From Micromonospora sp. NBC_01796 (GTDB lineage Bacteria; Actinomycetota; Actinomycetes; Mycobacteriales; Micromonosporaceae): DNA of 64,000 nt. Where the stretch lies: assembly GCF_035917455.1 (NCBI RefSeq), contig NZ_CP109078.1:1426001-1490000 (forward strand), in the 5' to 3' direction. Under the pieces are notes generated by a model that did not search any database, had not been told where the DNA came from, and saw only the letters and a program-made list of their open reading frames with translations. Within the stretch, counting starts at the first letter, position 1, and every line of letters starts with the position of its first letter. A program made the translations under genes and the position numbers. Shown here piece by piece: positions 1 through 64,000 of this stretch.

Positions 1-1
1 A

Positions 2-151
2 CAGGGCATGATCATGGTCCAACTCGGCGTCACCATCGAGGAGGCCCTGATCCGACTGCGCGCCCACGCCTATGCCGAGGGACGGCCGCTGCACCACGTC
101 GCGCAGGACGTCGTCGACCGCAAGTTGCGATTCGACCAGACCCAGGAATGA
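2..151 (+). CDS. ANTAR-domain protein, C-terminal fragment (5' end outside window)
   Basis: The first 150 bases read through in frame 2 to a TGA at 149-151 and encode the last 49 residues of an ANTAR RNA-binding domain: a QGMIMVQLG start of the first helix, EEALIRLRAHA and the closing HVAQDVVDRKL helix. ANTAR proteins are usually antiterminators that bind dual hairpins in target transcripts. The stop overlaps the ATG of the next GAF-ANTAR gene (ATGA-type overlap), so the two are probably co-transcribed. The N-terminal sensor part is not visible. An internal ATG at position 8 is simply part of the domain. Confidence 0.75.
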   Translation, partial: QGMIMVQLGVTIEEALIRLRAHAYAEGRPLHHVAQDVVDRKLRFDQTQE

Positions 152-915
152 ACGACAGCATCCTTAGGAACAGGGGCCAGGAGCTTGTCATGACCGCAGT
201 CTCACCACAACGTCTCGCGAGGATCTTCGTCGAGATCTCCGACACCCTCGTGGACGAGTTCGACCTCATCGACTTCCTACAGACGCTCACCCAGCGGGCA
301 GCGGAGCTCGCGGAGGCGGGCGTCGTCGGTCTGGTCCTCGCCAACCACTACGACCAGCTCCAGTTCATCGCCGCGTCCAGGGAGGAGGCCCGGGTTCTCG
401 AGCTGTTCCAGATCCAGAACGACGAGGGGCCGTGCCTCGACGCGTTCCGCAGCGGTATCCCGGTGGTGAACACCGATCTGGACAGCGCCGTCGAGCGTTG
501 GCCACAGTTCGTGCCGTACGCCACCGCAGCCGGGTTCCGCGCCGTGCACGCCTTCCCGCTCCGGCTGCGTACGCAGGTCATCGGGGCGCTCAACGTCTTC
601 GGCGCCGCCGGGAGCGAACCGCTCAACAGCGACGACATCCCGATCGTGCAGGCGCTCGCCGACCTGGCCTCGATCGCCATCCTGCACGAACGCGCGATCA
701 GCCGGGGCGAGGAACTCACCGCCCAGCTCCAGAACGCGCTGAACAGCCGGGTCACCATCGAGCAGGCGAAGGGCGCCATCGCCCAGCGCAACGGCGTCAG
801 CGTGGACGAGGCTTTCGTGCTCATCCGCCGGCACGCCCGATCGACCAACCAGCGGCTGGTCGAGGTGGCCCAGTCCATCGTCCTCGACCTCGCCAACGTC
901 CCCGAACTCACCTGA
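148..915 (+). CDS. GAF and ANTAR domain transcription antitermination regulator
   Basis: 255 residues from ATG 148. A second ATG at 190 follows a GGAG-like site (ccaggagcttgtc) and may be the true start, giving 241 residues. Residues about 25-170 form a GAF sensor domain (DEFDLIDFLQTLTQRA, then the NDEGPCLDAF core). The C-terminus from about residue 195 is an ANTAR domain (VTIEQAKGAIAQRNGVSVDE, then VEVAQSIV). In this family GAF binds a small ligand or redox signal and ANTAR binds RNA hairpins to prevent termination. It overlaps the end of another ANTAR gene, so tandem ANTAR regulators are made from one transcript. Target and ligand cannot be read from the sequence. Confidence 0.85.
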   Translation: MNDSILRNRGQELVMTAVSPQRLARIFVEISDTLVDEFDLIDFLQTLTQRAAELAEAGVVGLVLANHYDQLQFIAASREEARVLELFQIQNDEGPCLDAFRSGIPVVNTDLDSAVERWPQFVPYATAAGFRAVHAFPLRLRTQVIGALNVFGAAGSEPLNSDDIPIVQALADLASIAILHERAISRGEELTAQLQNALNSRVTIEQAKGAIAQRNGVSVDEAFVLIRRHARSTNQRLVEVAQSIVLDLANVPELT

Positions 916-936
916 CCCCTGTCCGCCGGGCCGGGC

Positions 937-1869
937 TCAGGCCAGCGTGCGGTGTTGGGCCGGGCTGAGTCCGCGTACGCGCTTGAAGGCGGAGCTGAGC
1001 GCGAACGGGCTGCCGTAACCGACCCGCCGGGCCACCGCGGCGACCGTCGCGTCCGGTTCCCGCAGCAGGTCGGCGGCGAGGGCGAGCCGCCAGTTGGTCA
1101 GGTACGCCATCGGCGGCTCACCGACCAGTTCGGTGAACCGGCGGGCCAGGGCCGCTCGGGAGACCCCGGTACGCGCCGCCAGCGTGGCCACCGTCCACGG
1201 CTGCGCCGGTTGGTCGTGGAGCAGCCGCAACGCGGGCCCCACCACCGGGTCGCCGTGCGCCCGGTAGCCGGCCGGGGCCGCCGCCTCCGGCCGGGAGAAC
1301 CAGGCCCGGAGTACGGCGATGAGCAGCAGGTCGAGCAGCCGGTCGAGGACCACCTCCTGGCCCGGCTCCTCCCTGGTCATCTCCTCCGCGAGCAGCCCGA
1401 CCAGCGGACTGTTCCACGCCTCGCCCGGAAGCACGAGCAGTGGCGGCAGGACCCGCAGGAGCCGTTGGCTGACCTCACCCTCGACCTGGTACGTGCCGCT
1501 GAGCAGCACCGCCGTTCCGTCGACCCGCTCGCCCCAGGTCCGTACGCCGAGGTCCATCACCTCGCACAGCTCGTCACCGGCCGGTGTGGTGCTGAGCTCG
1601 CCGGGATGGATCACCGCCTGCGGCGGGGTCGCCGGATCGTCCGCCACGGTGTACGCCTCCGGTCCGCGCGCGATCGCCACGTCACCGGGGCGCAGCCGTA
1701 CCGGCTCGCCGCCGTCCGGCAGCACCCACGCCTCGCCGCGCACCATCGACATCAGGGTGAGCGGTGCGTGGTCCTCGATCCGTACCGACCAGGGTGGGTC
1801 GAACACCGAGCGGATCAGGAACGCGCCGCGCGCCCTCGGCCCGTCCAGCAGCCCCGCGAGTGGATCCAT
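937..1869 (-). CDS. AraC-family transcriptional regulator with cupin N-domain
   Basis: 310 residues from ATG 1869; the open frame runs further upstream but homology starts at MDPLAGLLDG. The N-terminal half is an AraC_binding_2/cupin_6-like sensor domain (RIEDHAPLTLMSMVRGEAW, then LRPGDVAIARG). The C-terminal roughly 100 residues are a double HTH (TLAARTGVSRAALARRFTEL, then VAAVARRVGYGSPFALSSAF), the usual AraC DNA-binding signature. It is divergent from an NmrA-like reductase and a DUF1772 membrane protein, with 81 bases between the start codons, so it probably controls them. This arrangement (AraC beside an NAD(P)-binding protein) is common in actinobacteria. Confidence 0.88.
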   Translation of the reverse strand: MDPLAGLLDGPRARGAFLIRSVFDPPWSVRIEDHAPLTLMSMVRGEAWVLPDGGEPVRLRPGDVAIARGPEAYTVADDPATPPQAVIHPGELSTTPAGDELCEVMDLGVRTWGERVDGTAVLLSGTYQVEGEVSQRLLRVLPPLLVLPGEAWNSPLVGLLAEEMTREEPGQEVVLDRLLDLLLIAVLRAWFSRPEAAAPAGYRAHGDPVVGPALRLLHDQPAQPWTVATLAARTGVSRAALARRFTELVGEPPMAYLTNWRLALAADLLREPDATVAAVARRVGYGSPFALSSAFKRVRGLSPAQHRTLA

Positions 1870-1950
1870 GCGCCCAAGGTTAGACGCCGGCGCATGCGGT
1901 CGAGTGTCTCGACGATTCCCGCCGGCAGCCGCCCGGACTTGACTGGTGGC

Positions 1951-2808
1951 ATGACAGCGAACACGTTTGACGCACCGATCCTGGTGCTCGGCGGCACCGG
2001 CAAGACCGGTCGCCGGGTGGTGCGCCACCTCACCGCCGCGAACCGGTCGGTACGGGTCGGTTCCCGTACCGGCGAGCCGCCGTTCGAGTGGACCGACGAG
2101 CGCACCTGGGACGGCGTACTGGCCGGGGTGGAGTCGGTCTACCTGGTGTACTACCCCGACCTGGCCGCACCGGGCGCGGTCGACACGGTCCGTGCCTTCA
2201 CCGCGCGGGCGGTCGCCGCCGGGGTACGGCGACTGGTCCTGCTCTCCGGCCGGGGCGAGCCGGCGGCCCAGCTCAGCGAGGAGGTCGTCCGGAACTCCGG
2301 GGTGGCGTGGACGATCCTGCGCGCGAGCTGGTTCAACCAGAACTTCAGCGAGGACTTCCTGGCCGACTTCGTCACCGACGGCGCGGTGCTGCTGCCGGCC
2401 GGCGAGGTGGCCGAGCCGTTCGTCGACGCGGAGGACATCGCCGAGATCGCGGCCGAGGCCCTGACCGGGGACCGGCACGCGGGACAGCTCTACGAACTGA
2501 CCGGCCCCCGGCTGCTCACCTTCGCCGAGGCGACCGCCGAGATCGCCCGCGCCGCCGGACGGCCGATCCACTACGAGTCGATGCCGCCCGAGGGGTACGC
2601 CGCCGAGATGGCCCGGTACGACGTACCGGCGGAACTGGTGGGGGTGCTGGTCGACCTCTTCGGTCAGGTGCTGGACGGACGCAACGCGTACCTGACCGAC
2701 GGGGTGCGGCGGGCCCTGGGGCGCGAGCCCCGCGACTTCGCCGAGTACGCCCGCGAGGCCGCCGCCACCGGCGTCTGGGCCGCGCCGGCGCCGGTGGACG
2801 CGTCGTGA
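1951..2808 (+). CDS. NmrA-like NAD(P)-binding oxidoreductase (atypical SDR)
   Basis: 285 residues from ATG 1951. An N-terminal Rossmann motif GGTGKTGRRVV sits at residues 13-23. A later segment reads VYLVYYPDLAAPGAVDTV and then RASWFNQNFSEDF, the substrate-side signature of NmrA/quinone-oxidoreductase-2-like atypical SDRs. There is no YxxxK catalytic pair typical of classical SDRs, which is normal in this group. Likely role is redox sensing or reduction of a small ketone or quinone; the substrate is unknown. Its stop overlaps the GTG of the DUF1772 gene (GTGA), indicating translational coupling, and it diverges from the AraC regulator. Confidence 0.85.
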   Translation: MTANTFDAPILVLGGTGKTGRRVVRHLTAANRSVRVGSRTGEPPFEWTDERTWDGVLAGVESVYLVYYPDLAAPGAVDTVRAFTARAVAAGVRRLVLLSGRGEPAAQLSEEVVRNSGVAWTILRASWFNQNFSEDFLADFVTDGAVLLPAGEVAEPFVDAEDIAEIAAEALTGDRHAGQLYELTGPRLLTFAEATAEIARAAGRPIHYESMPPEGYAAEMARYDVPAELVGVLVDLFGQVLDGRNAYLTDGVRRALGREPRDFAEYAREAAATGVWAAPAPVDAS

Positions 2809-3308
2809 CCTCCGCCCTGGCCGCCTGGTCGGCGGCGGTGACGCTGGCGGTGACCGGGGCGATCGCCGGCCTGTACTACGCCTACTCGGTCTCGGTGATG
2901 CCCGGCCTGAACGCGGTCGACGGTGGCTCCGCGATCCGGGCCATGAACAGCATCAACGTGAAGATCCAGAATCCGATCTTCTTCGTCACGTTCTTCGGGC
3001 CACTGGTCACGGCGACGCTGACCGGCGTGCTGCTGCTGGTCCTGGGGCACCGGCCGGCGGCGGTGCTCTTCCTGCTCGCCGCCGCCGTCTACCTGTTCGG
3101 CGCGTTCCTCCCGACGGTGGCAGTCAACGTACCGATGAACGACCTGCTCGCCACGACGACGGTGCCGGCCGATCCGGCGGAGGCGGCGCGGGTCTGGGCG
3201 GACTACTCGTCCCGCTGGTCCGGTTGGAACACCGTACGCGCCGCCGCCAGCCTGGTCAGCCTGCTCCTGGTGGGATCCGGCATCTACCTCTGGCACCGCC
3301 AGCGGTAG
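2805..3308 (+). CDS. DUF1772 (anthrone oxygenase-like) membrane protein
   Basis: 167 residues from GTG 2805, which overlaps the preceding stop. Four hydrophobic segments are visible: an N-terminal one (LAAWSAAVTLAVTGAIAGLY), one around the GPLVTATLTGVLLLVLG stretch, one around VLFLLAAAVYLFGAFLP, and a C-terminal one (SLVSLLLVGSGIYLW). The middle carries the family motif TVAVNVPMND and a WADYSSRW stretch typical of DUF1772. Members have been called anthrone oxygenases because of a fungal relative, but bacterial function is not established. Coupling to the NmrA-like reductase suggests a joint redox role. Confidence 0.82.
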   Translation: MTSALAAWSAAVTLAVTGAIAGLYYAYSVSVMPGLNAVDGGSAIRAMNSINVKIQNPIFFVTFFGPLVTATLTGVLLLVLGHRPAAVLFLLAAAVYLFGAFLPTVAVNVPMNDLLATTTVPADPAEAARVWADYSSRWSGWNTVRAAASLVSLLLVGSGIYLWHRQR

Positions 3309-3324
3309 CGCGAGGGAACGGGGG

Positions 3325-3382
3325 ACGCCCGGCGGATCAGGTCACCGAGGCTTGCGGGCCTCGACCAGGATCCGCCGGGCGT
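3325..3382. terminator. possible bidirectional terminator between convergent genes
   Basis: A 14-base inverted repeat (ACGCCCGGCGGATC at 3325-3338 with its complement at 3369-3382) has a 30-base loop. It lies between the converging DUF1772 and methyltransferase genes and its right arm is inside the methyltransferase tail. There is no T-tract, as usual in high-GC actinobacteria. The long loop makes it uncertain. Confidence 0.35.
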
Positions 3383-4106
3383 ACGCGACGAACGGGCCGT
3401 CCGCCTCGATCCGCCGGTGCAGCGCGGCGAGTTCGTCGCGGTAGCGCTCGACGGTGAAGCCGGGCACGATCCAGATCACCTTGCGCAGGAAGTGGACCAC
3501 CGCACCGATGTCGTGGAAGACCGTACGCAGGGACTCCTCGCGCAGGTCGAGCAGTTCCAGGCCGGCGGCCCCGGCCTCGGCGGCGATCCAGGCCGTGCCC
3601 CGACGGGGATTGGCCGGCAGCGGACCGGCGATCACCTCGGCCAGTTCGCCGACCGTGCGGGGGCCGATCTGCTGGGAGAGGAAGACGCCGCCGGGGCGGA
3701 GCACCCGGGTCACCTCCGGCCACCGGGTGTCGACCGGATGCCGGCTGACCACCAGGTCGAAGGCGGCGTCGCGGAACGGCAGGTCGGACCGGTCGGTGGC
3801 GGCGACCACGCGGGCACCCAGCGGAGCCAGGTTGCGCCGGGCGACGTCGACGTTCGGCGGCCAGGACTCGGTGGCCACCAGCAGCGGCGGCGCCTGCGCG
3901 ATGGTGGCGAGCACCTCGCCCCCGCCGGTTTGCAGATCGAGTGCGGCGCTCGCCCGGGACATCCTGTCCGCGAGCAGCCGGGAGTAACCCCAGGAGGGGC
4001 GTTCCTCGGTGGCCCGGCCGGCGAACCAGGAGAAGTCCCAGCCTTCCACCGGCACGGACGCGCCCTCGGTGACAAGCTCGTCGAAGGTCGGCAACGTCGT
4101 GCTCAT
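3342..4106 (-). CDS. class I SAM-dependent methyltransferase
   Basis: 254 residues from ATG 4106 (MSTTLPTFDEL); the frame is open upstream to 4211 but that part looks like leader. Motif I of the SAM fold is ALDLQTGGGEVL near residues 55-66, an acidic loop follows (TESWPPNV), and the post-I region has ATDRSDLPFRDAAFDLVVSR and the LRPGGVF motif, all typical of Methyltransf_11-type enzymes. The substrate is not predictable. The gene stands alone, convergent with the NmrA/DUF1772 pair. Confidence 0.85.
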   Translation of the reverse strand: MSTTLPTFDELVTEGASVPVEGWDFSWFAGRATEERPSWGYSRLLADRMSRASAALDLQTGGGEVLATIAQAPPLLVATESWPPNVDVARRNLAPLGARVVAATDRSDLPFRDAAFDLVVSRHPVDTRWPEVTRVLRPGGVFLSQQIGPRTVGELAEVIAGPLPANPRRGTAWIAAEAGAAGLELLDLREESLRTVFHDIGAVVHFLRKVIWIVPGFTVERYRDELAALHRRIEADGPFVAYARRILVEARKPR

Positions 4107-4284
4107 CCCGGCAGTCTCGACCGCCCCGGGCCCGCCCCGCAACGGAAAAACCCCTCCGCGTACGGCGGTCGCCGGCTGGACGCACCGCCAGGATCGGGAG
4201 GCACCAGCCACCCATCAACGACGACGTGAACTTAGCCGCGCTCGCCCCCTAGCCAAGTCTCACGGCGCTGCTGGTGGGCGCCTG

Positions 4285-4336
4285 GTGATCGCGAAGGGTT
4301 TGGCTCGCTATGACCGGCCAAACTCTCCGCGATCAC
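4285..4336. terminator. long hairpin downstream of the DUF397 gene
   Basis: Two 20-base arms (4285-4304 and 4317-4336) are inverted repeats with 18 of 20 matches around a 12-base loop; the outer nine bases GTGATCGCG are perfect. It lies 23 bases past the DUF397 stop and can terminate the XRE-DUF397 transcript. The imperfect long arms also fit a palindromic intergenic repeat element. Confidence 0.5.
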
Positions 4337-4358
4337 GAAGGGCAGCCAGCGCGGGGCG

Positions 4359-4550
4359 TCAGCCCTGCTTGGCCTGGCCAACGAAGCTGCGCCATGCCGT
4401 TGACCCGAAGGTAAGCACCGGGCCGGACTGGTCCTTGCTGTCGCGGACGAGTACGCGACCGGGAAGGTTGTCGGCCACTTCCACGCAGTCCCCACCGGAC
4501 TGGTTGCTGCGGCTGGACTTCCGCCAGTTCGGGGGTTCAGTCGTCATCAC
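4359..4550 (-). CDS. DUF397 domain protein
   Basis: 63 residues if it begins at GTG 4550, 62 from the adjacent ATG at 4547. The sequence has the family hallmarks: WRKSSRSNQSGGDCVEVA, then VLVRDSKDQSGPVLTF and a final WRSFVG. DUF397 proteins are small partners encoded next to Scr1/XRE regulators in Streptomyces and relatives; some pairs behave as toxin-antitoxin-like or developmental regulatory modules (BldB-like). Here it directly overlaps the end of the XRE gene, as expected for such a pair. Confidence 0.9.
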   Translation of the reverse strand: MMTTEPPNWRKSSRSNQSGGDCVEVADNLPGRVLVRDSKDQSGPVLTFGSTAWRSFVGQAKQG

Positions 4551-5326
4551 TCATCCACCAACTTCAAGATCAGGTCTCTCGACTGATCGCACGGGAGCGC
4601 GACCGCCGTTATAGCCTGCCACGTCCGATCGAGGCCACCTACGCGGGTTGGCTCGGCAACGACCCGGCCCTCGTAGAAGTCCTCCAGGTAGCCGACCATC
4701 CCTCCGCCGAGCATCGTGCCCAGGGCGAACGACCCCGAACGGCCTACATACAGTCCGGCCGCACCGGGAACCACGTGGACGAAGAGATTGGTGCGGTCGC
4801 TCGCGTCGGCCAAGTGCTTCAACTGATCCCTGGCGATCTCGGACCGTCCGCAACGCAATGCGGACTCATCCACTATGAAGGCGCAGAACGGCGGCTGATC
4901 TCGGTCGAGGATGCCGCTCTGTCGCTCCATGCGGTACGCAACCCTCGACGCAACCTCGTCAGCAGTCAATGTTCCCGATCCAGCGAACACTGCTTGCGCA
5001 TACGCCTCGGTCTGAAGCAACCCTGGAATCAGGGTGGCCTGGAAGTAGCGGAGCAAGGACGCGGAGTCTTCAACCTCCCGCCATGGCCGGAACCAGTTCG
5101 GTGCCGGGCGGCGCTCCTTCCGGGCCTCGGTCGACGTCACCTGGATCTCGTCACCGGTTCCGAAGTACCCGTCCAGAGTCGCAGCCGTATCGGGCTGTGG
5201 GACCAGCCGGTTCGTCTCGAAGGCCGCGATCAACGAGCTACTGACCTGGATCGCGTCGGCCACCTGGTCCTGGGTGACCGCGCGCTCTGCGCGTAGCTGC
5301 TTGAGTCGCGCCGAAAGACTGTTCAC
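4547..5326 (-). CDS. XRE-family regulator with DUF5753 (Scr1-like)
   Basis: 259 residues from GTG 5326. Residues about 5-60 are a Cro/C1-type HTH (RLKQLRAERAVTQDQVADAI, then SSSLIAAFETNRLVPQPD). The rest is the DUF5753 sensor-like domain with WREVEDSA, the LIPGLLQTEAYA signature, RQSGILDRD and a tail GSFALGTM. This architecture is the Scr1 type always found with DUF397 proteins, and the DUF397 gene follows with overlap. No ATG fits the start; GTG is preceded by a weak purine stretch. Confidence 0.88.
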   Translation of the reverse strand: MNSLSARLKQLRAERAVTQDQVADAIQVSSSLIAAFETNRLVPQPDTAATLDGYFGTGDEIQVTSTEARKERRPAPNWFRPWREVEDSASLLRYFQATLIPGLLQTEAYAQAVFAGSGTLTADEVASRVAYRMERQSGILDRDQPPFCAFIVDESALRCGRSEIARDQLKHLADASDRTNLFVHVVPGAAGLYVGRSGSFALGTMLGGGMVGYLEDFYEGRVVAEPTRVGGLDRTWQAITAVALPCDQSRDLILKLVDE

Positions 5327-5474
5327 ACCTATTCCCCATGCAGAAGGCCGCGTCGCCTCTAAAGAGGCACGCCCAGGGCTGTCCATCCTTAGTGCTCTGC
5401 GGATATCTTCCGTCACCCCGCGTGCGGTCCAGGGTGGAGATGCTGTCGCTCCGCGTTCGAGTCGGTACGCGGTG

Positions 5475-5508
5475 CGCCGGCACACCCGTGGGCGCGGGTG
5501 TGCCGGCG
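5475..5508. terminator. terminator of the alginate-lyase-like gene
   Basis: A perfect 14-base inverted repeat (CGCCGGCACACCCG at 5475-5488; complement at 5495-5508) with a six-base loop lies 22 bases beyond the stop of the minus-strand lyase gene. It is a GC-rich actinobacterial-type hairpin without T-tract. Confidence 0.7.
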
Positions 5509-5529
5509 ACTTTCCGTGGTGCCGTACGG

Positions 5530-6774
5530 TCAGTTGGGGTTGTTCGCGTGGGTCAGGGTCTCCCAGGCGACGAAGAGGTTGTTGGTGCCGGCCGGGCGCT
5601 GCTGCTCGGTGAGCCGCTGGGTGTTGGTCATCGCGATGCCCATCCGGGTGTTCAACGCGTTGAACCCGACCTCGGTGACCGGTCCCAGTCCCTTGGTCAG
5701 GGTGCCGCCGCAGAGCCAGCTCGGGATCGCCTCGCCGAGCTGGTACTTGGAGTGGAGGCCGAGCGCGTGCCGGAGCCGGTCCTGCAACTCCGGGTAGAGG
5801 TCCTGGCCCTGGTGACGGGTGGTCTCGGCGACGTGGGCGATGGCGGACAGGCCGTACCCGGTGTGGACGAAGTCCCGGCAGGTCTCCTGGGACAGGCCGT
5901 CGACGAAGGTGTTCTGTCCCTGCCAGTAGCTTGCCACCTCGGCCCGGGTGTCGATGGTGCTGCCGGCCGGACCCTTCGGGAACGCCCCGTCGCTGGTGAT
6001 GTAGAGGAAGGCGGGCACCCGGGCGCGGAACTTGGCCAGGGCCCGGTCGTAGACCGTCCGGTCCTCCAGGAAGACCGAGATGCCGATGGATGCCTCCATC
6101 ATGCTCAGTTCCCAGTTGCCGTTGCTGTACGTGTTGCCGTTGATGATCTCCGGCAGGTAGACGTTGCGCAGCATGTTGCCGAACCGGGTGATGCTCGCCG
6201 ACGACCACCCGGTGTACGTGTACCGGATGATCTCGGCGGCCCGGGGCCAGGACGAGCCCGCCCAGGCGGTCTGCAACGGTGCGTTGCTGTTGGTGTGGTC
6301 CTGGATCACCGCCGACCAGGCGTCCATGATCTGGATGGCCTTGGTGGCGTACCGGCTGTCCTGGGTGATGTACCAGGCCAGCGACAGCGTGTACGCGGCC
6401 AGCGCGTCCTCCCGCTCGTCGGTGCACCCGTTGTTCGGGTTCGAGTACGACCCGCACTCGACCACCGCGCGGGGCTTCGCGGTCCGGGTCAGGGACGCGT
6501 ACCGGCTGGCCATCATCTGGTCGTACGCGGCGCGCCACGGCTGGGCGTACGCGTTGACCCGGCCCCGGATGAAGTCGAGCTGTGGCCGACTGACCAGCAC
6601 ACCGGGGTGGGTGAAGGTGGCCGGTGCGGCGATCACGACGTCACCCGCGGGTGCCGGGGCTGCGGCGGCGGCGCCGCTCACCTGTGCGGTGGCGGCCGGG
6701 GCTGCGGTCAGCAGCAGGGCGGTGACCGCGGTGACGGCGAACGCCCACCTGGCGTGCCGGAGTGGATGGGACAT
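5530..6774 (-). CDS. secreted alginate lyase family protein
   Basis: 414 residues. Residues 1-30 form a Sec signal peptide (basic MSHPLRHARW, hydrophobic AFAVTAVTALLLTAA, AxA cleavage near ATA). The mature part is an all-helical alginate-lyase fold of the PL5/heparinase-like (alpha/alpha) toroid type: a conserved SRPQLDFIRGRV start, WYITQDSRYATKAIQIMDAW, and the NGNWELSMMEASIGISVFL block that marks these extracellular proteins. Probably depolymerises uronic-acid polysaccharide outside the cell, but many actinobacterial members are untested. A strong TTGACA-type promoter with a dyad lies upstream, so expression is probably substrate-controlled. Single-gene transcript. Confidence 0.8.
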   Translation of the reverse strand: MSHPLRHARWAFAVTAVTALLLTAAPAATAQVSGAAAAAPAPAGDVVIAAPATFTHPGVLVSRPQLDFIRGRVNAYAQPWRAAYDQMMASRYASLTRTAKPRAVVECGSYSNPNNGCTDEREDALAAYTLSLAWYITQDSRYATKAIQIMDAWSAVIQDHTNSNAPLQTAWAGSSWPRAAEIIRYTYTGWSSASITRFGNMLRNVYLPEIINGNTYSNGNWELSMMEASIGISVFLEDRTVYDRALAKFRARVPAFLYITSDGAFPKGPAGSTIDTRAEVASYWQGQNTFVDGLSQETCRDFVHTGYGLSAIAHVAETTRHQGQDLYPELQDRLRHALGLHSKYQLGEAIPSWLCGGTLTKGLGPVTEVGFNALNTRMGIAMTNTQRLTEQQRPAGTNNLFVAWETLTHANNPN

Positions 6775-6845
6775 CAGGTCCTCCTGGTGGGAGTGGCCGA
6801 CTGGCTCGGCTCGGCCGGGCAGGCGGGGGTGACCGACACCGAACT

Positions 6846-6897
6846 GTTAAGAGTGTTAACTACTTCGATATGACCATCTCGGTCGATACGTTGTCAA
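6846..6897 (-). promoter_or_regulatory. promoter and operator of the alginate-lyase-like gene
   Basis: On the minus strand a consensus -35 TTGACA (6897-6892) is followed about 18 bases later by a weak -10 (TCATAT at 6873-6868). Just downstream is an inverted repeat GTTAA-gagtg-TTAAC (6846-6860), well placed to act as an operator over the transcription start. The controlling regulator is not identified. Confidence 0.5.
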
Positions 6898-6967
6898 CCC
6901 ACCGCAGCCAGGCTGAACGCAGCCGACCCCCTCGAAAGGCATCCACCACGGTCACTGCCAGCGGCGA

Positions 6968-7630
6968 TTACTCCGAGCGAAAGACCCCGTACGCCGTCCA
7001 ACCCCGGTCCGGGAAACCCGCCGCCTCGGCCACCCGCGCCGAGGCCCGGTTGTCGGGCGCGTGCAGGTAGGTCGGCACCGCGCCCTCGTCGAGCACTCGC
7101 CGGGCGGCCTGCGCCACCAACCGCCGGGCCAACCCCCGCCCCCGGGCGGCCTGCGTGGTGCCGACCGACAACTCGTGTCCGTACCGGTCGTGGCGTTTGA
7201 TCCCCACCCCGGCCAGGTACTCGCCGTCCCCGTCGCGGGCCACCAGGACATCACCGAACGGACGCAGCCAGGTGGGCAACACCGGATCGTCGGCGGCGAC
7301 CCACTCCCCCGCGTCCGGCAGCGGGGTCGGTGCCAGCGAATACCGGAAGACCGCCGGAAAGGACTGCCAGGCGGGGTAACCGACCACCGCCGGCAGCTCG
7401 GCGAGCAGGGTGTCGAACGGCTTCCCGGCCAGTTCGCGTACGGCTGCCAACCGGTCCGGCGGCACCGACAGCACCAGGCCACCCGGTGCGCCGACCCCGA
7501 CCGCCGGGCGTACCTGCCCGTCCCAGGCCGGCCGGATCCGCCGCTCCGAGCCCACCACCTGCAACGGCTGCCGGGTGGGCCACTGCCCCAGCCAGCTCAC
7601 CAGATGGTGGAAGAGGCGTGTGTCGAGCAA
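6968..7630 (-). CDS. GNAT-family N-acetyltransferase
   Basis: 220 residues if it starts at TTG 7630, which follows AGGAAGGGG with good spacing; the open frame continues upstream to 7711 without homology. The C-terminal 100 residues carry the acetyl-CoA loop (TTQAARGRGLARRLV), an upstream strand YLAGVGIKRH and the closing APDNRASARVAEAAGF, which is clear GNAT. The N-terminal half (VGSERRIRPAWDG onward) is a second, more diverged lobe. The acceptor is unknown. It diverges from the nucleotidyltransferase gene across 160 bases. Confidence 0.8.
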   Translation of the reverse strand: MLDTRLFHHLVSWLGQWPTRQPLQVVGSERRIRPAWDGQVRPAVGVGAPGGLVLSVPPDRLAAVRELAGKPFDTLLAELPAVVGYPAWQSFPAVFRYSLAPTPLPDAGEWVAADDPVLPTWLRPFGDVLVARDGDGEYLAGVGIKRHDRYGHELSVGTTQAARGRGLARRLVAQAARRVLDEGAVPTYLHAPDNRASARVAEAAGFPDRGWTAYGVFRSE

Positions 7631-7790
7631 GGGGCCCTTCCTAACGCGTCCGGATCGTTGGCTGGCGACAATCGGCAGCGTACGCCGAAGCGGGCGGCGC
7701 CGGTCGTGCACTCGTACAGCCGGTCCGGACCGGCTCCGGGCACGGTCGGCGGGGCGGAATGCGAGCGCCCGACCATTACCATGCGTGTCT

Positions 7791-8546
7791 ATGACCGTCG
7801 CTGCCCGCGCCCCCCACCGGGTGGTCGGATACGCCCGCCAGGTCGCGACGGTGCTGCGTACCCTGCCCGGTACCGACCTGGTCGGGCTCTACCTGCACGG
7901 ATCCGCCGTGCTGGGCGGTTTCTCCCCGGCGCACAGCGACGTCGACCTGCTCGCCGTGGTTGGTCGGAACACCGGCGAGGCGGGCCAGTACCGGCTCGGC
8001 ACCGCGGTCGGGCGGACCGTCGACCGCTGCCCCGGACGGGGCCTGGAACTGACCGTCATCACCGCCGCCACCGCCCGCACCCCCGGCGGTTGCCCGTTCG
8101 AGGTACGGGTGGCCGGCACCGCCACCGGCACCCCGCACGTCATCCCCGGCAGCGGCCATCCCGGTGACCCGGAACTCGTCCTGCACCTGGAGGTCTGCCG
8201 CCGGTACGGGCTCGCGGTCACCGGCCCACCGCCGGACCGGGTCTTCAGCCCGGTACCGGCCCACCGGCTGCGCGAGGCGATCTGCGGGCAGCTCGACTGG
8301 GCGCTGGTCCAGGGCGCGCAGGGGTACGCCGTACTGAACGCGTGCCGGGCGCTGCGCTTCCTCGCCGACGGGAACCTCTGCGCCAAGGTCGAGGCGGGCC
8401 GGTGGTACCTGTCCCGGTCCCCGCACCACCCGCTGGTCGCCGAGGCGCTGGTCCTGCACCAGAGCGGCGACCACCGGGAACTCTCCGGTGCCGGCGCCCG
8501 GTTCGTCGCCGACGCACGCGACCTGCTCCTCGCCGCGCAGGACTGA
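7791..8546 (+). CDS. nucleotidyltransferase-like protein (ANT(3'')/AadA-type, DUF4111)
   Basis: 251 residues from ATG 7791. The nucleotidyltransferase core is intact: DLVGLYLHGSAVLGGF followed by SDVDLLAVV (G-S then D-x-D metal ligands at about residues 28-48). The C-terminal helical region (RLREAICGQLDWALVQGAQG, YAVLNACRALRFL) matches the DUF4111 domain of streptomycin/spectinomycin adenylyltransferases. It therefore could modify an aminoglycoside-like substrate, but environmental actinobacterial members are numerous and mostly untested, so resistance is an inference. Confidence 0.8.
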   Translation: MTVAARAPHRVVGYARQVATVLRTLPGTDLVGLYLHGSAVLGGFSPAHSDVDLLAVVGRNTGEAGQYRLGTAVGRTVDRCPGRGLELTVITAATARTPGGCPFEVRVAGTATGTPHVIPGSGHPGDPELVLHLEVCRRYGLAVTGPPPDRVFSPVPAHRLREAICGQLDWALVQGAQGYAVLNACRALRFLADGNLCAKVEAGRWYLSRSPHHPLVAEALVLHQSGDHRELSGAGARFVADARDLLLAAQD

Positions 8547-8594
8547 CCGAGGTCGGCGGCTGCGCCTCGTATTACCGAGGTCGGCGGCTGCGCC
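8546..8594. repeat. 28-base tandem duplication after the nucleotidyltransferase stop
   Basis: A 21-base unit beginning ACCGAGGTCGGCGGCTGCG is present exactly at 8546-8566 and again at 8574-8594, period 28. The flanking GCAGGACTGACCGA / GTAGGACTGACCGA also recurs, so the 3' end of the gene and its stop region have been duplicated by slippage. Confidence 0.8.
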
Positions 8595-8625
8595 GCGTAG
8601 GACTGACCGACGTCGGTCCGCCGGC

Positions 8626-9390
8626 TCAGCGCAGGTAGGACGCGCCGTTGAGGTCGAGGACCGCGCCGCTGGCCCAGACCGCCTCCGGCGAGGCGAGCCA
8701 GGCGACCGCGGCGGCGATCTCGGCGGGCTCGGCGACCCGCCCGAACGGGCTCTGCGCCCGGATCGGATCCCCGGCCGCCCCGTCGAGCATCGACGCCACC
8801 ATCTCGGTACGGATGAACCCCGGTGCCACCGCCGCCACGCCGATCCCGTGCGGGGCGAGGTCGACGGCGAGGGACTGGGTCAGCGAGTGGACCCCGGCCT
8901 TGCTGGCCCCGTACGCGGGCGCGTTCGGCTCGCCCCGGTAGGCGCCCCGGGAGCCGATGTTGACGATCCGCCCGCCGGCCGGACCCTCGGGCCGTTCGAG
9001 CAGGTGGTGCACCACGCACCAGGTGACGTTGGCGGTCCCGTGCAGGTTGACGTCGAGGATCTCCCGCCAGTTCGCCTGCCAGTCCGCGTACGAGGTTTCG
9101 GTGATCGGCCGTTCGACGTACCGTCCGGCGTTGTTGACCAGGAGGTCCACCCCGCCGAGCGCCTCGACCGCGGCGGTGACCACCGACCGGGCCCGGTCCG
9201 GGTCGGCCAGGTCACCGGCGACGACGGCGTGCCCGAGGCCGGGCAGTCCGGCGGCGACCGCGTCCGCCTCGGTGGTGTCCGCCCGGCAGTGCACGGCGAC
9301 GGTGTATCCGGCCTGTGCGAGTGCCGTGGCGACGGCGGCCCCGACGCCGCGTGATCCACCGGTGACGAGGGCGCGCTGTCCGTTGCTCAT
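8626..9390 (-). CDS. SDR-family NAD(P)-dependent oxidoreductase
   Basis: 254 residues from ATG 9390. It has the classical SDR set: GGSRGVGAAVA cofactor motif at residues 11-21, LVNNAG, a serine in VNIGSRGAYRG, YGASKAG (catalytic Y and K) and APGFIRTEM. The upstream open frame to 9540 shows no homology. The substrate is unknown. Transcribed away from the formate dehydrogenase operon; the 368-base gap between them holds the operator-like dyads nearest the other gene. Confidence 0.88.
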   Translation of the reverse strand: MSNGQRALVTGGSRGVGAAVATALAQAGYTVAVHCRADTTEADAVAAGLPGLGHAVVAGDLADPDRARSVVTAAVEALGGVDLLVNNAGRYVERPITETSYADWQANWREILDVNLHGTANVTWCVVHHLLERPEGPAGGRIVNIGSRGAYRGEPNAPAYGASKAGVHSLTQSLAVDLAPHGIGVAAVAPGFIRTEMVASMLDGAAGDPIRAQSPFGRVAEPAEIAAAVAWLASPEAVWASGAVLDLNGASYLR

Positions 9391-9693
9391 CGCCGCACCA
9401 TAACCGGGGCGCTCCGGCACCCGCCGACGCGGTACGACCGTCCACCGGTCCGGTCCTACTGATGGTCCACATCGGACCCCCGCACCAGCGCACAGATCTC
9501 GACAAAGATCAACCTGCCGTCGGAGCGTCCGGAGCGGCATGATGGAGGTAAGGACGCCGCTTCGTCGGCACCGACCCCGACCCTCCGGGGGTGTGAGCGC
9601 TGCCCGTGGCGCACCGAGGACCGAGACGGTGTGTGGCAGATACCCCAGGTCACCTGGCCGGTACCGGCCCGAGCGGCGAGCCGAACGGGCCAG

Positions 9694-9726
9694 TATTGCA
9701 TACGATATTCAGGCTACAGTATTGTA
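9694..9726 (+). promoter_or_regulatory. operator-like dyads upstream of the formate dehydrogenase operon
   Basis: Two AT-rich imperfect dyads stand out in GC-rich sequence: TATTGCATACGATA (9694-9707, 10 of 14 symmetric) and TACAGTATTGTA (9715-9726, TACA/TGTA arms). The octamer CAGTATTG occurs at 9691-9698 and 9717-9724. They are 33-66 bases before the start codon and resemble sites of GntR/FadR-type regulators. No such regulator is adjacent. The rest of 9391-9690 shows no gene. Confidence 0.5.
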
Positions 9727-9758
9727 AACACGGTGACCGTCGGCGATGTGGAGGTGGG

Positions 9759-10244
9759 ATGGCAGTGGACAGTCCTGATACCTCGGTGAAGGATCGGGTG
9801 CGTGCGCTGGTCGCGGCACACCGAGGGGATCGAGGGGCACTGTTGCCGATCCTGCACCGGATCCAGGCCGAGTTCGGGTGGATCGACCAGGAGGTGGTGC
9901 CGGTCCTGGCCGCCGAGCTGAACCTCTCCCGCGCCGACGTGCACGGCGTCATCACCTTCTACACCGACTTCCGCTCCGAACCCGCCGGCCGCACCACGGT
10001 CAAGCTCTGCCGGGCCGAGGCGTGCCAGTCGGTCGGCGCCGAGAAGGTGGTCGCGCACGCCGAACAGGTGCTCGGCATCAAGGTCGGGCAGACCACGCCG
10101 GACGGCTCGGTCACCCTGGAGCAGGTCTTCTGCCTGGGCAACTGCGCACTCGGTCCGGCCGCCCAGATCAACGGGCGCGTCGTCGGTCGGCTCGACCCGC
10201 GACGACTCGACGCCCTCCTGGTCACGGAAACGGTGAACTCATGA
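9759..10244 (+). CDS. fdsG: NAD-dependent formate dehydrogenase gamma subunit (NuoE-like, 2Fe-2S)
   Basis: 161 residues from ATG 9759 behind GGAGGTGGG. NuoE/HoxE-like fold: helical N-terminus (LLPILHRIQAEFGWIDQE) and thioredoxin-like 2Fe-2S domain with ligands in VKLCRAEACQSVG and VFCLGNCALGP (C-x4-C then C-x3-C). It passes electrons between the beta subunit flavin and other Fe-S centres in cytoplasmic NAD-linked molybdenum formate dehydrogenases. First gene of a four-gene operon; the stop overlaps the next ATG. Confidence 0.9.
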   Translation: MAVDSPDTSVKDRVRALVAAHRGDRGALLPILHRIQAEFGWIDQEVVPVLAAELNLSRADVHGVITFYTDFRSEPAGRTTVKLCRAEACQSVGAEKVVAHAEQVLGIKVGQTTPDGSVTLEQVFCLGNCALGPAAQINGRVVGRLDPRRLDALLVTETVNS

Positions 10245-11830
10245 CCACCACCCACGGAAACGGGGAAACCATGACAACACCGGTCACCGTCTACGTCCCC
10301 CGCGACTCGGCCGCCCTCTCCGTCGGCGCCGACCAGGTGGCCGCCGCCATCCAACGCGAGGCCGCCCTCGCCGGGCGCCAGGTCGAGGTCGTACGCAACG
10401 GATCGCGCGGGATGCTCTGGCTGGAACCCCTGGTCGAGGTGGAGACCGAACGGGGCAGGATCGGGTACGGCCCGGTCGACCCGGACGCAGTCGGCGAACT
10501 GGTCGCCGCCGGCCTGCTCGACGGCGCCGACCACGAACTCCACCAAGGTGTGGTCGAGGAACTGCCCTGGCTGCGCGACCAGACCCGGCTCTGCTTCGCC
10601 CGGGTCGGAGTCACCGACCCGCTCTCCCCACAGGACTACGTCGCCCACGGCGGCCTGGCCGGGCTGCGCCGGGCCCTGGACCTCACCCCGGCCGAGGTGG
10701 TCGCCGAGGTCACCGAATCCGGGCTGCGCGGACGGGGCGGCGCCGGCTTCCCGGCCGGCATCAAGTGGAAGACCGTGCTCGACACCCCCGGTCCACTCAA
10801 GTTCGTCTGCTGCAACGCCGACGAGGGCGACAGCGGCACCTTCGCCGACCGGATGCTGATGGAGGGTGACCCGTTCACCCTGATCGAGGGCATGACCATC
10901 GCCGCGCACGCGGTCGGCGCGAGCGAGGGCTACCTCTACGTCCGCTCCGAATACCCCGACGCGGTCCGTACGCTGCGCCAGGCGATCGACATCGCCCGCG
11001 CCGAAGGCTGGCTGGGCGAGCACGTCCTCGGCTCGGAACTGACGTTCGACCTGTTCGTCCGGGTCGGCGCCGGTGCGTACATCTGCGGCGAGGAAACCGC
11101 CATGCTGGAGAGCCTGGAGGGCAAGCGCGGGATGGTCCGGGCCAAGCCCCCGATCCCGGCGATCACCGGCCTGTTCGGCAAGCCGACCGTGGTGAACAAC
11201 GTACTCACGCTGGGGTCGGTGCCGGCGATCCTGGCGAACGGGGCGGCGGCGTACCGGGACCTCGGGGTCGAGCGCTCGCGCGGCACCCAGGTGTTCCAAC
11301 TCGCCGGCAACATCGCCCGGGGCGGGGTGTTCGAGACCGCGTTCGGCATCACCCTGCACGACCTGATCTACACCTACGGCGGCGGCACCCGTACCGGCCG
11401 TCCGCTGCGGGCGGTGCAGGTCGGCGGCCCCCTCGGGCAGTACCTGCCCGCCGCCAACCTCGACCTCCCGATGGACTACGAGGCGTTCGCCGCCGCCGAC
11501 GCTATGCTCGGCCACGGCGGCATCGTGGTCTTCGACGACACCGTGGACATGGCCTCGATGGCCCGGTTCGCGATGGAGTTCTGCGCCGAGGAGTCCTGCG
11601 GCAAGTGCACCCCCTGCCGGGTCGGTGCCGTACGCGGGGTCGAGGTCATCGACCGCATCGTCGCGGGTGAGGACCCGGACGGGAACCTGGCCCTGCTGGG
11701 TGATCTCTGCGAGCTGATGACCGAGGGATCACTGTGCGCCATGGGTGGGCTGACGCCGAACCCCGTACGCAGCGCGTTGCTGCACTTCCCCGACGACTTC
11801 ACCGCCCGCTACGAGGAGGCCAAGCCATGA
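10241..11830 (+). CDS. fdsB: NAD-dependent formate dehydrogenase beta subunit (NuoF-like, FMN/NAD binding)
   Basis: 529 residues from ATG 10241 (ATGA overlap); an in-frame ATG at 10271 is an alternative. A thioredoxin-like N-terminal part (about 1-120) precedes the NuoF core: GLRGRGGAGFPAGIKW (NAD/FMN glycine-rich site), CNADEGDSGTFADR, and GAGAYICGEETAMLESLEG. The 4Fe-4S ligands lie in EESCGKCTPCRVG with a later LCAMGG. Carries FMN and reduces NAD+ with electrons from formate. The next gene overlaps by ATGA. Confidence 0.93.
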   Translation: MTTTHGNGETMTTPVTVYVPRDSAALSVGADQVAAAIQREAALAGRQVEVVRNGSRGMLWLEPLVEVETERGRIGYGPVDPDAVGELVAAGLLDGADHELHQGVVEELPWLRDQTRLCFARVGVTDPLSPQDYVAHGGLAGLRRALDLTPAEVVAEVTESGLRGRGGAGFPAGIKWKTVLDTPGPLKFVCCNADEGDSGTFADRMLMEGDPFTLIEGMTIAAHAVGASEGYLYVRSEYPDAVRTLRQAIDIARAEGWLGEHVLGSELTFDLFVRVGAGAYICGEETAMLESLEGKRGMVRAKPPIPAITGLFGKPTVVNNVLTLGSVPAILANGAAAYRDLGVERSRGTQVFQLAGNIARGGVFETAFGITLHDLIYTYGGGTRTGRPLRAVQVGGPLGQYLPAANLDLPMDYEAFAAADAMLGHGGIVVFDDTVDMASMARFAMEFCAEESCGKCTPCRVGAVRGVEVIDRIVAGEDPDGNLALLGDLCELMTEGSLCAMGGLTPNPVRSALLHFPDDFTARYEEAKP

Positions 11831-14643
11831 GCCTGTTGAAGGAACCCGACCTCGGCACCCCGGCGAAGGCCGGACCCGCGACGGTGTCGATCGAGGTCGA
11901 CGGCCTACCGGTGACGGTGGCCGAGGGCACGTCGGTGATGCGGGCGGCGGCGCTGACCGGCATCGACATCCCGAAGCTCTGCGCCACCGACAGCCTGGAG
12001 GCGTTCGGCTCCTGCCGGCTCTGCCTGGTGGAGATCGACGGCCGGCGCGGCAGCCCCGCCTCGTGCACCACCCCGGTCGCCCCCGGCATGAAGGTACGCA
12101 CCCAGACCCCGAAGCTGGAGAAGCTCCGCCAGGGCGTGATGGAGCTGTACATCTCCGACCACCCGCTGGACTGTCTGACCTGCTCCGCGAACGGCGACTG
12201 CGAGTTGCAGGACATGTCCGGTGCGGTCGGCCTGCGCCAGGTCAGGTACGGCTACGAGGGCGCCAACCACCTCGACGCGCCCACCGACACCAGCAACCCG
12301 TACTTCGACTTCGAGTCGTCCAAGTGCATCGCCTGCTCGCGGTGCGTACGGGCCTGCGGTGAGGTGCAGGGCACGTTCGCCCTGACCATCGAGGGGCGCG
12401 GTTTCGGGTCCAAGGTCAGCGCCGGTGCGGGCGAGCTGTTCATGGACTCCGAGTGCGTCTCCTGCGGTGCCTGCGTACAGGCCTGCCCGACGGCGACCCT
12501 GCAGGAGAAGTCGGTGATCCAGCTCGGCATGCCGAGCCGGAGCGTCGTCACCACCTGCGCCTACTGCGGGGTCGGGTGCTCGTTCAAGGCCGAGCTGCGC
12601 GGCGACGAACTGGTCCGGATGGTGCCGTACAAGGACGGCGGGGCCAACGAGGGGCACTCCTGCGTCAAGGGGCGGTTCGCGTTCGGCTACGCCACCCACC
12701 CCGACCGGCAGATGTCCCCGATGCTCCGGGACAAGATCACCGACGAGTGGCAGAAGGTCGACTGGGACACCGCTATCAACTACGTGGCGACCAGGATGCT
12801 CGACATCCAGACCCGGCACGGCGTCGGCGCGATCGGCGGCATCACCTCCTCGCGTACGACGAACGAGGAGGTGTACGTGGTGCAGAAGATGATCCGGGCG
12901 GCGTTCGGCAACAACAACGTCGACACCTGCGCCCGGGTCTGCCACTCCCCCACCGGGTACGGCCTCAAGCAGACCTTCGGCACCTCCGCCGGCACCCAGG
13001 ACTTCCGCTCGGTCGCCAAGGCCGACGTGATCCTGGTGATCGGGGCGAACCCGACCGACGGGCACCCGGTCTTCGCCTCCCGGATGAAGCGCCGGCTGCG
13101 CGAGGGCGCGAAGCTCGTGGTCATCGACCCGCGCCGGATCGACCTGGTCCGGTCGCCGCACATCGAGGCGGCCCACCACCTGCAGCTCGCCCCCGGCACC
13201 AACGTCGCCGTGGTCAACGCCCTGGCCCACGTGGTGCTGACCGAGGGGCTCTACGACCGGTCGTTCGTCGACGAGCGGTGCGAGGACTTCGACGGGTGGG
13301 CCGAGTTCATCTCCCGGCCGGAGAACAGCCCGGAGGCGGTCGAGGAGATCACCGGCGTACCGGCCGAGGACCTGCGGTCCGCGGCGAGGCTGTACGCCAC
13401 CGGCGGCAACGCCGCGATCTACTACGGTCTCGGCGTCACCGAGCACAGCCAGGGCTCGACCATGGTGATGGGGATGGCGAACCTGGCCATGGTGACCGGC
13501 AACATCGGCCGGGAGGGCGTCGGGGTGAACCCGCTGCGCGGGCAGAACAACGTGCAGGGCTCCTGCGACATGGGTTCGTTCCCGCACGAGCTGCCCGGTT
13601 ACCGGCACGTCTCGGACGACGCCGTACGGACGGTGTTCGAGAACATGTGGGGTCGGCCGCTGATGTCGGAGCCGGGGCTGCGGATCCCGAACATGTTCGA
13701 CGCCGCCGTGGACGGCACCTTCCGGGCGATCTTCGTACAGGGCGAGGACATCGCCCAGTCCGACCCGAACACCAAGCACGTCTTCGCCGCGCTCGGCGCG
13801 ATGGAACTGGTGGTGGTGCAGGACCTCTTCCTCAACGAGACGGCCAAGTTCGCGCACGTGTTCCTGCCCGGCACGTCGTTCCTGGAGAAGGACGGCACGT
13901 TCACCAACGCCGAGCGCCGAATCAACCGGGTACGCCCGGTGATGGCGCCGAAGACCGGCAAGCACGAGTGGCAGATCGTCTGCGAGATCGCGGAGGCGAT
14001 GGGCTACCCGATGAACTACAGCCACCCGCGCGAGATCATGGACGAGATCGCCGCGCTCACCCCGACCTTCGCCGGTGTCTCGTTCGAGGTGCTGGACAAG
14101 CTCGGCAGCGTGCAGTGGCCGTGCAACGAGAACGCCCCCGAGGGGACGCCGACGATGCACGTGGACGGTTTCGTACGCGGCAAGGGCCGGTTCGTACCGA
14201 CCCCGTTCGTGCCGACGAAGGAACGCAGCACCCGCAAGTACCCGCTGATCCTGACCACCGGCCGGATCCTCAGCCAGTACAACGTCGGGGCGCAGACCCG
14301 GCGTACGGCGAACGTGGCGTGGCACCGCGAGGACGTACTCGAACTGCACCCGCACGACGCCGAGGTACGCGGCATCAACGACGGTGACGAGGTGACCCTG
14401 GCCAGCCGGGTCGGTGCCACCTCGCTGCGCGCCGTCCTCTCCGACCGGATGCCGGTCGGCGTCGTCTACACCACCTTCCACCACCCGGTCACCGGGGCGA
14501 ACGTGGTCACCACGGAGAACTCCGACTGGGCGACCAACTGCCCGGAGTACAAGGTCACCGCGGTCCAGGTCGGGTTGAAGCACTCCCGGCCGCCGGCACA
14601 GGCCGCGCAGGACGAGGTGCTCCTGCCGGCGCTGGCGGACTGA
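11827..14643 (+). CDS. fdsA: formate dehydrogenase alpha subunit, molybdopterin enzyme
   Basis: 938 residues. N-terminus is NuoG-like: 2Fe-2S plant-type ferredoxin region (SCRLCLVEIDG), a histidine/cysteine cluster (DHPLDCLTCSANGDCELQ), then two 4Fe-4S motifs (SKCIACSRCVRAC; CVSCGACVQACPT). The molybdopterin half opens with TTCAYCGVGCSF. The catalytic motif TCARVCHSPTG places cysteine at residue 372 with the adjacent histidine, so this is a Cys, not selenocysteine, enzyme. C-terminal dinucleotide-binding domain ends with NCPEYKVTAVQV. Oxidises formate to CO2. No fdhD-type sulfurtransferase is visible in the window, so maturation must be encoded elsewhere. Confidence 0.95.
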   Translation: MSLLKEPDLGTPAKAGPATVSIEVDGLPVTVAEGTSVMRAAALTGIDIPKLCATDSLEAFGSCRLCLVEIDGRRGSPASCTTPVAPGMKVRTQTPKLEKLRQGVMELYISDHPLDCLTCSANGDCELQDMSGAVGLRQVRYGYEGANHLDAPTDTSNPYFDFESSKCIACSRCVRACGEVQGTFALTIEGRGFGSKVSAGAGELFMDSECVSCGACVQACPTATLQEKSVIQLGMPSRSVVTTCAYCGVGCSFKAELRGDELVRMVPYKDGGANEGHSCVKGRFAFGYATHPDRQMSPMLRDKITDEWQKVDWDTAINYVATRMLDIQTRHGVGAIGGITSSRTTNEEVYVVQKMIRAAFGNNNVDTCARVCHSPTGYGLKQTFGTSAGTQDFRSVAKADVILVIGANPTDGHPVFASRMKRRLREGAKLVVIDPRRIDLVRSPHIEAAHHLQLAPGTNVAVVNALAHVVLTEGLYDRSFVDERCEDFDGWAEFISRPENSPEAVEEITGVPAEDLRSAARLYATGGNAAIYYGLGVTEHSQGSTMVMGMANLAMVTGNIGREGVGVNPLRGQNNVQGSCDMGSFPHELPGYRHVSDDAVRTVFENMWGRPLMSEPGLRIPNMFDAAVDGTFRAIFVQGEDIAQSDPNTKHVFAALGAMELVVVQDLFLNETAKFAHVFLPGTSFLEKDGTFTNAERRINRVRPVMAPKTGKHEWQIVCEIAEAMGYPMNYSHPREIMDEIAALTPTFAGVSFEVLDKLGSVQWPCNENAPEGTPTMHVDGFVRGKGRFVPTPFVPTKERSTRKYPLILTTGRILSQYNVGAQTRRTANVAWHREDVLELHPHDAEVRGINDGDEVTLASRVGATSLRAVLSDRMPVGVVYTTFHHPVTGANVVTTENSDWATNCPEYKVTAVQVGLKHSRPPAQAAQDEVLLPALAD

Positions 14644-14646
14644 CCC

Positions 14647-14868
14647 ATGTCACACCAGGGCGTCTCCCCGTCGGTCCGGCTCGCCAACGAGATCGCGGCG
14701 CACTTCCACCACGTACCGCCGGAGGTGGCGGCGAAGGAGATCGCCGAGCACATCCGGTTGTTCTGGGATCCGCGGATGCGGGCCGAGTTGGATCGTCGGG
14801 TCGGGTCCGAGCCGGACGAGTTGGATCCGCTGGCCCTCGCGGCGGCCCGCCTGCTGGCCGCGAGGTAG
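14647..14868 (+). CDS. fdsD: formate dehydrogenase delta subunit
   Basis: 73 residues from ATG 14647, three bases after the alpha stop. It has the short helical FdsD pattern: RLANEIAAHFHHVPPEVAAKEIAEHIRLFWDPRMRAEL. FdsD is a small stabilising or assembly partner of the FdsABG complex. Last gene of the operon, followed at once by a strong hairpin. Confidence 0.88.
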   Translation: MSHQGVSPSVRLANEIAAHFHHVPPEVAAKEIAEHIRLFWDPRMRAELDRRVGSEPDELDPLALAAARLLAAR

Positions 14869-14878
14869 CACCGGCGCG

Positions 14879-14914
14879 CAGGCGCTCGGCTCTCCTACGA
14901 GAGCCGAGCGCCTG
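14879..14914. terminator. strong terminator between fdsD and the MMPL gene
   Basis: A perfect 16-base stem (CAGGCGCTCGGCTCTC at 14879-14894 with its complement at 14899-14914) closes on a four-base loop CTAC. It lies 10 bases past fdsD and 19 bases before the end of the convergent MMPL gene, so it can stop both transcripts. Confidence 0.85.
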
Positions 14915-14933
14915 TTCCATGTCTGCCCGGTGG

Positions 14934-17141
14934 TTACCGGGCACCGGCGAGTTCCGGCTCGCCGACCGGGTCGCCGTCCCCGGCGGTCGGGGGCAGGTCA
15001 CGGCTCAGCTTCTCGCCCTCGACGTCGACCTCGGGCAGGATCCGGGCCAGCCAGCGGGGCAGCCACCAGGCGGACCGGTCGAGCAGCGACATCACCGCCG
15101 GCACGATCGTCATCCGTACGACGAACGCGTCCACCAGCACCCCGAAGGCCAGGGCGAACCCGATCGACTGGATCAGCACCTGGTCGCCGAAGATGAAGCC
15201 GCCGAAGACGCTGATCATGATGATCGCGGCGGCGGTCACCACCCTGGCCCCGTGGCGGAACCCGGTGACGACCGCCTCCTGCGCGGTCCGGCCGTGTACG
15301 TAGTCCTCGCGCATCCGGGTGACCAGGAAGACCTGGTAGTCCATGGCGAGTCCGAACAGGATGCCGATCAGCAGCACCGGCACGATGGGGGCGATCGGTG
15401 ACGCCTCCTCGACCCCGAAGACCGAGCCGAGCCACCCCCACTGGAAGACCGCGACCATGGCACCGAAGGTCGCACCGACGCTGAGCAGGAAACCGAGCGT
15501 CGCCTTCAGCGGCACCAGGATCGACCGGAACATCAGCAGCAGGATGAGGAACGCCAGCCCGACGACGAGCCCCAGGTAGGGCAGGAACGCGTCGTTGACC
15601 CGGTCGGAGGCGTCGATGTTGACCGCCGTCGAGCCGGTGACGGAGACCTCGGCCCCGGTCGACGTACGCAGGTCGGACTGCCGGTCGCGGATGTCGGTGA
15701 CCAGGTCGGTGGTGGCCGGGTCGTTCGGTCCGGTCGCCGGTACGACGGTGAGCAGGGCGGTGCCGCCGTCCGGACTGAGCACCGGCGGGCTGATCGAGAC
15801 GACGTTGGGCAGCCCCTTGATGGTGCTGGTCGCCTCGGTGGCCGCCGCGCCGACGTCACCGCCCTCGCCGTCCACCACGATGGTGAGCGGACCGTTGAAG
15901 CCCGGCCCGAACCCGACGCTGAGCATCTCGTACGCCTTGTGCTGGGTGGTCTCGGCGGGCGCCGTACCGTCGTCGGGGAAGCCCAGGCGCAGGTCGGCGG
16001 CGGGTACCGCGATCACGCCGAGCCCGATGACGGCCGCGACCAGCACCGGCACCCGGCGGCGGGTGACGAACCGGGCCCACCGCTCGCCCATCGGTGCCGT
16101 GCCCCGGTCGGACTCGAGGTCACGGGCACGCCGGCCACCGGTGATCCGCTTCCCGGCGAAGCCGAGCAGGGCGGGGAGCAGGGTCAGCGCGACCAGCACG
16201 GCGATCGCGACGGTGGCCGCCGCGGCCAGACCCATCGACCGCAGCACCGGGATGCCGACCACGGAGAGCCCGGCCAGGGCGATGATCACGGTGAGCCCGG
16301 CGAAGGCGACCGCGGATCCGGCGGTGCCGACGGCCCGGCCGGCGGCTTCGAGGGGATCCTTGCGGACCGCGACCTCGTGCCGGAACCGGGAGACGATGAA
16401 CAGGGCGTAGTCGATGCCGACGGCGATGCCGAGCATCAGGGCGAGGATGGTGCTGTTGGAGTTGATGTCGACGAACCCGGAGGCGGCGCTGATCCCGGCC
16501 AGGCCGACCAGGACGCCGACGAGCGCGGTGAGCAGCGGCAGGCCGGCGGCGAGCAGCGAGCCGAAGGTGAGTGCCAGCACGACCGCGGCGATCACGATGC
16601 CGATGACCTCGGTGATCCCGGTCTCCGGTGACGACTGGAGGGCGTCGCCGCCGATCTCCACGGTCAGCCCGGCCGCGCGGCCGACGTCGGCGGTCTCCAA
16701 CAGGGCGTCACGGTCCGAGGTGGCAAGCGCCGGTCCCTGTACGGAGTACCGGGCCTGGGCGATCCCGTACCGGCCGTCGGGTGAGATCGCGTTGGCCTGG
16801 TACGGGTCGACCACGCTGGCGACCTTCGGTGCGCCGGTCAGCGCCTCGACGACGTCGCCGACGGCCGTACGGTTCGCGGGGTCGGTGAGTTTCTGCCCCT
16901 CCGGTGCCTCGAACACCACCCGGGCGGTGGCGCCGCTGGCGTTCGCCTGCGGGAACCGGTCGGCGAGATGGTCGATGGCCCGCTGGGCCTCGGTGCCGGG
17001 GACGCTGAACGAGTTGGACATGCTGCCCGAGATGGTGGCCGCTCCCAGGCCGACCAGTGCGAGCAGAAGCACCCAGACTCCGGTCACCAGCCATCGGCGA
17101 CGGTACGAGAACCGGCCTATCCGGTAGAGAAACGTTGCCAC
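14934..17141 (-). CDS. MMPL-family (RND-type) membrane exporter
   Basis: 735 residues from GTG 17141, preceded by GGAG. Twelve predicted membrane segments in the usual 1+5+1+5 pattern with two large extracytoplasmic loops (about residues 40-180 and 390-520). Family signatures include GIAVGIDYALFIVSRFRHE in the first half and FGLAMDYQVFLVTRMREDY in the second, the proton-relay Asp-Tyr pair of MMPL transporters. Likely exports a lipid or hydrophobic compound. It diverges from a TetR gene across a 351-base region packed with palindromic sites, so TetR repression is very likely. Confidence 0.9.
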   Translation of the reverse strand: MATFLYRIGRFSYRRRWLVTGVWVLLLALVGLGAATISGSMSNSFSVPGTEAQRAIDHLADRFPQANASGATARVVFEAPEGQKLTDPANRTAVGDVVEALTGAPKVASVVDPYQANAISPDGRYGIAQARYSVQGPALATSDRDALLETADVGRAAGLTVEIGGDALQSSPETGITEVIGIVIAAVVLALTFGSLLAAGLPLLTALVGVLVGLAGISAASGFVDINSNSTILALMLGIAVGIDYALFIVSRFRHEVAVRKDPLEAAGRAVGTAGSAVAFAGLTVIIALAGLSVVGIPVLRSMGLAAAATVAIAVLVALTLLPALLGFAGKRITGGRRARDLESDRGTAPMGERWARFVTRRRVPVLVAAVIGLGVIAVPAADLRLGFPDDGTAPAETTQHKAYEMLSVGFGPGFNGPLTIVVDGEGGDVGAAATEATSTIKGLPNVVSISPPVLSPDGGTALLTVVPATGPNDPATTDLVTDIRDRQSDLRTSTGAEVSVTGSTAVNIDASDRVNDAFLPYLGLVVGLAFLILLLMFRSILVPLKATLGFLLSVGATFGAMVAVFQWGWLGSVFGVEEASPIAPIVPVLLIGILFGLAMDYQVFLVTRMREDYVHGRTAQEAVVTGFRHGARVVTAAAIIMISVFGGFIFGDQVLIQSIGFALAFGVLVDAFVVRMTIVPAVMSLLDRSAWWLPRWLARILPEVDVEGEKLSRDLPPTAGDGDPVGEPELAGAR

Positions 17142-17264
17142 GAGATCCGCTCCAGGACAGATAGGGGACGTCATCCTTGCGCCGTCACGACGTCAAGGCG
17201 TTTGAACATGATCGATAAACGCCAGGTGAAGGCGCCGATACGGTGTTGCCGGTACGCCCTGAAG

Positions 17265-17441
17265 CTAGCCGATCGGCAAGGCGAGCACTAGCCGATCGGC
17301 AAGTGACACACCTAACGATCGACTAGGTAGCGCCTTGCCGATCGGCAAGCTATCGTCCAGCCGAGCGGCAAGGTAAGGACTCTCCGGCCGACCAGCCGTT
17401 TCCTTGCTGGTCGGCAAGCTGTGAGCCTGCTGGACGGCAGG
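17265..17441. promoter_or_regulatory. array of palindromic operator-like sites with 23-base period
   Basis: The palindrome GCCGATCGGC (with flank AAG) recurs with strict phase. Cores start at 17268, 17291, 17337, 17360 (GCCGAGCGGC), 17406 (GCTGGTCGGC) and 17429 (GCTGGACGGC). The two positions missing from the 23-base ladder, 17314 and 17383, hold degenerate versions (CGATCG core kept at 17317-17322). The best copy is CTTGCCGATCGGCAAG, a perfect 16-base palindrome at 17334-17349. The array fills most of the space between the divergent MMPL and TetR starts and is almost certainly bound by the TetR protein. Such a regular multi-operator array is unusual. Confidence 0.85.
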
Positions 17442-17492
17442 TTAGGCTTGGCCCTGTCCGCAGCCCGCCACTGCCGACGCCGAGGAGGAGAT

Positions 17493-18083
17493 ATGACCGC
17501 GAGCCCCACCCGCGAGACAGTCGCCGCCGAGGGCACCCGGGCCCGGCTGCTCGACACCGCGCTGGCGCTGTTCTGCCACCGGGGTTTCGCCGGCACCTCG
17601 TTGCAGATGATCGCCGACCAGTTGGGCATCACGAAGGCGGCGGTCTACCACCACTTCAAGACCAGGGACGAGATCCTCGCCTCGGTCATCCGGCCGGCCG
17701 TCGAGGACATGGCCGCCGTGATCGCCGACGCCTCGGCCCAGCGCACCCCCACCGCCCGAGCGGAACGGATGCTGGTCGGCTGGGTTGACCTGGCGATCCG
17801 GCACCGTTCCCTGATCGCCCTGCTCCAGGTCGATCCCGGCGTCAAGCCGTTGCTCAAGGACCAGGAGAACGCCTCGATCCTGCTCGAACAGCCCTGCGAC
17901 CTGCTCGCCGGCCACCTCCACGGCACGGTAGGCGCCGGGATCAGCGCCCAGGTGGCCCTGTTCGGCATCGCCGCCGCCGCCGCGAAGTCCGAGGTACGCG
18001 ACCTGGACGACGACGAACTGCGGGAGATCCTGCTCGACGTCGGCCGCCGGATCCTCGGCCTGCGCCGCCCCCGAACGGCCTGA
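17493..18083 (+). CDS. TetR/AcrR-family regulator
   Basis: 196 residues from ATG 17493 with GAGGAGGAG directly upstream. The N-terminal HTH is typical: RLLDTALALFCHRGFAGTSL, then IADQLGITKAAVYHHFKTRDEIL (residues 16-60). The C-terminal ligand domain is of TetR_C type. It is divergent from the MMPL exporter and separated from it by the palindrome array, so it probably represses itself and the exporter and is relieved by an exporter substrate. The SRPBCC gene follows after five bases. Confidence 0.92.
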   Translation: MTASPTRETVAAEGTRARLLDTALALFCHRGFAGTSLQMIADQLGITKAAVYHHFKTRDEILASVIRPAVEDMAAVIADASAQRTPTARAERMLVGWVDLAIRHRSLIALLQVDPGVKPLLKDQENASILLEQPCDLLAGHLHGTVGAGISAQVALFGIAAAAAKSEVRDLDDDELREILLDVGRRILGLRRPRTA

Positions 18084-18088
18084 CCGCC

Positions 18089-18526
18089 ATGGACATCGAC
18101 CGGACCGCGCCGGTGATCGTCGAACTGGCCACCATCGTCGACGCTCCCCTGGAAACCATCTGGGAGCTGCACACGAACGTCGACGAGTGGACCGTGTGGC
18201 ACCCGGAGATCACCCGGGCCCGGCTCACCGGACCGCTGGCGGTCGGCGGTTCGTTCGAGTGGGAAACCGCCGGGCTGGCCGTCACGTCCACCATCGGGGA
18301 ACTCGAACCGCTGCGCCGGATCGCCTGGGGCGGACCGGCGCGCGGCATCGACGGGGTGCACGTCTGGACGTTCGAGCAGAACAACGACGGGGTGGCCATA
18401 CACGCGGCGGAGTCGTGGGCCGGTGAACCGGTGCTGGCCGACCCGGACGGTCTCCGGGCCGCCCTGACCGCCTCCCTCACCGCCTGGCTGGCCGCGCTCA
18501 AGGCCACCGCCGAGTCGATCCGCTGA
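18089..18526 (+). CDS. SRPBCC-family (polyketide cyclase/START-like) protein
   Basis: 145 residues from ATG 18089. Pattern of the helix-grip fold: VIVELATIVDAPLETIWELH at the start, WTVWHPEITRARLTGP, GGSFEWETAG, and a long C-terminal helix LTAWLAALKATAESI. These proteins bind hydrophobic ligands. It sits in the same transcript as the TetR regulator. Whether it helps sense or chaperone the MMPL substrate is speculation. Confidence 0.8.
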   Translation: MDIDRTAPVIVELATIVDAPLETIWELHTNVDEWTVWHPEITRARLTGPLAVGGSFEWETAGLAVTSTIGELEPLRRIAWGGPARGIDGVHVWTFEQNNDGVAIHAAESWAGEPVLADPDGLRAALTASLTAWLAALKATAESIR

Positions 18527-18623
18527 CCCGCCCGCCCGGATCCACCGTCACGGACGGTCACCGGAACGGACGGTCTTCGGCGCGGGCACGTGCCGAGGCG
18601 GCTCCCGACTAGGCTTCGCCACC

Positions 18624-19940
18624 ATGACCACACAGGAGGCGCAGCACTGGGAGCGCCCCGGGCCGACCCCCGCGCAGCGCCGGCACGACTGGCAGATCGG
18701 GGCGCTGCTGGTGGGTGGCGGGCTGCTCAGCGTGCTGCTGCTCAACAGCTCCGGCACGTTCGCGCTCGGCCACCCACCCTCGTGGCCCGAGCAGCTCGCC
18801 TGGATCGTGGGGATCACCGCCCCGATGGCCTGGCGGCGGCGCTGGCCGGAGGTGACCACCCTGCTCACCGCCGCCGTGTTCATCGGCGCCCAGGCAAGGG
18901 CCCACGTCGACACCCTGGTCTCGTCCGTCACCCTGTTCGTCGCCATCTACACGCTCGGCGCCTGGGGCCGGGACCGGCGGCGGGCCGACGTGATCCGGAT
19001 CGCGGTGATCGTGGCCATGTTCTGCTGGCTCGCCCTCAGCGCCGTGCTCGCGATGCCGGACATCCCGGCGGACGCGTTCAGCGGTGCCGCCGGCCCGCTG
19101 CCGCCCCTGTTCGCCGTACTGCTCACCTCGGTTCTGTTCAACCTGACGTACTTCGTCTTCGCGTACCTGTTCGGGAACACCGCGTGGCTGTCCGCGCGGC
19201 GGCAGCACGAGGTGCAGGTGCAGACCGAGGCGCTGCGCCGGTCCCAGGCCGTACTCGCCGAACGCGCGGTGATCCAGGAACGCGTACGGATCGCCCGCGA
19301 ACTGCACGACGTCGTCGCCCACCACGTCGCCGTGATGGGCGTACAGGCCGCCGCCGCACGTCGGGTGATGGACCAGAACCCACCGAAGGCGAAGACCGCG
19401 CTCGCCGCCGTCGAGCAGACCGCCCGGACCGCCATCGACGAGTTGCGCCGCCTGCTCGGCGTGCTCCGGCAGGCCGACGCCTCCACCGACCCACTCACCG
19501 AACAGCCGACCGGACACCGGCTGGACCAGGTGGAGACCCTGCTGAGCGGGGCCCGGGAGGCCGGGCTGACGGTCGACTTCCGTACGTTCGGCGAACCGGT
19601 GCCGCTGACCGACTCGGTCTCCCTGGCGGTCTACCGGATCATGCAGGAAGCGCTGACCAACACCATCAAGCACGCCCGCGCCAACCTGATCGACGTACGG
19701 ATCCGCTACCTGCGACAGGAGATCGAAGTGGACGTGGCCGACGACGGTCGCACCCCACCGGAGCACGCCGTACGGCCGCCGTCGGGCAGCGGACTCGGCC
19801 TGATCGGAATGCGGGAGCGGGTCGCGGCGCACGGCGGCGTACTGGAGGTCGGTGCCCGCGACGGCGGCGGATTCCGGGTACGCGCCAGACTTCCGCTGCA
19901 CGACGACGTCCGGTCGGCCGAGACCGTGGACGCCGGATGA
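18624..19940 (+). CDS. sensor histidine kinase, NarL type
   Basis: 438 residues. Residues about 20-195 are membrane-spanning (several hydrophobic segments, for example IGALLVGGGLLSVLLL and LTSVLFNLTYFVFAYLF). The HisKA_3 dimerisation/phosphoacceptor helix is RIARELHDVVAHHVAVMGVQ (His about 227). The HATPase_c end has LIGMRERVAAHGG. Typical of two-component kinases of the LiaS/DesK type that sense membrane or cell-wall stress. The response regulator gene overlaps its stop (ATGA), and a NatAB-like ABC exporter follows. Confidence 0.92.
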   Translation: MTTQEAQHWERPGPTPAQRRHDWQIGALLVGGGLLSVLLLNSSGTFALGHPPSWPEQLAWIVGITAPMAWRRRWPEVTTLLTAAVFIGAQARAHVDTLVSSVTLFVAIYTLGAWGRDRRRADVIRIAVIVAMFCWLALSAVLAMPDIPADAFSGAAGPLPPLFAVLLTSVLFNLTYFVFAYLFGNTAWLSARRQHEVQVQTEALRRSQAVLAERAVIQERVRIARELHDVVAHHVAVMGVQAAAARRVMDQNPPKAKTALAAVEQTARTAIDELRRLLGVLRQADASTDPLTEQPTGHRLDQVETLLSGAREAGLTVDFRTFGEPVPLTDSVSLAVYRIMQEALTNTIKHARANLIDVRIRYLRQEIEVDVADDGRTPPEHAVRPPSGSGLGLIGMRERVAAHGGVLEVGARDGGGFRVRARLPLHDDVRSAETVDAG

Positions 19941-20683
19941 GCGAGGCAGGCGCGCCCGCGCCGATCCGGGTACTGCTGGTCGACGACCAACGGATGCTCC
20001 GCGCCGGCTTCCGGGTCATCCTCGAGATCGAGGACGACATCGAGGTGGTGGACGAGGCCGCCGACGGCGCCGAAGCGGTCGACCTGGCCGCCCGGCACCG
20101 CCCCGACGTGGTGCTGATGGACGTCGAGATGCCGGTGATGGACGGGCTGGAGGCCACCCGGCGGATCGTCGCCGCCTCGGCCACCGGCGGCGCTGCCGTG
20201 CTGATCCTGACCACGTTCGACCGCGACGACTACCTGTTCGCCGCCCTCCAGGCCGGCGCCAGCGGCTTCCTGCTGAAGAACGGCTCCCCGGAGGACCTGG
20301 TCGAGGCGGTACGGGTGGTCGCCCGAGGTGACGCCCTGCTCGCCCCGCAGCTCACCAAGCGGGTCATCGCCACCTTCACCGCACCCGGTTCCACGCCGAC
20401 CATTGATCCGGGCGCGGGCGCACAGTCCATTCCGCCCGCGCAGCGGTCCACGCGGGAGGCCGGGGCGCTGTCCGGGCTGACCGAGCGGGAGCACGAGGTG
20501 CTCGTCCTGCTGGCCGGTGGCGCCTCGAACGCCGAGATCGCGGCCCAGTTGCTCCTCGGCGAGGCGACCGTGAAGACCCACGTGTCGCGGGTGCTGATGA
20601 AACTGCACCTGCGCGACCGTACGCAGGCGGTGGTCTTCGCGTACGAACACGGCGTGGTGACCCCCCGTACGGCCGAGGGCTGA
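19937..20683 (+). CDS. LuxR/NarL-type response regulator
   Basis: 248 residues from ATG 19937. Receiver domain: LLVDDQRMLRAGFRV, phosphoacceptor Asp in VVLMDVEMPVMDGLE, conserved T in LILTTFD and K in GFLLKNG. An unusually long linker (about residues 150-180, rich in P, G and T) joins it to the C-terminal LuxR HTH (LTEREHEVLVLLAGGASNAE, then ATVKTHVSRVLMKL). Cognate partner of the overlapping kinase; likely controls the ABC exporter downstream. Confidence 0.92.
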   Translation: MSEAGAPAPIRVLLVDDQRMLRAGFRVILEIEDDIEVVDEAADGAEAVDLAARHRPDVVLMDVEMPVMDGLEATRRIVAASATGGAAVLILTTFDRDDYLFAALQAGASGFLLKNGSPEDLVEAVRVVARGDALLAPQLTKRVIATFTAPGSTPTIDPGAGAQSIPPAQRSTREAGALSGLTEREHEVLVLLAGGASNAEIAAQLLLGEATVKTHVSRVLMKLHLRDRTQAVVFAYEHGVVTPRTAEG

Positions 20684-20728
20684 CCGCCGCCTCCACCTCG
20701 CGTCGGACGGCGGACCCCGCCGTGGCAC

Positions 20729-20754
20729 CGGGGTCCGTCGCGCGACGGACCCCG
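20729..20754 (+). terminator. GC-rich palindrome between the response regulator and ABC genes
   Basis: A perfect 26-base palindrome, arms CGGGGTCCGTCGC (20729-20741) and complement (20742-20754), lies 45 bases after the response-regulator stop and 108 bases before the ABC ATPase start. It may terminate the two-component transcript or be a binding site in the ABC promoter region. Confidence 0.55.
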
Positions 20755-20862
20755 CCGGCTCCGTCCGGCGCCGGACGCCAACGCGGGCGCCTCCCCCTAG
20801 GCTCGTTCACAGGTCACCCGCACCGAACCGGGCGGGGATCACGATCAAGCAGAGGAGACCGC

Positions 20863-21747
20863 ATGCTCCGCGTCGCGTCCGTAAACCGGACGTTCGGTGA
20901 TCGCCGGGTGCTGCACGACATCTCGTTCGGCATCGGTGCCGGCCGGATGACCGGCTTCGTCGGCGCCAACGGCGCCGGCAAGACCACGGCGATGCGCATC
21001 ATCCTGGGGGTGCTCGCGGCCGACTCCGGCGAGGTCACCTGGGACGGCGCCCCGCTCACCCGCGACCTGCGGCAGGGCTTCGGGTACATGCCCGAGGAAC
21101 GTGGTCTGTACCCGAAGATGAAGGTACGCGAGCAGCTCGTCTACCTGGGCCGGCTGCACGGGATGACCGCACCGGCGGCCAAGCGCAGCAGCGACGACCT
21201 GCTGGAACAGATCGGGCTGACCGAGCGGGCCGGCGACGCGGTCGACACCCTGTCGCTGGGCAACCAGCAACGCGCGCAGATCGCGGCGGCGCTCGTGCAC
21301 GATCCGGTGGCCCTGGTGCTCGACGAGCCGTTCTCCGGGCTCGACCCGATGGCCGTCGACGTCATCGTCCGGGTGCTGCGGGAACGCGCCGCGCGCGGCG
21401 TACCGGTCCTCTTCTCCAGCCACCAGCTCGACGTCGTGGAACGCCTCTGCGACGACCTGGTGATCATCGCCGACGGGGCCATCCGGGCCGCCGGCAGCCG
21501 CGCCGACCTGCGCCGCAAGCACGCCTCGCCGCGGTACGAACTGGTCGTCGACACCGACGCCGGCTGGGTACGGGACCTGCCCGGCGTCACCGTGGTCGAC
21601 CTGGACGGTGCTCGGGCGGTCATCGACATCCACTCGCCCAGCGACGACCAGGAGGTGCTGCGCCGGGTCCTGGAACGGGAACCCGTGCGCGCCTTCCGTC
21701 CGATCGTTCCGTCGCTCGCCGAAATCTTCCGGGAGATCGCACGATGA
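20863..21747 (+). CDS. ABC exporter ATP-binding protein (NatA-like)
   Basis: 294 residues from ATG 20863 behind AGAGGAGA. Walker A GANGAGKTTAMR (residues about 35-46), Q-loop region GYMPEERGLYPKM, signature LSLGNQQRAQIAAAL, Walker B LVLDEPFSGLD and H-loop SSHQLD. The C-terminal extension of about 80 residues matches the DUF4162 tail of NatA/drug-export ATPases. Its stop overlaps the permease ATG. Confidence 0.93.
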   Translation: MLRVASVNRTFGDRRVLHDISFGIGAGRMTGFVGANGAGKTTAMRIILGVLAADSGEVTWDGAPLTRDLRQGFGYMPEERGLYPKMKVREQLVYLGRLHGMTAPAAKRSSDDLLEQIGLTERAGDAVDTLSLGNQQRAQIAAALVHDPVALVLDEPFSGLDPMAVDVIVRVLRERAARGVPVLFSSHQLDVVERLCDDLVIIADGAIRAAGSRADLRRKHASPRYELVVDTDAGWVRDLPGVTVVDLDGARAVIDIHSPSDDQEVLRRVLEREPVRAFRPIVPSLAEIFREIAR

Positions 21748-22880
21748 CGCTCACCAGTCAGACCCAGCCGACCGACACCCCCACCTCCGCACCCGCCCCG
21801 ACCCGGCCCGCCACCTCGTTCTGGCAGGCGGTCGGCCTGGTCAGCGGGCGCGAGATCGGGACCAAGCTGCGGGACAAGGCGTTCCTGTTCAGCACGGTCT
21901 TCTTCCTGCTGCTCACGGTCGGCTCGACCGTACTGCCGGCCATGCTTGCCGGTGGTCCGGACAGCGTCGCCGTGGTCGGCTCCGGGGCCGCCGAGGTGCT
22001 CGACCGGGCCGGGCTGGACGTACGGACCGTCGCCGACGAGCAGGCGGCCCGGGACCTGGTCCTCTCCGAGGACGTGGACGCCGCCGTGGTCGCCGGCCCG
22101 AACGGCGTACGGGTGCTGGCCCTCGACGAGGCGCCGACCGACGTGGTGGGCGCGTTGAGCACCGCTCCCCCGGTGGAACTGCTCGACCCGGCCGCGGTGG
22201 ACCCGGTGGTGGGGGTCCTGGTGCCGCTGATCTTCGGCATGGTCTTCTTCTTCACCTCGATCACCTTCGGGATCCAGATCGCGCAGAGCGTCACCGAGGA
22301 GAAGCAGACCCGGATCGTGGAGATCCTGGTCGCCACCGTGCCCGTACGCGCACTGCTGGCCGGCAAGGTGATCGCCGCCAGCGCGCTCGCGATCGGGCAG
22401 ATCATCCTGATCGCGGCGGTGGCGCTGATCGGCATGACGGCCACCGACAGCGGCGCGATCATGGACCAGGTCGCCCCGGCGATCGGCTGGTTCATCCCGT
22501 TCTTCGTGGTGGGATTCGTCCTGCTGGCGGCGATCTGGGCGGTCACCGGCGCGCTGGTCAGCCGGCAGGAGGACATCGGTTCGGTGTCCATGCCGGTGCA
22601 GATGCTGGTGCTGATCCCGTTCTTCGCGGTGATCTTCGGCAACGACAACAGCACCCTGATGACCGTGCTGTCGTACGTGCCGTTCTCCGCGCCGACCGCC
22701 ATGCCGGTACGACTGTTCCTCGGTGAGGCCGCCGGTTGGGAGCCGGTGGTGGCGCTGCTGATCCTGCTCGCCTCGGCGGTGGCCGTACTGCTGCTCGCCG
22801 CGCGCCTGTACGAGGGCTCGCTCCTGCGTACGAACGGACGAACCACCCTCGCCGCCGCCTGGCGCAACCGCGGCAACTGA
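21744..22880 (+). CDS. ABC exporter permease (NatB/ABC-2 type)
   Basis: 378 residues. One N-terminal membrane helix (FSTVFFLLLTVGSTVLP), an extracytoplasmic domain of about 100 residues, then five to six helices including IFGMVFFFTSITFGIQIAQSV and the ABC-2 coupling stretch EEKQTRIVEILVATVPVRALLAGKV. Together with the preceding ATPase it forms a NatAB-type exporter of sodium, peptide or drug, probably controlled by the upstream two-component system. Confidence 0.9.
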   Translation: MTLTSQTQPTDTPTSAPAPTRPATSFWQAVGLVSGREIGTKLRDKAFLFSTVFFLLLTVGSTVLPAMLAGGPDSVAVVGSGAAEVLDRAGLDVRTVADEQAARDLVLSEDVDAAVVAGPNGVRVLALDEAPTDVVGALSTAPPVELLDPAAVDPVVGVLVPLIFGMVFFFTSITFGIQIAQSVTEEKQTRIVEILVATVPVRALLAGKVIAASALAIGQIILIAAVALIGMTATDSGAIMDQVAPAIGWFIPFFVVGFVLLAAIWAVTGALVSRQEDIGSVSMPVQMLVLIPFFAVIFGNDNSTLMTVLSYVPFSAPTAMPVRLFLGEAAGWEPVVALLILLASAVAVLLLAARLYEGSLLRTNGRTTLAAAWRNRGN

Positions 22881-22892
22881 CGATTTCCCCCT

Positions 22893-22942
22893 TGTAGAGA
22901 AAGAGTGGCCATCCTCGCGAGGATGGCCACTCTTTCTTTACA
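22893..22942. terminator. very long bidirectional terminator hairpin
   Basis: Twenty-five-base arms (22893-22917 and 22918-22942) pair with a single G-T wobble and no loop beyond the central TCGCGA. The core reads AAAGAGTGGCCATCCTCG and the right arm ends CTTTCTTTA. It separates the convergent ABC permease and cyclase-like genes, and the TAA stop of the latter lies inside its right arm. Confidence 0.88.
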
Positions 22943-23666
22943 GGAGTCTTCTGTCCGGTGGGGGTGGTGGGTGTCGGGGGAGGTCTAGGAGGCCGGGTAT
23001 GACCACGGCGTCGGAGAGGGTGGGCCAGGAGACCCGGGCGGCGCGGGGGTCGGGGGCCGGGCGGCTGGCGGGAAGGTGGTACCAGGCGGGTGGGGTGGTT
23101 TCCCGTCCCGCTATCGGCACCGGCCGGAAGTCCTCGGCGGGCAGTCCGGGGTAGTTCTGCCGGAGGACGTCCTGGTAGAGCGGGTCACTGGTGACGAGGG
23201 CCAGGTCGACCTGCTCGTCCTCGGGCCGGGTGAAGGCGGTTTCGAAAACCGGGGTGTGGGCCAGGTCGGTGGCGAGGACAACGCCGGGGCCGAGGAATCC
23301 GGTCGCGCCCCGGCCGATGCTTCCGCCCACCAGCACCGCGCGGAGCCGGATTCGACCGGCGGCTCCCGGCTCCCGGTTCGACTCGTAGAGCGCGTGGCGC
23401 AGGCCGAGCACCAGCGCGGGTACCACCCGGACCGGGTCGACGGCCGGCGGCAGGACCACCACCTGCGCACCACCACCGCCCCGGAGGGCGCCGCCCGGGA
23501 TGCTGCCACCGGTGATCCGGCGAATGCGGGCTCTCAGGCAGGCGAACTGGATGATGCGGAGGAGCCGGAACTGGTCGTCCACCTGTTCGGGTGCCGTGCG
23601 GGAGCCGTGGTCCGGGATGTCGACCACCAGGCAGAGCCGGTCGGTGAACTCCGGGAGGTCGGTCAT
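22938..23666 (-). CDS. nucleotide-cyclase-like domain protein, partner of the Crp-like regulator
   Basis: 242 residues from ATG 23666. The start LCLVVDIPDHG resembles the metal-binding first strand of class III nucleotide cyclases. It is followed by an amphipathic helix (QFRLLRIIQFACLRA), then a position where active cyclases have G-D-G but this protein has ALRGGGGAQVVVLPP, RLRAVLVGGSIG, and a C-terminal DLALVTSDPLYQDVLRQN. The catalytic second metal site seems lost, so it is more likely a nucleotide-binding sensor than an enzyme. The proline-rich tail is disordered. Five bases after the Crp-like gene and divergent from a dynamin-like GTPase. Function unknown. Confidence 0.6.
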   Translation of the reverse strand: MTDLPEFTDRLCLVVDIPDHGSRTAPEQVDDQFRLLRIIQFACLRARIRRITGGSIPGGALRGGGGAQVVVLPPAVDPVRVVPALVLGLRHALYESNREPGAAGRIRLRAVLVGGSIGRGATGFLGPGVVLATDLAHTPVFETAFTRPEDEQVDLALVTSDPLYQDVLRQNYPGLPAEDFRPVPIAGRETTPPAWYHLPASRPAPDPRAARVSWPTLSDAVVIPGLLDLPRHPPPPPDRRLL

Positions 23667-23671
23667 GGCAG

Positions 23672-24409
23672 CTACCCCTTCTCGTTGTCCGGCGGCCCTC
23701 CTCCCTGGGTCGCCAACTTCCGCAGCGCCTCCGGGTCGCGCACGATCTGTCGCCGGTACTCGGACTTGATGACGTCCTGGTCGCGCAGTTCGCGTACCGC
23801 TCTCTGCAGGCTCGGCTCGGAGACGCCGATCAGGCTGGCCAGCTCGGGTTGGCTCAGCGGCACCTCGATCCGGATTCCGTCGGAGTGCGGTCGGCCGTAG
23901 GTCTCGGCCAGGTAGTGCAGCACCAGAGCGAGCCGGTTACGGACGGAGGCGCCGTTGATGTCGATCCGGTGCCGGGTCGCCCTCCGGAACTTGTCGGCCA
24001 CGGCGCCGTGGATCGCGCGGGCCGCGACCGGGTGCTCGGCCATGAAACGGGCCAGGGTCCGTTGCGAGATGGCTCGCGCGACGACGGCGGTCGCGGTGAA
24101 CACCGAGGCCGACCGGGGCGTGTTGTGCAGCGCACCCAGCTCGCCGACGAGATCACCGCCGATCCGGATCGACAGCAGGATGCTCCGGCCGTCGACCGCG
24201 CTTCCCACCACCTTCACGCAGCCCTCCAAGAGGACAAACGCATCGGTTCCCCGGTCATCCTCGATCATCAGTGCCTCACCGACGCCGAATGATCGTTGGG
24301 TGCCGAGTGTGAGTAGCGCGGACCGGTCGGCCGGCTGGAGATCGTGCAACAACGTCCCACGCGCCCACCGGACATTTCCAAATCGCGACGAGCCGTCTAC
24401 AGCCGCCAT
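23672..24409 (-). CDS. Crp/Fnr-family cyclic-nucleotide-binding-type regulator
   Basis: 245 residues from ATG 24409; the open frame extends to 24469. Residues about 20-130 form the cNMP-binding beta-barrel (LLHDLQPADRSALL, GRSILLSIRIGGDLVGELGA, the phosphate-binding-cassette region NTPRSASVFTATAVV). The C-terminal winged HTH is VPLSQPELASLIGVSEPSLQRAVREL. The cassette reads GELGALHNTPRSAS, close to the canonical GE-x4-RSA pattern, so it may bind a cyclic nucleotide. It is co-transcribed with the cyclase-like gene and diverges from the GTPase gene, which it may control. Confidence 0.88.
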   Translation of the reverse strand: MAAVDGSSRFGNVRWARGTLLHDLQPADRSALLTLGTQRSFGVGEALMIEDDRGTDAFVLLEGCVKVVGSAVDGRSILLSIRIGGDLVGELGALHNTPRSASVFTATAVVARAISQRTLARFMAEHPVAARAIHGAVADKFRRATRHRIDINGASVRNRLALVLHYLAETYGRPHSDGIRIEVPLSQPELASLIGVSEPSLQRAVRELRDQDVIKSEYRRQIVRDPEALRKLATQGGGPPDNEKG

Positions 24410-24670
24410 TGTCGACACGCTCCGAGACCTCGACCCGCTCCGTCGTGGTTGCCTCCAACTGGCCGTCACTCTAAGCGCCGGAATCTGTTGTCAAATCCAC
24501 CTTCCCGTCAGTGCGGGCGGCTCGTCGGCCGCAATTCCAGCACTGCTCGGAGAGACGAACCCCATCCTGTGATGGGAAGCACGGGTACCGACGTCCATAA
24601 CATCTTTCCTGACCATCGGTACCGTCCGAAGTGGCTTCACCGAGGGCGGGCCGCCGGCGAGGAGGCGGTC

Positions 24671-26479
24671 GTGGAGGAAATATTCCGGGTACGGCAGGAC
24701 GTGCTGACGCATTTCGCCCGGATCATCGAGATGGTCGCGCCCGAACTGCCCGACGCCCTGGGCCGGAAGGCCCGTACGGCCTGGGAGCGGCTCGACTCGG
24801 GGCAGTACCGGGTGGTGGTCTGCGGCGGGTTCCGGTCCGGCAAGTCGACCCTGCTGAACACCCTGGTCGACCGGCCGGGACTGTTCCCGGTGTCGCCGGA
24901 CGTCGTCACCACGTCCACAGTAGTCAGTCTCTCCTGGGCCGACGAGGAGCAGGTCGTCGCCCACTTCGACCGGCGCCCCGGCGATCCAGGCCCGCTGTGG
25001 CAACCGCTGGAGCTCATCCCGCTCGACCGGCTCGCCGAGTTCGGCACCGAGCCGACCGGCCCGGTCCACCGGCGGGACGTACGCCAGGTGGAGGTCGGGT
25101 TGCCCCTGCCCCGGCTGGAATCGGGGCTGGTACTGGTCGACACCCCGGGCATCGGCACCACGCACACCGAGGTCGTACGGGCCGAGCTGGCCGAGGCCGA
25201 CGTCCTCGTCTTCGTCGCGTCGGCGGTCGAACCACCCGGTACGGAGGAGCTGTCCTTCCTGGCCGACTCGGTGGCCTTCTGCCCCGAGGTGATCACGGTA
25301 GTCACCTTCCTCGACCTGGTGGCCGACCCCGAACCGGTGATCCGCGAGCTGACCGGGAGGATCGCCGGCACGATCGGAATCCCGCCGGAGGAGCTGGTTG
25401 TCGTCCCCGGCCTGTCGGACCAGCTCGCCGACTTCTGTTGCCGGGTCCAGGTCCTGGCCGCGCTCGACACCTGGGAGGAACTGGTCGACGCGCTGCGCCG
25501 GCCGGAGGCCGAACGGCTGACCGCCCTGGTCGACGACGCGCCAACCGGACTCCGGAACGAACTGGCCGACCTGCGTGCCGAGGTCGAGTCGCGGAAGAAA
25601 CAGCAGAGCCGGCAACTGGCGAGCCTGCCGCTGGACCTGGAACGGGCGGCCCGACCGGTCCGGCGACGCCTCGCCGAGGACTTCGACAAGCTGACCGTTG
25701 ACTTCCGCACCGACAGCTACGGCGAGCAGGGACAGCGGGACCCGGACGGTGTCGCCGGATGGGTTGCCGCGAAGACTGCCGACATCGTCGCGGGGGCCGA
25801 ACGGGAGTTGCTGGTCGCCGCGAGCACCGTCGCCCGGCAGTACGGTCTGGACGCGTACACCGAGGGCGGTTTCACCGAGCCGGCCGCCGGCACCGACCCG
25901 GAGATCGAACAGCGGCCGGTCGAGCACCCACCGGAGGCGGGACGGCCGGCGCGGGTTCGCGCGGGGCGGGGCGGGGTCACCGCGTACGGAAGCACGGGTG
26001 CGTTCCTGGGGGTCATCGCCGGAACGATCGTGCTACCCGGCGTCGGGACGATGGTCGGGGCGGCCGTCGGCGGTCTGGCGGGGCAGGTCTCCGGTTGGTT
26101 CGCGGGTCGGCGGGAGGGAGAGCGTCGGCACGAGCTGCGACGTCGGCGGGAGGTCGGCGCCCAGTTGCGGGAACTCGGCCTGTCGAAGATCGAATCCGCG
26201 CGACGGGCGGCCGAACGCGACCTGGACAACCAGCAGCGCGACCTGTCCGCCAGCCTGGGCGAGACGCTGGAGGCCAGCCACCGCACCGAGCTGGGGATCC
26301 TCGCCGACCGGGCGGCCGACCTGAACGACGCCCTGCTCGAATCCGAGCGGCGGCGTGATGCGGCCCTGGTCGACCTGGAGACCATGCTGGAGCACTACAC
26401 CCGGTTGCTCGAGGAGTGCGACGCGCTCCGCGACCGGTTGGAGGCCGTCGGCCCCCCGAAGATCGGGCGTACGGGCTGA
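24671..26479 (+). CDS. dynamin-like GTPase with membrane hairpin
   Basis: 602 residues from GTG 24671, chosen because GGAGG precedes it by five bases and codon use becomes strongly GC3 there; an ATG at 24572 is in frame. G1 P-loop GGFRSGKST (residues 52-60), G2 threonine in TTSTVVSLSW, G3 DTPGIG (residue 157), and a degenerate G4 (TFLD in place of TKxD). After a helical region comes a glycine-rich hydrophobic hairpin (GAFLGVIAGTIVLPGVGTMV, about residues 440-475) like the membrane-inserting part of bacterial dynamin-like proteins, then a basic coiled coil to the C-terminus. Probably a membrane-remodelling or conflict-system GTPase. Neighbouring Crp-like and cyclase-like genes suggest nucleotide-signal control. 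Confidence 0.82.
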   Translation: MEEIFRVRQDVLTHFARIIEMVAPELPDALGRKARTAWERLDSGQYRVVVCGGFRSGKSTLLNTLVDRPGLFPVSPDVVTTSTVVSLSWADEEQVVAHFDRRPGDPGPLWQPLELIPLDRLAEFGTEPTGPVHRRDVRQVEVGLPLPRLESGLVLVDTPGIGTTHTEVVRAELAEADVLVFVASAVEPPGTEELSFLADSVAFCPEVITVVTFLDLVADPEPVIRELTGRIAGTIGIPPEELVVVPGLSDQLADFCCRVQVLAALDTWEELVDALRRPEAERLTALVDDAPTGLRNELADLRAEVESRKKQQSRQLASLPLDLERAARPVRRRLAEDFDKLTVDFRTDSYGEQGQRDPDGVAGWVAAKTADIVAGAERELLVAASTVARQYGLDAYTEGGFTEPAAGTDPEIEQRPVEHPPEAGRPARVRAGRGGVTAYGSTGAFLGVIAGTIVLPGVGTMVGAAVGGLAGQVSGWFAGRREGERRHELRRRREVGAQLRELGLSKIESARRAAERDLDNQQRDLSASLGETLEASHRTELGILADRAADLNDALLESERRRDAALVDLETMLEHYTRLLEECDALRDRLEAVGPPKIGRTG

Positions 26480-26504
26480 GGCCCGCCGTTCCCGCCCCGA
26501 TCCG

Positions 26505-27248
26505 TCAGCCCTGGGCGGTGGGACGGACGACCAGTTCGTTCACGTCGACGTTGTCCGGCTGCGCGATCGCGTACCCGATGGCGTCCGCCACCGCCGACGC
26601 GGGGATGGCGAGCTGTTGCGACGCGGCCCGGACCGCCGCTCGTACCTCCGGGTCGCCGCCGTGGTCGCCAAGCTCCGAGTGGGTGAACCCCGGACTCACC
26701 ACGGTCACCCGAAGTTCGCGGCTCTCCTGACGCAGACCTTCCGAGAGCGCCCGTACGGCGAACTTGGTGGCGCAGTAGACGGAAGCCGTTGGGTCGACCC
26801 GGTACGCCGACGTCGAGGCGACGTTGACGATGTGGCCGGCACCCCGACCCCGCATGTACGGCAGCACGGCCGCGATGCCGTGCAGGGTGCCGCGCAGGTT
26901 CACGTCGATCATCTGATTCCAGTCGTCGATCCGGAGCGAGTCGATGGTCGACAGCGGCATCACGCCCGCGTTGTTCACGAGCACGTCGATCCGGCCGTAC
27001 CGCTCATGGGCGGTGTCGGCGAAGGCGCGGACGCTGGCGAGGTCGGTCACGTCGAGTTCCCGGTGGTCGGCCCGCCCGCCCGCGGCGCGCAGTTCGGCGA
27101 CGAGGGCCGCCAGGCGGTCCACCCGCCGGGCGCCGAGCACCACGTGGTGGCCGTCGGCGGCCAACCGGTGGGCGGTCGCCGCACCGATGCCGCTGCTGGC
27201 CCCGGTGATGAGAACGATCTTGTGATCGACGGTCGTCGGGCTGGTCAA
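26505..27248 (-). CDS. SDR-family oxidoreductase
   Basis: 247 residues from TTG 27248, preceded by CGGGAG at good spacing; ATG 27287 is an alternative adding 13 residues. Classical SDR motifs: ITGASSGIGAAT cofactor site, LVNNAGV, serine in VNVASTSAYR, catalytic YCATKFA, SPGFTHSE. The SnoaL-like gene lies divergently beyond a perfect inverted repeat. SDRs of this type often neighbour MmyB-like regulators, one of which lies 0.6 kb further on. Confidence 0.88.
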   Translation of the reverse strand: MTSPTTVDHKIVLITGASSGIGAATAHRLAADGHHVVLGARRVDRLAALVAELRAAGGRADHRELDVTDLASVRAFADTAHERYGRIDVLVNNAGVMPLSTIDSLRIDDWNQMIDVNLRGTLHGIAAVLPYMRGRGAGHIVNVASTSAYRVDPTASVYCATKFAVRALSEGLRQESRELRVTVVSPGFTHSELGDHGGDPEVRAAVRAASQQLAIPASAVADAIGYAIAQPDNVDVNELVVRPTAQG

Positions 27249-27335
27249 GGGGTACTCCCGGAGGTGGCTGGGCTCGCGGCGGATCACCGCGGGACCAAGC
27301 GTGCCGCCCTGGTCGGCCCCGGAAGAAGGACATGA

Positions 27336-27362
27336 CTTCCTGGGTGTGAGGCACCCAGGAAG
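27336..27362. promoter_or_regulatory. perfect inverted repeat in the SDR/SnoaL divergent promoter region
   Basis: CTTCCTGGGTG (27336-27346) and its exact complement (27352-27362) flank five bases. The site lies 88 bases from the SDR start and 81 from the SnoaL-like start, so one regulator could control both. The nearby MmyB-like protein is the obvious candidate, by inference only. Confidence 0.55.
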
Positions 27363-27442
27363 ACGCGCCCTTCCGCCGGATCACGGGAACCGCACATGAT
27401 TGGCCGACCCGAACCCCCGATCCCTGGAGAGAGGCGACAACA

Positions 27443-27814
27443 ATGGCAAGGACCAGGGCCATCACCGAACGACAGGTGAAGAGCTGGGTTGATGGTTATG
27501 TGAAGGCGTGGACCACCGGCGATCCCGCCGATGTCGAGGCCCTCTTCACCGAGGACGCCGAATCGTACGAATGGCCGTACGAGACGGCGTGGATCGGCCG
27601 GCAGGAGATTATCGACGGGTGGCAGACCCGCGCCCCGTGGCAGGAGGGCGGCTGGACCTTCGACTGGTCCCTACTGGTGATCAACGGCGACACCTTCGCC
27701 ATCAAGGGGACCGGTGTCTACGCCAAACTCGGCACCTTCGACAACCTCTGGGTCGTCACCCTCGACGCCGGCAGGAAGTGCACCACGTTCCGGATGTGGA
27801 ACAACGAGGTCTGA
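27443..27814 (+). CDS. SnoaL/NTF2-like domain protein
   Basis: 123 residues from ATG 27443 with GGAGAGAGG upstream. A cone-shaped NTF2-like fold is indicated by VDGYVKAWTTGDPADVEALF, EDAESYEWPYETAWIGRQEI and a final strand CTTFRMWNNEV. Such domains bind or isomerise small hydrophobic molecules, or serve as ketosteroid-isomerase-like enzymes. Convergent with the MmyB-like regulator and divergent from an SDR, it may act on the same small molecule as that SDR. Confidence 0.82.
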   Translation: MARTRAITERQVKSWVDGYVKAWTTGDPADVEALFTEDAESYEWPYETAWIGRQEIIDGWQTRAPWQEGGWTFDWSLLVINGDTFAIKGTGVYAKLGTFDNLWVVTLDAGRKCTTFRMWNNEV

Positions 27815-27833
27815 GTCGCGTACCCGGTCGGGG

Positions 27834-28661
27834 TCAGGCTCCGGCGGACACGGAGCCCAGGCGGGCGAGGGCGTCGGCGCTGCGGGTGCCGGGCTCCGGC
27901 GTACCGACGAGCAACTGCTGGCCGGGGGCGTCGCGGACGTCGAACGTCTGGTACGTCAACTCGATCCGGCCGACCTCGGGGTGGACGAAGACCTTGAACG
28001 CGCGGGTGAGCCCGCCAACGGTCTGGTCCTGCCAGAGGGACCGGAAATCCGGCGAGGTACGCAGCATCTCGTCCACGAGCGCCCGGATCTCCGCGTCGTC
28101 CGGGTAGTAGCCCGCGTTCAGTCGCAGGGCATGGACCACCCGCTCGGCCAGCATCGGCCATTCGGCGAACACGGCTCGGGCCCGAGGATGCTGGAACAGG
28201 ACCCGGACCATGTTGGTCATGCCGTCGAAGGGTGAGAGCAGGGCGGCGGCGATGGCGTTGGTCGCGAGTACGTCGAACGCCGGACTCAGCACGTAGGCGG
28301 CCGAGGTGGGAAACGAATCCAGCAACCGGAGCAACGACGGGTCCACCAGGTCGCGCGAACTGCCCGGTGTCGGGCGCGGACCCAGTCCGGCGAGCCGGAA
28401 AAGGTGCCCTCGGGTGTCGCCGTCGAGCTTGAGCGCCCGCCCGATCGCGTCCAGGACCTGCCCGGAAGGATTGCGTTCCCGGCCCTGTTCGAGCCGCGCG
28501 TAGTAGTCGACGCTGACCCCGGCCAGCACGGCGACCTCTTCGCGCCGGAGCCCGGCGACCCGGCGATCCCCACCGCCGTGCAGTCCGGCGTCGGCGGGTT
28601 CGAGCCGGGCGCGATGTGCCCGGAGGAACTCCCCGAGCCTGTTCGCTGAGGTGGCCGGCAT
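27834..28661 (-). CDS. MmyB-like helix-turn-helix regulator
   Basis: 275 residues from ATG 28661. N-terminal HTH_31-type domain: LGEFLRAHRARLEP, RRVAGLRREEVAVLAGVSVDYYARLEQGRERNPS. The C-terminal PAS-like MmyB ligand domain shows FDVLATNAIAAALL, FQHPRARAVFAEW and the ending TYQTFDVRDAPGQQLLVGTPEPG, which is diagnostic of the MmyB family. In the MmyB-like MltR group the ligand domain binds fatty acids and the target is usually a neighbouring oxidoreductase; here that would be the SDR and SnoaL genes. Confidence 0.92.
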   Translation of the reverse strand: MPATSANRLGEFLRAHRARLEPADAGLHGGGDRRVAGLRREEVAVLAGVSVDYYARLEQGRERNPSGQVLDAIGRALKLDGDTRGHLFRLAGLGPRPTPGSSRDLVDPSLLRLLDSFPTSAAYVLSPAFDVLATNAIAAALLSPFDGMTNMVRVLFQHPRARAVFAEWPMLAERVVHALRLNAGYYPDDAEIRALVDEMLRTSPDFRSLWQDQTVGGLTRAFKVFVHPEVGRIELTYQTFDVRDAPGQQLLVGTPEPGTRSADALARLGSVSAGA

Positions 28662-28821
28662 GACCACCAGCCTAGTCGCCCCACCTGCGGGATCACGGCG
28701 CCGCCGGACAACCGCCCCCTTTTCAGGAACGGTACGCGGAACAAGCCGTAATGCGCGGTTCGTGGGTCGGAACCCCCGAACCGGCACGCCGGGGCTACGG
28801 GTTGGGCCGCACCGGATCCGG

Positions 28822-29454
28822 CTACTGCCCGGCGAGGTGGGCGCGGAACCGGACCAGCGACAGCAGGTGCAGTACGAGCAGGAACGGCACCGCGAACGTG
28901 GGGATCAGACTCAGCGGCAATTCGGCCATCGGCGGGGTGACGAGGGTGCCGTCGGGCAACGCCTCCCGAGCACCGATGCCGTTCACGATGCCCATCCCGA
29001 TCGCGACGACAAAGTCCGCAATACCGAAGAAGGTGAAGCCGAGGAAAACCGGCCGGGCGGCCCGGCCCCGGCGCAGTACGTAGATCGCGACGAAGGGTGC
29101 GGCGAGCCCGACCACGATGTCCCCGAGCCCGGCCGGGAGGGCGAAACTGGCCGGCAGCAGATCCTGTGCGTACAGGGCGAGGAAGGCAAAGCCGGCCACC
29201 CGCCAGCACTGGAGGTTGATCAGTACGGTCAGGTCCAGCGTCTCGACCCAGGCCCGGAACCGGCGTACGAGCAGGGCCGATCCGACCAGGACGACCGGCA
29301 GACCCGCAGCCAGGCCGATCCGCAGGGGCGGCTCGTCCGGGTCACGCACGATCAGACCGGCCCACGCCGCGAGCCCGGCCAGCGTCAACCAGACCGCACC
29401 GACGACCATCAGCAGGAGGGTGCTGCGGCTCGGAGCCGGAGACGGCGCGACCAT
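28822..29454 (-). CDS. integral membrane protein of unknown function
   Basis: 210 residues from ATG 29454, which has a perfect GGAGG at five bases; the longer frame to 29559 is probably leader. Six hydrophobic segments: LLLMVVGAVWLTLAGLAAWAG, GLPVVLVGSALLVRRF, CWRVAGFAFLALYA, LGDIVVGLAAPFVAIYVL, FTFFGIADFVVAIGMG, and SLIPTFAVPFLLVLHLLSLV. Short basic loops suggest no enzymatic domain. It resembles widespread uncharacterised actinobacterial membrane proteins; no function is assigned. Confidence 0.75.
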   Translation of the reverse strand: MVAPSPAPSRSTLLLMVVGAVWLTLAGLAAWAGLIVRDPDEPPLRIGLAAGLPVVLVGSALLVRRFRAWVETLDLTVLINLQCWRVAGFAFLALYAQDLLPASFALPAGLGDIVVGLAAPFVAIYVLRRGRAARPVFLGFTFFGIADFVVAIGMGIVNGIGAREALPDGTLVTPPMAELPLSLIPTFAVPFLLVLHLLSLVRFRAHLAGQ

Positions 29455-29673
29455 GAGTGCCTCCACTGTGTTCAGTGCCGGAATGGCCACAACATAGACC
29501 ACCACCATTTCCGGAGTCACTAGCCCGCCAACCGGCGATGCGAGCGAAACGGACACCATGCTCGATCAGGACCTCAACGGCCTTCCCGGCCGGACAGCGG
29601 CGGTCGGTCTTCGAGGCGAAGCAGCGCGGGAGGCGGGCCGGGCCGGGGCGCTGACACCGTACGCCGGAAGCAC

Positions 29674-29698
29674 GGCGCCCGGCGGTCCGCCGGGCGCC
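29674..29698. promoter_or_regulatory. 25-base palindrome upstream of the toxin-antitoxin genes
   Basis: GGCGCCCGGCGG (29674-29685), one central T, then the exact complement (29687-29698). It lies 81 bases before the antitoxin start. As no plus-strand gene ends here, an operator for autoregulation is as likely as a terminator. Confidence 0.4.
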
Positions 29699-29779
29699 CT
29701 GCCGCCAGCCGCTCATCCACCGCTCTTGATCAAGGGTTTGAGGCGAGCTGGGCAGGACTTCCACGGTAGTGTGGATGTC

Positions 29780-30253
29780 ATGGTTGCGGCACATGAAGAG
29801 GTGCCGTTCAGCGAGTTCCTCCATCGGCCCGGGGCCGCTGCGGAACGGCTGAACGTCGTGCGTGCGTTGCGGCTCCGTCGTCGCGACGCGGAGGATCTCG
29901 CCCTGATCCGGGCGGACCAACTGGAGAGCGACGCCGTCGTCGTCGACTTCACCTCACGCCTGCTGGCGGGCCTGATCCGGTCCGGCTCCCTGGACGCGGT
30001 GCGCCGAGTCCTGGTCGAGGCGCTGCCGTGGGTCACCTTTCTCCCCGAGCCAGACGTCGACCAACTCCTGTCCGAGTTGGTGACGGTGACGCAGGGGGCC
30101 GCCTCCCTGGACAACCTGACTCCGGTAGCCGTACTCCTGACCCAGTGGCGGCGCACCGCCGAGGTGTACAGCGACCCGGTGCTGCTGGAAATCCTCCACC
30201 GCGAACCCGAAGGGGACTTCGGACCGGTGCAGCCTCCGACTGAGCAGCAATGA
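29780..30253 (+). CDS. antitoxin-like protein of a toxin-antitoxin pair
   Basis: 157 residues from ATG 29780; the longer open frame to 29558 has no support. The N-terminal motif VPFSEFLHRPGAAAERL resembles the Phd-like 'prevent-host-death' antitoxins of actinobacteria, followed by LRRRDAEDLALIRADQ. The C-terminal 90 residues (LLAGLIRSGSLDAVRRVL onward) are helical and probably bind the toxin. ATGA overlap with the toxin gene fits a toxin-antitoxin operon. Confidence 0.72.
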   Translation: MVAAHEEVPFSEFLHRPGAAAERLNVVRALRLRRRDAEDLALIRADQLESDAVVVDFTSRLLAGLIRSGSLDAVRRVLVEALPWVTFLPEPDVDQLLSELVTVTQGAASLDNLTPVAVLLTQWRRTAEVYSDPVLLEILHREPEGDFGPVQPPTEQQ

Positions 30254-30603
30254 GCCCGAAGCGTGGCGACCGGGTGGCTCCACCACCCACCGGCGCGGAA
30301 TACGATCTCCGGTTCGCGAACTCCTCGGCCGCCGACGGCTGGGAGGACCTGGCCCGTCAGGCACCCGCGAACCTGCGGCGGGCCCACGACGCCATCCGCG
30401 CCAACCCGAGGGCAATGACCACCCCGGAACGACACCACCGCCTCAAGGGGTCCCTCGCCAGCGGTGTCTGGAAGGGCCAGACGCACGAACGCTGGCAGTA
30501 CGAGGTCACCGGCGGCGGCCGAGTCTGGTACCTGATCGACGACGAGCGTCGGACGGCCTGGATTATCTACGCAGGTCCTGGTCACCCCAGGCAAACCGAC
30601 TGA
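30250..30603 (+). CDS. RelE/ParE-like toxin
   Basis: 117 residues, ATG 30250 overlapping the antitoxin stop. The fold signature is YDLRFANSSAADGWEDL, then LRRAHDAI, HRLKGSL, and the closing strands RWQYEVTGGGRVWYLIDDE and TAWIIYAGPGHPRQTD, as in RelE/ParE-superfamily toxins. RelE-type members cut mRNA on ribosomes, ParE types poison gyrase; which applies is not clear. A hairpin terminator follows. Confidence 0.8.
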   Translation: MSPKRGDRVAPPPTGAEYDLRFANSSAADGWEDLARQAPANLRRAHDAIRANPRAMTTPERHHRLKGSLASGVWKGQTHERWQYEVTGGGRVWYLIDDERRTAWIIYAGPGHPRQTD

Positions 30604-30648
30604 CTTCTGCTTACCAGGACCACCAGGACCAGGACCGCCGGCATAAAC

Positions 30649-30697
30649 GTGATCGAGGCTCTGGCCAGGGCTGAATCCCGGCCAGAGCCCCGATCAC
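30649..30697. terminator. terminator between the toxin and GH27 genes
   Basis: Eighteen-base arms (30649-30666 and 30680-30697) pair with a single mismatch around a 13-base loop; inner arm GGCTCTGGCC. It lies 46 bases past the toxin gene and 9 bases before the end of the convergent GH27 gene, so it serves both. Confidence 0.78.
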
Positions 30698-30705
30698 ACG
30701 TGCGT

Positions 30706-32793
30706 TCAGCAGGTGGCGTTCAGGCCGCCCCAGTCGGCGCGGTCGTTGTAACCGCCGTCGCCACCGTCGCCGACCACCAGGTCGAGCACCCGTACGCCGG
30801 TCAGGTCGACGTCGACCTGACGGATGTCGTCACGGGTGAGGACCCCACTGTCGAACAGGACCCGGCCGTCGCCGACCACCTGGAAGGTCGAGGTGGCTCC
30901 GTCGGGACCGACGTTGCGTACGGCGTCGTCCAGGCCGACGGTCGCGGTCAGCCGGTCGCACCGGTCGCCGAGGTAGTAGCGGACCGTGGAGGGCGAGGCG
31001 ACACCGAGGCCGGTCGGGTACACCTGGCCGACCAGACTGATCGGTGACCCGCCGCCCACACTCAGGTCGACCGTCGGGGTCATCCAACCGCTGGTGGCGC
31101 TGATCCACGCGTGGTGCGACAGCACAACCTCGCCGGTCGGCGGCGCCGGGGCGATCACCACCGTCGACACCGAGGTCTGGCGCGACTTCCCGTGCCCGAT
31201 CACCTCGTACGACGTGGTGGCGGTCAGCGCGGCCTCGCCCGGAACGGCGGTGGCCGGCAGGGTCACCGTGAAGGCGAAGGTGGTGGACTGACCGGGGGCG
31301 AGCAGGATCGGTGCCCGGTCGAGCGCCTTGACCGTCCAGCCGGCGGGCGCGGCGAGCGTGACCTGCGGCTTGAGTACGGGCAGCAGACCGTCGTTGCGTA
31401 CGACCACCTCGACCCGTGCCACGTCGCCACCGCCGAGTACGGGCGCGGTCCCCTCCGGGGTGGCGGCGTTGCCGACCTTCGTGACCTGCGGCAGGCCGGC
31501 GGTCACGTGCGGCACACCCGGCAGGCCGCGCGCCGGCCCGACCCGCAGCAGTGCGGCGCCGTGCGCCGGAACCGCCGCGCTGATGGTGCCGGCGCTCTCC
31601 GTGACCTGGTTGGTCCAGGCGTTCTTCACGGTGAACCGGGCGCCGGACAGGCCGACCGACGAGGCCCTGGTGGTGAGGATCTTCGAGCTCTCACCCCGGT
31701 TGAGCAGCACCACGGCCCGGTCGCCGTTGGCCAGGCGCTTCACCCAGGTCTCGGTCGTACCGGCGGGGCCGACCCGTACGGCCTGGACACCGGCCGGATC
31801 CTGGTTGATCGCCAGCGCCTCGGGGTCGGTGAGCGTGTCGACCGAGGTCTGGCTGATCTTGCGGATGTCGCTGCCGATCACCAGCGGGGCGGCGGCCACC
31901 GACCAGAGCGTCATCTGCGTACGGAATTCCTCCTCGGACATGCCGAGGCCGGGGGCCAGGTAGTCCGGGTCGTTGAAGTGACCCGGTCCGGCGGCCTCGG
32001 GGTGCCGCGCGTTCGCGTCGTAGTTACGCAGGACGTCCTTGAACTTGATGTCGCCGACAAACCCGACGTCGGTATAGGTCCGCCAGGACTGCGCAATCGC
32101 CGGGGCATAACTCCAGGAGTACGTCGACTGCTGCTCCTCCGGGTAGTTGCCCCAGTCCGGGGAGCTCACCGGGTTGCACAGGTTGAAGATGATCGGGCGC
32201 TTGCCGGCGTTGTTCCGCAGCGCCCGGGCGAACTCGGTGTAGACGGTCTTCGGGTCCAGGTCGGCGGCGATCCCGCAGAGGAAGTCCACCTTCACCGCGT
32301 CGAACTCCCAGGCGGCGAACTGGTCCGCGTCGCGCTGGTAGTAGCCGCCCCCGCTGCCGAGCCCACACTTGCCCGGGATGTACGGCCCCGCGTCGGTGTA
32401 GATGCCCGCCTTCAGACCCTTGCCGTGGATGTAGTCGACCAGCGGCTTCAGCCCGTTCGGGAACCGGGTCCGGTCGGCCTGGAGGTCACCGGCGGCCGTA
32501 CGCGGCTCCGGGTCCTGCCAGCCGCCGTCCAGCCAGACGATGTCGTAGCCGGCCCTGGCCAGGCCACGGCTGACGATCGAGTCGGCGACCTCCCGTACCG
32601 ACTGCTCGGAGAAGTCACCGCCGAGCCCGAAGTACGTGTTCCAGCCCTGGTACGGCGTCGGGCTGAGTACCTGTTGGGGTGCCGGTTTCGTAGCCGCCAC
32701 AGTGTCCGGCGCGGCTGCGGCGTGGGCGGGTGCGGGGACTACCAGCAGGCTGGCCGTGAGGACGGTCAGGGCGGTGAACAGATGTCGTCTCAC
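30706..32793 (-). CDS. secreted GH27 alpha-galactosidase with NPCBM domain
   Basis: 695 residues from GTG 32793, preceded by AAGGA. Residues 1-26 are a signal peptide (VRRHLFTALTVLTASLLV, AHA cleavage). The GH27 (beta/alpha)8 barrel begins at TPYQGWNTYFG, with nucleophile Asp in AVKVDFLCG and acid/base Asp in GHFNDPDYL; the barrel is followed by a beta-sandwich. About residues 440-540 are a NEW3-like Ig domain (VEVVVRNDGLLPVL). The last 140 residues are an NPCBM carbohydrate-binding domain (SATSGWMTP, then VDLTGVRVLDLVVGDGGDG). It removes terminal alpha-galactose (or a related sugar) outside the cell. A promoter with dyads lies upstream. Confidence 0.92.
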   Translation of the reverse strand: MRRHLFTALTVLTASLLVVPAPAHAAAAPDTVAATKPAPQQVLSPTPYQGWNTYFGLGGDFSEQSVREVADSIVSRGLARAGYDIVWLDGGWQDPEPRTAAGDLQADRTRFPNGLKPLVDYIHGKGLKAGIYTDAGPYIPGKCGLGSGGGYYQRDADQFAAWEFDAVKVDFLCGIAADLDPKTVYTEFARALRNNAGKRPIIFNLCNPVSSPDWGNYPEEQQSTYSWSYAPAIAQSWRTYTDVGFVGDIKFKDVLRNYDANARHPEAAGPGHFNDPDYLAPGLGMSEEEFRTQMTLWSVAAAPLVIGSDIRKISQTSVDTLTDPEALAINQDPAGVQAVRVGPAGTTETWVKRLANGDRAVVLLNRGESSKILTTRASSVGLSGARFTVKNAWTNQVTESAGTISAAVPAHGAALLRVGPARGLPGVPHVTAGLPQVTKVGNAATPEGTAPVLGGGDVARVEVVVRNDGLLPVLKPQVTLAAPAGWTVKALDRAPILLAPGQSTTFAFTVTLPATAVPGEAALTATTSYEVIGHGKSRQTSVSTVVIAPAPPTGEVVLSHHAWISATSGWMTPTVDLSVGGGSPISLVGQVYPTGLGVASPSTVRYYLGDRCDRLTATVGLDDAVRNVGPDGATSTFQVVGDGRVLFDSGVLTRDDIRQVDVDLTGVRVLDLVVGDGGDGGYNDRADWGGLNATC

Positions 32794-32847
32794 ATCGGGT
32801 TCCTTCGCAGCGGTGGGCGGACCGGTACTCCTGGGTTGTTTCGACCG

Positions 32848-32896
32848 ATCCTGCAAGGCGTTACGCCGACGTGTCAATAATATTTCATAAATTATG
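32848..32896 (-). promoter_or_regulatory. promoter and operator of the GH27 gene
   Basis: Minus strand: -35 TTGACA (32877-32872) and a -10-like CAGGAT (32853-32848) are 18 bases apart. Between them sits GGCGT-T-ACGCC (32857-32867), an 11-base odd palindrome ideally placed for a LacI- or ROK-type repressor. Upstream, CATAA-A-TTATG (32886-32896) is a second dyad in an AT-rich stretch that may act as an activator site or UP element. Confidence 0.6.
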
Positions 32897-33396
32897 AGAT
32901 CGAGGTTCGCCGCGTCTCACGCCGCACGCGCTGCTCATGAGGAGGCCAGGGGGAAGTGGGAACATGCGGCTGGAGCCGGAGGCCTTCGAGGTGGGGACCG
33001 GTGATCTCGTACGCAATCCACCCGGCGACCTGCGTACGGCCTCGCGAACGGAGAGGCCGAGGACCCGGACCAACTGCCTCACCCTGGCCCAACCGGTACT
33101 CCTGAAGGAGCGGACCGGGTTCGATCACCGAGGCGATCGGGATCTGGCCTAAATCTCGTGGGTCAGATCCAGGGTTCGACCAGCGGAGTGCCGGCGAGGC
33201 GTCCAGCGACCCAACCACTCCCGCCTCTTGCGGTTGTGATGGCCTCGGACACAAGCTAATCGTTGGTGCGACCACCCAGCTCAGCGGTGCGCTACGCGTC
33301 GTCCGCGCAACAGATGATGGAGCCTCGCGCGCCTCCAGTCGGTAGCGCATTTTACTCACGACCGAGACACTGCAACCTGCCCTTTCCGTCGTATCG
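32897..33396. other. gene-poor stretch, no recognisable gene
   Basis: About 500 bases between the GH27 promoter and the HsdR-N-like leader. Open frames on both strands (for example 71 residues at 32937-33152 plus, 155 residues at 32892-33359 minus) have neither a ribosome binding site nor recognised motifs. Base composition is more even than in the neighbours. It may be decayed DNA beside an acquired gene. Confidence 0.5.
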
Positions 33397-33429
33397 GACC
33401 GACGAAAGGAGGGGTTAGTCGGTCTTTTT
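33397..33429 (+). terminator. T-tailed hairpin in the leader of the HsdR-N-like gene
   Basis: GACCGAC (33397-33403) and GTCGGTC (33418-33424) form a seven-base stem followed at once by TTTTT, a classical factor-independent terminator that is rare in this genome type. The loop contains AAAGGAGGGG. It lies 130 bases before the nuclease-like start codon, so it may end an upstream transcript or attenuate the gene. Confidence 0.5.
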
Positions 33430-33558
33430 CGCGGCTCCGCGCCACATGATCACTAGGTAACATCCGGTCGTTGCCCTGGGCCCTCCGACTCGTCAACAGC
33501 GGGGAATACAGGCATACGTACGCGCCGTTTCACCTATTTACAAGAAGGAGTGCGCTTA

Positions 33559-34692
33559 ATGGAGTTCGATGAACGGGTCGCCGCGCTCGCCACGAAGGTC
33601 CGGAACCAGCGGGACGCGATTCAGACGGAAGAAGCTGCCAAGAATGCTTTCGTCATGCCGTTCATCTCAATGATCCTCGGTTACGACGTCTTCGATCCAC
33701 TGGAGGTCGTACCGGAGTTCACCGCCGACGTCGGGATCAAGAAAGGAGAGAAGGTCGACTACGCGATCATGCGTGACGGCGAGGTGCAGATCCTCATCGA
33801 GTGCAAGCAGCCGCGCGACTCTCTGAAGATCGAACACGCATCTCAGCTCTATCGATACTTCTCCGTTACGAATGCGCGGATCGCCGTCCTCACCAATGGA
33901 CAGGTCTACCATTTCTACACCGATCTCGATGCCCCCAACAAGATGGATGCCAAGCCCTTCCTCGTGCTCGACCTGGAAGATATCGACGACACCCTCTTGC
34001 CGGAGCTGCGTAAGCTCACGAAGGAAGTTTTCGATCTCGACTCCATCATCAGCGCGGCCGAGGAGTTGAAGTATCTCGGTCAGATCAAGCGTTCGATGGC
34101 GGCGCAGTTCAAGGAGCCTGAGGATGAGTGGGTCAGGTTCTTCGCGACGAAAGTGTATGAAGGTTCATTCACTCAGAAGAGACGCGATCAGTTCAGGTCT
34201 CTCGTTGCCAAGGCTGCCTCACAGTTCGTCAGAGATCAAGTGAACGATCGCCTGAAGGGCGCACTCTACGCAAGCCTTCCCAAGCAGACTACCGAGGCGC
34301 CCTCCGAAGTGCTCGAGAGCGAAGAGGTCGCGCTGAGCGATGTCGCCCGCGACACGGAGGTGGAGACCACGCTCGAAGAACTCACCGGCTACCAGATCAT
34401 CAAAGCGATCGCGTGCAGTGAGGTCAAGCCTCAACGTATTGTGGGCCGCGATGCCAAGTCCTACTTCGCGGTCATCCTCGACGACAACAACCGCAGGCCG
34501 ATCGCGCGACTGCATTTCAACGGCAAGGCCCGAAAATACCTTGGAACGTTCGACGCCAACAAGACGGAGACTCGTCATCTGATCGACTCCATTGACGATA
34601 TCTATCTTCACGCTGAGGCAATACGGAATGCAGTACGGGCGTTCATGGGCGAGGGGGTCACAAGAACCTCCGGAAAGCTTGACGCGCCCTGA
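33559..34692 (+). CDS. solitary type I restriction HsdR N-terminal (PD-(D/E)xK) domain protein
   Basis: 377 residues from ATG 33559, with AAGGAG eight bases upstream; GTG 33550 is in frame. N-terminal helix FDERVAALATKVRNQRDAIQ and TEEAAKNAFVMPFISMILGYDVFDP lead into the nuclease core: Asp in KVDYAIM and the E-x-K in ILIECKQPRD, matching the HSDR_N family. There is no helicase half and no HsdM or HsdS nearby, so it is not a complete type I system. A C-terminal region (ELTGYQIIKAIACSEV, GRDAKSYFAVILDDNNRRPI, RLHFNGKARKYLGTF) is characteristic of this solitary family. Codon use is visibly less GC3 than the rest of the window, suggesting acquisition. Confidence 0.82.
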   Translation: MEFDERVAALATKVRNQRDAIQTEEAAKNAFVMPFISMILGYDVFDPLEVVPEFTADVGIKKGEKVDYAIMRDGEVQILIECKQPRDSLKIEHASQLYRYFSVTNARIAVLTNGQVYHFYTDLDAPNKMDAKPFLVLDLEDIDDTLLPELRKLTKEVFDLDSIISAAEELKYLGQIKRSMAAQFKEPEDEWVRFFATKVYEGSFTQKRRDQFRSLVAKAASQFVRDQVNDRLKGALYASLPKQTTEAPSEVLESEEVALSDVARDTEVETTLEELTGYQIIKAIACSEVKPQRIVGRDAKSYFAVILDDNNRRPIARLHFNGKARKYLGTFDANKTETRHLIDSIDDIYLHAEAIRNAVRAFMGEGVTRTSGKLDAP

Positions 34693-34898
34693 TTCATTGG
34701 CTATTTCATGGTGATCGACGGTGGTTGAGCGGGCAGGTGAGGGCGGCGCGTCGTCGCTCCGGACAGGGCGAGGCTCCCGCTAGGGCAGCAGGCGACGAAG
34801 ACCGACCGCCCTGCTTGGGAGCCACGTTGCTGACCTATCGTGCCAGCATCCCCGCTGACCTAACGATGGAAGTACGGTCGGACGCTCAGACCCGCTTT

Positions 34899-35561
34899 TC
34901 ATTCAGCGCGCACGTCAACGCGTAGCTCCTCGATCACCAACTGAGTGAGTTCGGAGAGTTGGTCTTGGCCGAGGGTAATCCCCTGCAGGTTGACAAGCGC
35001 CGCCTTGAGGTCGTGAAGGCGGTTGCCCCGAAGGTCAGCGCCTTGGAGCTGGCAGGATTCAAGTTCAAGATCGGTCAACTGGCACGACCTGATGACGACT
35101 TTGGGTAGTCGGCAGGAGGACCACGTGCCGTTGGCGAGCGTGCAGTCGCTGAAGGCCATGGCTCCGGCGGCTACGACGCGCTGGAAGGTGGCGTAGTCAA
35201 AGCGGCAGCCGTCGAAGAGGACGTCTTTCAGGCGTACGTCAGTCAGCCGGGTACCGGTGAACCGCGAGCCGGTGAACGCGCAGCGTTCGATGGTGACCCC
35301 GGACAGAGTGGAGCCGGAAAGGTCGGTGCGGGTGATCTCGCTGCCCCAGATGGTTCCGGCTTCCCAGGTGCTCTCGCTGAGGTCTGCGCCGGTGATCCGG
35401 CTGCTACGGATGCTGACGTCTTCCAGTTGCGTGCCGCGCCAGGAGGCACCCTCGATGCTGGCCTCGGTTAGGTCGCTCGTCGGAGCGTAGACGCGATCAA
35501 GATCTTCCGGGTCGAGATCCGGGAGCAAAATCTTCACATCACCGATGGTGGTTGTCCGCAT
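34899..35561 (-). CDS. pentapeptide-repeat protein
   Basis: 220 residues from ATG 35561. From about residue 30 the sequence runs in five-residue A/(D/N)-L-x-x-like steps: TSDLTEASIEGASWRGTQLE, RITGADLSES, RTDLSGSTLSG, RFTGTRLTDVRLKDVLFDGC, and a later QLQGADLRGNRL. This makes a right-handed quadrilateral beta-helix. The C-terminal roughly 30 residues (LGQDQLSELTQLVIEEL) are a helical cap. Pentapeptide proteins include DNA mimics protecting gyrase, but most are unassigned. It lies 75 bases downstream of the RiPP precursor on the same strand, so an immunity role is conceivable but not shown. Confidence 0.85.
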   Translation of the reverse strand: MRTTTIGDVKILLPDLDPEDLDRVYAPTSDLTEASIEGASWRGTQLEDVSIRSSRITGADLSESTWEAGTIWGSEITRTDLSGSTLSGVTIERCAFTGSRFTGTRLTDVRLKDVLFDGCRFDYATFQRVVAAGAMAFSDCTLANGTWSSCRLPKVVIRSCQLTDLELESCQLQGADLRGNRLHDLKAALVNLQGITLGQDQLSELTQLVIEELRVDVRAE

Positions 35562-35636
35562 GCATCCTCAGTCTGCTTAGGAGCGCGAGGTGGCTGCGCC
35601 ACCCCGCGTTCGTTCGCCTACTCCTGGGTCAGGAGG

Positions 35637-35819
35637 TCACTTCTTCTTGTTCCAGTTGTCCCAGCCGGGTCGGCTGTCGAACCCTCCCTTGTTGCTCCAG
35701 GTGGGTCGGTTGTCGAACTTGGCCGCGTCGATCGACGCTATCGTCCGGAGCGGCTCGACGCCAAAACGTGCGAGGTGTTCCGGCGTGGCGTCCACGAGGC
35801 TCGTGAGCGCGTTGGTCAC
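35637..35819 (-). CDS. amcA: multi-cyclophane RiPP precursor peptide (AmcA-like)
   Basis: 60 residues from GTG 35819, with a perfect AGGAGG six bases upstream. Residues 1-33 form the leader (VTNALTSLVDATPEHLARFG, then VEPLRTIASIDAA). The core is two imperfect nine-residue repeats, FDNRPTWSN (35-43) and FDSRPGWDN (47-55), joined by KGG and followed by WNKKK. Each repeat has two aromatic-X-N/S triplets (F35-N37, W41-N43, F47-S49, W53-N55), the motif crosslinked to three-residue cyclophanes by radical SAM enzymes; W56-K58 could be a fifth. It lies 10 bases downstream of the radical SAM gene. Product structure is inferred. Confidence 0.78.
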   Translation of the reverse strand: MTNALTSLVDATPEHLARFGVEPLRTIASIDAAKFDNRPTWSNKGGFDSRPGWDNWNKKK

Positions 35820-35829
35820 GGTGGTCCTC

Positions 35830-36951
35830 CTAGCTTGCGAGGCGGTTTGCGGTGGCGCGGACAAGGGCCTGTCGGGTGGTGCGGCAGTAGTTGGTCTCGC
35901 GGGCGGTGAAGGTGTGGTGCTCGAAGTAGCGGTTGCCGGCCTGGGCGCCTCGGCAGAAGTCGTAGAACATGCAGTGGTCCGCGCATTCGTTGAGCCCGGT
36001 AATGAACTCGGTGACGTACCGTAGGTTGCCGGCCCGGGCCAGGATGTTGCCGATCGGTTCATGGAGAACGTTGCCTGCGGTGAAGTCTCCGTACTGGGGA
36101 TCCTTGATTCCGAGGAGCTCTGGTGACAGGAGGACCACGTGCCCGTCCCAGGAGATGGTGGGGATCGGCTCGTACGGGGCGTCGTTGACGAGCCCGGCGC
36201 GGGTGGCGGTGAGGTAGTCGGCCAGGCGGTCCAGATCGCGGATGGGTAGCGGGTTGCCGTCGATCCGTCGTTGGACAAGCCGGTGCCAGAACCGGTAGGC
36301 GGCATCCTCCGACACCGGTGTACGCCCGGCGCCCTCCTGTTCCTCGATGTTGAAGCCCACAGAACGGCACCCGGGCAGGTAAGTGAAGAAATCGATGAGG
36401 TCGTCCGCCTGGTCGATGGTTTCCGGCGTCACGACGCAGATCACCGAATACGGCAATCCTGCCTCGGCGAGAGCCTGTATCCCTCGGATGGTCCGGGCCG
36501 TTGTTGACTTTCCGGCCCGGTCGAGTCTGTTGCGGTTAAGGGCGCCGGGGCCGTCGATGCTGACACCGATCTCGAACTCGTAGGCAGTGAACAGGTCGCA
36601 CCACCGTGGGTTGACGAGGGTGGCGTTGGTCTGGATCTCGTGGCGTACGTGTCCGGCCTGCCTCAGGTCCTCGAACGGTGCTAGCAGTTCCCGGAAGGTG
36701 TCGAGAGGTGTCGCGGTGGGCTCGCCTCCGTGCCACACCACGCTCACCGGATAGGGGCTGCCCTGCTCCTCGACGGATCGGGCGCACTCTGCGGCGATCG
36801 GGACCGTCATGAGCCTTCGCAATTGTCGGTCGGGCAGGTAGCAATAGGTGCAGTCCAGGTTGCAGAAGCTGGTGGGTTGCAGCACCAGGGTGTGGAACGT
36901 GCGGGCTATGGCCGCCCGCCCATCAGCGGTGATGACACCGATGCCGCTCAT
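35830..36951 (-). CDS. amcB: cyclophane-forming radical SAM/SPASM peptide maturase (AmcB-like)
   Basis: 373 residues from ATG 36951 (ATGA overlap with the zinc-ribbon gene). The SAM [4Fe-4S] motif CNLDCTYC puts cysteines at 30, 34 and 37, then VVWHGGEPTATP and the SAM-binding IGVSIDGPGALNR. A C-terminal SPASM region has the late cysteines ECADHCMFYDFCRGAQAG and ETNYC for auxiliary clusters. Radical SAM/SPASM enzymes of this family abstract a beta-hydrogen from residue X3 and join it to the aromatic side chain of X1. The adjacent precursor with aromatic-X-N repeats is the expected substrate. The exact family label (Amc versus other triceptide maturases) is from memory of family names. Confidence 0.85.
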   Translation of the reverse strand: MSGIGVITADGRAAIARTFHTLVLQPTSFCNLDCTYCYLPDRQLRRLMTVPIAAECARSVEEQGSPYPVSVVWHGGEPTATPLDTFRELLAPFEDLRQAGHVRHEIQTNATLVNPRWCDLFTAYEFEIGVSIDGPGALNRNRLDRAGKSTTARTIRGIQALAEAGLPYSVICVVTPETIDQADDLIDFFTYLPGCRSVGFNIEEQEGAGRTPVSEDAAYRFWHRLVQRRIDGNPLPIRDLDRLADYLTATRAGLVNDAPYEPIPTISWDGHVVLLSPELLGIKDPQYGDFTAGNVLHEPIGNILARAGNLRYVTEFITGLNECADHCMFYDFCRGAQAGNRYFEHHTFTARETNYCRTTRQALVRATANRLAS

Positions 36952-37313
36952 GATCCTGCCTCCCCTTCCTGTATAGGGTCGTCGTGGTCATTTGGTGCCG
37001 GCGGGTGGGGTACGCGTGGCCAGCCAAGGAACCTGTCGAACAGACCGGCGCCGCTTCCCGTCGTGCCGGGGTTGAGTTTGTGCAGATCATCGATGGCGTC
37101 GCAGAGCAAGGTGGCCAGGTAGAGGCACAAGCCGACTCGGCTGCCCTCGTACTCGGCCAGGAGATCCAGTTTTGCCCGCCCGCAGGGCCACGGCTGACCA
37201 CAGGTCCGGCACAGCCAGATCGGACGCAGCGGCAAATGCTTCCTCCGCGCCGTTTCTCCCTGCTTTGAGGTGCGGCGGTGCCCAGGCACAACGTCCGAGT
37301 GGGCTTCGGTCAT
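36948..37313 (-). CDS. small zinc-ribbon-like protein of the RiPP operon
   Basis: 121 residues from ATG 37313. A cysteine cluster WLCRTCGQPWPCGRAK (C-x2-C plus C) in the middle suggests metal binding; it is followed by LLAEYEG, a helix LCLYLATLLCDAIDDLHKL and a conserved ending LFDRFLGW. Similar short proteins (often mis-named flavin reductase) sit beside XRE regulators in many Streptomyces and Micromonospora genomes. Its start overlaps the 55-residue ORF, its end overlaps amcB, so it is translated with the maturase. Function unknown. Confidence 0.72.
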   Translation of the reverse strand: MTEAHSDVVPGHRRTSKQGETARRKHLPLRPIWLCRTCGQPWPCGRAKLDLLAEYEGSRVGLCLYLATLLCDAIDDLHKLNPGTTGSGAGLFDRFLGWPRVPHPPAPNDHDDPIQEGEAGS

Positions 37314-37477
37314 CGGCGTATCTCCTGCCGGGGCTGCCGTTCGAAGTGCTGACGCCACAAGTGGGTGAGCAAAGGCGGTTCGGTTGTCCGCTCCAACTCG
37401 GGCGGGCCGACGTGTCTCGGCGGCTCCGGACGCCACGGTTCGCCCGTCGTCGCGTTGCGCGATGCGTACACCGTCAT
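37310..37477 (-). CDS. short ORF heading the RiPP operon
   Basis: 55 residues from ATG 37477 with GGGAGGCGACC directly upstream. It begins MTVYASRNATTG, continues with a P/E/R-rich stretch and ends LLTHLWRQHFERQPRQEIRR. It has no recognised family. Good ribosome site, ATGA overlap with the zinc-ribbon gene, and strong GC3 in the second half support coding. It may be a small accessory protein; it is not a second precursor because it lacks aromatic-X-N repeats. Confidence 0.6.
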   Translation of the reverse strand: MTVYASRNATTGEPWRPEPPRHVGPPELERTTEPPLLTHLWRQHFERQPRQEIRR

Positions 37478-37901
37478 GGTCGCCTCCCGAAGCAGGTAGG
37501 CGCCGGCAAGCGGTGGGCTCGCCTGGGGAAAGGCAAGCCCACCGCCGCAGGTCGGCAGCTGGGAGCAGGCTGCCGTTCACCCGCCCGCGCAGCCCTCGTG
37601 GCAGTACGCAGACGGGGAGTCACAGGCACACGCATGCGATTCTTCGGGGGCAAGACCGGCCGACGCGTCAAGAGACGCTGCTGGCCTCGAATGGCTACAT
37701 GCTTCATTTCGGCCCTCCCTGGCGGGAACCGTGAGGTGTGGTGGCGGCGCCCGTTCGTCACGAACGGGCGACCGGCTGACTCAGAATCTCCGGGGAGCAT
37801 GACGGTGGGAATGTCTCTGCGGTGCAGTCGCGGTGCACCCACCGGCACGCCACGTGACGCTACGATCGGCACGCTGACCTGTCCCATTGAGAGGACATCC
37901 G
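37478..37901. promoter_or_regulatory. divergent promoter region of the RiPP operon and XRE gene
   Basis: This 424-base gap has no convincing gene. It holds two hairpins: CGGTGGGCT (37511-37519) with AGCCCACCG (37536-37544) in the leader of the minus-strand operon, and a perfect ten-base stem CGCCCGTTCG (37748-37757) / complement (37761-37770) with a three-base loop. The XRE protein encoded to the right is a likely binder of sites here. Confidence 0.5.
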
Positions 37902-39248
37902 ATGGCCACAGTGACCAACTGGACCGGCCAGGACGCCAACGCCCTGCGGCGGGCGTTACGGATGAGCGTCACCGGCTTCGCCGAACACCTGGGCGCGGCC
38001 CGACGCACGGTGGCCAAGTGGAGCAGCCAGGGCAAAAGCATTCAACTACGTGCCGATATGCAGGCCGCGCTCGATACGGTGCTCGCGCGGGCCGCCCCCG
38101 ACGTTCTGGAACGCTTCGAAGCCCTGCGGGAACAAGGCACCTGTAGTGCACTTGCCGCTACCACCAGACCACCGGCCGCCGGAGACGCCGATACTGGCAG
38201 GGACAAACCTGGCTTCGAGTCGGACGGTGACGTGCAGCGTAGACAGTTCCTGCAGGGCGCGACGGTCGGCGGCATGGCTACCCTGGCCGGCGTCACGCCA
38301 CTACTCGACGCGCTGGTCTCAGCGCCGGCGACTCGGACTGCCGAGCCGGTTGCCCTGCCCCTTCGAGACTTCGCCCGCGACATTGCCACCGCGAAGGCCG
38401 CCTATCAGGCATGCCGGTACGAGCAGGTTCTCGGTGGCCTCGCGACCCTGCTACCCGCTCTGGCGCCGACCCGGGAGGAAGCCGAGGGCGACCAGCGGAC
38501 CCGAATCGAGGCCCTGGCCAGCGACCTGTACCACGTCGTCGGCAGCGTGCTACTCAAGATCGGGGACCGGGGCATGGCCCTGGTGGCGGCCGAGAGAAGC
38601 ACCCACGCGGGCGCGGCCAGCCAGGACCCGGTAGCAATCGCCTGCAGCGCACGGATCATGACCCACGCCCTGATGAGCAACGGCCACACCAGGCAGGCGA
38701 GGAACCTGGCCGAGAACGCGGCCAGTGCCCTCGAACGGAACACCCGGCTCGGGTCCACCGACCAGGTGGCCGTCTACGGCGCCCTCCTGCTCCGCGGCGC
38801 AATCGCCGCCGCGCGCAGCGGCGATCGGGACAGCGCGCAAGCCATGATCGACGAGGCCACCCGTGCCGCCGCGCGGCTCGGCTACGACGGCAACGACCGG
38901 TGGACCGGCTTCGGCACCACGAACGTCCTGCTCCACCAGGTCAACATCGCGCTGACCCTGGGGGACGCCGGCACGGCCGTCACCCTCGCCCGCCAGGTGC
39001 CACTGGACAAAATCCGCCTCGCCGAACGCAGAGCCTCGCTGTTCGTCGACGTGGCCCGCGCCTACACCCAGTGGGGACGTTACGAGCACGGCCTGAACGC
39101 GTTGCGCATCGCGTACGACGTGGCGCCCGAGGAGCTCCGGTGCCGGCCAGCGGTCCAGCGCATCGCTGGTGACCTCGCGGCCCTCAGCCGGGGTCACCTC
39201 CGCACCGAGGTTGTCGAGTTCGCTCACCGCGTTGGGATCCCGGTATGA
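37902..39248 (+). CDS. XRE-family regulator with TPR domain
   Basis: 448 residues from ATG 37902. The N-terminal HTH reads ALRRALRMSVTGFAEHLGAARRTVAKWSSQG (residues about 12-45). An internal RRQFLQGATVGGMATLAG near residue 110 looks like a twin-arginine motif but lies mid-protein, as often seen in this family, and probably is not exported. The rest is helical with TPR-like repeats (ARSGDRDSAQAMIDEATRAA, YGALLLRGAIAAARSG). These regulators bind a peptide or small ligand through the TPR part. Divergent from the RiPP operon and overlapping the flavoprotein gene, so it probably regulates both. Confidence 0.85.
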   Translation: MATVTNWTGQDANALRRALRMSVTGFAEHLGAARRTVAKWSSQGKSIQLRADMQAALDTVLARAAPDVLERFEALREQGTCSALAATTRPPAAGDADTGRDKPGFESDGDVQRRQFLQGATVGGMATLAGVTPLLDALVSAPATRTAEPVALPLRDFARDIATAKAAYQACRYEQVLGGLATLLPALAPTREEAEGDQRTRIEALASDLYHVVGSVLLKIGDRGMALVAAERSTHAGAASQDPVAIACSARIMTHALMSNGHTRQARNLAENAASALERNTRLGSTDQVAVYGALLLRGAIAAARSGDRDSAQAMIDEATRAAARLGYDGNDRWTGFGTTNVLLHQVNIALTLGDAGTAVTLARQVPLDKIRLAERRASLFVDVARAYTQWGRYEHGLNALRIAYDVAPEELRCRPAVQRIAGDLAALSRGHLRTEVVEFAHRVGIPV

Positions 39249-39820
39249 CCGCCGGCCACCTGCAAATCGTCGTCTGCGGCGCCGGCCCCGCCACAGACGT
39301 GACAGAACTGCTCGCTACCGCCAAGGAAAGAGCCTGGACGGCTGCGGTCACCGCCACCCCCAGCGCCATCGACTTCATCGACGTCGAAGCCATCGAGACG
39401 ACGACCGGACACCCGGTCAGGTCCACCTATCAGTCATCGCCACGTGCTCGCCGTACGCTTCCCGGCGCCGACGCTCTCGTCATCGCCCCCGCGACGTACA
39501 ACTCCATCAACAAGATCGCTCTCGGCATCGCCGACAACTACGCCATGACCTCGGTCGCCGAACTGATCGGACGCCAGGTCCCGACCGTCATCGTTCCGTT
39601 CGTCAACGACGCCCTGGCCACCCGCGCACCCTTCCAACGCGCCGTGGCGGACCTCCGCCACGAACACGTACATGTCCTGCTCGGCGAAGACGAAGGATGG
39701 GAACCTCACCCACCGGGCAGCGGCAACGACCGGCAGAGAGTTTTCCCGTGGACGGCGGCGTTCGAGACAGCGGCCCGGCTTGCCCAAGAGTCGCGAGCAG
39801 GTGCCGGCGATCAGGGCTGA
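39245..39820 (+). CDS. HFCD-type flavoprotein (LanD/Dfp-like)
   Basis: 191 residues from ATG 39245 (ATGA overlap). Flavoprotein-fold signatures: IVVCGAGPATDVTELL, the central ADALVIAPATYNSINKIALGIADN (the P-A-T-x-N-x-I-x-K-x-A motif of HFCD proteins) and PTVIVPFVNDALATRAPF. HFCD enzymes oxidatively decarboxylate peptidyl or free cysteine (LanD, EpiD, PPC decarboxylase). The precursor here has no C-terminal Cys, so a role in this RiPP is not obvious. The XRE-flavoprotein pair is common in actinobacteria, so the link may be positional only. Confidence 0.82.
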   Translation: MTAGHLQIVVCGAGPATDVTELLATAKERAWTAAVTATPSAIDFIDVEAIETTTGHPVRSTYQSSPRARRTLPGADALVIAPATYNSINKIALGIADNYAMTSVAELIGRQVPTVIVPFVNDALATRAPFQRAVADLRHEHVHVLLGEDEGWEPHPPGSGNDRQRVFPWTAAFETAARLAQESRAGAGDQG

Positions 39821-39950
39821 CTGCCAGGGACGGCAGGCCGTCATTCGCCGAGCCTGCCCACGAACGCGGCGGGCAATCCCACGGACGCGCTATCCGTCCA
39901 ACGGCTTCCGAGCACCCATCGAGCAACCGAGCACGCCAGCAACAATGAAA

Positions 39951-39988
39951 AAGGCCCGGACCCAGGATGAAACCCAGGTCAGGGCCTT
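39951..39988 (-). terminator. terminator of the tRNA-Lys gene
   Basis: On the minus strand AAAGGCCC...GGGCCTTTTT forms a stem with inner GACC/GGTC pairing and a T-tail, just downstream of the tRNA 3' end. Confidence 0.72.
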
Positions 39989-39994
39989 TATCAA

Positions 39995-40070
39995 TGGTGC
40001 GCCGCCAGGGACTCGAACCCCGAACCCGCGGATTAAGAGTCCGCTGCTCTGCCAGTTGAGCTAGCGGCGC
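39995..40070 (-). tRNA. tRNA-Lys (CTT)
   Basis: 76 bases including encoded CCA (39997-39995). Acceptor arms GCGCCGC and GCGGCGC pair perfectly, D-stem GCTC/GAGC, anticodon loop CTCTTAA with CTT, T-arm GGGG-TTCGAGT-CCCT. Minus strand. Confidence 0.95.
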
Positions 40071-40222
40071 TCTCTGACAACGGTGGAAACCCTAGCACGC
40101 ACCTGGGAGCCGACTCCAATCAGATAGCCCCGGCCACCCGTACGGGCTGCGCGGCCGACAAAGGGCCCAAAATCCGGCTTCGATCCGTCCGGGGCACCGA
40201 GTTCTGGTGCGGATGGTGCACG

Positions 40223-41530
40223 ATGTGCCGCAGGATTCGATCGAACGGGGTGGAGATGGGCAACGTCACGCGGGGCTGGGCGATGATCACGGCCCTGGTC
40301 ATGGTCACTCCACTGGCCCTGGCGGGGTGCGGCGGCAGCGGCGACAAGCCGGAGTTCGTGGGTGCCTCCACCCAGCCCACCGCCAGCCCCACACCGCCGG
40401 CCGAGCCGGTCGTGCTCGCCATCACCCCGGAGGCCGGGGCGGCCAAGCAGCCGGTGAGCACCGAGATCGGCACCACGATCACCGGCGGGAAGATCACCGA
40501 CGTGACGCTCACCACCGAGGGCGTGAAGGTCGCCGGCAGCCTGCGCGAGGACAGCTCGTCCTGGGTCCCGGCCAACCCCCTGAAGTACGGCAAGAAGTAC
40601 GACGCCACCGTCACCGCCACCGGCACCACCGGCCAGGTGGAGACGAAGACCACCTCCTTCACCACGATGACCAAGCCGGGTTCCCAGATCGGCTCCGGGC
40701 TGTACCTGTTCGACGACAAGGTGTACGGCGTCGCGATGCCGGTGGTGGTCGAGTTCTCCCCGGGCATCCCGAAGAAGGACCGGGCGGCGGTGCAGCGGCG
40801 GATGTTCGTCGACACCGTGCCGGCTCAGCCGGGTGTGTGGCACTGGGTGGACAACGGCACCCAGGCGTACTACCGGGCGCCGGAGTACTGGCAGCCGGAG
40901 ACGAAGCTGACCGTACGGATCGCGCTGGAGGGCATCCCGCTGAGCAACGGCCGGTACGGCAACGTCGACCGGAAGGCCACCACGAAGATCGGCAACAGGT
41001 TCGAGATGAAGGTCGACAACGCGACCAAGCAGATGACGGTCTTCGAGAACGGCAACCTGGTCCGCACCATGCCGGTCAGCCTGGGCAAGAAGGCCACGCC
41101 CTCGTCCAGCGGGACCATGGTGGTGATGGAGAAGAAGGAAAGCACCGTCTTCGACACCAGCGACGACCCGAACCCGGCCAACCGCTACGTCACCGACATC
41201 GACTTCGCCCAGCGCCTCACCTGGGGTGGCGAGTACATCCACGCCGCACCCTGGTCGGTGGCTCAGCAGGGGCGTACGAACGTGTCGCACGGGTGCGTGA
41301 ACCTGTCGACGCCGAACGCCCGGTGGCTGTTCGAGAAGACGAAGACCGGTGACCCGGTGACGGTCAAGGGGACCGAGCGCAAGCTCGAGGACGGCAACGG
41401 CTGGACCGCGTGGAACCTGACCTGGGCCGAGTTCATCAAGGGCAGCGCGTTGCCCGTACCCGATGCTCTTGCCGCCGGTAACGCGCCGGCCGGTCCGACG
41501 CCGAGCACCGGGGCCACCCCCGGCGCCTGA
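40223..41530 (+). CDS. lipoprotein L,D-transpeptidase (Ig-like and YkuD domains), first paralogue
   Basis: 435 residues from ATG 40223; ATG 40256 would give a more compact signal. Lipoprotein signal peptide ends in LALAGC. Residues about 55-140 and 140-230 are two beta-sandwich (bacterial Ig-like) domains (AITPEAGAAKQPVSTEIG, then AMPVVVEFSPGIPKKDR). The C-terminal YkuD domain carries IHAAPWSVAQQGRTNVSHGC, catalytic Cys 358 in SHGCVN. Makes 3-3 peptidoglycan crosslinks from outside the membrane, as LdtMt2/LppS-like enzymes do. A second copy follows. Confidence 0.93.
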   Translation: MCRRIRSNGVEMGNVTRGWAMITALVMVTPLALAGCGGSGDKPEFVGASTQPTASPTPPAEPVVLAITPEAGAAKQPVSTEIGTTITGGKITDVTLTTEGVKVAGSLREDSSSWVPANPLKYGKKYDATVTATGTTGQVETKTTSFTTMTKPGSQIGSGLYLFDDKVYGVAMPVVVEFSPGIPKKDRAAVQRRMFVDTVPAQPGVWHWVDNGTQAYYRAPEYWQPETKLTVRIALEGIPLSNGRYGNVDRKATTKIGNRFEMKVDNATKQMTVFENGNLVRTMPVSLGKKATPSSSGTMVVMEKKESTVFDTSDDPNPANRYVTDIDFAQRLTWGGEYIHAAPWSVAQQGRTNVSHGCVNLSTPNARWLFEKTKTGDPVTVKGTERKLEDGNGWTAWNLTWAEFIKGSALPVPDALAAGNAPAGPTPSTGATPGA

Positions 41531-41726
41531 CCGGCGCCGACGTCCGCTCCCCCGGCATTGCGCGGTCGGGGCCGGTTCGACTGGCCGCGATTGCACGGAC
41601 GAACCCGGCAATATACCGACAACTTACCCCCGCTGTCTGCGTTTCTCGCCACGTGGTGAAACCAAAATTTGCCCGGGAGCGTCTTTGGGAGAGGATGGTC
41701 GTGGGGACCAGGACTGTGAGGGGCTA

Positions 41727-43028
41727 ATGCGCGCGAGTCGAGACCAGTTGATGGGGCAGACCGCGAAGCGGCGTCGGGCAACCGTGCGCACGCTCGTGAC
41801 GGTCGTGCTGACCGGGGCGCTCGCGCTCACCGCCGCAGGCTGCAGCAGCGGGGGCGGTAACTCACCGGCCTGGCAGGGCGGCAACAAGGCCCCGGACGGC
41901 CCGAAGGCCAGCGCGACGATCACCAGCCCGGCGGCCGACGCGAAGGACGTACCCGCGTCGACCGAGATCGCCTTCAGCAGCAAGGACGCGACCACCACGA
42001 CGTTCGACCTGAAGGACGGCACCGGCAAGGCCGTCGAGGGCAAGGCCAGCGCCGACGGTACGACCTGGTTGCCCAACGGCGCCCTCGAATACGGTACGAC
42101 GTACACGGCGACCGTGACGGCGACCGGCGACGACGGCAAGCCGGCGACCACGACCAGCAACTTCACCACGATGGCCAAGCCGGAGAACCAGGTACGGGTG
42201 ACCAGCTTCCTCGGTGACGGCGCCGTGGTCGGCGTGGGTATGCCGTTGATCGTGAAGTTCTCCCGTGCCATCCCGCAGGACTTCCGGGACGACATCCAGC
42301 GGCGGATGACCGTGACCGCCACCCCGGCGCAGGAAGGCGCCTGGCGCTGGATCAGCCCGACCGAGGTGCACTACCGGCCGAAGACCTACTGGAAGGCCAA
42401 CACCGAACTGGACTACAAGATCCAGGCCGGTGGGCTGCCCCTGGGTGACGGCTGGTACGGCCGGGCGGACCTCACCATCGACGCCAAAGTCGGTTCCTCG
42501 GTGGTGATGACGGTCGACAACAAGACCAAGAAGATGACCGTCACCAAGGACGGCGCGGTGATCCGTACGATCCCGATCAGCCTCGGCGCCCCGGTCACCC
42601 CCTCCTCCAGCGGCACGATGATCGTGATCGAGAAGCTGAAGAAGACGGTCTTCGACACCATGGACGACCCGATCCCGACCAACCGCTACCGCACCGACAT
42701 CGAGTACGCCCAGCGCCTTACCTGGGGTGGCGAGTTCATCCACGCCGCGCCCTGGTCGGTGGCTCAGCAGGGTCGTACGAACGTGTCGCACGGCTGCGTG
42801 AACATGTCCCAGGCGAACGCGCAGTGGCTCTTCGACCAGACCAAGATCGGTGACCCGATCACGGTCAAGGGCACCGAGCGCAAGCTGGAGAACGGCAACG
42901 GCTGGACCGACTGGAACATGAGCTGGGACGAGTTCATCAAGGGCAGCGCCATCCCGTACGAGGCGCCGGCCGCTCCCGCCCCCAGCGACGTGCCGTCCGC
43001 CGACCCGAGCGTCACCCCCACCACCTGA
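41727..43028 (+). CDS. lipoprotein L,D-transpeptidase, second paralogue
   Basis: 433 residues from ATG 41727; an in-frame TTG/ATG further on (MGQTAKRRR) could also start it. Signal peptide VVLTGALALTAAGC with lipobox. Same Ig-Ig-YkuD layout as the preceding gene, with catalytic Cys 357 in SHGCVNMS. The two share long identical stretches around the active site (HAAPWSVAQQGRTNVSHGC) and differ in the Ig domains, so they are an old tandem duplication with a conserved active site. Confidence 0.93.
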   Translation: MRASRDQLMGQTAKRRRATVRTLVTVVLTGALALTAAGCSSGGGNSPAWQGGNKAPDGPKASATITSPAADAKDVPASTEIAFSSKDATTTTFDLKDGTGKAVEGKASADGTTWLPNGALEYGTTYTATVTATGDDGKPATTTSNFTTMAKPENQVRVTSFLGDGAVVGVGMPLIVKFSRAIPQDFRDDIQRRMTVTATPAQEGAWRWISPTEVHYRPKTYWKANTELDYKIQAGGLPLGDGWYGRADLTIDAKVGSSVVMTVDNKTKKMTVTKDGAVIRTIPISLGAPVTPSSSGTMIVIEKLKKTVFDTMDDPIPTNRYRTDIEYAQRLTWGGEFIHAAPWSVAQQGRTNVSHGCVNMSQANAQWLFDQTKIGDPITVKGTERKLENGNGWTDWNMSWDEFIKGSAIPYEAPAAPAPSDVPSADPSVTPTT

Positions 43029-43120
43029 TCGAAGCCACGACGCGGGTCGGACCACGGGAAGCTTCCCACCGGTCCGGCCCGCGTTTGGTTCTGCCGGCAC
43101 ACCCCGTCCGGAAACGAAAC

Positions 43121-43144
43121 AAGCCCCCTCCGAAGAGGGGGCTT
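43121..43144 (-). terminator. terminator of the tRNA-His gene
   Basis: AAGCCCCCTC and its exact complement (43121-43130, 43135-43144) with a tetraloop read TTCG on the minus strand, followed there by GTTTCGTTTCC. Six bases past the tRNA 3' end. Confidence 0.82.
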
Positions 43145-43149
43145 GACTG

Positions 43150-43226
43150 TGGGGTGACTGACGGGATTCGAACCCGCGACCCCCGGGACCACAACCCGGT
43201 GCTCTGCCAACTGAGCTACAGCCACC
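43150..43226 (-). tRNA. tRNA-His (GTG)
   Basis: Minus strand. Acceptor GTGGCTG pairs with CAGTCAC (one G-U); the extra G-1 expected in tRNA-His is encoded at 43226 and pairs with discriminator C 43153; anticodon loop TTGTGGT with GTG; T-arm GCGGG-TTCGAAT-CCCGT; CCA encoded at 43152-43150. Confidence 0.95.
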
Positions 43227-43354
43227 ACGTCGACCACACCCGGATCAGGAACCGCCGGGCCGGGCGCCGACCAATAATAGCCACACCCACCCGTACCGCG
43301 TCGAGCGGGTTGCCACCCGGTCGGGCACGAACCCCACCGGGTGGCGGAAACCCG

Positions 43355-43951
43355 TCAGAGCTGGGCGGCGATCGACTTCGCGGTCTCGACGTCCGGGCCG
43401 GGCAGCGGGACGAAGACGGTACGCCGGTAGTACTCCAGCTCCCGGATGCTCTCCCGGATGTCGGAGAGCGCCCGGTGTGCCAGCCCCTTCGCCGGTTGGC
43501 CGAAGTAGACCCGTGGGTACCAGCGCCGGCACAGCTCCTTGATCGACGACACATCGATCATGCGGTAGTGCAGGTGCGCGTCCAGCCGGGGCATGTCACG
43601 GGCCAGGAAGCCCCGATCGGTCGCGATCGAGTTGCCGCACAGCGGGGCGCTACGAGGGTCCTTGACCAGGCTGGTCACGTACTCCATGACCAGGTCCTCG
43701 GCCTCGGCGAGGCTCACCGCGGAGCGGCGTACCTCCTCGGTGAGGCCGGAGCGTTCATGCATTGCCCGTACTATCTCCGGCATCCCCGCCAGCGCCTGTT
43801 CGTCGGCGTGGATCACCACGTCGACACCTTCACCAAGAACGTTGAGGTCCGGATCGGTAACGAGAGCAGCGACCTCGATCAGCGCATCCTTGCCCAGATC
43901 GAGCCCGGTCATCTCACAGTCGATCCAGACAAGAAGATCAGCCACCGCCAC
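43355..43951 (-). CDS. orn: oligoribonuclease
   Basis: 198 residues from GTG 43951 (or GTG 43945). DEDDh exonuclease motifs: [10 protein letters not shown] (Exo I), [12 protein letters not shown] (Exo II) and [11 protein letters not shown] (Exo III with the catalytic His and Asp), plus the [13 protein letters not shown] stretch typical of Orn. Degrades 2-5-mer RNA and pGpG in the cytoplasm. Usual length for the family. It sits next to tRNA-His, as in many actinobacteria. Confidence 0.97.
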
Positions 43952-44018
43952 AGACTACGCGCAGCCCAGCAGCCCGCGCCTCAACGCGGCAGCCACAACC
44001 GACCGCTAGGGTTTTCCC

Positions 44019-45314
44019 GTGCCAGCCGATCCCGCCGCATCACCCACCACCACCGCAGACGACCCGGGTGGCCGCACCGCCCGTTGGCTCGTCGTGGCGG
44101 TGGCGCTCGCTGCCGTGGTCCCGGTCATCTACCTGCTCGGCACGCCGCACAACTTCTTCGACCTGAAGATCTACATGAGCGCCATGCGCTGGTGGGCCAA
44201 TGGCAACCCGCTCTACGACTATGCCCAGCCGGACCGGGTGCAGGGCGAGCTGTACTTCACGTACCCGCCGTTCACGGCGCTGCTGATGCGGCCGTTCGCC
44301 GGTCTGCCGCTGGGCGCCACGGTCACCATCTTCACGATCTTCACCGTCCTCGCGGTGATCGTGACCACCTGGTGGCTGATCATGTCGATCGCCGATCGTC
44401 GGGGCTTCCCCCGCTGGCTGGCTGCCGTGGTGGCCATCCCGCTCGTCTTCGCCGCCGAAAGTACCCGGGAGACGATCACGTTCGGCCAGATCAACATGCT
44501 GCTCGTGGTGCTGATCCTGGGTGACCTGCTGTTCGCCGTACCCCGGAACTCACGCTGGGCCGGCGTCGGCGTCGGGCTGGCGACGGCGCTCAAGCTGTAT
44601 CCGGGCATTTTCATCATCTACTTCCTGACCACCCGGCGGTGGCGCGAGGCCGCGGTGGCGAGCGCGAGCGCGGCGGTGGCGACGCTGCTCGCGGCGGCGA
44701 TCGCGCCCGGCGACTCCTGGCGCTTCTGGACCCACGAGCTGTGGGCGACCGGGCGGGTCGGCCGCACCGACTACACCGGAAACCAGTCCCTGTTCGGCCT
44801 GTTGAGCCGGATCACGGTGCCGGAGAAGCCCGATCAGTTGCTCTGGCTGGCGCTGGTCGCGGTGGTGGGTGGGTTCGGCCTCTGGCGGGCCAGCCGGGCC
44901 GCCAGAGGCGGGGACGAGCTCAGCGGGCTGGCCCTGACCGGCCTGGTCGGCGCGCTGGCCAGCCCGATCAGTTGGACCCACCACGTGTACTGGTTCATCC
45001 CGGCCGTCCTGGTGCTGGCCGACGCGGGTCTGGCGCAGCCGCCCGGTTGGGAGCCGACCGGGCTGGGTCGACGCCGAAGGCGGGCCCTGCTGGTGCTGGC
45101 CGGGGTGGTCTACGCCAGCGTCGTCTACGGGGTGGTCTCGTTCCACGACTGGGGTGTCAAGCCCGTACCGACCGACTCACCGATCGAGTTCGTGCTGCGC
45201 AACATGTACGTGCTGCTGGCCGTGCTGCTGCTCGTCGTGCTGCCCACCCGGCATCTGGTCCGGGCGGCTCCCACCAACAGCGTTCCCCGCAGCGGTGTCC
45301 CGGTGACGCGCTGA
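44019..45314 (+). CDS. GT87-family (DUF2029) polyprenyl-phosphate mannosyltransferase
   Basis: 431 residues from GTG 44019. About ten membrane segments, the first (WLVVAVALAAVVPVIYLLG) followed by the catalytic-loop signature FDLKIYMSAMRWWANGNPLYDY with the acidic residue, then YFTYPPFTALLMRPFA. A later GLATALKLYPGIF is typical of GT87 proteins such as PimE. It adds alpha-mannose from polyprenyl-phosphate-mannose to a lipid or glycan on the outer face. Exact acceptor unknown. Confidence 0.9.
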   Translation: MPADPAASPTTTADDPGGRTARWLVVAVALAAVVPVIYLLGTPHNFFDLKIYMSAMRWWANGNPLYDYAQPDRVQGELYFTYPPFTALLMRPFAGLPLGATVTIFTIFTVLAVIVTTWWLIMSIADRRGFPRWLAAVVAIPLVFAAESTRETITFGQINMLLVVLILGDLLFAVPRNSRWAGVGVGLATALKLYPGIFIIYFLTTRRWREAAVASASAAVATLLAAAIAPGDSWRFWTHELWATGRVGRTDYTGNQSLFGLLSRITVPEKPDQLLWLALVAVVGGFGLWRASRAARGGDELSGLALTGLVGALASPISWTHHVYWFIPAVLVLADAGLAQPPGWEPTGLGRRRRRALLVLAGVVYASVVYGVVSFHDWGVKPVPTDSPIEFVLRNMYVLLAVLLLVVLPTRHLVRAAPTNSVPRSGVPVTR

Positions 45315-45433
45315 CTGTCCGGTAGTGGCAGAAGTTGCACCAACTGGACAGATCTCCCCTAGTCATCCCTGTTGGGGCTAATCTACTACCAGCACCTTTA
45401 AAACGTTCCTTCAGTACACCGATCCCCCGGTGA

Positions 45434-45470
45434 GAGTGGCCCTTCGTGTCGGCAGCGCGGAGGGCCACTC
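45434..45470. terminator. terminator between the GT87 and repeat-rich genes
   Basis: GAGTGGCCCT (45434-45443) and its complement (45461-45470) enclose 17 bases between convergent genes. Confidence 0.5.
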
Positions 45471-45523
45471 GCCGTCTGTCACGAGCCCGTTCCCGGCCCG
45501 GAGACCATCGCCCTACGCCGGGT

Positions 45524-47584
45524 TCACCTCGTCGAGGCGGCCTCGGCCGGACCACCGCCGCCAGCCGCCGGCCCGGTGTCCGCGTCAGCGGTGCTCACCG
45601 CTGACGGCTGGGCACCGGCATCCGCCACCGGCTTGCACTTCTTGGACCGGGTCGTCACCGCGCCGCTCTCCGCCGTACCGGCCGCCTTGGTCCGCCGGGT
45701 CGAGGTGGCCCGGGGCGCCGCCGGCTTGGCCGCCGGTCCGACACCCACCACGGGTACGCCGGACGCCTGCGCGGCCGACGACTCGGCCATGCCCTTGCCC
45801 GGGTACGCCGGCACGGGGTTGGTGACCCGCTCCGCCCGCGCGTGCACCGGATCAAGAGCGGGCTCGGACTTCGGGGCCGGGTCGGGCCTGGTCGGTGCCG
45901 TACCGGCGGGGTTCGTCTCCGGCTCGACCGGCACTGGCGGCACTGGCGGAACCGCCACGGCCCGACCCGTTCCGGGCTGAGCGGTTCCGGGCTGGACAGC
46001 TCCGGGCTGAGCGGTTCCGGGTTGAGCGGTTCCGGGTTGAGCGGTTCCGGACTGGACAGCCTCGGACTGGGGAGCGGCGGGTTGAGCGGGTTCGGGCTGG
46101 GCAGCCTCGGACTGGGGAGCGGCGGGTTGAGCGGGTTCGGGCTGGGCAGCCTCGGGTTGGGCGGCTTCGGCGCGGGTTGGTTGGAACTGGGCGGACCGAA
46201 CCGGGGCGGTCTTCGCCGGATAGGCCGGTGCACGGTTCGCGGGCTGCTTCGACACCGGTGCCGTCGTACCGGCGGCCCGAGGCGGCCAGTTCAGCACCAG
46301 TTTGGCGGGCGGTGGACTGCTCGCCGGCCAAATATGGTCGAGGCTGCGCCCGGAGACCGGAGTACCGCCAGCGGGTTCGCCGTTCGCGGCCACCTCGACG
46401 GGTGGCACGGTCGTGCCTGCCTGGGTGCCCTCGGGCGGGCTGAGTACGTCCGCCAGCGTCTCCGGACGGGCCGATGCCGGGCCGGTACGGCGGGCCCGGA
46501 GCCCGTTCGCCGACCGGGCGCTCGTGGCGTCGACCGAGCGAGCGCTCGTGGTGTCGACCGAGCGAGCGCTCGTGACGTCGACCGGACGAGAACTCGTGAC
46601 GTCGACCGGGCGGGAGCCGCTGATGTCGACCGGGCGGGAGCCGCTGATGTCGACCGGGCGGGAGCCGCTGATGTCGACCGGGCGGGAGCTGGTGGTGTCG
46701 ACCGGGCGGGACGGGGCCGGCAGGTTCGACTGGGTCGGCCAGCCGACCGGGGCCGCCGCCGGAGCGACCGGGGTCGGCAACGGGGAGAGTGCCCGAGACC
46801 GCACGGGACGCCGGGAGCGCTTGTTGGCGCGTACGGGTTCGCCGACGTCGTCGAGGGCGCGTACGCCGAGCCGGGCGGTCAGTACCGGGAGTTGGCCGGG
46901 CTCGACCACGAAGACCACCTCGCGGGGGCGGCTCGGCCAGACCAGGACGGCGACTCCGAGCACCGCGAACAGGACGCCACCGGCGAGCAGGCCCCAGGTT
47001 GTCGGTTCGAGCCAACCCACCCGCAGTTCGGCGCGGAGGTCGAGCGCGACACCCGGCCCGGCGTCGGGGTACATGACCACGAGGCTGAGCCGCTGTGCGC
47101 GCAGGTCGTCGAGGTCGAGGTCGAGGGTGCGGGTTCCCTGACGTACCCAGAATGCCTGTTCGCCGGGCTGCGCCACGAGGGCCTGGCTGGGTACCCCGAT
47201 CCCGGAGACCGAGGTGACCTGCACCGGTAGCCGGCCCCGGGTCACGGCGACCCGGTCGACCAGCGCGTACGGCATGGTGGCCAGGTAGCGGCCGACCTCG
47301 GCGGTCGGGGCGAGGCCGAGGAACGCGGGCCGGGACTCGGTCCCGGCGGCGATCCGGAGCCGGGCCTGTCCGGTACGGGCGAACGGGGCGTCCCGGCGCA
47401 GCAGCTCGTCCACGTCGGGTACGACGATGGCGCGACCGGGTGTCTGGATCCGTTGCAACGTCGCGGTGAACGCGCCACCGGGGTCCCGCTGGCCCGCCAC
47501 CGTCCACAGTGCACTGCCGACGAGCACCGCCGTCAGCCCGACCGTGAGCAGCAGCACCCCGGCGATGGTGCGTACGACGCGCAT
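45524..47584 (-). CDS. membrane-anchored protein with long repetitive cytoplasmic or disordered tail
   Basis: 686 residues from ATG 47584 with GGGGGAAGAG upstream. Residues 1-28 are a membrane helix (TIAGVLLLTVGLTAVLVGSAL); about 30-200 form a globular domain (PGRAIVVPDVDELLRRDAPF, LATMPYALVDRVAVTRGRLP); a second helix LLAGGVLFAVLGVAVLVW follows near residue 210. The remaining 450 residues are low complexity: eight to nine octapeptide steps SRPVDISG/SARSVDTTS, then QPGTA and QPEPAQPAAPQSEAA repeats, ending in A/P/K-rich sequence. No known domain is recognised. It resembles actinobacterial surface or scaffold proteins. The first 200 residues probably carry the function. Confidence 0.7.
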   Translation of the reverse strand: MRVVRTIAGVLLLTVGLTAVLVGSALWTVAGQRDPGGAFTATLQRIQTPGRAIVVPDVDELLRRDAPFARTGQARLRIAAGTESRPAFLGLAPTAEVGRYLATMPYALVDRVAVTRGRLPVQVTSVSGIGVPSQALVAQPGEQAFWVRQGTRTLDLDLDDLRAQRLSLVVMYPDAGPGVALDLRAELRVGWLEPTTWGLLAGGVLFAVLGVAVLVWPSRPREVVFVVEPGQLPVLTARLGVRALDDVGEPVRANKRSRRPVRSRALSPLPTPVAPAAAPVGWPTQSNLPAPSRPVDTTSSRPVDISGSRPVDISGSRPVDISGSRPVDVTSSRPVDVTSARSVDTTSARSVDATSARSANGLRARRTGPASARPETLADVLSPPEGTQAGTTVPPVEVAANGEPAGGTPVSGRSLDHIWPASSPPPAKLVLNWPPRAAGTTAPVSKQPANRAPAYPAKTAPVRSAQFQPTRAEAAQPEAAQPEPAQPAAPQSEAAQPEPAQPAAPQSEAVQSGTAQPGTAQPGTAQPGAVQPGTAQPGTGRAVAVPPVPPVPVEPETNPAGTAPTRPDPAPKSEPALDPVHARAERVTNPVPAYPGKGMAESSAAQASGVPVVGVGPAAKPAAPRATSTRRTKAAGTAESGAVTTRSKKCKPVADAGAQPSAVSTADADTGPAAGGGGPAEAASTR
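45969..46190. repeat. 15- and 45-base coding repeats
   Basis: Inside the repeat-rich gene. Fifteen-base steps GTTCCGGGCTGAGCG encode AQPGT-like pentapeptides; a 45-base unit (46058-46102) recurs directly at 46103-46147. Typical of slippage-expanded, variable-length tracts. Confidence 0.8.
46529..46704. repeat. 24-base coding repeats (octapeptide)
   Basis: GTCGACCG recurs every 24 bases at 46529, 46553, 46577, 46601, 46625, 46649, 46673 and 46697. Three central units are identical. They encode the octapeptide SRPVDISG and variants. Confidence 0.85.
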
Positions 47585-47665
47585 CGGCTCTTCCCCCTGA
47601 TCGAAGTATCTTCCTGACGATACCGACCGAAAGGGGCTTAATACTCTTTATTGCCCGAAACGCCA

Positions 47666-47693
47666 CTGGCCCGCCGGATCACCGGCGGGCCAG
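47666..47693 (-). terminator. terminator of the YcnI-like gene
   Basis: Perfect 12-base stem CTGGCCCGCCGG with complement and four-base loop, 12 bases past the stop of the minus-strand YcnI gene. Confidence 0.72.
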
Positions 47694-47705
47694 CGGATCA
47701 GTCCG

Positions 47706-48446
47706 TCAGACGTCCGACGGGGTCGCCGGGCGGCGGGTACGGGCGAACGCCAGTCCGCCCAGCACCAGACCGGCCAGACCGGCCACCAGCCCGGCGATGC
47801 CCAGCCCGACCCCGGCCGAGCCGTCCTCGTCATCGTCGTCGTCGGCCTGGGCGACGGGGGCCACCGACGGGGTCGCCCCGCCGGACGCCGGGTCGGCCGC
47901 CTTGGCCAGCTTCAACACCGGGGCCGGGTGCTCCGGCTCCTCGGCACCGGCCGCCGCCGGCTCGTCGATCCAGCGCGAGATGTTGCCGTCCGAGTAGGTC
48001 TGGAGCACCTTGAAGACCAACTGGTCGACCTGGGGCAGCGGGCCCAGCGAGACGCCGAACTCCTGGAACTGCTCCGGCTTGACCTCCGCGCCCGCGGTGG
48101 CGGTCCAGGTGATCTTCGACACCGCCTCGGTGATCTGGCTGCCGTGCACCTCCAGCGGCGGGTCGACCTTGCGCTTCTCCAGGGCCACCGTCCAGCCCGG
48201 CACCGCGATGGTCGAGACCGACGCGACCGGGGCGTTCTCCGGCAGGTTGACCTCGATCTTCGTGGTGGACGCGGTGTCGCTCTCGTTCGGCACGCGGAAG
48301 GCCACCCGGCCGTATCCGCCCTGGGTCGCCTCCTTCGGATTGACCGTGACGTGCGCGGACGCCGGCAGGGCGACGCCGAACACGCCGACGAGAGCGGCGC
48401 CGAGCACGAGAGCGGCCGCGGTCGCGGTACGCCGGGGACGGATCAT
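47706..48446 (-). CDS. YcnI-family (DUF1775) copper-binding surface protein
   Basis: 246 residues. Sec signal peptide ends ASA, exposing His as the first mature residue (HVTVNPKEA), the copper ligand in YcnI proteins. The DUF1775 domain shows YGRVAFRVPNESDTASTTKI, ENAPVASVSTIAVPGW and the second ligand tryptophan region ITWTATAG. After an acidic stretch (QADDDDDEDG) a C-terminal membrane helix (GIAGLVAGLAGLVLGGLAF) and R-rich end anchor it. Lies 12 bases after the CopC-CopD gene, so they form a copper-handling operon. Confidence 0.92.
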   Translation of the reverse strand: MIRPRRTATAAALVLGAALVGVFGVALPASAHVTVNPKEATQGGYGRVAFRVPNESDTASTTKIEVNLPENAPVASVSTIAVPGWTVALEKRKVDPPLEVHGSQITEAVSKITWTATAGAEVKPEQFQEFGVSLGPLPQVDQLVFKVLQTYSDGNISRWIDEPAAAGAEEPEHPAPVLKLAKAADPASGGATPSVAPVAQADDDDDEDGSAGVGLGIAGLVAGLAGLVLGGLAFARTRRPATPSDV

Positions 48447-48458
48447 GGAAGTGCCTTC

Positions 48459-50120
48459 CTAGTTGATCGGCACGGTGGCGGTCACCGTGGCCTGGTCGAT
48501 GTCGGAAATCCGGACGGTGAAGCGCAGTTGCCACTCGCCCGCGGTGGGGAGGTTGATCTCACCGGTGGCGTGGTTGTCGGTCAGCGGCAGCAACGGGATC
48601 TCGATCGGCTCGACGCCCTTGGACGGCAGGGCGGCGGTGCCGGTCCACTCGACCACCGGCTGCGGCTTGTTGTCCGCGGTGTACGCGTACAGGTGGATCG
48701 AGTTGCTGCCGGTGCCGGCCGGGTCGACCTCCACCTCGACCGAGAGCAGGTTGCTGGTCAACGTGGTGGAGAAGAACCCCGCACCGGCGGCCCCGTCGTT
48801 GGCCTCGGCGGTCCGCCCCGGCGGGGTCTGTACCAGGACCGCCGAGATGGCGAGGATCAGCGCGGTGACGCCCAGCTCGGTCCAGACCGCCCGGCGCATC
48901 CGCCCCGGCTGCTCGGTCGCGAGCCGCCGCTGGACCAGCCGGCGGGAGTACGCGGCGACACCGATCACCAGGCCGAAGAGCACCACCTTCGCGATGATCA
49001 GGCGGCCGTACGTGGTGTCGATCAGGGCGCTCGGCGTGGCCACCTCGATCAGTGCCTGGACGACCCCGGCGAGCAGGAGCGCGGAGACCGCCACCGCCGC
49101 CCAGCGGGACCAGATCGGCAGGATCGCCCCGAGTTCCCGCTCGTCGGCCCGGCGCAGCAGGAAGGCGACCAGCATCAGCAGCCCGCCGAGCCAGACCGCC
49201 ATGCTGCCCACGTGCACCGCGTCGACCAGCACCGACACCGCCGGTACGGGTGACGCCGCCGAGTGTCCGGCCAGCGGCCAGGTGAACAACCCGGCCACCC
49301 CGAGTACGGCCAGCAGGATGTGGTCGGCCCGACCCGCGTTGCCGCGCAGCACGGGGCGGAGCAGGATCGCGGCGGCCACCAGGATGCCGAGCCGGACCAG
49401 CAGCACCGCGCCGAACGTACTGGCGAGCACGTCGCTCAGGGCGCTCCCGCTGATCGAGAACAGACCGCCGCCGGTGGTGTAGGGGACCTGGAGCCAGATC
49501 CCGATCAGGGTCGCCGCGGTGACCAGGCCGAACCCGGTCCAGACCAGTCGGGCCGGGCCGCGCCGGTCCAGCCGCTGCGGCCAGAGCAGGCTGAGCACCA
49601 GGACCGGGCCGACGAGCAGCACCAGCCCGGCGTACCCGAGGTATTTGCCGACCGCGACGGCGGCGGTGATCGCCGGGTCGACGGTGTCGTTCTCGGTGTC
49701 CGTCGGCGGGCTGGACGGCGCACCGACCGAGTACGTGTAACCCCCGGCCACCGGGTGGCTGTCGGCGGAGATCACCCGGTAGCTGACCAGGTAGGTGCCC
49801 CTGGGACCGCCCGGGTCGACCGGGATGGTCACCACGGCGCCGTCGAAGACCGGCTCGCCCCGGTCCACCCGCGCCCCGTCCGGGGCGAGCACCCGGATCT
49901 TGTCGGGTACGTTCCGGACGCCCTCGCTGAACGTGAGCACCACCTCGGTGGGCGCGCTGGGCAGCACCGCGTCCGCGACCGGGCTGCTGCTGACCAGCAC
50001 CGCGTGGGCGCTGGCCGGGCTGGCGGGCCCGAGCAGCAGGGCGAACATCGCCAGCAGGAGGCCGAGCATCGCCCCGGCCCGCGATACCCATGATCTTTGT
50101 GCGGCAGTCATGCGAGACAT
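48459..50120 (-). CDS. CopC-CopD fusion copper import protein
   Basis: 553 residues from ATG 50120 (ATG 50111 is an alternative). Signal peptide (MLGLLLAMFALLLGPASPASA) with mature His first: HAVLVSSSPVADAVLPSAP, the CopC copper site, and a second ligand region DSHPVAGGYTYSVG. From about residue 130 eight membrane segments make the CopD part with PLAGHSAAS and DAVHVGSMAVWLGGL, the conserved histidines of CopD. The C-terminal roughly 110 residues are a YcnJ-like beta domain. Brings copper to the cytoplasm. Upstream of the YcnI gene in the same transcript. Confidence 0.92.
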   Translation of the reverse strand: MSRMTAAQRSWVSRAGAMLGLLLAMFALLLGPASPASAHAVLVSSSPVADAVLPSAPTEVVLTFSEGVRNVPDKIRVLAPDGARVDRGEPVFDGAVVTIPVDPGGPRGTYLVSYRVISADSHPVAGGYTYSVGAPSSPPTDTENDTVDPAITAAVAVGKYLGYAGLVLLVGPVLVLSLLWPQRLDRRGPARLVWTGFGLVTAATLIGIWLQVPYTTGGGLFSISGSALSDVLASTFGAVLLVRLGILVAAAILLRPVLRGNAGRADHILLAVLGVAGLFTWPLAGHSAASPVPAVSVLVDAVHVGSMAVWLGGLLMLVAFLLRRADERELGAILPIWSRWAAVAVSALLLAGVVQALIEVATPSALIDTTYGRLIIAKVVLFGLVIGVAAYSRRLVQRRLATEQPGRMRRAVWTELGVTALILAISAVLVQTPPGRTAEANDGAAGAGFFSTTLTSNLLSVEVEVDPAGTGSNSIHLYAYTADNKPQPVVEWTGTAALPSKGVEPIEIPLLPLTDNHATGEINLPTAGEWQLRFTVRISDIDQATVTATVPIN

Positions 50121-50155
50121 GCTCGCCCAGAAACCCACCACGGCGCGACCTCGTG

Positions 50156-50809
50156 TCACCCGCGTCCCGCCACCACCACCGCGCCGAGCGGCGGATCGGT
50201 ACGCCGGGTGACCCGGCCGAGCGCCCAGAGCAGCCCGGCCTGCACCACCGTGGCGAGGTGGCCGATCTCGTGCACCACGGCCGTGGTCGAGTTCACGATG
50301 TCGACCACGCTGGTGCCGGCGAGGCAGACCGCGAGAACGAGGGCGACCGGTACGAACGCCTGCGCCCGCTCCGGCCGGTACGCGGCGAGTGCGAACCCGA
50401 CCGCGAGGGCCACGTCGAACGACGCCATCTCCCGGCTGGTGTGCAGGTCGAGGTCGACGCCGAAACCGGCGAGCAGGATCGGCAGGGCGATGGCGAACTG
50501 GGCGACGGCGGCCACCGCCACCGCGACCCGGAGGATCTGGCGCCGGCCGTACGCGGCCTGGGCGCGGCGGCGGGCGGCTGCGGCGTTCACCGGGTCGGCG
50601 GCCACCGCCGCGAGTACGGTGGCAGTCAGGTCCGGCACCTCGACCGCCTGGGCGCGACTCATGACCCGGCCGAGTTCCTCCGCCCGGGCCAGCCACACCT
50701 GGCAGCCGGGGCAGGTCACGGTGTGCGCGTCGAGCGCCTCCAGCGGCGCCCGCGGGTCTTCTCCGTCGAGCCGCGCGGACAGCGCGACCCGTACCTCGTC
50801 GCAGGTCAT
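50156..50809 (-). CDS. anti-sigma factor, zinc-finger ZAS type
   Basis: 217 residues from ATG 50809. N-terminal ZAS motif: MTCDEVR with H-x3-C-x2-C in HTVTCPGC (residues 29-36). After a linker there are about four to five membrane segments (ILRVAVAVAAVAQFAIALPI, FDVALAVGFALAAYRPERA, FVPVALVLAVCLAGTSV). This is a membrane-bound anti-sigma factor for the ECF sigma gene that diverges from it at 50919. CopC-CopD follows 35 bases downstream, so copper genes are probably in the regulon or transcript. Confidence 0.82.
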   Translation of the reverse strand: MTCDEVRVALSARLDGEDPRAPLEALDAHTVTCPGCQVWLARAEELGRVMSRAQAVEVPDLTATVLAAVAADPVNAAAARRRAQAAYGRRQILRVAVAVAAVAQFAIALPILLAGFGVDLDLHTSREMASFDVALAVGFALAAYRPERAQAFVPVALVLAVCLAGTSVVDIVNSTTAVVHEIGHLATVVQAGLLWALGRVTRRTDPPLGAVVVAGRG

Positions 50810-50918
50810 GGGGAGATAGTCGATGTCCGGGGCGGAAAAGTTCCCGACCGTGCTCAACCCCACCCAAGCCAGCCAAGGCCGCCCCCGCACTCCGGCCGCG
50901 CGCGTAACCTCGGATGTC

Positions 50919-51575
50919 GTGATCCCCGTCCCGCGCGAGTCCGCCCAGGCCAGCGCCACCGTCGACCCACCGCCGGTGGTGACGACGATCACGGACGCCG
51001 AGATGATCTCGGTAGCGGGGGTGGCGGCAGCCGATCGGACGTTGGCCCTGGACGACGCGACCCACTGGGCGTTGCGTGCCCGCGACGGGGATCCGTCCGC
51101 GCAGGCGGCGTTCGTCCGGGCCACCCAGGCCGAGGTGTGGCGGTTCACCGCCGCCCTGGTCGACCGGGACAGTGCGGACGACCTGCTCCAGGACACCTAT
51201 CTGCGCGCGTTCCGAGCACTGCCGGCGTTCGAGGGCCGGTCGAGTGCGCGTACGTGGTTGCTCGGCATCGCCCGGCGGGCCTGCGCCGACCATCTCCGTA
51301 CGGTGGTCCGGCGACGCCGGTTGGACGAGCGGTTGACCGGGCAGGCGCACACCGATCACCCGTACCCGGATCCGGCCGGGCAGTTCGGTGCGGCGGACCT
51401 GCTCCGGCGGCTGCCCGCCGAGCGGCGCGGCGCGTTTGTCCTCACCCAACTCCTCGGGCTGTCGTACGCCGAGGCGGCGGCGGTGGAGGGGGTGCCGGTG
51501 GGCACCATCCGGTCCCGGGTGGCGCGGGCGCGGGCCGAACTGGTCGAGGCGGTCGGCGATGCGCTGGCGAGCTGA
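50919..51575 (+). CDS. ECF-family RNA polymerase sigma factor
   Basis: 218 residues from GTG 50919; the frame is open to ATG 50823, but that would leave only 13 bases to the divergent anti-sigma gene. Sigma-2 region: ALRARDGDPSAQAAFVRATQ, DSADDLLQDTYLRAFRALPAFEG, ARTWLLGIARRACADHLR. Sigma-4 region: LPAERRGAFVLTQLLGLSYAEAAAVEG and VGTIRSRVARARAELVEAV. Directs transcription of a stress regulon, held by the adjacent ZAS anti-sigma. The target is unknown; copper-linked neighbours suggest metal or redox stress. Confidence 0.9.
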   Translation: MIPVPRESAQASATVDPPPVVTTITDAEMISVAGVAAADRTLALDDATHWALRARDGDPSAQAAFVRATQAEVWRFTAALVDRDSADDLLQDTYLRAFRALPAFEGRSSARTWLLGIARRACADHLRTVVRRRRLDERLTGQAHTDHPYPDPAGQFGAADLLRRLPAERRGAFVLTQLLGLSYAEAAAVEGVPVGTIRSRVARARAELVEAVGDALAS

Positions 51576-51705
51576 ACCGGGCGGCGGTCGGGAAAACGCC
51601 GGGGTCGGCTGGGAGCGTTTCGGGATCGGCTGGGAGGTTCCTGGGGTCTGCTGGGACTTGACTGGGAAGCGGAACCGCCCGGCAGGGTCCGGCGACTAAG
51701 GAGCC

Positions 51706-52224
51706 ATGACCATGGTGACCTCAGCACGCGCGCGTTGGGATCCCGTCCAACCGTGGCTCGGGCTGGCCGTACGCCTCGGCTTGGCGGCGGTGTGGTTCTG
51801 GGCCGGCAGCACGAAAGTCGGTGACCTGGCCGCCGCCGGCCGGGCCGTGAACGCGTACCAGATTTTCTCCTTCGACGTGTCCAGGGTGATCGGGGCGGCA
51901 CAGCCGTTCGTCGAGATCGCCCTCGGCGTACTCCTGCTCCTCGGGCTGGCCACCCGACTGGCCGCCGGTGTCTCCGCGCTCCTGCTGGTGCTGTTCATCG
52001 CGGGGATCGCCTCGGCCTGGGCCCGTGGCCTGGCGATCGACTGCGGGTGCTTCAGCGAGGGCGGGCCGCTGGCCGTCGGCCAGACCCCGAGTTACCTGCC
52101 CGAGATCCTCCGGGACATCGGGTTCCTGATCATGGCGGCGTTCCTGCTGCGCTGGCCGCCCAGCCCATTGTCGATCGACCGGTGGATGGCCGGCGGGCAG
52201 CGTCTGGAGGACGAGGATGAGTAG
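51706..52224 (+). CDS. MauE/DoxX-family membrane protein
   Basis: 172 residues from ATG 51706. Four membrane helices (LGLAVRLGLAAVWFWAGSTK, a helix at PFVEIALGVLLLLGLATRL, VSALLLVLFIAGIASAWAR, ILRDIGFLIMAAFLLRW). The motif GLAIDCGCFSEGG with a Cys-x-Cys pair is the MauE signature. MauE-like proteins hold a thiol pair on the outer face that exchanges with thioredoxin-like partners. The DsbA-like gene overlaps it by eight bases. Confidence 0.88.
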   Translation: MTMVTSARARWDPVQPWLGLAVRLGLAAVWFWAGSTKVGDLAAAGRAVNAYQIFSFDVSRVIGAAQPFVEIALGVLLLLGLATRLAAGVSALLLVLFIAGIASAWARGLAIDCGCFSEGGPLAVGQTPSYLPEILRDIGFLIMAAFLLRWPPSPLSIDRWMAGGQRLEDEDE

Positions 52225-53038
52225 CCCACGGGGGCCGGGCCGCCAAGGCGGTTCGGGACGCAGGCCGGACAAGGCCCAGCAGGGCCCGCAGAAGGCACAG
52301 GGACCGCAGAAGGCACAGAAGGGACAGAAGGCGGCGCAGAAGAAGAGTTCCGCCCGGGTGGTCCGCGAGCAACTGGCCCGGGAGCGCCGCCGCCGACGCA
52401 CGATCTGGACCTCGCTGATCGCGGTCGCGGTGCTGGTCATCGCCGGTCTGATCGGCTGGAGCGTCTTCGCCAGCCAGCCTTCGACCAGCGACTTCACCGC
52501 GCCGGCCAACGCCACCGCGGACGGCAACGCGATAGTGGTCGGCACCGGGCCGGTCACCATCGACATCTACGAGGACTTCATCTGCCCGTTCTGCGGCCAG
52601 TTCGAGAAGTCCACCGGCGCCACGCTCGACCAGCTGGTCAGCGAGAACAAGGTGAAGCTCCAGTTCCACCCGGTCGCGTACCTCGACCGGGCCTCCTCGA
52701 CCAACTACTCGACCCGGTCGTCCGCCGCCTCCGGCTGCGCGGCCGACGAGGGCAAATACCGGGAGTACGCCGAAGCGCTGTTCAACCGGCAGCCGGCCGA
52801 GGGCAGTGCCGGACTGAGCGACGACGAGCTGATCAGCATCGGGACCTCGGTCGGGCTGGACGGGGGCACCTTCGGGTCCTGCGTACGTGACGGTACGTTC
52901 AAGCCGTGGACCGCGCATGTGACCGAGGCGGCGAGCCGGGCGAACATCAACAGCACGCCGACCGTACTCGTCAACGGCAAGGGCGTGAACCCGAACGCCG
53001 ACGCCCTCAACGCGGCAGTGGCAGCGGCCACGAAGTGA
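52217..53038 (+). CDS. membrane-anchored DsbA-like thiol oxidoreductase
   Basis: 273 residues from ATG 52217. A long Q/K/G-rich cytoplasmic start (GPQKAQGPQKAQKGQK), one membrane helix (IWTSLIAVAVLVIAGLIGWSVF, about residues 70-91), then a DsbA fold: IDIYEDFICPFCGQFEKS with the CPFC redox site, an inserted helical region and INSTPTVLVNGKGV with the cis-Pro. Works outside the membrane, making or shuffling disulfides, presumably with the MauE-like partner. GTGA overlap with the next gene. Confidence 0.92.
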   Translation: MSSPRGPGRQGGSGRRPDKAQQGPQKAQGPQKAQKGQKAAQKKSSARVVREQLARERRRRRTIWTSLIAVAVLVIAGLIGWSVFASQPSTSDFTAPANATADGNAIVVGTGPVTIDIYEDFICPFCGQFEKSTGATLDQLVSENKVKLQFHPVAYLDRASSTNYSTRSSAASGCAADEGKYREYAEALFNRQPAEGSAGLSDDELISIGTSVGLDGGTFGSCVRDGTFKPWTAHVTEAASRANINSTPTVLVNGKGVNPNADALNAAVAAATK

Positions 53039-54165
53039 TCCGTCGACTGCTCACCGTGTGCGTCGCCGGCCTGCTCGGCGCGCTCGCGGTGGGCAGCCCG
53101 GCGCTCGCCCACGGTGCGGACGCCCCGGACGGCACCGACTACCGGACCTCGGTCACCACGCTCGCCCCGGCTCTGCCCGGCCTCACCGTACGGGCGGTCG
53201 AGGCGGGCGCCCGGCTGGAGCTGACCAACCGGACCGGCCGGACCGTCGAGGTCCTCGGCTATGCCGGTGAGCCCTACCTCGAGGTCCGCCCGGACGGGGT
53301 GTACGAGAACCGGAACTCCCCCGCGACGTACCTGAACCGGACCCTGGACGGGGACACCGAACCGCCGGCCGGGACCGACCCGACCCTGCCCCCGTCGTGG
53401 CAGCGGATCGGCACCGAACCGGTGGCCCGGTGGCACGACCAGCGCACCCACTGGCTGGAGGAGGCCCCACCGGAGCAGGTACGCGCCGACCCGGACCGGA
53501 CGCACCGGATCCGGGACTGGACGGTCCCGTTGCGCGACGGCGTCACCCCGATCGAGCTGCACGGGACCCTGGACTGGTTGCCGCCACCGAGCCCCGGACC
53601 GTGGTGGCTGGTGAGCCTGGTCGGCGCGCTCGCCCTCGGCACGCTCGGCCTGCTCCCGGCCGGTACGCGTCGCGGCCGTCTGGTGACGGCAACGCTGGCC
53701 GGGGGCTTCGCCCTGGCCGGGGCGGGTGCGGTCGCCTTCGCGGTGGCCCGCGAGTTGGACGCCGGGGCGGACGGGCTGGGCGGGGTGACGCAGGGCCTGC
53801 TCGCCGGGCAGATCTGGCCGCTGCTCACCGGGCTCGGCGCGCTCGCCGCCGGGGCGTACGCGTTGGCCCGACGCCCGGCCGCCGACTTCGCCCTGGCCCT
53901 GTCCGGGGCCTGCCTGGCCCTGTTCGCCGGGGTCGCGAACGCGGCGGTGTTCGGCCGGTCGGTGGCCCCCGTGCCCTGGCCGGGGACGTCGGCGCGGGTC
54001 CTGGTCGCGGCCATGATCGTGATCGGGGTCGGTGGGACGCTGGCCGGTGTGCTGCGGCTGCGCGCGGTGGAACGCGACGCCCCCGGCGCCGGTGGCGTCG
54101 TGCACCGGGATGCGGCGGCGGGCGATCAGCCTCGGGCGGCTGCCGCGACGGGGTCGAATCCGTAG
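53035..54165 (+). CDS. membrane protein with extracytoplasmic domain, thiol-redox operon
   Basis: 376 residues from GTG 53035. Signal peptide VIRRLLTVCVAGLLGALAVG ending ALA with mature HGADAPDG. A beta-rich domain of about 170 residues (LTVRAVEAGARLELTNRTGR, then HDQRTHWLEEAPPEQV) precedes four to five membrane helices. No family is named with certainty. Co-transcription with the DsbA-like and MauE-like proteins suggests export or metal-related redox. Its last 40 bases overlap the end of the convergent ABC ATPase gene. Confidence 0.75.
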   Translation: MIRRLLTVCVAGLLGALAVGSPALAHGADAPDGTDYRTSVTTLAPALPGLTVRAVEAGARLELTNRTGRTVEVLGYAGEPYLEVRPDGVYENRNSPATYLNRTLDGDTEPPAGTDPTLPPSWQRIGTEPVARWHDQRTHWLEEAPPEQVRADPDRTHRIRDWTVPLRDGVTPIELHGTLDWLPPPSPGPWWLVSLVGALALGTLGLLPAGTRRGRLVTATLAGGFALAGAGAVAFAVARELDAGADGLGGVTQGLLAGQIWPLLTGLGALAAGAYALARRPAADFALALSGACLALFAGVANAAVFGRSVAPVPWPGTSARVLVAAMIVIGVGGTLAGVLRLRAVERDAPGAGGVVHRDAAAGDQPRAAAATGSNP

Positions 54166-54899
54166 GGCAGTTCGAGCCGGTGCCGGGCCAGCAGGTCGGC
54201 GTCGGCGAGCACCTCGGCCGTGCCGCCGTCGGCGACGATCCGGCCACCGTCGAGGATCACCGCCCGATCGCAGAGTTCCAACGCGTACGGCAGGTCGTGG
54301 GTGACCATCAGCAGGGTCACCGGCAGTCCGCGCAGGATCTCGGCCAGTTCCCGGCGGGCGGCCGGATCGAGGTTGGACGACGGCTCGTCGAGCACCAGGA
54401 TCTCCGGGTGCATGGCGAGCACGGTGGCCACCGCGACCCGGCGACGCTGGCCGAACGACAGGTGGTGCGGCGCCCGGTCCCGGTGCTCGCTCATCCCGAC
54501 CGCGGTCAGTGCCTCGTCGACCCGGGCGGCCAGTTCGGCACCGCGCAGCCCGAGGTTGGCCGGGCCGAACGCCACGTCCTCCGCGACGGTGGGCAGGAAG
54601 AGCTGGTCGTCGGGGTCCTGGAAGACGATGCCGACCCGGCGGCGGATCTCGCCCAGGGTGGCCCGGTCCCGGTCCACGGTCAGCCCGCCGACGGCGACGG
54701 TTCCCTGCGCCGCGGCGAGGATCCCGTTCAGGTGCAGCACCAGCGTGGTCTTGCCCGCGCCGTTCGGCCCGAGCAGGGCCACCCTGTCCCCCTTCGGCAC
54801 GGTCAGGTCGACCCCGTGCAGGGCGACGTGACCGTCGGGGTAGGCGAAGCGCACGCCGCGTACGTCCAGCGAGGGGGCGGTTTCCACAGCATCGATCAT
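54126..54899 (-). CDS. cbiO: ECF-type metal ABC transporter ATPase (CbiO/NikO)
   Basis: 257 residues from ATG 54899. Walker A GPNGAGKTTLVLHLNG (about residues 42-57), Q-loop VFQDPDDQLF, signature LSFGQRRRVAVATVL, Walker B LVLDEPSSNLDPAAR and H-loop THD. It energises the CbiQ/CbiM module encoded just upstream. Transcribed last in the operon; the stop lies within the convergent membrane-protein gene, a 40-base tail-to-tail overlap. Confidence 0.92.
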   Translation of the reverse strand: MIDAVETAPSLDVRGVRFAYPDGHVALHGVDLTVPKGDRVALLGPNGAGKTTLVLHLNGILAAAQGTVAVGGLTVDRDRATLGEIRRRVGIVFQDPDDQLFLPTVAEDVAFGPANLGLRGAELAARVDEALTAVGMSEHRDRAPHHLSFGQRRRVAVATVLAMHPEILVLDEPSSNLDPAARRELAEILRGLPVTLLMVTHDLPYALELCDRAVILDGGRIVADGGTAEVLADADLLARHRLELPYGFDPVAAAARG

Positions 54900-54972
54900 G
54901 ACAGCCTCGGATTGGTGGCGCCGACGCTGGTCAGGCCGGTGCGGGCGGCGCTCGTCCGACCACCGGTGCGGC

Positions 54973-55743
54973 TCATCCGAGGACCAGGGCGGTCACGGCG
55001 ATGCCGGCGGCGGCGAGCGGTACGGCCGCACCGGCGACCCAGTGCCCGGCGGTCGCGGCACCGGTGGACTGCCACACCGCCGGCATCCGACCGTCGTAGC
55101 CACGGGCGAGCATCGCCAGGTAGACCCGCTCGCCGCGTTCGTACGCGCGGAGGAAGAGCGCGCCGATGCCGGCCGCGAAGCCCCGCAACTGCCAGAGGAA
55201 GCGCGGGTCGTCGCCACGGGAGAGCCGGGCGACCCGCATCCGCCGGGCCTCCCCGGCCAGCACGTCGAGGTAGCGGAGCATGAAGGTGGCGATCTGGGTG
55301 AGGACCTGCGGGCAGTGCAGCCGGTCCAGGCCGAGGATCAGGTCCCGCATGGTGGTGGTCCCGGCCAGCAGGAGCGAGGCGAGTACGCCGAGGGTGCCCT
55401 TGGCGAGGATGTTCCAGCCGCCGTACAGGCCGTCGACGGAGAGGCTCAGGCCGAGCCAGCTCACCCGCTCGCCGTGGCCGAGGAACGGCAGCGCGAAGGC
55501 GAAGAAGACGAACGGCAGCTCGATCAGCGATCGCTTGAGCAGCCAGCCGGGGCCGATCCGGGCCAGCGCCGCCACCACGACCACCAGTACGGCGTACCCG
55601 CCGAACGCCCAGAACGCGTGTCTCGGGGTGGCGACCACGGCGATGCTGAAGGCCACCATCGCCGTGATCTTCACCTCGGGGGCGAGCCGGTGCACGGGCG
55701 AGTCGCCCTCCCGGTAGAGCACGTGCGCGTGCCCGGCGCCCAT
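54973..55743 (-). CDS. cbiQ: ECF-type metal transporter T-component (CbiQ/NikQ)
   Basis: 256 residues from ATG 55743 (MGAGHAHVLYREGDSPVHRLAP is the family start). Membrane segments and the coupling motif ARRMRVARLSRGDD followed by FLRAYERGERVYLAMLARGYDG, which contain the Arg-x-Arg helices that contact CbiO. It lies directly after the PDGLE gene, with the stop of the latter next to its ATG. Seventy-three bases separate it from cbiO. Confidence 0.92.
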   Translation of the reverse strand: MGAGHAHVLYREGDSPVHRLAPEVKITAMVAFSIAVVATPRHAFWAFGGYAVLVVVVAALARIGPGWLLKRSLIELPFVFFAFALPFLGHGERVSWLGLSLSVDGLYGGWNILAKGTLGVLASLLLAGTTTMRDLILGLDRLHCPQVLTQIATFMLRYLDVLAGEARRMRVARLSRGDDPRFLWQLRGFAAGIGALFLRAYERGERVYLAMLARGYDGRMPAVWQSTGAATAGHWVAGAAVPLAAAGIAVTALVLG

Positions 55744-56157
55744 CTACTTCGCCGCTTCCGAGCCGGCCGGGACAGTGGTTGCGTCGGCGGTGTCGCCGGT
55801 GTCGGCGGGTCCGCTCGTGGCGGTGCCCCGGCGGCGGGTCAGCCAGAACAGGCCACCGCCGAGAGCGAAGGTGATCAGCACCCCGGCCACCCCGGACAAC
55901 CCGGTGGACAGGTACGAGTTCCGCACGCCCTGCACCCCGTAGTCGGCCAGCGGGCTGTCGGCCAGCTCGTGGTCCTTGGTCTGCTGTGCCGGGCAGCTCC
56001 CGCCGGTGATGTTGTCCTCGGCGTCGAAGGTGCAGCCCTCACGCAGCGAGGAGTCCAGTCCGTCCGGGTGGGACGAGGCGAAGTTGCTGACCACCCCGGC
56101 GAGCAGCAGGGCGACCAGCAGCCCGCCGATGAGGAAGGCCCAGTTCCGCTGCTTCAT
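55744..56157 (-). CDS. PDGLE-domain small component (CbiN-like) of the metal transporter
   Basis: 137 residues from ATG 56157 (ATGA overlap with cbiM). First helix WAFLIGGLLVALLLAGVVS, then the motif SSHPDGLDSSLREGC that names the PDGLE domain, a short loop, and second helix GLSGVAGVLITFALGGGLFWL. In nickel/cobalt ECF importers this subunit replaces CbiN and helps metal loading of CbiM. The tail is A/T-rich. Confidence 0.9.
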   Translation of the reverse strand: MKQRNWAFLIGGLLVALLLAGVVSNFASSHPDGLDSSLREGCTFDAEDNITGGSCPAQQTKDHELADSPLADYGVQGVRNSYLSTGLSGVAGVLITFALGGGLFWLTRRRGTATSGPADTGDTADATTVPAGSEAAK

Positions 56158-56855
56158 CGCGCACCTCCGGCGATCGGGTCGGCCAGGACCGGCACCGGCC
56201 GCAGGCCGCGCAGGGCGTAGACGAGGTCGGGTCGTACCTTGGCGACGGTGACCACGGTGGTGGCGGTGATCAGGCCCTCGCCGATGCCGATCAGCAGGTG
56301 GGCGCCGGCCATGGTGGCGGCCAGCCCACCGAGCGAGTCACCGAGGTCGGTGGTCCCGCCGAGCCAGTACTGCAGGATGAAGCCCTGCGAGGCGACCACG
56401 ACGCTGATCATGGCGGAGACGAAGCCGGTCACCGCCAGCCCGGCCGGCGTACGCGGCAGGACCCGGAGCAGGAGGGCGATCAGCAGGTAACCGACGGCCG
56501 TACCGAGGATCGCCATGTTGGTGATGTTCAGCCCGATCATCGCCACGCCGCCGTCGCTGAAGACCAGCGCCTGGACGACCAGCACCACCGACACGCAGAG
56601 CGCGCCGACCCACGGCCCGACCAGGATCGCGGCGAGCGCGCCGCCGAGCAGATGTCCGCTGACCCCGGCGGTGAAGATCGGGAAGTTCAGCATCTGGACG
56701 GCGAAGATGAACGCGGCCACCAGGCCGGCCATGGGTGCCAGCCGGTCGTCGAGGTCGCGCCGGGCGCGGATCACGCAGAACGTGAGCACCACCAGCGTGA
56801 ACGCCGCGAAGATCGCGGCTACGGGACCGTCGATGATCCCGTTCGAGATGTGCAT
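56154..56855 (-). CDS. cbiM: ECF-type nickel/cobalt transporter S-component (CbiM/NikM)
   Basis: 233 residues from ATG 56855, chosen because CbiM proteins need Met-His at the very N-terminus to bind the metal (here MHISNGIIDGP). GTG 56870 has the better ribosome site (GGAGGAATCA) and would require trimming of five residues. Six to seven helices; conserved internal stretches include NFPIFTAGVSGHLLGGALAA with the metal-ligand His, and GVAMIGLNITNMAILG. Imports Ni2+ or Co2+; the Nur-like box upstream favours nickel. Confidence 0.9.
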   Translation of the reverse strand: MHISNGIIDGPVAAIFAAFTLVVLTFCVIRARRDLDDRLAPMAGLVAAFIFAVQMLNFPIFTAGVSGHLLGGALAAILVGPWVGALCVSVVLVVQALVFSDGGVAMIGLNITNMAILGTAVGYLLIALLLRVLPRTPAGLAVTGFVSAMISVVVASQGFILQYWLGGTTDLGDSLGGLAATMAGAHLLIGIGEGLITATTVVTVAKVRPDLVYALRGLRPVPVLADPIAGGAR

Positions 56856-56934
56856 CGCGATGGACTGCACTGATTCCTCCCCACCCGCGGCGTGAAGGTC
56901 CGTGCCGGCGGGATCGCAGCGTATTTGCCAACGT

Positions 56935-56958
56935 GCCCTTGTTGCCAACATCTTGCAA
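56935..56958 (-). promoter_or_regulatory. Nur-like (nickel regulator) box before cbiM
   Basis: TTGCCA-ACATC-TTGCAA (56942-56958) matches the actinobacterial Nur pattern TTGCAA-N5-TTGCAA in all but one base; a further TTGCCAAC copy starts at 56935. It is 80-100 bases upstream of cbiM and 43 bases before the peroxiredoxin start, so a Fur-family metal repressor could act on either. Confidence 0.6.
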
Positions 56959-57001
56959 CAACTACTGACACCGATCAAGATCGTGCCTGCTGGCGGGGGT
57001 A

Positions 57002-57487
57002 ATGTCACGCCCCATGACGGGTTCTCGCCTCGCGCCGGGCGATTCGGCGCCAGAATTCACCCTCCCGACCGACGACGGCAAGACCCTTGCCCTCAAGGAG
57101 CTACGCGGTCGGAAGGTCGTGCTCTACGCGTACCCGGCCGCGATGACACCGGGCTGCACCAAGCAGGCCTGCGACTTCCGCGACTCGCTCGCCTCGCTCC
57201 AGGCCGCCGGGTACGAGGTCGTCGGCATCTCCCCCGACCAGCCCGCCAAGCTGGCCAAGTTCCGCGAGCGCGACGCGATCACGTTCCCGCTCGTCTCCGA
57301 CGCCGACAAGGCGGTGCTGACCGCGTACGGCGCGTACGGCGAGAAGCAGCTCTACGGCAAGACGGTCACCGGCGTGATCCGCTCCACCTTCGTGATCGAC
57401 GCCGACGGGCTGATCGAGCGGGCCCTCTACAACGTGAAGGCGACCGGCCACGTGGCCAAGCTCCGCCGCGACCTCGGCCTGGACTGA
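57002..57487 (+). CDS. bcp: peroxiredoxin, BCP/PrxQ type
   Basis: 161 residues from ATG 57002 (ATG 57014 in frame). Thioredoxin fold with DSAPEFTLPTDDG, KVVLYAYPAAMTPGCTKQAC holding peroxidatic Cys (TPGC) and resolving Cys five residues later (C-T-K-Q-A-C), then GISPDQPAKLAKF and the arginine region GVIRSTFVIDADG. Reduces peroxides with thioredoxin. Divergent from the nickel importer. Confidence 0.95.
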   Translation: MSRPMTGSRLAPGDSAPEFTLPTDDGKTLALKELRGRKVVLYAYPAAMTPGCTKQACDFRDSLASLQAAGYEVVGISPDQPAKLAKFRERDAITFPLVSDADKAVLTAYGAYGEKQLYGKTVTGVIRSTFVIDADGLIERALYNVKATGHVAKLRRDLGLD

Positions 57488-57578
57488 TCTTCCCGCGCGA
57501 CGGTCCGGTCGGCCGATCCCGGTACGCCGGACGTACGTGCGCGCGGCTGCCATCGAGGCTCTAGACTCGTACCCGCCA

Positions 57579-57662
57579 GCGGGAGTGGTGTAATGGCAGC
57601 CACGCAGGATTTAGGTTCCTGTGCCTTCGGGCGTGGGGGTTCGAGTCCCCCCTCCCGCACCA
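57579..57662 (+). tRNA. tRNA-Leu (TAG)
   Basis: 84 bases including encoded CCA. Acceptor GCGGGAG/CTCCCGC, anticodon stem CAGGA/TCCTG around loop TTTAGGT with anticodon TAG, long class II variable arm (TGCCTTCGGGCG region), T-arm GGGGG-TTCGAGT-CCCCC. Confidence 0.95.
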
Positions 57663-57673
57663 GGGTTCGTCGT

Positions 57674-57744
57674 CGATCTTGCACTTGTGGCGCCTGAATC
57701 AAGGCACTCATCCCGATTTGCCAACCACCACAAGTGCAAGATCG
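57674..57744. repeat. 17-base perfect inverted repeat beside tRNA-Leu
   Basis: CGATCTTGCACTTGTGG (57674-57690) and its exact complement (57728-57744) flank a 37-base spacer, 12 bases past the tRNA. It is longer and more perfect than the terminators in this window and does not belong to an obvious gene; it looks like a palindromic intergenic element or attachment-site remnant, and can also terminate the tRNA transcript. Confidence 0.7.
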
Positions 57745-57784
57745 TTTGCGATACCCGGTGTGTGGCGGCCGGTGGTGGGGGCGG

Positions 57785-58537
57785 TCAGAGTACGGGCACC
57801 CGGTACACCAGCTCGTAGCGACCGCGCGGCAGCACGATCGTGGCCGTCTCCACCGGCACACCGGCCGCGTAGTACGTCCGCACAATGACCCAGACAGGCG
57901 CCGAGGACGGGGCCAGGTCCAGCGCCTCCGCTTCATCCGGCAGTGCCGGGCGGTCCGTAAGCCGCTCCTCAAAGTCGTCGATCCGCACCCCGATCGAGTC
58001 CATCCGGGCCACCACACCAACCGCGGCACCGTCCTCCGGCCACTCGACCGGGGTGCCCGCGGTAATGGCCAGCGGCTCCCACGAGGTCGAGAGTTGGATC
58101 GGCTCACCGTCGGCAGCGAACCGGTACGAGGTTCGCATCACCGGTGCGCCGGGTTCGATGGCGAGCCGCTGGGCGATCAGGTCGTCGGCGACGTCGTGCC
58201 GGCTGTCGTGATCCCATGTTGGAGTGCGTTCAGCCTGCTCGGCGTCTCGAGCGAACGGGGAGGTCGGCCCGTCTGCGGCCCGCATGTTGCGGCCGTGGGC
58301 GTAGCGGATGAGGCGGCTGCCATCGCGTACGTAGACGCCGGACCCGGCCCGGCCAATGACGAGGCCCTCGCCCTTGAGGGTGGCGATGGCCCACTTCGCG
58401 ACGCTGCGGCTGATGTCGTGGGCGGCCATGAGCTTGGTTTCGCTGGGCAGCTTCGCGCCGGGCGGCAGTTCGCCGGTGAGGATTTGGGTGCGCAGGATGG
58501 CGGCGAGCTGTAGGTACGCGGGTGTGGTTCTGGGCAT
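57785..58537 (-). CDS. GntR-family regulator with UTRA ligand domain
   Basis: 250 residues. Winged HTH: YLQLAAILRTQILTGELPPG, LPSETKLMAAHDISRSVAKW, LKGEGLVIGRAGSGVYV. The C-terminal UTRA domain has APVMRTSYRFAADGEPIQLS and PVETATIVLPRGRYELVYRVPVL. HutC/UTRA regulators bind small sugars or acids; those of actinobacterial integrative elements (KorSA-like) repress excision genes. It diverges from five tiny overlapping genes across a region with two palindromes, so it probably represses them. Confidence 0.9.
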   Translation of the reverse strand: MPRTTPAYLQLAAILRTQILTGELPPGAKLPSETKLMAAHDISRSVAKWAIATLKGEGLVIGRAGSGVYVRDGSRLIRYAHGRNMRAADGPTSPFARDAEQAERTPTWDHDSRHDVADDLIAQRLAIEPGAPVMRTSYRFAADGEPIQLSTSWEPLAITAGTPVEWPEDGAAVGVVARMDSIGVRIDDFEERLTDRPALPDEAEALDLAPSSAPVWVIVRTYYAAGVPVETATIVLPRGRYELVYRVPVL

Positions 58538-58593
58538 GGCTATACCTCCGGTCAGCCCGACCAGTCGATCACAGCTCGACCACTAAAGCTAGT

Positions 58594-58641
58594 ACGCCAA
58601 GTTTGGCGTGGTCTATTGCCAGAGCCTACCTAGTCGACTAG
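58594..58641. promoter_or_regulatory. GntR operator-like palindromes
   Basis: ACGCCAA-GT-TTGGCGT (58594-58609) and CTAGTCGACTAG (58630-58641) are perfect dyads. A CTAGT half-site also occurs at 58589-58593. They are 56-104 bases upstream of the GntR start and lead toward the small-gene operon. Confidence 0.65.
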
Positions 58642-58651
58642 CTTTTGAACC

Positions 58652-58705
58652 GATCCCGTCACCGCCCGACTCCGGCCAGCAACCAAGGTGGGCGGTGGCG
58701 GGATC
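58652..58705 (+). terminator. possible leader hairpin of the small-gene operon
   Basis: GATCCCGTCACCGCCC (58652-58667) pairs with 58690-58705 with one mismatch around a 22-base loop, about 100 bases before the first small gene. It may be an attenuator. Confidence 0.4.
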
Positions 58706-58805
58706 CCTGGTCGGGCGCCGGTCCAGCTTCCCGTGGCTTGCCCGGCGCCCCGGGGCGCGGCGGCGGTAGTGGCGTCGCTCGCGCCCCACCTACTGGAGGT
58801 GGGCG

Positions 58806-59036
58806 ATGGCAGCGATCAACAGCACCCGGCGGAAGTGGTTTCTGGACCCCGACCCTGAGCCGGTCGAGCAGGTGAACCCCGGTCCGGCACCGGCACGGGT
58901 CGAGCCGGCCCGCTCGGTGGATCCGCGTCCGGCTCTGGTGGAGGGGGCCGCGAGGGTCGGAAGGGCCTACCGGTCGGATCCGGCGACCCGGCGCCGGCTC
59001 AACTCTCGGCAAGCGGCCTGGTGGGGGGCGTCATGA
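58806..59036 (+). CDS. small protein, first gene of the GntR-linked cassette
   Basis: 76 residues from ATG 58806 with GGAGGTGGGCG upstream. It starts MAAINSTRRKWFLDP, has a proline-rich middle (VNPGPAPARVEPARSVDPRP) and a basic end (SDPATRRRLNSRQAAWW). It has no recognised domain. Its stop overlaps the next ATG. The block of five overlapping tiny genes behind a GntR repressor resembles accessory regions of actinobacterial integrative elements. Confidence 0.7.
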   Translation: MAAINSTRRKWFLDPDPEPVEQVNPGPAPARVEPARSVDPRPALVEGAARVGRAYRSDPATRRRLNSRQAAWWGAS

Positions 59037-59179
59037 GCGACGCCGCGCAGATGATCCGGGACGCGCTCCGGATCGTGGCGCAGCACCGGGACAGTACGTG
59101 CGCGCAATGCAAGGACGACGGAACCTGTCCGGCCCTTGACTGGGCGCGGGGGCTCGTCGCGACGCCGGGCGAGTGGTGA
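59033..59179 (+). CDS. 48-residue cysteine-rich protein, second gene of the cassette
   Basis: 48 residues from ATG 59033 (ATGA overlap): MSDAAQMIRDALRIVAQ, then the cysteine pattern STCAQCKDDGTCPALDW, a small zinc-ribbon-like motif (C-x2-C-x5-C). The stop overlaps the next GTG (GTGA at 59176-59179). Function unknown. Confidence 0.7.
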   Translation: MSDAAQMIRDALRIVAQHRDSTCAQCKDDGTCPALDWARGLVATPGEW

Positions 59180-59448
59180 CCGGCCTACCCGGCGGGGTGC
59201 CCGCTGGCGCACTTCTGCACCTCCAGCCGGGCGAGTGGTACGTCAGGGGACACCTCGCGTCGGAGGAGACCACCATCCGGGTGGTCGCCGTCGACCGCGC
59301 GTACCCGCGTACCCGCGACGGCGAGCAGGAAGTGTGGGTGTCCGCCCACTGGTCGACGTGCACCGACCCGGATCGGACCGGGCACCTGCCGTGCTTCGGC
59401 AACTACGTACGCGTCACCGCGATCGTGCGGGAGGCGTCTGCCGGATGA
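59176..59448 (+). CDS. small beta-rich protein, third gene of the cassette
   Basis: 90 residues from GTG 59176, overlapping the previous stop; another GTG at 59173 is in frame. It reads LPGGVPAGALLHLQPGEWYV, then TIRVVAVDRAYPRTRDGEQE and an HWSTCTDPDRTGHLPC segment ending GNYVRVTAIV. No family is recognised. It overlaps the next gene by ATGA. Confidence 0.7.
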   Translation: MTGLPGGVPAGALLHLQPGEWYVRGHLASEETTIRVVAVDRAYPRTRDGEQEVWVSAHWSTCTDPDRTGHLPCFGNYVRVTAIVREASAG

Positions 59449-59660
59449 GCCGGATGGACGAACCCCTCACCGCGGCGGCGATTCGGATGGCGGTCGACCT
59501 GACGTTGCGTCAGCACCAGCCGGGTCCGCACCCGTGGCAGCCGGGAACATGCCGGCAGTGCACCCCGGACGGGTGCGCGCAGCTCGCGTGGGCGGTCCAG
59601 GTCAGGCGCGGCGAGGTCAAGTACGGCGAGGCGCCGGGCAGGACAGGTGCGGCTCCGTGA
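59445..59660 (+). CDS. small cysteine-rich protein, fourth gene of the cassette
   Basis: 71 residues from ATG 59445. Helical start (EPLTAAAIRMAVDLTLRQHQ), then PWQPGTCRQCTPDGCAQLAW with a C-x2-C-x4-C pattern echoing the second gene, so both may bind zinc or be related by duplication. GTGA overlap with the last gene. Confidence 0.7.
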   Translation: MSRMDEPLTAAAIRMAVDLTLRQHQPGPHPWQPGTCRQCTPDGCAQLAWAVQVRRGEVKYGEAPGRTGAAP

Positions 59661-59884
59661 CCGAGCCGGACCGACCCGCGCTGAAGAAGGTCACGGTCAA
59701 CCTCGGCCCGCGCGCGGTTGACGCCCTGGACGCGGCCTGCGCACGGACCGGGGACACGAAGACGGACACGATGAACCGGGCGCTGGTCGTGCACAACCTG
59801 GTGCTGGGGCTGGTGGAGCACGGCGGCGGGAGCCTCGCCGTACGGCACCCGGACGGCGGAATTGAGCGAATTCACCTGCTGTGA
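59657..59884 (+). CDS. ribbon-helix-helix-like DNA-binding protein, fifth gene of the cassette
   Basis: 75 residues from GTG 59657. KKVTVNLGPRAVDALDAAC is a beta-strand plus first helix, TKTDTMNRALVVHNLVLGLV the second helix of a CopG/Arc-type fold, and a basic C-terminal beta part follows (AVRHPDGGIERIHLL). Small regulators of this kind control plasmids and integrative elements. Confidence 0.72.
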   Translation: MTEPDRPALKKVTVNLGPRAVDALDAACARTGDTKTDTMNRALVVHNLVLGLVEHGGGSLAVRHPDGGIERIHLL

Positions 59885-59925
59885 GCTTGGAGCGAGCCTG
59901 AACGAGGCGGCATACCCGTCGATGG

Positions 59926-60522
59926 TCAGTCGCGGCGACGCAGTCCGTCGAGGAGCAGGTCGCAGACGGCTTCCAGGGCGTCGGCGATGCCCGGCTCGCC
60001 CCACTCGGCAGCGTGTGCCGGGTGGTGCCAGCGGGCGGTCGCCTGGAGCACCGCCCGCGCCGTACGGTCCACGTCGGAGACGTCGAAGTCCCCGTCGGCC
60101 ACCCCGTCACCGATGATCCGGGCGAGTTGCCGGATCAGGTCCTGGACGTGTTCCTCCACCACCGCCGAACTCTCGTTGACCAGCACCATGTAGGTGGCGA
60201 ACAGTTCCGGATCGTCCAGCGCCTTGCCTCGCTTCTCGGCGGCGAGCGTGGTGAGCCAGGCGCGCAGCCGCTGCGGTGCGGGCAGGTCGGCGGTGGTCAG
60301 CGCGGGCAGCGGGGCGTGCGCCCGGTCGAGCCAGCGCTCGGCGACCGCCTCGCGCAGCGCAGCCTTGCTGGCGAAATGCCGGTAGACGCTGCCGTGGCTG
60401 ACGCCCAGGACGCGGGCGACGTCGACCACGGTCGTCTTGGCGGGGCCGAAGCGGCGGAGGACGTCCTCCGCCGCTTCGAGGATCTGCCCGGAGGTCAGAG
60501 TGGTGTCGGCCATGGGCACCAT
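59926..60522 (-). CDS. TetR/AcrR-family regulator
   Basis: 198 residues from ATG 60522, one base after the stop of the aldo/keto reductase gene; ATG 60513 (MADTTLTSG) gives 195 residues. HTH: ILEAAEDVLRRFGPAKTTV, VARVLGVSHGSVYRHFASKAALREAV. The C-terminal ligand domain is TetR_C type. Co-transcribed after the aldo/keto reductase, so it may regulate that operon. Confidence 0.92.
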   Translation of the reverse strand: MVPMADTTLTSGQILEAAEDVLRRFGPAKTTVVDVARVLGVSHGSVYRHFASKAALREAVAERWLDRAHAPLPALTTADLPAPQRLRAWLTTLAAEKRGKALDDPELFATYMVLVNESSAVVEEHVQDLIRQLARIIGDGVADGDFDVSDVDRTARAVLQATARWHHPAHAAEWGEPGIADALEAVCDLLLDGLRRRD

Positions 60523-60523
60523 C

Positions 60524-61519
60524 TCACCGCTCGCTGTCGAGGTGGGTCATGTAGGGGGTGGCATAACGGGTCCCGGCGGCCGATCCGGCCGGTACGGCCC
60601 GCTCGATCGCGGCCAGGTCTTCCGGGGTCAGCTTCAGGTCCAGCGCACCGAGCGACTCGGCCAGCCGGTCCCGCTGACGGGCGCCGACCAGGGGCACGAT
60701 GTCCGTACCCTGGGCGAGCACCCAGGCGATGGCGACCTGCGCGACGGTGGCTCCACGGGCCTGCGCGACCTCCCGCAGCGACTCGACCAGGCGCAGGTTC
60801 GCCGTCAGGTTGTCGCCGCTGAACCGGGGCACGGTGTTGCGGAAGTCGCCGGGGGTCAGTTCCCGGTCGGCGGTCCAGCGGCCACTCAGCAGGCCACGGG
60901 CGAGGACCCCGTACGCGGTCACGCCGATGCCGAGTTCGCGTACGGTCGGCAGGATCTCCGCCTCGATGCCCCGTGAGATCAGCGAGTACTCGATCTGGAG
61001 GTCGCTGATCGGGTGCACCGCGTGGGCGCGCCGGATGCTGTCGGCGCCGACCTCGGAGAGGCCGATGTGGCGTACGTGTCCCTTTTCGACCTGCTCGGCG
61101 ATGGCGCCGATGGTCTCCTCGATCGGCACGTTCGGGTCGACCCGGGTGAGCCGGTAGACGTCGATGTGGTCGGTGCCGAGCCGGCGCAGCGAGTACGCGA
61201 GGAAGTTGCGTACCGCCTCGGGGCGACCGTCGATGCCCCGCCAGCCGAGGTCGGGGTCGCGCAGCCCGCCGAACTTGACGCTGATGTTGACGTCGTCACG
61301 GTCGCGTTCGTGCAGCGCCCGGCCGATCAGCATCTCGTTGTGGCCCATGCCGTAGAAGTCGCCGGTGTCGAGCAGGGAGATGCCGGCGTCGAGGGCGGCG
61401 TGAATGGTGCTGATGCTCTCCGTCTCGTCGGCCGGGCCGTAGAGGTCGGACATGCCCATGGTGCCGAGGCCGAGCGCGGAGACGGTGGGTCCGGTGCTGC
61501 CGAGTTTGCGGGTTTCCAT
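60524..61519 (-). CDS. aldo/keto reductase
   Basis: 331 residues from ATG 61519 preceded by AGGAG. AKR barrel: STGPTVSALGLGTMGMSDLY, DTGDFYGMGHNEMLIGRAL (catalytic D and Y), ISVKFGG (K), then VYRLTRVDPNVPIEETIGAI. The last of these normally has His (LHR or QHR) in the catalytic tetrad; here the residue is Thr, so activity may be altered. NADPH region RGATVAQVAIAWVLAQG. The TetR gene follows immediately. Confidence 0.9.
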   Translation of the reverse strand: METRKLGSTGPTVSALGLGTMGMSDLYGPADETESISTIHAALDAGISLLDTGDFYGMGHNEMLIGRALHERDRDDVNISVKFGGLRDPDLGWRGIDGRPEAVRNFLAYSLRRLGTDHIDVYRLTRVDPNVPIEETIGAIAEQVEKGHVRHIGLSEVGADSIRRAHAVHPISDLQIEYSLISRGIEAEILPTVRELGIGVTAYGVLARGLLSGRWTADRELTPGDFRNTVPRFSGDNLTANLRLVESLREVAQARGATVAQVAIAWVLAQGTDIVPLVGARQRDRLAESLGALDLKLTPEDLAAIERAVPAGSAAGTRYATPYMTHLDSER

Positions 61520-61630
61520 GATTGGTTCTTCTCCTCGTCCAGGGGTCAACTCGGTTCGGACTCAAGTATGGGTCGACAGCTGACAGATTTCAACTTCTGT
61601 CAGCCCACTACGACTGTTACCGTCGTCACC

Positions 61631-62203
61631 ATGGTCGAGCGCCGGCCGGGTACGCGGCACCGAACCGGCGAAGATGGCCCGGTGACCCTCCGCTTCGTGC
61701 TCGATCCCGAGCTGACCGCTGCGCTCCGGCAACGGCTCGTCACGCTCTGGACGGAGGTGACCAACGCCGGAGGTGCCGTCGGTTTTGTCGCCCCGGTCAC
61801 CGAGGAGCAGGTCCTGCCCGTGGCACAGGACGCCTTCGCCGGCATCGACAGCGGGCTGGACCGGCTGCTGGTCGGGTACGCGGACACCGGCGAACCGGTC
61901 GCCTTCCTGATCTTCGCGTCCAACCGGTTCGCGCTCAAGGAGCACTGGCGCGTACTCAAGCGGGTGATGGTGCACCCCGACCGGCAGGGCACCGGCTACG
62001 GCGCGGCGCTGATGGGCGAGGCCGAACGGCTCGGCCGCAAGCTGGGCCTGGAGGCGCTCCAGGTGACCGTCCGGGGCGGGCTGAACCTGGAACGGTTCTA
62101 CGAGCGCTGCGGATACCGCGAGGTCGGCCGGCTGCCCGGCGCGCTGCGACTCGCCCCGGACGACGACCGGGACGAGATCCTGATGTGGCTGCCACTGGTC
62201 TGA
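61631..62203 (+). CDS. GNAT-family N-acetyltransferase
   Basis: 190 residues from ATG 61631; GTG 61682 (VTLRFVLDPEL) is an alternative. GNAT fold with YADTGEPVAFLIFASN, VLKRVMVHPDRQGTGYGAAL (acetyl-CoA loop Q-G-T-G-Y-G) and the closing LNLERFYERCGYREVGRLPG. The substrate is unknown. Divergent from the aldo/keto reductase. Confidence 0.88.
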   Translation: MVERRPGTRHRTGEDGPVTLRFVLDPELTAALRQRLVTLWTEVTNAGGAVGFVAPVTEEQVLPVAQDAFAGIDSGLDRLLVGYADTGEPVAFLIFASNRFALKEHWRVLKRVMVHPDRQGTGYGAALMGEAERLGRKLGLEALQVTVRGGLNLERFYERCGYREVGRLPGALRLAPDDDRDEILMWLPLV

Positions 62204-62323
62204 CCGGGCCGAACGCCAGGTCCGATCGCCGCCAGCAGCCGGCGGCACGGGCGCGGAGAGTGGTTCATGGCCCGCGCGGCGACGCGTGGACCAGGTCCCA
62301 CCGACTCCGCGAAAGGCCAGACC

Positions 62324-62959
62324 ATGCACGTTGTCCCCGGGCTCAAGGTGCTCTACTTCGGCACCCCCGTGGTGTTGATCAGCTCCCGTAACCCCGACGG
62401 CAGCACCAACCTGGCACCGATGTCGTCGGCCTGGTGGCTGGGCCGGTCCGCCATGCTCGGCCTCGGCAACAGCGGACAGACGACGGCGAACCTGCTCCGC
62501 GAGCGGGAGTGCGTACTCAACCTGCCGTCGTCGTCGATGGTCGACGCGGTCGACCGGATCGCGCTCACCACCGGCACACCCGTGGTGCCCGAGCACAAGC
62601 GCGAGCAGGGGTACCGGTACGAGCCGGACAAGTTCGCCCTGGCCGGGCTGACCGAACAGCCGTCGGAGCTGGTCGCGCCGCCTCGGGTCGCCCAGTGTCC
62701 GATCCAGCTCGAATGCCGGGTGATCGAGGCGTACCCCTTCGGCCCCACCCCCGACTGCACCGCGTTCCAGGTTGAGGTGCTCCGCGCCCACGTCGAGGAA
62801 AGCCTGGTCATCCCCGGTACGCACCACGTCGACCCGATCGGCTGGGATCCGCTGATCATGAAGTTCTGCGAGTTCTTCGGCGGCGGCGGGAACGTACACC
62901 CGTCCCGGCTGGCCGACGGCTGGAACATGCCGCACCAGCTCGCCCGTACCCCTGGCTGA
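62324..62959 (+). CDS. flavin reductase-like (FMN-binding split-barrel) protein
   Basis: 211 residues from ATG 62324 behind GAAAGG. Pattern of the Flavin_Reduct/split-barrel family: VLYFGTPVVLISSRNPDGST, NLAPMSSAWWLGRSAMLGLG, TTANLLRERECVLNLP. Probably binds FMN and reduces flavin or a small substrate. Single gene. Confidence 0.85.
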   Translation: MHVVPGLKVLYFGTPVVLISSRNPDGSTNLAPMSSAWWLGRSAMLGLGNSGQTTANLLRERECVLNLPSSSMVDAVDRIALTTGTPVVPEHKREQGYRYEPDKFALAGLTEQPSELVAPPRVAQCPIQLECRVIEAYPFGPTPDCTAFQVEVLRAHVEESLVIPGTHHVDPIGWDPLIMKFCEFFGGGGNVHPSRLADGWNMPHQLARTPG

Positions 62960-63003
62960 GCAGCGGGCGGGGCCGGTCCCACGGCCGCGGAAGGCCGCCA
63001 CGG

Positions 63004-64000
63004 TCAGGTGGCCGGTGCGGGTCGCTCCGGCGGACGACCGTAGGCACGACGGGCGTCGAAGACGGCGACCACCGCCAGCACGAGGGTCGAGGCGGCGGCG
63101 GTCGCCACCGGTGGGAGGTAGAGCGCGGTGCCCGCGACGACGGCCAGCAGGAGGATCGCGACCCATCGTGGCCGGGACACCCGACCGAAGATCACGTATT
63201 CGAACGCGGCACGTCCGGCCAGGAAAAGGGCCGGACCACCAGCGATGCCGGCGGTCCACCCCGGCTCGGGGTCGCCGTCCGGGTGTTCGAGGATGACCGT
63301 GAAACCCACGGCGGTCAGGAGGATGCCGGCCACCATCACCATGTGCGCGTACGAGGACCACTGGCTCAACCGGTGCGGACGCGTGGAAGCCGCGATGGCG
63401 GCACCGAGCTGCTCCCCGGCACGGTAGATGTAGAGCCGCCACATCAACGCGGTGCTGGCGAAGGCGAACACCAGCACCGTCGTACGGTGCAGCGTCAGGC
63501 CCTTCTGCCCGTCGGCGAAGGTCAGCCCCAGGATCAGGATGATCTCCCCGAGCGCGATGACGAGCACCTGCCGGTACCGCTCGGCGAGGTGGCTCTCCTG
63601 GATCGTCATCTCCCAGCCGGGTGCCTCCCCGAGTCCCGGGGCGGGCCACCGCAGGGCGGCCGAGACGTAGTCGATGATCAGCGCCGCCAACCAGAGCACC
63701 GCGCGCAGCCACCCGTGGGCGAACGCTCCCGGAATCCAGAGCAGGGCGGAGCCGGTGAACCAGAAGGCCGCCCGGGTCGACCGCTGCCCGAGCTGGGTGC
63801 CCCACTCGGCGACGATGATGAAGACGTGCCGGGTGAGGTGGATCGTCACGTAGGTGAGGGCGAAGAGCAGCCCGTACCTGGTGAACGCCTGGGGCAGCAC
63901 GATCGCCATCAGCAGGACGCCGAGCATCACGAGGATGACGTAGAGCTGCAGTAGCGGGTGTTGCGGGTCGAACTGGTCGGTCAACCACGCGGTCAGGACC
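63004..64000 (-). CDS. low-temperature-requirement A (LtrA)-like membrane protein, 5' end outside window
   Basis: The frame is open past the right edge and reads VLTAWLTDQFDPQHPLLQLY at the cut, matching the first loop and helix of LtrA proteins; the true start lies beyond position 64000. About ten membrane segments are visible (VILVMLGVLLMAIVLPQAF, AVLWLAALIIDYVSAAL, HLAERYRQVLVIALGEIIL with the LtrA ERYxx-ALGE motif). Physiological role is uncertain. Confidence 0.85.
   Translation of the reverse strand, partial: VLTAWLTDQFDPQHPLLQLYVILVMLGVLLMAIVLPQAFTRYGLLFALTYVTIHLTRHVFIIVAEWGTQLGQRSTRAAFWFTGSALLWIPGAFAHGWLRAVLWLAALIIDYVSAALRWPAPGLGEAPGWEMTIQESHLAERYRQVLVIALGEIILILGLTFADGQKGLTLHRTTVLVFAFASTALMWRLYIYRAGEQLGAAIAASTRPHRLSQWSSYAHMVMVAGILLTAVGFTVILEHPDGDPEPGWTAGIAGGPALFLAGRAAFEYVIFGRVSRPRWVAILLLAVVAGTALYLPPVATAAASTLVLAVVAVFDARRAYGRPPERPAPAT

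What the first reader, a model, noticed from the sequence alone, without database searches (positions are those of the whole stretch)
35637..37477. Cyclophane RiPP locus with a two-repeat precursor hidden in an out-of-frame ORF
The radical SAM/SPASM gene is followed ten bases later by a 60-residue gene with perfect AGGAGG. Its core has FDNRPTWSN and FDSRPGWDN, each with two aromatic-X-N/S triplets, so four (possibly five) three-residue cyclophanes are expected. The lysine tail and KGG linker may be removed or act as protease sites; no peptidase or exporter is adjacent. The product is likely undescribed in this exact sequence.
Basis: partly seen in the sequence, partly recalled or inferred. Interest (0 to 1): 0.85.

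Follow-up and report, generated by a model that had tools for sequence, protein, structure and literature searches.

The report
Cyclophane peptide operon with likely self-protection gene

Summary
A 60-residue precursor (35637-35819, minus, GTG start, AGGAGG) begins ten bases after a radical SAM/SPASM gene (35830-36951). Both pass NCBI's curated cut-offs as AmcA (62.2 bits, cut-off 40) and AmcB (547.6, cut-off 425): the cyclophane reading stands, but the family is already modelled and the two-repeat core is widespread in Micromonosporaceae.

The new part is a third gene, a pentapeptide-repeat protein (PRP, 34899-35561), 75 bases downstream. It lies beside 8 of 9 AmcA_1 matches in a class-wide sample, the window's own included, and beside 0 of 22 examined loci of a second AmcB type. 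Among 24 strong PRP matches in 298 genomes of the order, 8 stand beside an intact amcB and 16 do not; all 8 intact amcB genes of the window's type (by score) have the PRP. PRPs of broken loci look conserved by selection. The model (pLDDT 94.7) matches EfsQnr and PENT.

Best reading: AmcB crosslinks AmcA into a polycyclophane toxic to its maker, and the PRP is its immunity gene, DNA gyrase being the likeliest target. Crosslinking, toxicity and gyrase action are untested.

The parts
35637..35819 (-). amcA precursor, 60 aa, GTG start; leader then core FDNRPTWSN-KGG-FDSRPGWDN-WNKKK
   Evidence: NF041721 62.2 bits, cut-off 40; conserved in relatives
35830..36951 (-). amcB, radical SAM/SPASM cyclophane-forming maturase, 373 aa
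   Evidence: NF041718 547.6 bits, cut-off 425; eight Cys (30, 34, 37, 118, 323, 327, 333, 356) conserved in 67 of 67 aligned AmcB homologues
34899..35561 (-). pentapeptide-repeat protein, 220 aa; proposed immunity gene
   Evidence: Pfam PF00805/PF13599/PF13576 over cut-off; model pLDDT 94.7, pTM 0.90; EfsQnr 2w7z TM 0.81/0.85; linkage
36948..37313 (-). P0003, 121 aa, CxxC-containing protein; overlaps P0004 and amcB by 4 bases each
   Evidence: no family over cut-off; upstream of amcB in many Micromonosporaceae loci, also found away from amcB
37310..37477 (-). P0004, 55 aa, matches NF041725 'AmcA_5' but has no aromatic-x-N repeat and lies upstream of amcB; probably not a precursor of AmcB
   Evidence: 76.6 bits, cut-off 40; copies away from amcB
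37902..39248 (+). divergent helix-turn-helix/TPR-like regulator (NsdA-like, below cut-off: 60.1 of 75 bits)
   Evidence: a relative lies divergently upstream in many Micromonosporaceae loci

Best explanation
The operon makes and survives a polycyclophane RiPP. AmcB binds the AmcA leader and joins each aromatic residue (F or W) to the beta-carbon of the residue two places on (N or S), giving four, perhaps five, three-residue rings. An unlinked protease and exporter would release the product. The PRP encoded just downstream is the self-immunity protein: a Qnr/EfsQnr-like DNA mimic that protects the producer, most likely by acting on DNA gyrase, which makes gyrase the likeliest target of the product. 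Shown here: family membership, conserved motifs and cysteines, PRP linkage, PRP fold, frequent retention of the PRP after loss of amcB. Inferred from the known family: crosslinking. Inferred from the gene pattern and fold: toxicity, immunity, gyrase. My confidence by step: cyclophane RiPP about 0.93; PRP is a self-protection gene about 0.6; target is gyrase or topoisomerase IV about 0.4.
For: AmcA/AmcB over curated cut-offs. Crosslinks i to i+2 between F/W and N/D/S by related enzymes are reported in PMC11002830 (passages). PRP on the same strand as AmcB in 35 of 35 loci where tblastn found both, of 47 loci held, with 7 of 7 Streptomycetaceae loci. Class-wide sample, 394 genomes: PRP within 1.5 kb of 8 of 9 AmcA_1 matches, the window's own among them; in L117 and L119 it is on the other strand and still adjacent. 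Second AmcB type (AmcA_3a precursor): PRP within 1.5 kb in 0 of 22 loci examined. In 298 genomes of the order: 24 PRP matches at E up to 1e-60, 8 beside intact amcB, 16 not; 8 of 8 intact amcB genes of the window's type (bits of 540 or more) have the PRP (sign test 16 to 0, 3e-5; 14 to 0 without the two divergent PRPs L092 and L093, 1.2e-4). AmcA or a remnant beside the PRP in 7 of those 16, weaker traces in 2 more. PRP tree needs 9 changes of the amcB-broken label (8-10 over bootstraps; at least 4 forced by starred branches). PRP dN/dS against the nearest PRP of an intact locus 0.15-0.46 for 16 PRPs of broken loci, intact pairs median 0.25. AmcB and PRP distances correlate, r 0.97 over 30 loci. 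2w7z EfsQnr is first by sequence profile over nearly the full length (E 3e-24) and has TM 0.81/0.85; C-terminal helix 199-213 as in the dimer element of gyrase PRPs (PMC8145042, passages). Precedents: AlbG, McbG and QnrB1 protect specifically against their cognate gyrase poisons (PMC7897471, passages); a PRP in the speirobactin cluster was taken as self-resistance and gyrase proved the target (PMC12406682, passages).
Against: No activity is shown for any product. The PRP is far below the NCBIfam Qnr (39.3 of 240 bits) and MfpA (34.3 of 360) cut-offs, and pentapeptide folds serve other roles. The model has no long loop of the kind that QnrB1 and AlbG need for protection; PENT, which also lacks such loops, has no proven function. 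One locus with intact amcA and amcB, L016, has a frameshifted PRP in a draft genome. In 6 of 11 loci found through a broken amcB the PRP is gone too, or 7 of 12 with a second amcB remnant in L014 that I first left out: retention is frequent, not universal. L094 has a broken PRP without amcB. Pairwise dN/dS averages both branches and cannot date the losses. L117 and L119 have an AmcB closer to the second type, so the PRP follows the AmcA_1 precursor rather than strictly the AmcB type. No exporter is linked.
Confidence: 0.6

Rival explanations
1. Ordinary AmcA/AmcB locus; the PRP is a neighbour with its own cellular role (for example regulation or topoisomerase modulation) and no link to the peptide.
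For: PRPs are common: 108 of 298 genomes have some match at 1e-15 to the PRP profile; the PRP persists without an intact amcB in 16 places.
Against: Linkage in 8 of 9 AmcA_1 matches across the class and 0 of 22 examined loci of the other AmcB type; adjacency kept after strand change (L117, L119); intact amcB of the window's type without PRP is 0 of 8 in the order sample; PRP lost in 6 of 11 loci with broken amcB against 1 broken in 31 with intact amcB (Fisher 5e-4; 7 of 12 and 2e-4 with L014's remnant).
Confidence: 0.2
2. Self-protection, but not through gyrase: the acidic DNA-mimic PRP binds and sequesters the basic, aromatic peptide itself, or another DNA-binding target is protected.
For: PRP is net acidic (33 D/E against 22 K/R) while the core tail WNKKK is basic; the same gene pattern as for immunity.
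Against: For QnrB1, AlbG and McbG the documented mode is poison-specific rescue of gyrase. I did not search for peptide-binding PRPs.
Confidence: 0.15
3. The peptide is not a toxin: AmcA product and PRP act together inside the cell, for example as a conditional modulator of DNA topology.
For: No exporter or protease seen as a shared flanking family; a complete amcA is kept beside the PRP without amcB in L090.
Against: The pattern of loss (PRP kept, amcB lost, hardly ever the reverse) is what immunity genes show; a two-part effector should lose both.
Confidence: 0.1

Closest known systems
AmcA/AmcB multiple-cyclophane RiPPs (NCBIfam NF041721 / NF041718)
   Same: Both proteins over the curated cut-offs; precursor directly after the maturase; repeated F/W-x-[N/S]
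   Different: This copy has WSN in repeat 1 and a KGG linker; the PRP partner is not part of either family model, and I saw no paper that names it in the listings
Triceptides of XncB, OscB/GrrM and MscB
   Same: SPASM radical SAM enzyme acting on aromatic-x-N/D/S triplets (PMC11002830, passages); GrrM/OscB is the next-best family (256.7 of 310 bits)
   Different: Below the GrrM/OscB cut-off; other precursor family; whether those clusters hold a PRP was not tested
Microcin B17 / McbG, albicidin / AlbG, speirobactin PRP
   Same: Pentapeptide-repeat protein of the producer protecting against its own (modified) peptide product; Qnr-like fold
   Different: Those products are an azole-type RiPP (recalled) and non-ribosomal compounds; here a cyclophane RiPP; gyrase action not shown; no long AlbG-type loop
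EfsQnr (2W7Z) and PENT (6FLS)
   Same: Full-length fold match, TM 0.81/0.85 and 0.81/0.82, C-terminal capping helix
   Different: 18 % identity; whether they lie in peptide operons was not tested

Membership tests
AmcB (NF041718) | curated score cut-off 425 bits | tested here: met
   547.6 bits
AmcB (NF041718) | radical SAM CX3CX2C and C-terminal SPASM cysteines | tested here: met
   Cys 30/34/37 and 323/327/333/356 in 67 of 67 aligned homologues
AmcA_1 (NF041721) | curated score cut-off 40 bits | tested here: met
   62.2 bits
AmcA_1 (NF041721) | repeated aromatic-x-N/S triplets, conserved | tested here: met
   25 of 25 two-repeat precursors given; precursors of other lineages were not in that count (they are listed; L023 and L120 show a single repeat)
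Triceptide (three-residue cyclophane product) | C-C crosslinks, loss of 2 Da each | not testable with these tools
   needs co-expression and mass spectrometry
AmcA_5 (NF041725) as a precursor, for P0004 | crosslinkable aromatic-x-N/D/S repeat and linkage to AmcB | tested here: not met
   over the score cut-off (76.6 of 40) but no such repeat; of 29 matches in 298 genomes, 12 lie beside an amcB or an amcB remnant, and one more (G112) may, its contig being broken (my reading)
Gyrase-protecting PRPs (Qnr, MfpA, EfsQnr, AlbG, McbG) | pentapeptide repeats and right-handed quadrilateral beta-helix | tested here: met
   Pfam, model, PDB matches
Gyrase-protecting PRPs (Qnr, MfpA, EfsQnr, AlbG, McbG) | head-to-head dimer through C-terminal helix | tested here: inconclusive
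   helix 199-213 present in the monomer model; dimer not modelled
Gyrase-protecting PRPs (Qnr, MfpA, EfsQnr, AlbG, McbG) | NCBIfam Qnr or MfpA curated cut-off | tested here: not met
   39.3 of 240 and 34.3 of 360 bits: not filed as Qnr or MfpA
Gyrase-protecting PRPs (Qnr, MfpA, EfsQnr, AlbG, McbG) | long extra-helix loops (QnrB1, AlbG type only) | tested here: not met
   no long loop in the beta-helix part of the model's DSSP string (read by eye)
Gyrase-protecting PRPs (Qnr, MfpA, EfsQnr, AlbG, McbG) | binds or rescues gyrase | not testable with these tools
   bench assay needed

The most novel reading that the evidence does not exclude
AmcA_1 products are ribosomal polycyclophane poisons of DNA gyrase, each made with its own pentapeptide-repeat immunity protein. 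Orphan copies of that protein are resistance genes kept by Micromonosporaceae strains that lost, or compete with, the producer.
Probability: 0.35. Interest if true: 0.82.

Novelty: new variant of a known kind. Interest (0 to 1): 0.55.

Why it matters
I saw no activity or target for the AmcA class in the papers that my searches listed. The conserved PRP gives a concrete, cheap test: does the matured peptide act on gyrase, and does this PRP rescue it? If so, cyclophane RiPPs would gain a second antibacterial target besides BamA (the target of darobactin and dynobactin), and a PRP next to a precursor would become a marker for finding more. If not, the pattern still identifies a third conserved component of these operons.

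Tried and rejected
A Cys-rich open frame upstream of P0004 (37577-37780 minus, ending HACACDSPSAYCHEGCAGG) looked like another peptide gene. Of the 7 relatives read, those that match keep only a short stretch, mostly without the paired cysteines; no convincing start was found and third-position GC is 0.64 in the window copy. The motif search found only the window's own copy. Rejected as a gene, possibly a conserved DNA element.

P0004 as a second precursor (NCBIfam AmcA_5): rejected, see the membership table.

Spread on plasmids: AmcB search of 72,556 plasmid records gave 6 records, all under 60 % identity and all annotated GrrM/OscB. Anti-phage role: PADLOC gave nothing for the PRP and weak viperin matches for AmcB, which I take as shared radical SAM fold.

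A Streptomyces gene after the PRP (5 of 7 loci): three of the five were searched and have no Pfam or NCBIfam match; not followed.

Error corrected: three rows (L092, L093, L095) were labelled as having amcB although they do not; one search repeats the count on the same tree without them and without L022 and L028: 9 changes; 12 if the three count as lacking amcB. Rows dropped before counts: L022, L025, L028 (frame-split or N-run AmcB in drafts) from the Fisher count; L016 and L025 from the PRP tree; identical duplicates. The class-wide loci L113-L120 came later and are not in the Fisher count; two of them have an AmcB that tblastn splits between frames (L118) or finds only from residue 104 (L119). 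The intact/broken classes were assigned by hand. The type of the 26 further over-cut-off AmcB matches that got no locus there was taken from their bit scores.

Papers: a text search for the AmcA/AmcB names gave no relevant paper. The original AmcA/AmcB work is recalled as coming from the Morinaka group and was not seen.

Full report
1. What is there. On the minus strand the window carries, in order, P0004 (37310-37477), P0003 (36948-37313), amcB (35830-36951), amcA (35637-35819) and a pentapeptide-repeat gene (34899-35561). P0004/P0003 and P0003/amcB overlap by four bases each, amcA starts ten bases after amcB with AGGAGG, and the pentapeptide gene follows after 75 bases. A divergent regulator starts at 37902. 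No sigma-70-type promoter match was found in 34800-37950, and the terminator-like matches are about as many as chance gives (3 against a shuffled mean of 1.6, sd 1.5).

2. Family. NCBIfam names the precursor AmcA_1 (62.2 bits, cut-off 40) and the enzyme AmcB (547.6 bits, cut-off 425). The radical SAM and SPASM cysteines are conserved in 67 of 67 aligned homologues. In 25 of 25 two-repeat precursors that I gave to (the window and 24 Micromonosporaceae loci) the predicted crosslinked residues keep their kind (F, N/S, W, N) and the middle residue of the first W-x-N varies, as expected for ring formation between positions i and i+2 (PMC11002830, passages). Streptomycetaceae precursors carry two or more repeats; L023 and L120 show one. 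The window genome (8.56 Mb, one contig) has a second AmcB (524.7 bits) with an AmcA_3a precursor (112.6 bits) between purM and a DUF3073-like gene (gene names by eye).

3. The missed gene. tblastn found the pentapeptide-repeat protein (PRP) on the same strand as AmcB in 35 of 35 loci that had both, of 47 held. All 7 Streptomycetaceae loci among L029-L035 have it. A separate class-wide search of 394 genomes with the AmcA_1 model gave 9 matches, the window's own included; 8 have a PRP within the 1.5 kb flank (7 of 7 over the cut-off and one below it), and the ninth (L121) is a 24.1-bit match below the cut-off without AmcB. In L117 and L119 the PRP is on the opposite strand yet adjacent, and their AmcB is closer to the second type, so the PRP goes with the AmcA_1 precursor rather than strictly with the AmcB type. 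By contrast, 0 of 22 examined loci of the AmcA_3a type have a PRP within 1.5 kb, and the window genome's own AmcA_3a locus has none within about 9 kb. AmcB and PRP distances correlate (r 0.97, 30 loci; 0.887, 21 Micromonospora-type loci).

4. The PRP often outlives the peptide genes. In the 298-genome sample of the order, 24 PRP matches have E at or below 1e-60 (only the ten best candidates per genome were scored): 8 stand beside an intact amcB, 3 beside a truncated one and 13 beside none. Two of the 13, L092 and L093, are divergent (37-38 % identity) and may never have belonged to such a locus. All 8 intact amcB genes of the window's type (540 bits or more) have the PRP. For the 48 over-cut-off AmcB matches with lower scores (438 to 526 bits), comparing the places by eye shows no PRP match within hundreds of kilobases on the same contig; one of them, G235, lies at a contig end, and an AmcA_1 match beside a PRP lies at another contig end of that genome. 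AmcA or a remnant stands beside the PRP in 7 of the 16 places without intact amcB (L078, L079, L081, L084, L086, L088, L090), with weaker traces in L091 and L080. In L078 the first 43 residues of AmcB run straight into the AmcA core. On the PRP tree the broken label needs 9 changes (8-10 over bootstraps; at least 4 forced), so amcB was probably lost, or the PRP gained alone, several times. Sixteen PRPs of broken loci (13 from the order sample, and L024, L042, L047) show dN/dS of 0.15 to 0.46 against the nearest PRP of 21 intact loci, like intact pairs (median 0.25).

5. Results against. Among loci found through a broken amcB, the PRP is intact in 5 of 11 and missing in 6, or missing in 7 of 12 with a second remnant in L014. 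Among 31 loci with intact amcB it is intact in 30 and frameshifted in one draft genome, L016. Fisher's test gives 5e-4, or 2e-4 with L014; classes were assigned by hand, three drafts were left out, and two of the broken loci (L026, L112) come from one genome. So lineages that keep the PRP and lineages that lose everything both exist. Pairwise dN/dS cannot tell how old the losses are.

6. What the PRP looks like. The model is confident (pLDDT 94.7, pTM 0.90). Its C-terminal helix (199-213) is in the place of the dimer helix described for MfpA, EfsQnr, AlbG and PENT (PMC8145042, passages). The fold matches with TM over 0.8 are 2w7z EfsQnr (0.81/0.85) and 6fls PENT (0.81/0.82); AlbG, MfpA and QnrB1 match with lower TM. 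The sequence profile also ranks 2w7z first (E 3e-24). It fails the Qnr and MfpA cut-offs and has no long QnrB1/AlbG-type loop, so at most it works like a gyrase PRP; it is not filed as Qnr.

7. Mechanism. AmcB makes the rings (inferred from the family); the product is released by enzymes that are not linked; the PRP protects the maker. QnrB1, AlbG and McbG protect gyrase specifically against their cognate poisons (PMC7897471, passages), and for speirobactin a PRP in the cluster correctly pointed to gyrase (PMC12406682, passages). By the same logic gyrase is the first target to test here.

8. Literature. I saw no paper linking cyclophane RiPPs and PRPs in the listings (capped lists: 15 of 24 and 10 of 17). 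Most subscription papers, probably including the original AmcA/AmcB work, are not in this library, so this is not proof of novelty.

9. Verdict. What deserves a second look is the three-gene unit amcB-amcA-PRP and its lopsided decay.

Noticed in passing
G000:C1:3216614-3217678 (L048:9573-10706; precursor directly after it): Second AmcB with an AmcA_3a precursor (79 aa, core ...NHFENIPTFYNWNNRPR) between purM and a DUF3073-like gene (names by eye). By bit score, 43 of 43 listed genomes of genus g2 have an AmcB of this lower-scoring type; no PRP in the 22 loci examined.
   Followed up: partly
window 37310-37477 and 36948-37313: P0004/P0003 form a small-gene pair that also occurs without amcB (L105-L108 and L110; L109 has P0004 alone); NCBIfam NF041725 'AmcA_5' is probably a mislabelled neighbour, not a precursor.
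   Followed up: partly
window 33550-34692: HSDR_N-type nuclease-like protein, lower GC (about 0.55-0.59), 94.6 % identical to one about 4 kb from the amc locus of Micromonospora sp. KC213 (L028) while AmcB there is 74 % identical: suggests recent horizontal transfer.
   Followed up: no
window 37577-37780 (-): Short stretch upstream of P0004 that reads ..AYCHEGCAGG in one frame and recurs in part in relatives; perhaps a DNA element rather than a gene.
   Followed up: partly
L030:7429-8205, L033:8126-8854, L034:8074-8790: Unknown protein of about 240-260 aa directly after the PRP in 5 of 7 Streptomycetaceae loci; the three searched have no Pfam or NCBIfam match.
   Followed up: partly
L090:4873-5052: Complete AmcA gene with ribosome site beside a PRP but with no AmcB in the 10.5 kb held; its genome (G133) has one over-cut-off AmcB, of the AmcA_3a type (L056), which might act in trans.
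   Followed up: no
L014:10520-10679: Second amcB remnant about 3.4 kb downstream of an intact amcB-amcA-PRP locus.
   Followed up: no
window 40223-43028: Two tandem paralogous secreted proteins that look like L,D-transpeptidases (by eye from the ORF list).
   Followed up: no
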